DNA from: Thermoplasmata archaeon
GTDB lineage: Archaea; Thermoplasmatota; Thermoplasmata; Thermoplasmatales; Thermoplasmataceae
DNA length: 20,935 nucleotides
Direction: 5' to 3'
NCBI GenBank assembly: GCA_021810575.1
Contig: JAJZIN010000011.1
Location: 1 to 20,935 of the forward strand
Under the pieces are notes generated by a model. The model worked only from the letters and a program-made list of their open reading frames with translations, made no database searches and was not told where the DNA came from. Made by a program: the position numbers and the translations under genes. Below, piece after piece: positions 1 through 20,935 of the stretch (the first letter of the stretch is position 1; each line of letters opens with the position of its first letter).

Positions 1-101
1 ATTTCGATTTCTTTCTTGTTTGTACGATTTGCAAGCTTATTTGCAGCCATTACAGCTGATTCCTTGTCTCCAAGAATTACCACTCTATCAGGAATTTTCA
101 T
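1..101 (-). CDS. Partial FAD/NAD-dependent oxidoreductase-like protein, N-terminus only
   Basis: Only the first 33 codons are inside the window; the gene runs off the left edge. The start ATG (complement of 99-101) follows a strong Shine-Dalgarno site, AGGTGATT, five bases or less away. The peptide begins MKIPDRVVILGDKESAVMAA and continues with ANKL, a Lys/Arg/Asn stretch and EIE. This is the strand-turn-helix of a Rossmann fold as found in sulfide:quinone oxidoreductase and type II NADH dehydrogenase-like flavoproteins, which often read VVILGxGxAGxxAANKL here. The glycine motif is not standard: GDKESA stands where GxGxxG is expected. The family is an inference from a short stretch. It is transcribed away from the sppA-like gene. 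Confidence 0.5.
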   Translation of the reverse strand, partial: MKIPDRVVILGDKESAVMAANKLANRTNKKEIE

Positions 102-192
102 TTAATCACCTATTATATTAATCTGTTTTACGGTTAGAAATAATTTCTTTGTATTATAATTTTTAGAATTACTTACAACAATTGTTTAAGAA

Positions 193-225
193 AATTTCGG
201 ATTTTCTTCGAGGAAAGGCGAAATT
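193..225. other. Hairpin-forming inverted repeat between divergent promoters
   Basis: AATTTCG (193-199) and CGAAATT (219-225) are perfect inverted repeats. Inside them TTTTC (202-206) can pair with GGAAA (212-216) around a TTCGA loop, leaving a GA/GG internal loop. The element sits midway between a TATA-like box for the leftward gene (about 154-165) and one for the rightward gene (about 248-263), so it probably lies outside both transcripts. It could be a protein-binding site. The function is unknown. Confidence 0.4.
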
Positions 226-305
226 ATTATTTTCTATCCAATATGAATATTTTATTAAATTTTTGATCAAGAGAATATTAATAGTGAAATACCGATCATT
301 GGTAG

Positions 306-1007
306 ATGATAATAACCATTAATTTACGTGGAACAATTGGAGAAAATACCTTTGCTGGTATAAAATCGCAGCTGGATGCTTCACTTAGAAATAAAAATGT
401 AAAAGGGGTGATTCTCGACATCAACTCAGGAGGTGGGAGCGCAAGCGCATCAGAGCTTATTTATGAAGCAGTGAGCCACCTCAATGAAAATAAACCCGTT
501 TTTTCCGTGGTTACGGGTACTGCAGCTTCAGGGGCATATATGATTGCATGTGCAACAAGAAAAATATACTCCATTCACACTGGACTCATTGGTTCGGTGG
601 GAGTGATTTCCATGTCTCCTGATGTGAGTGAACTACTTGATAAAATAGGCGTGAAAGTAAATGTGCTAAGCAAGGGAAGAGAAAAAGCATCTATGAACCC
701 ATTTCAAAAATCTACCGAAGAAGATCTTCTAAGACAGAATGTGATCCTGTCTGAAATCTATGACTTCTTCATGACTATTGTAAAAGAAAAGAGGCATCTA
801 AGTGATGAACAGGCTTCTGAAGTTGGTAACAGCGGAATTTACTCTGCAAAGGAGGCAGAAAAACTGAGCCTAATTGATCAAGTTGACAGTTATGGGAAGA
901 TAATAGAGTCTATAAAAAATGAATTGGGGGAAAAATCTGATCCAGTAGTTATGAAGAGAAAGATACCCTTTTTGCTTAGATTTGCTATGAAATTCCTAGG
1001 GCAATAG
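306..1007 (+). CDS. sppA: SppA-like serine peptidase (family S49), lacking an N-terminal anchor
   Basis: A signal peptide peptidase/ClpP-fold protease that would cleave leftover signal peptides or other membrane-bound peptides with a Ser-Lys dyad. The 233-residue product has the S49 core: VILDINSGGGSASASE (35-50) for the oxyanion/substrate strand, TAASGAYMIA (72-81) with nucleophile Ser75, GLIGSVGVI (93-101), and Lys127 in KGREKAS. The Ser75-Lys127 spacing of 52 equals that of the Ser162-Lys214 dyad described for Thermococcus SppA. Archaeal SppA usually has an N-terminal membrane helix; here the protein begins directly with the catalytic domain. The C-terminus (about 216-233) is basic and hydrophobic and could attach to the membrane as an amphipathic helix. 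The start ATG at 306 has only a weak Shine-Dalgarno site. It is the first gene of a plus-strand run; no NfeD or stomatin gene is adjacent. Confidence 0.88.
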   Translation: MIITINLRGTIGENTFAGIKSQLDASLRNKNVKGVILDINSGGGSASASELIYEAVSHLNENKPVFSVVTGTAASGAYMIACATRKIYSIHTGLIGSVGVISMSPDVSELLDKIGVKVNVLSKGREKASMNPFQKSTEEDLLRQNVILSEIYDFFMTIVKEKRHLSDEQASEVGNSGIYSAKEAEKLSLIDQVDSYGKIIESIKNELGEKSDPVVMKRKIPFLLRFAMKFLGQ

Positions 1008-1049
1008 GGAAATGTGAAAAATAATTAGAAATTTAAAAAGATCAAAAAA

Positions 1050-1065
1050 GACTTTGTATAAAGTC
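1050..1065. promoter_or_regulatory. Palindrome containing a TATA-like box before the mscS-like gene
   Basis: GACTTT (1050-1055) and AAAGTC (1060-1065) flank GTAT, making a perfect 6-bp inverted repeat. The middle, TTTGTATAAAG, resembles a TATA box centred about 23 bases before the GTG at 1080. That spacing fits leaderless transcription. A regulator bound here would block TBP. No regulator is known. Confidence 0.35.
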
Positions 1066-1079
1066 CAATTCAATGTTAC

Positions 1080-1970
1080 GTGAATACACAGGAAAGAAGA
1101 TCACTATCAAAATCTGTTGTTTCAATAGTTATTGCAGTGATTGTAGTATATGCATTTGAATATTATTATCTTAAAATAGCCAGTGTTTTTAACATACCTG
1201 TCAAAGATGACATATATGTAAAAGATGCCTTCGTAGCACTGATAATAATCATAGTAGCTTTCGTTTTGCTTAGAATAACAAAGAGATTACTTAATCAACT
1301 GACATTAAGAAGTAACGGGGAGAGGAATCTCAACGGAATATATATCATCCTGCGTATAGTGATTTATGCATTGGCCATAACTGCATTCCTAGTATACGCC
1401 GGAGTAAACCTCGAAGGGGCACTTGTCGGAGGAGCAATCGGAGGTGTTGTTATTGGTTTCGCAGTACAATCTGTCGTTTCAAGTTTACTTTCTGGATTGC
1501 TGGTTACAGCGGGGGGATTCCTAAAACCAGATGAATCCATTTCAATATTTTCATGGATGTTTCCAGAAACATTAACTGGAAGAGTAGAGGATGTAAAGAC
1601 CCTCTATACCAGAGTAAAATTGACTAATTCCAGAAGTATACTTATTCCGAACACCATTCTTTTTGGCAGTTCAATATTCACGAAGCTAAATGAAGGAAGG
1701 AAGGTAAAATATGAATTCAACACAACAATTCCTGCCGACGTAAATGCAAGGGAAGTTATCACTAAATTCATGGAACAAAAGGATAAAATTGTGAATGATC
1801 TAAATATTGATGAAATAAACACCTATTTCACTCAGAAAAATGGAACAACAAACACAATAACCTTTATCATCCAGTTTGAGGAAATTATGAAACTTAATGG
1901 TTACATAGACAAAATAAATACTGCTGTTGAGGATTCATACTGGGAAATAAAGAATAAACCAAAAAATTAA
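1080..1970 (+). CDS. Small-conductance mechanosensitive channel, MscS family
   Basis: A homo-oligomeric membrane channel that opens under membrane tension and releases solutes during hypo-osmotic shock. The 296-residue product has an N-terminal helix (about 12-34), a second (about 48-70), then the typical long hydrophobic pore region (about 84-140). The pore is rich in Gly and Ala (VGGAIGGVVIGFAVQSVVSS), as in the pore-lining helix of MscS. The beta domain follows, with LTGRVEDVKTLYTRVKL and SRSILIPNTILFGSSI, which matches the MscS pattern of GxVexIxlrxTxlr and vxIPNxxl. An alpha-beta C-terminal domain ends the protein. The start is GTG; no in-frame ATG fits better. It begins 72 bases after the sppA-like gene and probably has its own promoter. 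Confidence 0.9.
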   Translation: MNTQERRSLSKSVVSIVIAVIVVYAFEYYYLKIASVFNIPVKDDIYVKDAFVALIIIIVAFVLLRITKRLLNQLTLRSNGERNLNGIYIILRIVIYALAITAFLVYAGVNLEGALVGGAIGGVVIGFAVQSVVSSLLSGLLVTAGGFLKPDESISIFSWMFPETLTGRVEDVKTLYTRVKLTNSRSILIPNTILFGSSIFTKLNEGRKVKYEFNTTIPADVNAREVITKFMEQKDKIVNDLNIDEINTYFTQKNGTTNTITFIIQFEEIMKLNGYIDKINTAVEDSYWEIKNKPKN

Positions 1971-1998
1971 TCTACTTATAGTAATAAGCAAATGCTAA

Positions 1999-2007
1999 TT
2001 TTTAATA
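1999..2007 (+). promoter_or_regulatory. TATA-like box for rpoL
   Basis: TTTTTAATA lies about 21 bases before ATG 2024 and 27 before the second in-frame ATG at 2030. The distance suggests a leaderless mRNA and favours the ATG at 2030 slightly. Confidence 0.45.
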
Positions 2008-2023
2008 CGGCGTTTTTAATATC

Positions 2024-2371
2024 ATGTCGATGGAAAGCAAAATAAGTATTGTTGAGAAGCAGAAAGATTCAATAACATTTGAAATAATGAACTATGACAA
2101 TACACTACTAAGACCTCTTGTTGAGGAAATTCAAAAAGATGAACAGGTTACAGAATCAAGATATTACATAAAGCACCCTGTAATAGATAATCCTAGAGTG
2201 TATGTTAAGGTGAAATCTGGAAAGCCGCAGGCCGCGGTTAAAAGATCGATTAAGCGATTAAGCAAGGTTTTTGAAAACCTTTCAAATGAATTGAACAAAG
2301 AACTAAAGAAAAACGATGATTCGCAAATTGGGGTACCAGAACTGAATAAGAACAAACCAAGTGATAATTAA
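2024..2371 (+). CDS. rpoL: DNA-directed RNA polymerase subunit L (Rpb11-like)
   Basis: A small assembly subunit of archaeal RNA polymerase; it pairs with subunit D to make the platform on which the two large subunits assemble. The 115-residue product shows the RpoL/Rpb11 pattern: an N-terminal strand, the segment DNTLLRPLVEEIQKDEQV (about 26-43) in place of the usual HTLxNxLR helix, then YYIKHPVIDNPRVYVKVKSG, which is the most conserved part of the family, and a C-terminal amphipathic helix. A charged tail of about 25 residues extends beyond typical archaeal RpoL. Translation may start at ATG 2024 or two codons later at ATG 2030. The methyltransferase gene begins 15 bases after its stop, so the two are probably cotranscribed. 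Confidence 0.88.
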   Translation: MSMESKISIVEKQKDSITFEIMNYDNTLLRPLVEEIQKDEQVTESRYYIKHPVIDNPRVYVKVKSGKPQAAVKRSIKRLSKVFENLSNELNKELKKNDDSQIGVPELNKNKPSDN

Positions 2372-2386
2372 ATCAGTTGTTCCAGG

Positions 2387-3355
2387 TTGGAATCAAAAAA
2401 TTTTTTAATTATAGAAACAGAGATAGGACGGTATAATTTCGCTAGGGAAGAGCTTTTATGTACGTTTGAAAGAGCATCTTCTATCGCAGTAAGAGAAATG
2501 GGTCAGGGAATATTCATTGCAGAGGGATTTCATGATCTGAATGGACTTGCATTTGTAAAGAGAGCTGGGCAAGTATTAGGTATAGCAGAACAGTTTTCAG
2601 ATATTTCCAAAGTTTTACTACCAGAAGGGAGGTTCTATGTAAGAGTCATAGACTCACATAAGTGCCACGGCACATCAGAGGAAAAGGAAATAGGGCAACT
2701 GCTGGGAGGAATAGGACGTGTATCCTTTTCAAATCCTGATTTTGTAGTTCTGGCCTACCATCTGGATAAATGGTACATATGCACGCAGAAATACTCAAGA
2801 AATAATCTCGAAAAGGCAAAAAGAAAGGCTCCCCTTAGACCATTTTTCTCACCTGTTTCCATGGATCCAGCCTTCGCATCTTTCCTGATTAACATGGGTT
2901 ATTTTCCACATGGTTCAACACTTCTGGACCCTTTCTGTGGAGGAGGTGGAATTCTTATGGAGGCAGGTCTAAAGGGATATAGGGTAGAAGGCATTGACAT
3001 TCTCAACGAAATGGTAATCGGAGCCAGGATGAATCTCAAGTACTTTGGAATCAGAGAATTCAGTATAATTAAAACGGACTTTTTGGAGTTTCAATCTGAT
3101 AAAAAATATGGTGGAATAGTAACGGATTTCCCATATGGAAGAAATTCTCACATATCAAAGGAGAGATCAGAATTTTACTTCAGGGCTGCTCAAAAGATGT
3201 CAGAATTCCTTGAAACGGGGTCCAGAGCATGTATCGTAACAGATAATATGGAAAATTTAGAATACTTCAAAAATTTCTTTGATATTGATATCATCTTACC
3301 ACAGAAAGTGCATAAATCCTTAACAAGATACTTCACAAGAATGATAAAAAAATAA
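2387..3355 (+). CDS. trmG10: tRNA (guanine(10)-N2)-methyltransferase, Trm-G10 type
   Basis: An S-adenosylmethionine-dependent enzyme expected to mono- or dimethylate N2 of guanosine 10 in tRNA. The N-terminal half (about 1-160) is compatible with a ferredoxin-like plus THUMP RNA-binding module. The C-terminal half is a Rossmann methyltransferase with motif I LLDPFCGGGGILMEA (about 179-193) and motif X-like residues LRPFFSPVSMDPAFASFLIN before it. The catalytic motif IV, usually DPPY(G), reads DFPYG (247-251): the first proline is Phe. The only in-frame start after the upstream stop is TTG at 2387. It follows rpoL by 15 bases and ends four bases from the stop of the convergent regulator gene. 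Confidence 0.85.
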   Translation: MESKNFLIIETEIGRYNFAREELLCTFERASSIAVREMGQGIFIAEGFHDLNGLAFVKRAGQVLGIAEQFSDISKVLLPEGRFYVRVIDSHKCHGTSEEKEIGQLLGGIGRVSFSNPDFVVLAYHLDKWYICTQKYSRNNLEKAKRKAPLRPFFSPVSMDPAFASFLINMGYFPHGSTLLDPFCGGGGILMEAGLKGYRVEGIDILNEMVIGARMNLKYFGIREFSIIKTDFLEFQSDKKYGGIVTDFPYGRNSHISKERSEFYFRAAQKMSEFLETGSRACIVTDNMENLEYFKNFFDIDIILPQKVHKSLTRYFTRMIKK

Positions 3356-3359
3356 ATAA

Positions 3360-3938
3360 CTATCCGAGAAAGTCATCAACAATTTTCCCGACAATCTCAA
3401 CCGGGATGCCGGTGGTTCTAGAAACCTCTTCTTCATTCAGCGTTTCCAGATATTCTACCAATATTTGTCTGATAAACCCTTCCTTTACTCTTTCTACAAC
3501 ATTCTTACGCAATAGCTGAATTATATTATTTTTCTCTTCAACAAGACTCTGCCTCTCTTTCATTAGGGCATCCATTTTTTCATTTATTTCTTTTATTCTT
3601 TCTATGGAAACTTCATTCTGAATACTTGGCTCACTCTTTTCAGCCAGGTCAAATTTTGATACCTGAATGAAAGTTGGTGTATAGTCTATGACGAGTGTAG
3701 AAAATCCTGTTGGCCTGTAGACTTTTCGAGGTGGACCAATGGAGCTGGGAGTTACTCCCATAGAAAGGATTAGATTTGCGTGTTCAAGTATCTCCAGTTG
3801 TTTATTGATCGCCTGTTGTGAAATTCCCAAACTCTTACTTATTTCCAAGCCGTATGACTCTTCCATAAGGAGTTTTTTTAAAATGGCCCTCCTGGTTGAA
3901 TTTTCCATTATGGACAGGAGGGTATCAATGTCATTCAT
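3360..3938 (-). CDS. ArsR/Phr-like winged-helix heat-shock regulator
   Basis: Probably a DNA-binding repressor of the heat-shock response. Residues 1-75 form an ArsR-type winged helix: ENSTRRAILKKLL, then SYGLEISKSLGISQQAINKQLEILEHANLI with recognition helix about 40-52, and a wing containing GPPRKVYR. The layout, including the ...PRKVY...DYTPTF segment after the wing, resembles Phr of Pyrococcus and HSR1 of Archaeoglobus. A predicted coiled coil (about 105-150, rich in Glu, Lys, Leu) would serve for dimerisation, and a short C-terminal helical piece follows. The gene starts one base after the hsp20 stop, so it is translated from the same mRNA. The palindrome in front of hsp20 (4501-4521) is a likely operator, which would make the unit autoregulated. 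Regulatory role is inferred from context and family. Confidence 0.8.
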   Translation of the reverse strand: MNDIDTLLSIMENSTRRAILKKLLMEESYGLEISKSLGISQQAINKQLEILEHANLILSMGVTPSSIGPPRKVYRPTGFSTLVIDYTPTFIQVSKFDLAEKSEPSIQNEVSIERIKEINEKMDALMKERQSLVEEKNNIIQLLRKNVVERVKEGFIRQILVEYLETLNEEEVSRTTGIPVEIVGKIVDDFLG

Positions 3939-3939
3939 C

Positions 3940-4488
3940 TTACTCTATCTTCACTGATTTTCCTTTCTCGTTTCCCTTTCTCACAAGCTCCAGAGTCAGA
4001 TCCAGTATTCCGTTGGTGAATTTTGCCACAGCACTCTCAGGTTTTACTGGCTCTTCCAGGGCGACATTCTTGAAGTACTTCCTTGAACCTTCGGCAACAT
4101 TTATTGTTACCTCATTCTCGGATACTTTAAGATCTATATTTTCTTTGGATATGCCAGGAAGCTCAAATGTCAGGTAAACCTTGTCCTTGTCATAGTTGAT
4201 ATCCGTGAGTGGTTCTCTGACCTCAGTCTCACCGTCTTTGTCGCTCAGAGAAGGTCTGTTAGGAATGTTTCCAAACTCCTGGAAGGATGGTTTTCCATCC
4301 GGACCAACTTTATAGCTGAATCCATATACATAGGGTCCAATCATGTGTTCATCAGAATTCTTAATCATCCTTTCCATTATTCTTCTCATCCTATCATTTA
4401 CCTTATCAAAGTCAAATCCAAAGTCTTCGAAGAAATCTCCGAAGAAGTCGTCATCCCAGTCATCATCTTTTCTTCTTCTTACTACCAT
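3940..4488 (-). CDS. hsp20: Small heat shock protein, Hsp20/alpha-crystallin family
   Basis: An ATP-independent holdase chaperone that forms large oligomers and keeps unfolded proteins soluble. The alpha-crystallin domain spans about 91-172 and has the family signature AKFTNGILDLTL (155-166), preceded by VYLTFELPGISKENIDLKV. The C-terminal V-K-I (179-181) is a short version of the IxI motif that docks on neighbouring subunits. The N-terminal arm is unusual: after a basic MVVRRRK it is a run of Asp, Phe and Trp (8-28), followed by Met/Arg-rich helix. A GAGGT Shine-Dalgarno site sits seven to eleven bases before ATG 4488. It is the first gene of a two-gene unit with the regulator. Confidence 0.93.
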   Translation of the reverse strand: MVVRRRKDDDWDDDFFGDFFEDFGFDFDKVNDRMRRIMERMIKNSDEHMIGPYVYGFSYKVGPDGKPSFQEFGNIPNRPSLSDKDGETEVREPLTDINYDKDKVYLTFELPGISKENIDLKVSENEVTINVAEGSRKYFKNVALEEPVKPESAVAKFTNGILDLTLELVRKGNEKGKSVKIE

Positions 4489-4500
4489 CTTAATTACCTC

Positions 4501-4521
4501 TTGTCAACCATTAGTTGACAA
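4501..4521. promoter_or_regulatory. Perfect palindrome, probable operator of the hsp20-regulator unit
   Basis: TTGTCAAC (4501-4508) and GTTGACAA (4514-4521) are perfect inverted repeats around CATTA. The site touches the hsp20 Shine-Dalgarno sequence on one side and covers the predicted transcription start about 25 bases from the TATA-like box at 4538-4546. Its core AAC-N5-GTT has the layout that I recall for the Archaeoglobus HSR1 motif (CTAAC-N5-GTTAG). A protein bound here would block initiation. Confidence 0.7.
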
Positions 4522-4537
4522 CTATGTATTACTTACT

Positions 4538-4546
4538 TATATTTAA
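4538..4546 (-). promoter_or_regulatory. TATA-like box for hsp20
   Basis: On the minus strand the sequence reads CTTAAATATAAG, with TTAAATATA as the likely TBP site. It is 25 bases from the middle of the right-hand part of the palindrome and about 54 from the hsp20 ATG, leaving a leader of roughly 30 bases. Confidence 0.5.
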
Positions 4547-4589
4547 GTTTTTTGAATCGAATAATATCATTTGCATTATAAAGGTAGCA

Positions 4590-4602
4590 ATTAAAAAATT
4601 AA
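4590..4602 (-). terminator. Possible oligo-T terminator after the DedA gene
   Basis: On the minus strand a run of six T lies in an AT-rich stretch 15-20 bases after the DedA stop codon. Archaeal RNA polymerase stops at such T-runs without a hairpin. Only the T-run supports this. Confidence 0.3.
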
Positions 4603-4612
4603 GAATAACACT

Positions 4613-5281
4613 TCATTCGTTAGTTTTCACGGTTGTTTTCTGACTTCCTCTTGATAGAACTCTGTAAACATAGAATAAAACTACAAAGGCAAGAACAATA
4701 GCAATATAAGTATAATCATTAAATAGTCCCAGTATATTTTTCCAGCTATTGCCAAGCAGATATCCAACATATATTAGAATGGAATCCCATATCACCGTTC
4801 CTAAAAGTGTAAACGAAAGAAATTTTGTAAACTTCATTTCCGCCAGACCAGCTGGTATTGATATAAATGTCCTGAAAATAGGTATAAGTCTTGTTATAAA
4901 AACCGATATTTCTCCATATTTATTGAACCATTTTTCTGTTCTATCAAGGGATTTTTCGTCCAATCTGATATATTTGCCAAAGCGCATTATGGCAGGTCTT
5001 CCTCCATAAAGTCCGATAGCGTACGCGGCACTGGCTCCAACGGCATTTCCCAGTGTCCCAGCTATAAGCACCAGCAGATATGAAGGAATGCTAAGATATA
5101 CAGGTAGTTGATTGCTCAGGGCTAAATAACCAGAAAAGGCCATTACAACTTCTGAAGGCACTGGTAGTAACAAACCTTCCAGAAACATAAGGAAGAATAT
5201 ACCTGGATAATTTGATACCTGAATAACGTATATAACTAAATTAATAATGTATTCAATTAGACCGGAAATTATGGAACTCAT
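4613..5281 (-). CDS. DedA/VTT-family membrane protein
   Basis: An integral membrane protein of the DedA (SNARE-associated/VTT) family; bacterial members act in lipid carrier recycling, membrane potential and pH or alkali tolerance. The 222-residue product has the hallmark FLEGLLLPVPSEVVMAFSGYLA (about 33-54) with the acidic residue and PVPSE, then a re-entrant/TM region, FGKYIRLDEKSLDRTEKWFNKYG (about 101-123) and FITRLIPIFRTFISIPAGLAEM (about 128-149) containing the conserved Arg and Pro, followed by two TM helices. The C-terminus is basic. It starts 34 bases after the dCMP deaminase gene, possibly with a weak promoter of its own (TATTTTAAT at about 5308-5316) or as the last gene of the FBP aldolase operon. 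The exact substrate is unknown. Confidence 0.88.
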   Translation of the reverse strand: MSSIISGLIEYIINLVIYVIQVSNYPGIFFLMFLEGLLLPVPSEVVMAFSGYLALSNQLPVYLSIPSYLLVLIAGTLGNAVGASAAYAIGLYGGRPAIMRFGKYIRLDEKSLDRTEKWFNKYGEISVFITRLIPIFRTFISIPAGLAEMKFTKFLSFTLLGTVIWDSILIYVGYLLGNSWKNILGLFNDYTYIAIVLAFVVLFYVYRVLSRGSQKTTVKTNE

Positions 5282-5315
5282 TTATTTACCCGCTCATACG
5301 CTCCTGATTAAAATA

Positions 5316-5774
5316 CTATTCTATCACAAGTTTTCTTTTCTTAACATCGCTTTCAAGTAGCATAAGTTCTGAAAGCTCATCTGGATAACCCTCTGTATAT
5401 ATTATTTCCTTAAGTTTTGCATTTACTATCATTTTGGCACACACCACGCAGGGAAAAGTTGTGGTATATATAACCCCACCCCTGATGCTGACACCGTTAA
5501 CAGCAGCTTGAATTATTGCATTCTGCTCTGCATGTAAACCACGGCATAATTCGTGCCTTTCACCGGATGGAATATCCATATCTATTCTTATGCAACCAAC
5601 CACATCGCAATGCTGCGCACCACTTGGAGGTCCATTATATCCGGTAGCAAGGATTGATTTATCCCGTACAATAATAGCCCCAACCTGCCTCCTAACGCAA
5701 TTTGCCCTTGAGGCAGCCATATATGCCATTTTCATGAAATACTGATCCCAGGAAGGGTGTTTTTCTGTTTCCAT
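5316..5774 (-). CDS. dCMP deaminase-type zinc enzyme
   Basis: Likely deaminates dCMP to dUMP, feeding thymidylate synthesis. The 152-residue protein has the zinc deaminase motifs HAEQNAI (81-87; zinc His81, catalytic Glu83) and PCVVC (108-112; zinc Cys109 and Cys112). GYNGPPSG (45-52) and a second Cys/His group (C56, C61, H74, C77) are typical of the dCMP deaminase/ComEB branch, where an extra structural zinc can be bound; this favours dCMP over free cytidine. Its ATG lies five bases after the FBP aldolase/phosphatase stop, so it is the second gene of that operon. No link in function to gluconeogenesis is evident. ATG 5774 is the first in-frame start. Confidence 0.85.
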
Positions 5775-5779
5775 CTTAA

Positions 5780-6937
5780 CTAATCCGAATCCCTGCCAGT
5801 TGAATTCTTACTCACACCCTTTTCAACTGCGTCAACATGTACAAATCTTCCTTTGAGTTTTTCCATTACCTTTGGTAGCGTAGTGTATTCCATGTCTTCT
5901 TCTGGGAGCCTGTGTGGTTCAAATGGTCCCATTCTCCTGATATAATCAGTAATATCATTGGCAAGTTTCCTGGCATTATCGTAGGCTGGGTCGTCAAACA
6001 TGTCAACTGGACCAGCTAATTTCTTATCCTTATAAACAAAACCGAGGGCAACTACTCTTGGTGGGCCATCAAATCTGGTCATTTTGGAGTTTTTCATTGC
6101 TACTGGCATTAAGGGACCGTTAAATGATCCTCTCATCCAGCCCGAAACAAGATATGGGTGTGAAAATGCTTCCATCGCCTCACCAGATGCCGGTAATCCT
6201 GATTGAATTCTTACAATTGCCGCAGGATCATCTTTTCCAACATATTCTCCTGCTATAAAGGACAATTTGTCAGTGGTAATAACTGCAACATTTTCATCTG
6301 GCAATTTCCCGTGTTCTTTCTTAGTGTAAACTCTTTTTATAACGTATCTGCCCTTAGTTCCAATAAGGGATATTATATCATACATCTCTTCTGGTGCATT
6401 AAGCATTATAGCTTTTGCTTCCTGAATATCCCAAACCTCAAATTTAAAACCATCATGCATACTTTGATCTATTACGAGACCAGGAGTGTTGAATGGGTCA
6501 GCAAACATCTTGAATATTGGGTAATTGAATGCTCCAGGTTCCGTTTTATCCATCATATATACTATAAATGGTTCACTTCGTCTCGGAGTTATATCCATTT
6601 CGGCGATTCCGGGACCCATTCCTTTGATATTTCCAGAAAAAGAATCTTTTAGGAGATCCTGTCCTGCACCGTAAAGACCAAGCTTTTTGGCAACCTCAGT
6701 TCCTGACTTGAATGCGTCCCATGCAAGTTTGTGAACTTCTGAGGCATTAACTCCATTATCATGAACCATGGTTATCTGTATGTCATCCCCAACATAACCC
6801 ACAAAATGATCCCATATAATTCCCTTAGACTGCTCCTTTAAAAATCTCTTAACTTCGTTCAATACATCTTCGTGGACTGTTGTATGCCCTGGCAGACTAC
6901 CTATATCTGCTTTAATATGGGTCAACGTAACCTTCAT
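5780..6937 (-). CDS. fbp: Fructose-1,6-bisphosphate aldolase/phosphatase, bifunctional
   Basis: A key gluconeogenic enzyme of archaea: a single active site first condenses dihydroxyacetone phosphate with glyceraldehyde 3-phosphate, then dephosphorylates fructose 1,6-bisphosphate to fructose 6-phosphate. The 385-residue product shows all the parts known from Sulfolobus FBPA/P: Asp11 and His18 in DIGSLPGH, the metal-binding pair Asp51-Asp52 in YVGDDIQ, Gln93, GPGIAEMD (108-115), and YVGKDDPAA (232-240) with Schiff-base Lys235 and Tyr232; Tyr351 near the C-terminus would also join the site. Length matches the family. Start ATG 6937 lies about 24 bases from a TATA-like box, so the mRNA is probably leaderless. 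The gene leads an operon with the dCMP deaminase and perhaps the DedA gene. Confidence 0.95.
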
Positions 6938-6956
6938 AATGATTCATGGCAACGAC

Positions 6957-6965
6957 ATATTAAAA
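6957..6965 (-). promoter_or_regulatory. TATA-like box for the FBP aldolase/phosphatase operon
   Basis: On the minus strand TTTTAATAT is centred about 24 bases before the ATG at 6937, which fits a leaderless transcript. Confidence 0.5.
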
Positions 6966-7022
6966 TAATTCGGATATTCATTAATCAAGACTATGTGTTT
7001 AGTTATAATTTTAGTTCAGAGT

Positions 7023-7054
7023 TTTTCCAAAACTTTACTATGCTTTTTGGAAAA
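7023..7054. promoter_or_regulatory. 10-bp inverted repeat before the site-2 protease promoter
   Basis: TTTTCCAAAA (7023-7032) and TTTTGGAAAA (7045-7054) are perfect inverted copies with a 12-base spacer, so their centres are 22 bases apart, about two helical turns. The right arm touches a TATA-like box, GTAATTTAGA (7055-7064), for the gene at 7098. This position is suitable for an activator or repressor dimer. The arms are A/T-rich, so chance is possible. Confidence 0.4.
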
Positions 7055-7097
7055 GTAATTTAGAAATGATTGTCATCATGGGTACGGAAGTCTAAAA

Positions 7098-8657
7098 ATG
7101 TCGTATTTAGAGATAGGGTTGCTAATAGTGTTGATATGGATCATAGCAATGATCGCCCTCCGTCCAACAATAAACAAGAGTAAGCATTTTCAAACAATGG
7201 GAGGGATATTATTACTGATTAAGGTCAAAAAAAATAGGGGAATACTGGACAGGATAGCCGGAAGCTCAAAATCAAAACTATTTTCACGGCTTTCAATTCC
7301 ACTCGTTTATATATTATTTGCAATGGGCATAGTCCTGCTTGTCCTTGGTACAGTACTATCACTAACAGCAAGGGTGAAGGAAAATATACCTGTTAGTGAA
7401 TATCTTGCGCTTCCAGGGATAGATCCGGAAATCCCCATTGTTTATGGGCTGATAGCTTTTGCAATATCTCTAGTGATTCATGAAATGTTTCACGGAATTG
7501 TTGCAAGAAAGCATGGAATTAAGGTAAATTCAGTTGGACTTATGCTTTTTGTGGTTCCAATCGGTGCTTTTGTTGAACCTGATGAAAAAGAGATAACGGA
7601 AACAACTCCAGTCATCAGAAGAAGAATAGTTGGTGCTGGAATAGCGGTAAACTTTGTCATCGCTATAATCTGCTTCCTTTTTCTTTCTCTGGCTATGTCC
7701 CATGCAGCAGTTCAAACATACCCGGGGGCATATGTTGATGCTGCATATCCTGGAAACACTGTAACACCACACAATATCACGGGAAGCGAGCTCCTTTCAG
7801 TTGGAAATATGAAAGGCAATAGCCTGGTTAATCTTACAACTTCCTGCTCAGTAACACCTGGTACTCTTCTGAATGCTTCATTTTATAATGGTCATAAAAT
7901 CTTCAATTATTCCATACCTGCTGGAATTCAGGTAGTATCAACTTATAAAGGATACCCTGCCTATAAAAATATAAGTCTAGGTGATTATATAATTTCTGTA
8001 AATAACAGGACCGTTTATAATGAAACTGTACTTGGTAACATACTGAACAAAATAAGTCCTGGAACTGAAATAACTGTAGGACTAGAAAATTTTACTGCTG
8101 CATCCCATGAAGGAATAAAAAGTACAGTGTCCTTTAAAACAAGATCAACTTATTCATTCTATAAAACGGAGGATCCGTCCTTACTAACAGCGGCCATGAA
8201 AAATGAAAGTTTCATAGGTGTTGGAATAACCTATGGTGGACTTGGACTCGTTTCTATGAGCTATTACAAATCTCTAGTGTTTGGCTCCTCTGTATACACC
8301 TCAGGACCCGAAGGAGCTATAGAATCAATAGCATTACCCTTTGACGGGCTTTCCCCCGTGCCATCAAGTTTTGCCCATCTGTATTCTGTTCCACTGGGGT
8401 ATGAAGTATTTTGGTTTTCAACAAATACAATATACTGGCTTTTCTGGGTGAATATACTTCTCGCTATCACAAATGCCCTGCCACTTGCAATATTTGATGG
8501 TGCACAATTCCTAAGGGACACCCTGATGATAGTATCCAAACATGAACGTTTTAAATACTTCCGCGACGAAAAGAATATAGCTGCCGTTCTTTCACTCACT
8601 ACAACACTGATCTTGCTAATGCTGATGATAGAAATAATTGTTCCCAGAATCATATAG
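7098..8657 (+). CDS. Site-2 protease (M50 zinc metalloprotease) with a PDZ-like domain
   Basis: An intramembrane zinc protease that cuts transmembrane segments of substrate proteins. The 519-residue product has HEMFHG (His128, Glu129, His132) in a hydrophobic helix, the HExxH zinc site, and NALPLAIFDG (459-468), the NxxPxxxxDG motif that supplies the third zinc ligand, Asp467. Hydrophobic helices are seen at about 2-22, 66-90, 113-137, 175-200, 430-470 and 490-515. Between helices lies a long segment (about 205-400), rich in Asn and Ser/Thr, that contains a PDZ-like part (KNISLGDYIISVNNRTVYN about 290-309) and probably faces outside. Bacterial relatives such as RseP free sigma factors; the substrate here is unknown, and no obvious partner is adjacent. 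ATG 7098 precedes the first helix. Confidence 0.9.
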   Translation: MSYLEIGLLIVLIWIIAMIALRPTINKSKHFQTMGGILLLIKVKKNRGILDRIAGSSKSKLFSRLSIPLVYILFAMGIVLLVLGTVLSLTARVKENIPVSEYLALPGIDPEIPIVYGLIAFAISLVIHEMFHGIVARKHGIKVNSVGLMLFVVPIGAFVEPDEKEITETTPVIRRRIVGAGIAVNFVIAIICFLFLSLAMSHAAVQTYPGAYVDAAYPGNTVTPHNITGSELLSVGNMKGNSLVNLTTSCSVTPGTLLNASFYNGHKIFNYSIPAGIQVVSTYKGYPAYKNISLGDYIISVNNRTVYNETVLGNILNKISPGTEITVGLENFTAASHEGIKSTVSFKTRSTYSFYKTEDPSLLTAAMKNESFIGVGITYGGLGLVSMSYYKSLVFGSSVYTSGPEGAIESIALPFDGLSPVPSSFAHLYSVPLGYEVFWFSTNTIYWLFWVNILLAITNALPLAIFDGAQFLRDTLMIVSKHERFKYFRDEKNIAAVLSLTTTLILLMLMIEIIVPRII

Positions 8658-8675
8658 ATTTTAAAGAATATCTGG

Positions 8676-8707
8676 AATTTGGTTCACTGAATTAAGTGGA
8701 CCAAATT
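8676..8707 (+). other. 13-bp stem-loop just after the site-2 protease gene
   Basis: AATTTGGTTCACT (8676-8688) pairs with AGTGGACCAAATT (8695-8707) around the loop GAATTA. Twelve pairs are Watson-Crick; pair 8684-8699 is T with G, which is a U-G wobble in plus-strand RNA but an A-C mismatch in minus-strand RNA. This points to a plus-strand RNA hairpin. It begins 18 bases after the stop codon and may be a 3' end or stability element. No T-run follows immediately. Confidence 0.55.
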
Positions 8708-8764
8708 ACCCTTTCCATTCATAGTTCAAGGAACAAATAAAACTAACACACTGTTCACAAAGAG

Positions 8765-8772
8765 TTTATAAC
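8765..8772 (+). promoter_or_regulatory. TATA-like box for rpl40e-purQ
   Basis: TTTATAAC is centred 39 bases before ATG 8807, which leaves a leader of about 13 bases holding AGGTTA (8797-8802), a Shine-Dalgarno-like site. Confidence 0.4.
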
Positions 8773-8806
8773 TTGAATTCAATAGGGGTAACATCAGGTT
8801 ATAAAA

Positions 8807-8955
8807 ATGCCGTTTGCAGAATCAATAGAAAGAAGACTAAACAAGAAAATTTGCATGAGATGTGATGCAAGAAACTCAGTTAAAGCAATAAAATGCAGAA
8901 AGTGTGGATACACCGGTTTAAGAATGAAGGCTAAAGAAAGAAGGGGAGGCCAGTA
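8807..8955 (+). CDS. rpl40e: 50S ribosomal protein L40e
   Basis: A tiny zinc-ribbon protein of the large ribosomal subunit; in eukaryotes it is made as a ubiquitin fusion, in archaea it stands alone. The 49-residue product begins [14 protein letters not shown] and carries two CxxC knuckles, CMRC (16-19) and CRKC (30-33), followed by [15 protein letters not shown], the conserved basic tail. ATG 8807 is supported by the Shine-Dalgarno-like AGGTTA upstream; the TAG stop occupies 8954-8956. purQ begins five bases after that stop, so the two are translated from one mRNA. Pairing a ribosomal protein with a purine gene may couple nucleotide supply to growth (inference). Confidence 0.93.
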
Positions 8956-8960
8956 GGCAC

Positions 8961-9746
8961 TTGGACAGTAATCTCCCCAAAGCAGCAGTTTTGAGGATGG
9001 AGGGGACAAACAATGACGCAGAAGCCCTCCGGTCGCTGAGGGAATCAAATCTTGACCCCAGTTACGTACATATTCACGAAATAGAAAAAAATAAAGTTGA
9101 TCTGGAAGATTTTCAGGTTTTGTTCATACCAGGTGGTTTTTCAGCAGGAGACTATGTAAGGGCTGGTATTATTTTTGCGATCAGATTGAAGACAGCCGCT
9201 GGTAAAAAAATAGAAGGAATGATAGAACAGGGTAAGCCCGTACTGGGCACATGTAATGGATTCCAGGTGTTATCAGAAATGGGTCTAACCTCTTCAGATA
9301 TGGATAAGAGAGAACTTGCCCTGGACGTTAACGAAAGTGGGAAGTTTGAATGCAGAACAGTACTGGTGAAGTATTCGGGACGAAATAAGATTTTTGATGG
9401 GAAAATCCCAAGGGATCAGGTATTTGAAATTCCAGTCGCTCATAAGGAAGGAAGGATAAGATTCACATCAGAATCCGTTGAAGAGGAATACGTTGAAAAT
9501 GGCAGGGCAATATTCACCTACGTAGATCCTGAAGGGAAAATTTCAGGCTATCCATGGAATCCAAATGGTTCTCCCGATAATATTGCCGGCATATCAGGAC
9601 ATTATGATAACGTGCTTGGTCTGATGCCACATCCAGAAAGAATGTTTTACAGGTACCAGCTTTCAACTAAGGGAAAAAGAGAGAACGGCGTCCCAGTGGG
9701 AAAAATATTTTTTGGTGCGATCTCTGATTATGCAAGAAGACTTTAA
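8961..9746 (+). CDS. purQ: Phosphoribosylformylglycinamidine synthase, glutaminase subunit PurQ
   Basis: Hydrolyses glutamine and passes ammonia to PurL for the fourth step of purine synthesis (FGAR to FGAM), working with PurL and PurS. The 261-residue product is a class I glutamine amidotransferase: PKAAVLRMEGTNNDAEAL at the N-terminus, IPGGFSAGDYVRAG (56-69), nucleophile Cys98 in GKPVLGTCNGFQVL, and His224/Glu226 in GLMPHPER complete the triad. PurQ homologs begin with this first strand, so TTG at 8961 is the likely start; no ATG fits. GGGGAGG, in the end of rpl40e, would be its Shine-Dalgarno site. Its stop is directly followed by the stop of the convergent UPF0200 gene. purL and purS are not in the window. 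Confidence 0.93.
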   Translation: MDSNLPKAAVLRMEGTNNDAEALRSLRESNLDPSYVHIHEIEKNKVDLEDFQVLFIPGGFSAGDYVRAGIIFAIRLKTAAGKKIEGMIEQGKPVLGTCNGFQVLSEMGLTSSDMDKRELALDVNESGKFECRTVLVKYSGRNKIFDGKIPRDQVFEIPVAHKEGRIRFTSESVEEEYVENGRAIFTYVDPEGKISGYPWNPNGSPDNIAGISGHYDNVLGLMPHPERMFYRYQLSTKGKRENGVPVGKIFFGAISDYARRL

Positions 9747-10289
9747 TCACTTAAATCTTTCATTTTCGATCCTAAGCAGAAGCTTTCTGGCATTCTCTTT
9801 AAATTCCTCAAGTGTTGAATCGTTCACAATCATGTACTCTGCAAGGGAAATTGCATTTCCAATACCCCAAGACAACTCTCTATCATCTCTGCTTACGAGT
9901 TGATCAAGAACCTTGGCATCATCGGGTCTTCCTCTTTTCTGTATCCTTTTAAGCCTTTCCTCTCTATCAGTATGAATTCCAATTAAGACAAGATCTGGAA
10001 ATCTTGTTTTGAAATAATCAAATTCCTCCATGTTTCTTAGTCCATCAACAATGACCTTCCTATCATCTTTAATGTCTTCCGAAAGACGGACAGCCCAAAT
10101 ATCTTTCCCATGAAGTTCTCGTTCAGAGTTTGCAAAGGTTCCAATTTCCTTATCTGTGTTGCCTATGTTATTCATCTTTGCATATTTTCTTACCACATCA
10201 CCCATATGATAATCTTTCCATCCCATACTTTTGGCAACTTTTATAAATTCATCCTTCCCTGATCCGGGCATGCCTGTAACAATAAGCAT
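9747..10289 (-). CDS. UPF0200 P-loop nucleoside/nucleotide kinase-like protein
   Basis: A P-loop NTPase of the archaeal UPF0200 family, which resembles adenylate and dephospho-CoA kinases; its substrate is not established. The Walker A motif GMPGSGKDE lies at the very N-terminus, then YHMGDVVRKYAK, the NMP-binding-like region, VIVDGLRNMEEF (Walker B and Arg), HTDREERLKRIQKRGRPDDA (a lid-like segment) and a C-terminal helix with NDSTLEEFKENA. I start at ATG 10289, because a TATA-like stretch (about 10311-10320 on this strand) is then about 26 bases upstream and the P-loop is close to the N-terminus, as in relatives. An in-frame ATG at 10304 would add five residues. It is a single gene, convergent with purQ. 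Confidence 0.82.
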   Translation of the reverse strand: MLIVTGMPGSGKDEFIKVAKSMGWKDYHMGDVVRKYAKMNNIGNTDKEIGTFANSERELHGKDIWAVRLSEDIKDDRKVIVDGLRNMEEFDYFKTRFPDLVLIGIHTDREERLKRIQKRGRPDDAKVLDQLVSRDDRELSWGIGNAISLAEYMIVNDSTLEEFKENARKLLLRIENERFK

Positions 10290-10396
10290 GAAAACCCCTA
10301 TCATATCAATGAATAATTAATTTATGAATGATACAATTATATCCTTAACAATAAAAAAAATCCTGAAAACCATATTTCATAACTACTCTAATTAAC

Positions 10397-10408
10397 TATT
10401 TTAATTAA
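10397..10408 (+). promoter_or_regulatory. TATA-like box for the oxoacid:ferredoxin oxidoreductase operon
   Basis: TATTTTAATTAA is centred about 24 bases before ATG 10427, so transcription probably starts at or next to the start codon. Confidence 0.5.
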
Positions 10409-10426
10409 GAATCAATACCTATACAG

Positions 10427-12331
10427 ATGACAAAAGTTGACATCAACATAACAGTTGGTGGCCCTCAGGGTGGCGGTATAGATACATCCTCCAATATGAT
10501 AAGCAGGGCCTTCGCACAGTCAGGTTATTATGTTTTTGGTGTGAGAGAATACCACTCAAACATCAAGGGAAGGCACAGTTATACCCACGTCAGAATAAAG
10601 GCCGAAAGGCCACGATCACTGAAATATCCTGTAGATTTCCTGGTTGCTCTTGATCCAGATAGCATTTTTGAGCATCTTGAAGACGTAGGACAGGGAACGA
10701 AAATTATCTATGACAATGCAATAGAAAAAGCAGAACTCTCTCAGGCAAGGATGATAATGAGAGATACAGCAAAGAAAATCCAGGAAACACTAACAGATGA
10801 CAATTTCCCCAACACAATTGCAGGTGCTATATCATGGATGAAGTCGAGAGGAGCAATTCCAATTCCAGTGCCGTTTAATTCAGTTGTTCAGAAAGCCATA
10901 TCAGGTGGAGTTCCATCCAGATACTTCAACACACTTGGAGCTGCCCTGACACTTGCTATTTCTGGAGTTAATATAAAACACATGAACGATAGCATTAAAA
11001 TTGTCTTCGCAGGAAAGGACAGCATAATAGAGGAAAACATAGCTGTAGTAAAGGCAGCATATGACTATTGCAGTGAAAACAAGCTTGCAGGCGAAACTCT
11101 ACCAGATCTGGAACACCCAAAGAGATTCATGCTAACCGGCAATGATGGGGCAGCCATAGGAAAGATGATGGGGGGCCTCAGATTGCAAACCTATTACCCA
11201 ATAACCCCGGCCAGTGATGAAAGCACCATAATGGAAGAGCACAACTACATAAAGTGGATAGATACAGAAGCAGCTAAACTAAAAGAAGGCGGAATTGTAG
11301 TAGTTCAAACAGAAGATGAGATTGCGGCAATAACCATGGCCATAGGAGCTGCCCTTACTGGAACCAGAACATCAACAGCAACCAGTGGACCAGGTTTTTC
11401 ACTTATGGCTGAGGGTTTCTCATTCGCAGGGACAGATGAAGTTCCTCTTGTAGTAACTTTATATCAAAGAGGCGGTCCTAGTACCGGTCTTCCTACCAGA
11501 AATGGTCAGTCGGATCTTCTTTTTGCCATGAACACAGGTCATGGTGAATTTCCGAGAATAGTCCTTGCATCAGGTGACGTTGAAGAATGCATATACGATT
11601 CAATGAATGCATTGAATTATGCACAGAGATATCAGATGCCAGTAATCCATCTCATAGACAAGAATCTGGCAAACACATCAGACTTCATCACACACATAGA
11701 CGGAAAGAAGGTTCCTGTAAATGCAATGAAATTCGACGTACACGGGTTGGACTTCAAGAGATATAATCTGGATACAAAGAATGGAATCTCAAATCTGGGT
11801 GCATTCGGAAAGGATATATTCTGGATGACAGGAGATGAGCATGATGAGCTTGGCCATGTAACTGAAGATTCTGAAGTGAGAGACAAGATGATGGTTAAGC
11901 GTTTCACAAAACTTCAAACAGCTGATTCAGAAATTCCAATGGAAGATAAGGCAGTACTGTATGGAGATAAGAATGCAGACGTGACATTTGTTACATGGGG
12001 AAGTCAGAAAGGACCCATACTGGATGTTATAGATCTACTTGCTGAAGAAGGAATTAAGGCAAATCTGCTTTACGTAAAAATGTTCATTCCATTCCCAGCA
12101 AATTTCGTGAAGGACATACTTTTAAAGGCCAAGATTGTCATTGATGTCGAAAGCAATTTCCTCGGTCAGCTGGCTGAGGTAGTGATGGCTAAGACAGGAA
12201 TAAAGATCGAAAACAGGATTTTGAAATATAATGGGAGGCATATGACAGAAGATGAAATACTGTCTGCTTCAAGAGAGATAATTAATAATAAAGAGACAAA
12301 AGTTGAGAAGGTGTTAAAACATGGCGCATAA
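10427..12331 (+). CDS. korA: 2-oxoacid:ferredoxin oxidoreductase, alpha subunit (gamma-alpha fusion)
   Basis: Larger subunit of the CoA-dependent enzyme that oxidises 2-oxoacids (pyruvate, 2-oxoglutarate) to acyl-CoA and reduces ferredoxin. The 634-residue product is a fusion, as in Sulfolobus: residues about 1-200 are the gamma domain (NITVGGPQGGGIDTSSNMIS and GVREYHSNIKGRHSY), and about 230-634 the alpha domain. YPITPASDE (257-265) is the archaeal OFOR alpha signature, and SGPGFSLMAEG and QRGGPSTGLPTR form the pyrimidine-domain face. Final part (about 505-600) is the C-terminal transketolase-like domain with VTWGSQKGPILD. Precise substrate preference cannot be read from this sequence; the kor name is conventional. 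The ATG of the beta gene lies inside its last codons (11-base overlap). Confidence 0.93.
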   Translation: MTKVDINITVGGPQGGGIDTSSNMISRAFAQSGYYVFGVREYHSNIKGRHSYTHVRIKAERPRSLKYPVDFLVALDPDSIFEHLEDVGQGTKIIYDNAIEKAELSQARMIMRDTAKKIQETLTDDNFPNTIAGAISWMKSRGAIPIPVPFNSVVQKAISGGVPSRYFNTLGAALTLAISGVNIKHMNDSIKIVFAGKDSIIEENIAVVKAAYDYCSENKLAGETLPDLEHPKRFMLTGNDGAAIGKMMGGLRLQTYYPITPASDESTIMEEHNYIKWIDTEAAKLKEGGIVVVQTEDEIAAITMAIGAALTGTRTSTATSGPGFSLMAEGFSFAGTDEVPLVVTLYQRGGPSTGLPTRNGQSDLLFAMNTGHGEFPRIVLASGDVEECIYDSMNALNYAQRYQMPVIHLIDKNLANTSDFITHIDGKKVPVNAMKFDVHGLDFKRYNLDTKNGISNLGAFGKDIFWMTGDEHDELGHVTEDSEVRDKMMVKRFTKLQTADSEIPMEDKAVLYGDKNADVTFVTWGSQKGPILDVIDLLAEEGIKANLLYVKMFIPFPANFVKDILLKAKIVIDVESNFLGQLAEVVMAKTGIKIENRILKYNGRHMTEDEILSASREIINNKETKVEKVLKHGA

Positions 12332-13247
12332 TTTTAAAACAGATCTGACCGTGGACTGGTGCCCTGGATGTGGTGACTTCGGAATACTCACATCCATACA
12401 GCAGTCAATGGCAGAATTGAACTTGGATCCCTTAGGGGTAGTTATGGTATCGGGAATTGGATGTTCTGGAAAGACTCCACATTACATCAATGTTGGTGGA
12501 GTCCATACACTTCATGGAAGAGCAATTCCATTTGCCACAGGAGTTAAACTGTCTAATCCTAACCTGAAGGTACTTGTCACCGGTGGTGACGGTGATCTAA
12601 TGGGTATTGGAGCAGGTCATTTGGTTGCAGAAGGAAGAAGAAATACAGGACTCACTATCATGATATATGATAATGAGGTATACGGACTGACAAAGGGACA
12701 GGCAGCCCCAACAATGCCACTTGGAGAAAAGACAAAGAGTCTCGCAAGACCAAACATATTCACAAGATTGAACCCAATCTCACTAGCACTGAGTGCTGGT
12801 TACAGCTTTGTTGCTAGAGGATTCTCATTTGACATGAAACAGCTGAAGGAAATCATAAAGAAGGCCATGAGCCATCCAGGTTCTGCAGTGATTGATATTC
12901 TTCAACCATGCCCAACATACAATAACATAAATTCCATGGAATGGTACAAGGAGAGAGTTTACAAGATGGATGATGAAAAAGACTGGAACCCTGTTGTAAC
13001 AAAAGAGAATATAAAGGATGCAGATCAGATTTTTGCAAGATCAATGGCACGAGCCCAGGAATGGGGGGACAGAATTCCCACAGGTATATTCTACCAGAAC
13101 ACTGCCATAGAATCATTCCCTGTAAGGATCAGCAAAAATGTTCCAAACTATCTCCAAATTGTTCCAGCAGAACAGAGAATATCAACTGCAGATGGCTACA
13201 CAGTAGTAGACGCAGAAAAAACATTTGCTGACAGGCTGATAGGTTAA
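12321..13247 (+). CDS. korB: 2-oxoacid:ferredoxin oxidoreductase, beta subunit
   Basis: Thiamine diphosphate- and [4Fe-4S]-binding subunit. The four cluster ligands Cys14 and Cys17 (CPGCGDFG), Cys48 (GIGCSGKTPH) and Cys197 (QPCPTYNN) are all present, at spacings very close to those of the Sulfolobus two-subunit enzyme (12, 15, 46, 197). Lys51, next to Cys48, corresponds to the Sulfolobus lysine thought to bind the CoA/2-oxoacid side. The thiamine motif is GDGDLMGIG (89-97) with Asn118 about 27 residues later. ATG 12321 overlaps the alpha gene by 11 bases and is preceded by AAGGTGTT, a Shine-Dalgarno site. Its last four bases overlap the end of convergent pyrH. Confidence 0.95.
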   Translation: MAHNFKTDLTVDWCPGCGDFGILTSIQQSMAELNLDPLGVVMVSGIGCSGKTPHYINVGGVHTLHGRAIPFATGVKLSNPNLKVLVTGGDGDLMGIGAGHLVAEGRRNTGLTIMIYDNEVYGLTKGQAAPTMPLGEKTKSLARPNIFTRLNPISLALSAGYSFVARGFSFDMKQLKEIIKKAMSHPGSAVIDILQPCPTYNNINSMEWYKERVYKMDDEKDWNPVVTKENIKDADQIFARSMARAQEWGDRIPTGIFYQNTAIESFPVRISKNVPNYLQIVPAEQRISTADGYTVVDAEKTFADRLIG

Positions 13248-13933
13248 TCAGCCCTTATTTTTGTTCCTATAAATTTTTCACCCTTTAATGCATTTTTGAA
13301 ATTGTTTAGATCCTTTCCATGCATTAGATTTATTTCTATCCCAGATCTCATTGCAATTAGAAGTGCCACGGAATCCATGAACTGGTTACTACCAGCCCCT
13401 GTGTAACTTTTGAGAGAGATGGAGAATGCCTCTTTATAATTCATTGTCTCAATTGCCTTAGCCTTTGGATTTTTCTTCGGGTCATCTTCATAAACCATGT
13501 CAACCGAAGTCAGATTGTATACTTTTTTAATCCCCACAGCCTCAGCTAAAAGCACAGATACAGTATCAGTGGTATGTCCAGGTACTGTGCCACCCATAAC
13601 TATTCGATCCTCAATGAGCAATTGTTTCACTGCCTCATTAACATCCTCTGGAATATTGAGTTCTAGCTTCCCTATGGATGATTTAACGATCTTTGCGTTA
13701 AGCCGTGTGGCCATTATACCTATCTCATCAAGAAAGAAATCATTATCAGTGAAATTCTTCATCGAATTAACGTAGGTCCTTGCTGTCTGACCTCCTCCAA
13801 CAACAATACCAATCTTGGGCGCATCCACACTTTTTATTATTTTTGAAAATTCTTTGATGTATTCAACATCAACTGATGAAGGGTTAATCATCGACCCTCC
13901 AACAGAAACAACAAACGATTCCATGAAATTCAT
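13244..13933 (-). CDS. pyrH: Uridylate kinase (UMP kinase)
   Basis: Phosphorylates UMP to UDP for pyrimidine nucleotide synthesis; an amino-acid-kinase-family enzyme, hexameric in archaea. The 229-residue protein shows VVSVGGSMINP (8-18) for the phosphate-binding glycine loop, GIVVGGGQTARTYVNS (42-57), VMGGTVPGHTTDTVSVLLAE (113-132), which is the UMP-binding and nucleotide-specific segment, and LTSVDMVYEDDPKKNPKAK (141-159) for the ATP side. The start could be ATG 13933 or the in-frame ATG at 13924, which would give MESFVVSVGGS, closer to usual archaeal PyrH; I keep the longer form. It is divergent from prf1 with 37 bases between starts. Confidence 0.92.
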   Translation of the reverse strand: MNFMESFVVSVGGSMINPSSVDVEYIKEFSKIIKSVDAPKIGIVVGGGQTARTYVNSMKNFTDNDFFLDEIGIMATRLNAKIVKSSIGKLELNIPEDVNEAVKQLLIEDRIVMGGTVPGHTTDTVSVLLAEAVGIKKVYNLTSVDMVYEDDPKKNPKAKAIETMNYKEAFSISLKSYTGAGSNQFMDSVALLIAMRSGIEINLMHGKDLNNFKNALKGEKFIGTKIRAD

Positions 13934-13942
13934 TCATCAAAG

Positions 13943-13959
13943 TTATATAGTATTATAAA
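13943..13959. promoter_or_regulatory. Overlapping opposite TATA-like boxes for prf1 and pyrH
   Basis: TTATATAG (13943-13950) is centred about 25 bases before the prf1 ATG at 13971 on plus. TTTATAAT on minus (13952-13959) lies about 22 bases before the pyrH ATG at 13933. The two boxes sit side by side within 37 bases, each downstream of the other box in its own direction. Assembly of one complex would hinder the other. Confidence 0.5.
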
Positions 13960-13970
13960 TTTTCTTATAC

Positions 13971-15209
13971 ATGCCATCGGACGAGAAGCAGTTAAGAAGA
14001 TATGAATTTAAGAAAGCATTAGAGGAACTCGATGGTCTAAAGGGACGGGGTACAGAACTCATATCGTTATACATTCCACCGGACAAGATGATATACGATG
14101 TAGTACAGTATCTGAGGGAGGAATACTCAACTTCAAGCAATATTAAATCAAAATCAACGAGGAAGAATGTTCTGGGTGCTATAGAATCAATAATGTCAAA
14201 ATTAAAGTATTTCAAGCAGCCACCTGACACGGGACTTGTTTTCTTTGTGGGTCACGTTCAGAAGCGAGGTGATCAGACTGAAATGTACAGTCAGATAGTG
14301 GAACCGCCGGAGCCAATACAGACATTCATTTACAAGTGCGATTCTCAATTTTACACTGAGCCATTAATGGCACAGCTGAAGGCTAAGGAAGTATACGGTC
14401 TGATTGTGATCGATAGAAAGGAGGCAACCATTGGATTCCTTAATGGAACCAATATACAGGTTGTAACTAATGAGCAATCTCTTGTTCCAAGTAAGCATCA
14501 TCAGGGTGGACAATCATCACGACGTTATGAGAGATTAATAGAGATTGCAGCAAATGAATATTTCAAGAAGATCGGAGACATTGTCAATAATACCTTCATG
14601 CCCATAATAAGGGATATGAAGGGTATTTTCATTGGTGGGCCAGGATCAACAAAGAACTTTTTCTTTGAAAATGATTACATGTTCAAGGATATAACAAGAA
14701 AGGTAGTTGACCTATTCGACGTGGGATACACCGATGAATCAGGGTTGAGGGAGCTTGTGGAAAAAGCATCGGAATCAATGAAAGATCTTCAGATAACAAG
14801 AGAAAAAGATCTGGTAAACCGATTTATGAAGGAACTGAGAAAAGGGGACGAAGGACTTGCAGTATATGGTGAAGCACAGATCCAGAGTGCACTGGAGAGA
14901 AAGGCTCTTGATCTCCTTCTTTTATCTGATGGTGTCAGGAAGACCAAGTATTTCTATAAGTGTCCAAACTGTGGATATGAGCAAGAATTTATGCAACGAC
15001 CGGATGATAATACCTGCCCAAAATGCGGTGGCGCTATGGAAATGGATCATGAAGAAGATTACATAACAAAACTCTATAAAATGGCTGAAGAGTCAGGAGC
15101 CACAGTGGAAATAATCGGAGACGAGAGTGACGAGGGCAGTACTCTTAAGAAGGCATTCGGTGGAGTTGCCGGTATACTTAGATACGCTCCCACAGCATCC
15201 TCACTTTAA
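13971..15209 (+). CDS. prf1: Peptide chain release factor aRF1
   Basis: The single archaeal class I release factor: recognises all stop codons in the ribosomal A site and triggers release of the finished protein. The 412-residue product is eRF1-like. The N domain has TSSNIKS (54-60, stop-codon recognition) and YKCDSQF (121-127), the YxCxxxF motif. The M domain has HHQGGQ (176-181), the universal GGQ peptidyl hydrolysis loop. The C domain carries a zinc ribbon, Cys331, Cys334, Cys349 and Cys352, as in archaeal family members. ATG 13971 is 25 bases from a TATA-like box, which suggests a leaderless mRNA. It is divergent from pyrH, and its last nine bases overlap the convergent PRC-barrel gene. 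Confidence 0.96.
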
Positions 15210-15473
15210 TCTTCTTAGTTTCTCGGCATCCACAACAAGAAAATCCTGCCCCGGTCTCACTATAGAATAGGGGATTATATATCTACCCTCCATATCCTTC
15301 TTCAGGTTTTCTATCTTTCCAGGAGCGGGAACAGCCAGAATTTCCATTATGCTTCCAGTTCCCTCATCTGTTATAAAATCAACTATTCTTCCCACTATCC
15401 TGCCATCACTTGTAGCTATGGATTTTCCAGAAACTTTTTTTAATCTTTTCAGTGTCATAGCAATATAATTCAT
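15201..15473 (-). CDS. PRC-barrel domain protein
   Basis: A 90-residue protein made of little more than one PRC barrel: [38 protein letters not shown], a Gly-Pro turn, [23 protein letters not shown] barrels occur in bacterial photosynthetic reaction centre subunit H and RimM and mediate protein or RNA contacts; archaeal CdpB proteins of cell division also have this fold. The specific role here is not known. It begins 14 bases after the VAT stop, so it is probably the second gene of the VAT operon. It could work with VAT, or act in RNA or cell-division processes; this is an inference from position. ATG 15473 is used; ATG 15458 is also possible ([11 protein letters not shown]). Its end overlaps prf1 by nine bases. 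Confidence 0.82.
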
Positions 15474-15487
15474 TAACCCTTAAAAAT

Positions 15488-17731
15488 TTAATTGTAGAGT
15501 CCGGACTCCTCTACCTGTTTTCTTCTTTCCTTGACACTTTTTCCAATATTCTTTGCAAGATTCTCATAGAAGTTAATTACTTCCTGATCCACAGAGGGTT
15601 TTATGACCTTCATTGCCTTTGTAAAGTCACTGTTTGAGACCAGAGATGCTTCAGGATCATTCCTGTATGCCATCATTCCAGCTTCACGGCACAGATTTTC
15701 AAGATCAGCACCAACATATCCGTCTGTTGCCTCTGCGATCTTTTGCAGGTTTATATCCTTGTCAAGAGGCATATTTCTGGTATGCACAAGAAGGATCTTC
15801 AATCTTGCCTCCTTGTCAGGTGGAGGTATATAGATCATCTTATCAAACCTGCCAGCCCTTATAAGTGCACTATCCAGAATATCAGGTCTGTTTGTGGCTC
15901 CGATCACAACGACGCCCTGCAGTACTTCAACACCATCCATCGAGGTAAGCAATTGATTAACTATTCTTTCTGTAACTCCAGAATCTCCGCCTCCGCCTCT
16001 TCTTGGAGCTATGGAATCTATTTCATCAAGAAAAACAATTGAGGGTGCTACCTGTTTTGCCTTCTTGAATATTTCCCTGACAGCTTTTTCACTCTCTCCT
16101 ACCCATTTGCTCAGAACTTCTGGACCTTTAACGGAAATAAAGTTTGCATTACTCTCATTGGCCACAGCCTTGGCAAGTAGTGTTTTTCCTACCCCTGGGG
16201 GTCCGTAGAGAAGGAATCCCTTTGGTGCCCTTATGCCGAGTTTCTTGAAAACTTCAGGCTTAAGTAACGGTAGCTCAACACTTTCTCTTAATTCCCTTTT
16301 AACATCTTCCATTCCCCCGATATCATCCCAGTGTATATCGGGGATTTCTGCCATAACTTCCCTAAGACTGCTGGGCTCTATCAGCTTCAGCGCTTCCCTG
16401 AAATCATCCTCAACCACAGCCATTCTTTCCAGTATATCGGTTGGTATTGGCTTATCCAGATCTATATCTGGAAGATATCTCCTGAGAGCATTCATTGCAG
16501 ATTCCCTTGCAAGCGCGGCAAGATCAGCACCAACAAATCCATAGGTCATATCTGCAATTTCATCCAGGAATTTTGATTTTGAATCCTCATCCATGTTGAG
16601 TGGCATTGCCCTTGAATGAATTGTTAGAATCTCTTTCCTACCTTTCTTATCTGGAACACCGATATTTATCTCCCGGTCAAATCTTCCGGGTCTTCTTAGT
16701 GCAGGATCAACTGCATCTATCCTGTTGGTGGCTCCAATCACAATCACGTGACCTCTTTCCTTTAGACCATCCATAAGTGTCAGCAGCTGGGCGACAACCC
16801 TCCTTTCTACCTCTCCCTGCACCTCTTCCCTCTTTGGGGCTATGGAGTCTATTTCATCTATGAAAATTATAGATGGTTCTTTTTCTTCTGCATTCGTGAA
16901 TATTTCGCGTAGTTTCTGCTCACTCTGTCCATAGTATTTGCTCATTATCTCTGGTCCGTTTATTGAAAAGAAATTGGCCCCTGATTCATTTGCAACCGCT
17001 CTTGCAATTAATGTCTTTCCAGTTCCTGGCGGACCAAACAGCAGTACACCTTTTGGCGGTCTTATCCCCAGTCTTTCAAATAGCTCAGGGTGTTTGAGTG
17101 GAAGTTCTATTATTTCTCTGACTTTTCCAAGCTGATCTGATAACCCGCCAATATCTTCATAACTTATTCTTGAAACGTCCTCAAGTACCTCAGAAGCTGG
17201 TTCTTCTCTTATTTCAATCTTTGTAGTTTCCCCAATTTCAATGGGTACCTTTGGTGGTACAGTCTTTACAACCTTGAACAGTAGACCTGAGTGTCCTGCC
17301 AAAGTAAGTCCTGGAACACTTATATTATCCTGTTCTATCATTGGCCTCCTAATGAGAGCCCTCTGAACAAAATCATCTATACCTTCACCAAACTTTAATC
17401 TCTGCTCCTTTCTAATAATTGGTGCGAGAACAACTCTTGTAGCTATATCGGTCTTCACTTTTTTGACCTTTACTTTATCACCGATTGAGGCACCACAGTT
17501 ATTCCTCATTACACTGTCAATCCTCACAATCATCTTGTTCTCATCTTCAGGTCGTGCTCTAAAAACTCTTCCCACAGTTCTCTTGGACTTTTCTATTTCT
17601 ACTACATCTCCAATTTCCACATTTAACTGGAACCTTGAATCCTCATCCAGTCTTACTCTGGACATCCCAGGGTCAGTAGAATTAGCCTCTGCAACCCTTA
17701 AGGTGATTCCTTCCATATTAGAACCTGACAT
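15488..17731 (-). CDS. vat: VCP-like AAA ATPase VAT (Cdc48/p97 homolog)
   Basis: A hexameric ATP-driven unfoldase that pulls substrates through its pore, preparing them for the proteasome. Residues about 1-180 are the N domain: a double-psi barrel ([20 protein letters not shown] at 11-30 is nearly the Thermoplasma VAT N-terminus) and a four-stranded clam. D1 has Walker A GPPGTGKT (233-240), Walker B IIFIDEID (288-295) and a sensor ATNR. D2 has GPPGVGKT (510-517), IVFLDEID and ATNRPD. Arginine fingers sit in RRPGRFD and RAGRFD. The C-terminal helix is basic. I choose ATG 17731 because a TATA-like box is 25 bases upstream and homologs begin near here; an in-frame GTG at 17752 would add seven residues inside the TATA box. 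Confidence 0.95.
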
Positions 17732-17751
17732 ATGTCTATAAGGACAAATCA

Positions 17752-17762
17752 CTATATAATTT
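17752..17762 (-). promoter_or_regulatory. TATA-like box for the VAT-PRC operon
   Basis: The minus strand reads AAATTATATAG here, centred about 25 bases before ATG 17731, as expected for a leaderless transcript. This argues against the in-frame GTG at 17752, which falls inside the box. Confidence 0.5.
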
Positions 17763-17882
17763 TAGAGTCTTAAAATAAAATATTACTTGCTTTTAAAAGG
17801 AAATTACCTAATATAATTAATACTCATTCTATCAAACTTAATATCTAATATTTTAATGCATAACTATCATCTTTAGATAGGA

Positions 17883-18695
17883 CTAAAAAAGAGTGGTCTG
17901 TCTATCATCCTTATCATCCGGATGATTTATTGGCCATGTTGACCTGTCGAGTCCAAGTTTTTCCTTAAGCAGATCCACTGTGTGCGGAGAGAATCCTTCA
18001 TAATGATTATTTGCAAATATGTATGCAACTCTGCCTTCATCATTTCTTATAATCTCAGCCCACCTTGTTATATCATCATCCCTCTCCCTTTGAACGGTTC
18101 CAAATTCTGTTTCATCAATACTTCTATCTCCAAGCAGTCTTAGATAGATAGAATTGCCTGTGTACCATAATACTTTCTTTGTGAAGGGGGAATCAGACCA
18201 AACTGTTATAATATTATAACTTTCAAGCAGTGACTTAGTTTTATCATTCAGCCATGAATTATTCCTGAATTCAAATGCAAATTCTAAATCCTTCGGCAAT
18301 ATTTTTATGAAATTCTCAAGGAGACGAGGATCAAAATTAAGGTACGGTGGGAGCTGTATGAGAATCGGTCCTAATTTATTATGGAGCAACCTCATTTTGC
18401 TAATGAAAAGTTGAAGTTTATCCTCTACATCACGGAGAAGATTAACATGCGTTATGGTTCTGTCAAGTTTTGGGCAGAATTTAAAGTTCGTTGTGGTAGA
18501 TTCGTACCATGATGAAACTGTTTTTACTGAAGGAGTAGAATAATAAGTTGAATCAACTTCAACAGAGTCGAACGTATTCGAATACATGGAGAGGAGTTTG
18601 TTTAGATGAGAACCTTCAGGATAAAATTTACCAATCCACCTGCTGTAACTCCATCCTGAACAACCCATATGAAGATCATCCGTGTACACAAACAC
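17883..18695 (-). CDS. DUF72 (YecE-like) TIM-barrel protein of unknown function
   Basis: Belongs to the widely spread DUF72 family, a TIM-barrel fold of unknown biochemical role. The 270-residue product shows the family landmarks: GCSGWSYSRWIGKFYP (11-26), FDSVEVDSTYYSTPS (42-56), GPILIQLPPYL (109-119), FAFEFRNNSWLND (about 141-152), and IFANNHYEGFSPHTVDLL (about 227-244). All are conserved, so it is probably active. The start is unsure: GTG 18695 is close to a TATA-like box (minus strand ATTATAAATATTG, about 18711-18723), while ATG 18668 would begin right at MGCSGWSY. The gene is divergent from the small gene at 18803 and follows a 150-base spacer from VAT. I can give no pathway. Confidence 0.88.
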   Translation of the reverse strand: MFVYTDDLHMGCSGWSYSRWIGKFYPEGSHLNKLLSMYSNTFDSVEVDSTYYSTPSVKTVSSWYESTTTNFKFCPKLDRTITHVNLLRDVEDKLQLFISKMRLLHNKLGPILIQLPPYLNFDPRLLENFIKILPKDLEFAFEFRNNSWLNDKTKSLLESYNIITVWSDSPFTKKVLWYTGNSIYLRLLGDRSIDETEFGTVQRERDDDITRWAEIIRNDEGRVAYIFANNHYEGFSPHTVDLLKEKLGLDRSTWPINHPDDKDDRQTTLF

Positions 18696-18774
18696 AAATA
18701 GTCAATCTCAATATTTATAATATCTCCAACTGGATACAATTGAGGCCAAACATTTTAACAATCTGGTAGTAATG

Positions 18775-18781
18775 TTTAAAT
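18775..18781 (+). promoter_or_regulatory. TATA-like box for the gene at 18803
   Basis: TTTAAAT is centred 25 bases before ATG 18803, as for a leaderless transcript. Confidence 0.5.
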
Positions 18782-18802
18782 GCCTTTCATCCTTTATTAT
18801 AT

Positions 18803-19129
18803 ATGGATAAGTTTTACTTTAAGAGTTATGGAATTGAAGTTGGTTCGGCTTCAAATTTAAAAGAACTTAAGAGCGAAATAGCTAGACTGTCTAAAGAAGA
18901 TCCACTGTGCGTAGAGTATCATCTGAAGGAAGGGCATATTCAGAGCTGGCTTCTTTATATTGGGGAACCAGACGCAGCAAAGCAAATCTCTGAGGCAAAG
19001 ACTGTTGAGGAATTGATGAAGCAGCTTGGTATTAGTAAATCATCGGGAAAGAGGGTCGTAAGGAGCAGTACATCAAGGAAGAAGGCTCCTAGTGGCACAA
19101 AAGGTAAAAACACAAAGAGTGGAAAGTAA
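18803..19129 (+). CDS. Small archaeal protein with a conserved globular part and a basic tail
   Basis: A 108-residue protein. Residues 1-75 look globular: FYFKSYGIEVGSASNLKELK, then EDPLCVEYHLKEGHIQSWLLYIGEPDAAK and a closing helix. The EYHLKEGHIxxWLxYIG pattern reminds me of a domain repeated in archaeal proteins of unknown function (possibly DUF5752), but I cannot confirm the name. The last third (about 77-108) is a low-complexity tail of Lys, Arg, Ser, Thr and Gly, resembling histone tails, so nucleic acid binding is possible. The start ATG 18803 is well supported by the TATA-like box 25 bases before it. Function is unknown. It stands alone, divergent from the DUF72 gene. Confidence 0.75.
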   Translation: MDKFYFKSYGIEVGSASNLKELKSEIARLSKEDPLCVEYHLKEGHIQSWLLYIGEPDAAKQISEAKTVEELMKQLGISKSSGKRVVRSSTSRKKAPSGTKGKNTKSGK

Positions 19130-19546
19130 AAACCAATTTTTCAGAATTAACCCCATTTAATGGAATTTGTCTTTCCTTTGTCCAGAGATGGAATCCAATT
19201 CAATATATGATAGAGGTTCAAACGAAAGATATGGGGAAAGAATTAGTGTAGTTTAACAGATCTTTTAAAAAATTCTTCTCATTATCTAAAATTACTTTGA
19301 TAGCTGTTAAATCAGGTACCAAACGAGAAGAAGCCTAATTTTAGTTAAATCTGCGGGCCTTCTGTTATAAAAAAGGAAGAAACAATGGGGAGAAAATTTC
19401 CAGCAATTTCATGAATACGAGACCCATTTGATCAAGTATAAATTTTTAGATATTTAAGAATAAACTTTCCAGTTATCTCATTTTATGATATGCCATTCTA
19501 TATAAAATATGATAAATTTTTATACCTCACGACAAATGCCTTTTAA
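19130..19546. other. 417-base stretch without a recognised gene
   Basis: I found no credible coding frame, tRNA, box C/D guide RNA or strong hairpin here. There are only short open frames, weak inverted repeats such as CCATTTAATGG (19153-19163), and a TATA-like box (19515-19524) at the right end for the next gene. The rest is AT-rich. It may be 3' untranslated region, an unrecognised RNA or decayed sequence. Confidence 0.4.
19517..19524 (+). promoter_or_regulatory. TATA-like box for the gene at 19547
   Basis: TTTTTATA is centred about 27 bases before ATG 19547, which suggests a leaderless transcript. Confidence 0.5.
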
Positions 19547-20542
19547 ATGTGGAGTTCTGAAGTCCTTGATATGTGTGCTATAATAAGAATTAGGCGAAGA
19601 TTCCCACGCGAATTGCGTCTATTTAACAGAAAAATGATGTTAGAAAACTCCTTCTTGTTTCTTAGCCGGGAAAATAAAGAACTCTATTTCTACAGAAACC
19701 TGGAGAGAAAGTTATCAGATCTTGACAGGGTTAATCTTGAAAAAGATTCTGAATTTGAAGGAACAAGGATGAAGATCGTAAGCGATATGTTCTTACAGAT
19801 AAAAGTTGAAGACGAGCTATTTTCACTCTTGAACAAACTGAATGAAACGAAATGGTCAAGGGTTAATCCATGTATACTCTCCCATTCTCAGGATGCATAT
19901 ATTCAGCTTGAGTTTATTGATGATTCTAGGGAAAATGTGTCAAAAATTCTTCTGGAATTCGTTGACACTCACGTTCAGGAGGTTGATATAATTTATTTTG
20001 GAAGGCAGAGTCCAAAGATGCCGTATATAATAAAACTTTTTCTTGAATTTGGAGGTAATATTAATGATCTATTCTTAATAAAAACTGAATGGCATATGAC
20101 TTTACAGAACATTCAGAATGAGAATAGTGGCGTTTTCCAAAATGAGGGAAAATTCATTCCAAACTATTTCACAAACGGTTCCCATGATAAACTAATTTTC
20201 AAATTAAATAACGTTGAAAGTGCTGTTAGGTCAAATATGGTAGATGTAAGTATACCATCAGGGGTTTTTGAAATAGATGTTAAAACAAACTTTTTTTCTG
20301 ACTTTAATAATGAGATAGTTAGTAAATACTATGGAACTCTCTTTTATGAAGCTGAGATAAAGGAAAGTATCCTTACAAATTTTTACATCGTTGACAAAAA
20401 CATTTCGTCACTATTCATGGCAGGCTTAAAGAAGCACTGGGACCTTCCAAAGAGATCAATTCATAAAAATATTATGATATCAGCAATGGAACTTGGTGAA
20501 ATTTATAAACAATCTGATTTGAAGGAACTGGAAAAAATTTGA
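19547..20542 (+). CDS. Unknown 331-residue protein, possible C-terminal HTH_10-like domain
   Basis: I do not recognise this protein with confidence. It is 331 residues, rich in Asn, Phe, Ile and Lys, with no clear membrane helix or signal peptide. The N-terminus (IIRIRRRFPRELRLFNRK) is basic. The middle is mixed alpha-beta and low in conserved-looking motifs. The C-terminal 55 residues or so (about 275-331; LKKHWDLPKRSIHKNI, MELGEI, DLKELEKI) look distantly like the HTH_10 domain of archaeal bacterio-opsin-activator-type regulators, where a GYxDxPR segment precedes a helix-turn-helix. Such regulators have divergent N-terminal sensor parts. This assignment is weak. The start ATG 19547 fits the TATA-like box; ATG 19571 is an alternative. 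Its neighbours give no clue. Confidence 0.6.
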   Translation: MWSSEVLDMCAIIRIRRRFPRELRLFNRKMMLENSFLFLSRENKELYFYRNLERKLSDLDRVNLEKDSEFEGTRMKIVSDMFLQIKVEDELFSLLNKLNETKWSRVNPCILSHSQDAYIQLEFIDDSRENVSKILLEFVDTHVQEVDIIYFGRQSPKMPYIIKLFLEFGGNINDLFLIKTEWHMTLQNIQNENSGVFQNEGKFIPNYFTNGSHDKLIFKLNNVESAVRSNMVDVSIPSGVFEIDVKTNFFSDFNNEIVSKYYGTLFYEAEIKESILTNFYIVDKNISSLFMAGLKKHWDLPKRSIHKNIMISAMELGEIYKQSDLKELEKI

Positions 20543-20598
20543 GATAGTAGAAATTCGTTTCAGATAACTTACCTTAAAAATTCATAATCATTCAAATA

Positions 20599-20673
20599 TG
20601 CTCCAGTCGGGATTTGAACCCGAGTCGAGAGATTGAGAGCCTCTAATGCTTGGCCTGGCTACACTACTGGAGC
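20599..20673 (-). tRNA. tRNA-Glu (anticodon CUC)
   Basis: The minus strand folds as a 75-base tRNA. The acceptor stem is GCTCCAG (20673-20667) with CTGGAGC, followed by discriminator A at 20599. The D-arm stem is GTGT/GCAT with a GG-containing loop. The anticodon arm is AGAGG, loop CTCTCAA, TCTCT, giving anticodon CUC, which reads GAG (Glu). The T-arm is TCGGG, TTCAAAT, CCCGA. The 3' CCA is not encoded. There is no intron. The T after A in the flank (TATTT) shows the mature end. A T-run (minus strand, 20575-20581) may end transcription. Confidence 0.93.
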
Positions 20674-20696
20674 TTAACTGGCTATTGTAAATTGAG

Positions 20697-20709
20697 ATTT
20701 ATTACTTTT
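20697..20709 (-). promoter_or_regulatory. Possible TATA-like box for tRNA-Glu
   Basis: On minus AAAAGTAATAAAT lies about 29 bases before the mature 5' end of the tRNA, as expected if the transcript begins a few bases upstream and is trimmed by RNase P. Confidence 0.35.
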
Positions 20710-20743
20710 GATTTGTGTTACAACCTAACATTTAAGGCTTTTC

Positions 20744-20752
20744 TTTATTAAA
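20744..20752 (+). promoter_or_regulatory. TATA-like box for the small membrane protein gene
   Basis: TTTATTAAA is centred 26 bases before ATG 20774, as for a leaderless transcript. Confidence 0.45.
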
Positions 20753-20773
20753 CTATGATTCGATCACAATAAT

Positions 20774-20908
20774 ATGCCGGTGATTGGTTGTGGCCTGGAT
20801 TCCTTTGCAGGAAGCCCAGAGAAGAAAAGTAAGAAGAAATTCACCATCAATATTTTCGTTGTAATTCTCCTTCTCCTTGGATATATAAAATTTCTTATAA
20901 AGAGGTAA
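20774..20908 (+). CDS. 44-residue single-helix membrane protein
   Basis: A short gene, 44 codons plus TAA. The product has a small soluble N-terminus (MPVIGCGLDSFAGS), a Lys-rich stretch (PEKKSKKK), and one hydrophobic helix near the C-terminus (about 25-41), closing with Lys-Arg. This is the layout of a small tail-anchored or bitopic protein. Support for coding is the TATA-like box 26 bases upstream of ATG 20774 and the clean amphipathic/hydrophobic layout. Size and layout recall Sec61beta/SecG, but the conserved motif of that family (AGLxRYF) is absent, so I do not call it. The 3' end overlaps a possible minus-strand gene end by about 14 bases. Function is unknown. Confidence 0.5.
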   Translation: MPVIGCGLDSFAGSPEKKSKKKFTINIFVVILLLLGYIKFLIKR

Positions 20909-20935
20909 CAACTCTTTTTTCCAGTTCCTCGGAAA
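20895..20935 (-). CDS. Possible C-terminal end of a gene continuing past the right edge
   Basis: On minus the last 41 bases read in one frame as SEELEKRVVTSL followed by a TAA stop (20897-20895). The Glu/Leu/Lys content looks like the end of a helix in a real protein. Only 13 codons are visible, and the stretch overlaps the preceding small gene by 14 bases, so it may be chance. Confidence 0.28.
   Translation of the reverse strand, partial: SEELEKRVVTSL

Follow-up and report, generated by a model that had tools for sequence, protein, structure and literature searches.

Does a small heat-shock gene in the archaeal order Thermoplasmatales, which is followed by the gene of a winged-helix regulator and preceded by a palindrome, belong to a self-controlled heat-shock switch, and how does such a switch relate to those of other archaea? 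In reviews, Phr and HSR1 are the sole heat-shock regulators named for archaea (PMC9133787), and the kind of switch that these two stand for is already known. The gene pair considered here lies in a stretch of 20,935 nucleotides from a Thermoplasmata archaeon (contig JAJZIN010000011.1 of assembly GCA_021810575.1), which we refer to as the window. Based on comparisons with related sequences, we consider it very likely that the pair is a heat-shock operon of the HSR1/Phr type that regulates itself.

The unit and its promoter in the window

The unit lies on the minus strand. Its first gene, hsp20 (3940-4488), encodes a small heat-shock protein of 182 aa, recognized by NCBIfam (NF041800, archaeal Hsp20; 168.3 bits against a cut-off of 140) and Pfam (HSP20; 31.4 bits). 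The second gene (3360-3938, minus strand) encodes an HSR1/Phr-like winged-helix regulator of the ArsR type with 192 aa and no cysteine, which was detected by Pfam (HTH_5, the ArsR-type helix-turn-helix; 24.1 bits) and by a profile that also finds Phr. As the original prediction had it, the two genes are one base apart: position 3939 alone stands between the stop codon of hsp20 and the ATG of the regulator, a gap that suggests coupled translation. A convergent frame downstream ends at 3355, and the unit thus consists of two genes. VAT/cdc48 (15488-17752, minus strand) lies where the original prediction had it, outside the unit and about 11 kb off, and is without the operator described below; the mechanical GTG start of its frame is found upstream of a likelier ATG start.

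In the sense of the transcript, a TATA-like box (CTTAAATA; 4540-4547, minus strand, read from 4547 to 4540) is followed by the operator GTTGTCAAC-TAATG-GTTGACAAG, a 23-mer that runs on the minus strand from 4522 down to 4500, then by a Shine-Dalgarno-like AGGT (4496-4499, minus strand) and by the hsp20 start codon ATG (4488-4486, minus strand). Within the operator, positions 4501-4521 form a perfect dyad, TTGTCAAC-N5-GTTGACAA. Its left half-site GTTGTCAAC (4514-4522, minus strand) overlaps the transcription start, which the position of the TATA box predicts at about 4516-4517; the right half-site GTTGACAAG occupies 4500-4508 (minus strand). These coordinates place the operator between the TATA-like box and the Shine-Dalgarno site, with its left half over the predicted start, and the perfect inverted repeat that had been proposed there is indeed present. 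It is the sole match to the dyad in the window at up to three mismatches. Shuffled windows contain a mean of 0.14 such loose matches, and at least one in 13 of 100 cases; when the window sequence is taken alone, the repeat exceeds chance just modestly.

Conservation, symmetry and spacing of the operator

The case for a real operator comes from the relatives. We found the regulator in 110 of 117 genomes of the order, and 108 of these loci have an hsp20 frame immediately before it on the same strand, which either overlaps with the regulator frame or is at most 56 nt away from it. The remaining two regulator frames (L046, L110) are located at contig ends in stretches with no hsp20, and three further loci are cut off (L050, L093, L109), so that the DNA upstream is visible in 105 loci. 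Of these, 104 have the core AAC-N5-GTT before hsp20, compared with 4-8% of dinucleotide shuffles of the same stretches. By family, the core is found in 70/70 loci in the family of the window, in 3/3, 17/17 and 14/14 loci in three others, and in 0/1 in a fifth. This one locus (L107) has no form with a 5-base spacer; by eye, a similar repeat with a 6-base spacer, TATCAAC-TTATTA-GTTGATA, can be seen before its hsp20. A lack of conservation of the palindrome in related genomes would have counted against the original prediction, and on this point it stands: conservation rules out a chance origin of the dyad, and the operator can be regarded as real.

In the family of the window, the 70 operator sites represent 45 distinct 23-mers. 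The pattern GTTn3AACn5GTT fits 63 of the 70 sites exactly, as it does the operator in the window, and the extended form GTTn3AACn5GTTn3AAC fits 41 of the 70. The sites are also symmetric in their variable positions. At the fourth pair of the dyad, the left base is T in 36 sites, A in 33 and G in one, and the pair is complementary in 70/70, with 34.1 expected if the two sides were independent; the third pair is complementary in 54/70, with 39.0 expected. Where position 3 varies, it tends to do so together with the base opposite it in the dyad (A-T in 10 of the 16 sites that have A) and not with its partner within the half-site, which is C in 69/70. On the tree, each side of the varying dyad pair changes at least five times, while paired changes amount to two independent pairs on well supported branches and five on all branches; as there are two independent pairs on the well supported branches, a formal pair test is without power.

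The spacing to the promoter is likewise fixed. Of the 70 family loci examined, 65 had a good TATA match and were scored, and in 58 of them the distance from the TATA centre to AAC is 27-28 nt. In archaea, the TATA centre and the transcription start are about 26-27 nt apart, so that the dyad should cover the start. The site of Phr at hsp20 is likewise reported to cover the transcription start (PMC9133787), and Phr resembles the arrangement proposed here in both its target and the placement of its site.

Given its position and symmetry, the palindrome might alternatively act as RNA, with a stem-loop that hides the Shine-Dalgarno site at low temperature. If transcribed, the repeat would indeed fold (-9.3 kcal/mol at 37 °C, -4.4 kcal/mol at 60 °C), and the symmetric changes of the dyad would preserve an RNA stem as well. 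However, transcription from the predicted start, inside the left arm, would leave a weak residual stem of -2.5 kcal/mol at 37 °C and 0 at 60 °C, and the predicted stem leaves the Shine-Dalgarno site unpaired. Furthermore, in the loci outside the order that have cdc48 in view (see below), it is the distance to the TATA box that is kept, at 28-32 nt in 22 of the 28 that were scored, whereas the distance from the site to the start codon varies from 16 to 64 nt. On account of the folding, the unpaired Shine-Dalgarno site and the TATA-fixed spacing, we rejected an RNA thermometer as the main reading and consider it highly unlikely.

The position of the dyad also bears on the direction of control. 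In one proteome study, Phr and HSR1 are described as inducing Hsp20 and CDC48 (PMC5852551), and the regulator could accordingly be imagined to activate hsp20 at heat instead of repressing it. Yet a site over the predicted start, beyond the TATA box, is in a blocking position, and it is from such a site that Phr represses, as HSR1 is thought to do (PMC9133787). We therefore deem an activator very improbable and proceed with repression as the preferred reading.

The regulator and its relatives

Among NCBIfam families, the regulator matches SurR (NF047699; 54.3 bits) and Phr (NF053602; 33.3 bits) best, both far under the respective cut-offs of 250 and 320 bits; in the family of the window, 0/21 genomes exceed the SurR cut-off. 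A profile built from 42 regulators of the order, including that of the window (set A1), finds Phr (2p4w) at 3.5e-24, SurR at 3.6e-20 and cdc48-linked regulators from Archaeoglobi at 1.3e-20 to 1.2e-10. By this profile search, the regulator is a homolog of the HSR1/Phr family, arCOG01684, which according to work on Methanonatronarchaeum takes in both Phr and HSR1 (PMC5852551). In that organism, the arCOG01684 member AMET1_0853 and the CDC48 protein AMET1_0852 are heat-induced (PMC5852551). The AlphaFold model of the regulator has a mean pLDDT of 91.3, and Phr of Pyrococcus furiosus (2p4w) is its best match in the PDB and thereby the closest solved structure, at TM-scores of just 0.53-0.60. In a tree, HSR1 and Phr group together (98/87) and the branch of SurR is very long; support is weak at the deep forks that decide where the Thermoplasmatota proteins belong, and the tree does not firmly join them to HSR1 and Phr.

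At closer range, the window belongs to a Cuniculiplasma-like member of the order: the regulator is 98% identical to its counterpart in the nearest genome (G001), and 88% and 66% identical to matches from Cuniculiplasma sp. The median length is 198 aa in the family of the window and 149 aa in another, while regulators outside the order have 208-244 aa. The short regulators of about 149 aa (family f3; six in set A1: L074, L076, L078, L081, L087, L089) are without C-terminal helices, and the core is kept in 17/17 of their loci. In several genomes there is also a second regulator frame, distant and weakly matched, with about 200-220 aa (G043:C17, G044:C6, G095:C3, G078:C34, G079:C41, G030:C8, G037:C54, G038:C18).

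The match to SurR, a homologous regulator of the Thermococcales, raises the question of whether the protein senses sulfur or redox state instead of heat. SurR is its best NCBIfam match, and the pattern that 63 of the 70 family operators fit exactly, GTTn3AACn5GTT, is the long motif of SurR (PMC8595942), which the operator in the window thus shares. But SurR relies on a CxxC redox switch, and the regulator in the window has no CxxC; we looked for this motif in the 42 A1 sequences and found it in 0/42, and 35/42, including that of the window, are devoid of cysteine altogether. The score of 54.3 bits is, moreover, far under the SurR cut-off, and the neighbours differ: SurR is found next to hydrogenase or sulfur genes, the regulator next to chaperone genes. 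We rejected membership in SurR for the absence of CxxC, and consider a sulfur or redox sensor of the SurR type very unlikely. A heat-shock regulator of the HSR1/Phr kind thus remains the preferred reading.

This reading gains from the relatives beyond the order. In the phylum, 173 of 292 genomes, order members included, contain a match to the regulator. From those outside the order, we picked 60 stretches for spread and dropped three shorter duplicates (L198, L200, L215). In 52 of the resulting 57 loci, the core is found within 110 bases before the regulator start chosen by a script (3.9% in shuffles). Among the five misses, two have the core downstream of the script-chosen start, as seen by eye (L213, L238), one has it with one change (L239), and two have no core (L221, L237). 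Downstream of the regulator, 36 of the 57 loci have a cdc48 gene on the same strand, and 24 of these 36 have hsp20 downstream as well, in stretches that vary in length, with the region beyond cdc48 where hsp20 could lie out of view in many. One locus has the order cdc48, hsp20, regulator, one has a thermosome gene after the regulator (L212), and 19 have no cdc48, hsp20 or thermosome gene in view. In a set of loci with a longer regulator (L218-L220, L222-L227, L229, L230, L236), the core lies a few bases before the start codon, and neither hsp20 nor cdc48 is in view.

Likewise, in six of six Archaeoglobi genomes, which were found via a uridylate kinase scan and searched with A1, a dyad precedes the HSR1-like gene and cdc48 follows it; these stretches are short and leave hsp20 out of view. 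The dyad reads CTAAC-N5-GTTAG in five of them, which is the published HSR1 motif (PMC9133787), and TTAAC-N5-GTTAG in one (L272). As the core precedes the regulator even where this is the first gene, the site goes with the regulator, not with hsp20 alone.

The comparison with HSR1 that had been drawn from the window is therefore strengthened. HSR1 of Archaeoglobus fulgidus is likewise of the ArsR type, is autoregulated, and has an AAC-N5-GTT dyad before its operon and hsp20 downstream in that operon (PMC9133787). Because the dyad and the linkage to hsp20 and/or cdc48 that marks the HSR1/Phr family are shared, the link to HSR1 holds by both site and neighbours. There are differences, however. 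The HSR1 operon starts with the regulator and has hsp20 downstream, whereas the unit in the window starts with hsp20 and has the regulator second; cdc48 follows the HSR1-like gene in Archaeoglobi but is far from the unit in the window; and the bases outside the core (TCAAC/GTTGA in the window, CTAAC/GTTAG for HSR1) are not those of an HSR1 operator proper. Phr differs in the site itself: the elements TTTA, TGGTAA (at the start site) and AAAA described for Phr (PMC9133787) are absent from the operator in the window, and a search by eye for TGGTAA in 4486-4560 found none.

Targets, mechanism and origin of the switch

Phr is a regulator of many targets, including VAT1, and in P. furiosus its sites precede both this gene and hsp20 (PMC10746257). 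By contrast, the regulator in the family of the window seems to act mainly on a single target, the operon that it belongs to. Sites with at most one mismatch to the operator are present in 57 of 77 family genomes; of the other 20, 14 have an hsp20 site with at least two mismatches, in three no regulator was found, in two no hsp20 is in view and one is cut off. Besides the hsp20 promoters already seen, 16 operator-like places were fetched and read. One is the missing hsp20 promoter of a genome (L168 in G088), six are other sites that we have taken as chance, and nine have the same sequence, TTATCAAC-N5-GTTGACAA, at the end of a repeated element (L153, L154, L158, L160-L165; three of them in G074). 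The frame of this element, about 400 aa long, is intact in six copies and partial or interrupted in three (L162, L164, L165). It probably encodes a transposase; this is a guess, and Pfam gave a single sub-threshold match, to an InsA zinc ribbon, in one of two copies tested. The operator-like end might titrate the regulator, or be due to chance.

The original prediction had proposed to look for the palindrome before other heat-shock genes too, and among the promoters sampled it was supported for hsp20 alone. In a sample of family genomes, the best full-site scores before VAT (29 loci), thermosome (27), GrpE (24), second hsp20 (16) and proteasome genes (30) were 9-13 of 18, like those of shuffles of these stretches (8-14 of 18), whereas 69 of the 70 family hsp20 operators score 14-18. 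The bare core occurs in 2/16 second-hsp20 and 2/30 proteasome stretches, and other promoters may carry degenerate or half sites.

From the gene pair, the symmetric operator, its conservation and its fixed distance to the TATA box, we infer binding, repression and heat release along the following lines. A dimer of the regulator would bind the 23-bp dyad, which covers the predicted start, and would block RNA polymerase. Under heat, or another stress that damages proteins, the dimer would come loose from the dyad, and the freed promoter would allow hsp20 and the regulator to be made together from one transcript; newly made regulator would then restore repression and close the switch. Hsp20 might also feed back directly on the regulator, which is an attractive idea. 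In a cold-shock proteome of Cuniculiplasma, two Hsp20 proteins were down by just 17% and 4% (PMC7285479), which says little about heat.

The likeness of the operators suggests a common origin, for which we offer a joint reading tentatively, our judgement being nearly balanced with a slight lean towards doubt. One ancestral code of approximately (G/T)TTn3AAC-n5-GTTn3AA(C) may be common to SurR and to the heat-shock regulators of both Thermoplasmatota and Archaeoglobi. In this scenario, a switch composed of operator, regulator, cdc48 and hsp20 would be the older state, and SurR would be a copy that was recruited to sulfur sensing and kept its DNA code. In the Thermoplasmatales, the operon would have been turned round, with hsp20 first, and would have shed cdc48 to become a one-target loop, while the C-terminal part of the regulator would have shrunk.

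In a literature search that covered few subscription journals and had RegPrecise outside its scope, we saw no paper on this Thermoplasmatales operator, its order-wide occurrence, a gene order that is reversed and has no cdc48, a seemingly single target or the match of a heat-shock operator to the SurR motif. For the acidophiles of an entire order, the analysis yields a concrete operator and gene order, both strongly conserved; it ties their unit to HSR1 by site and neighbours, and suggests one code common to heat-shock and SurR operators. With a protein of 192 aa and one short DNA site, recognition and heat release thereby become testable.
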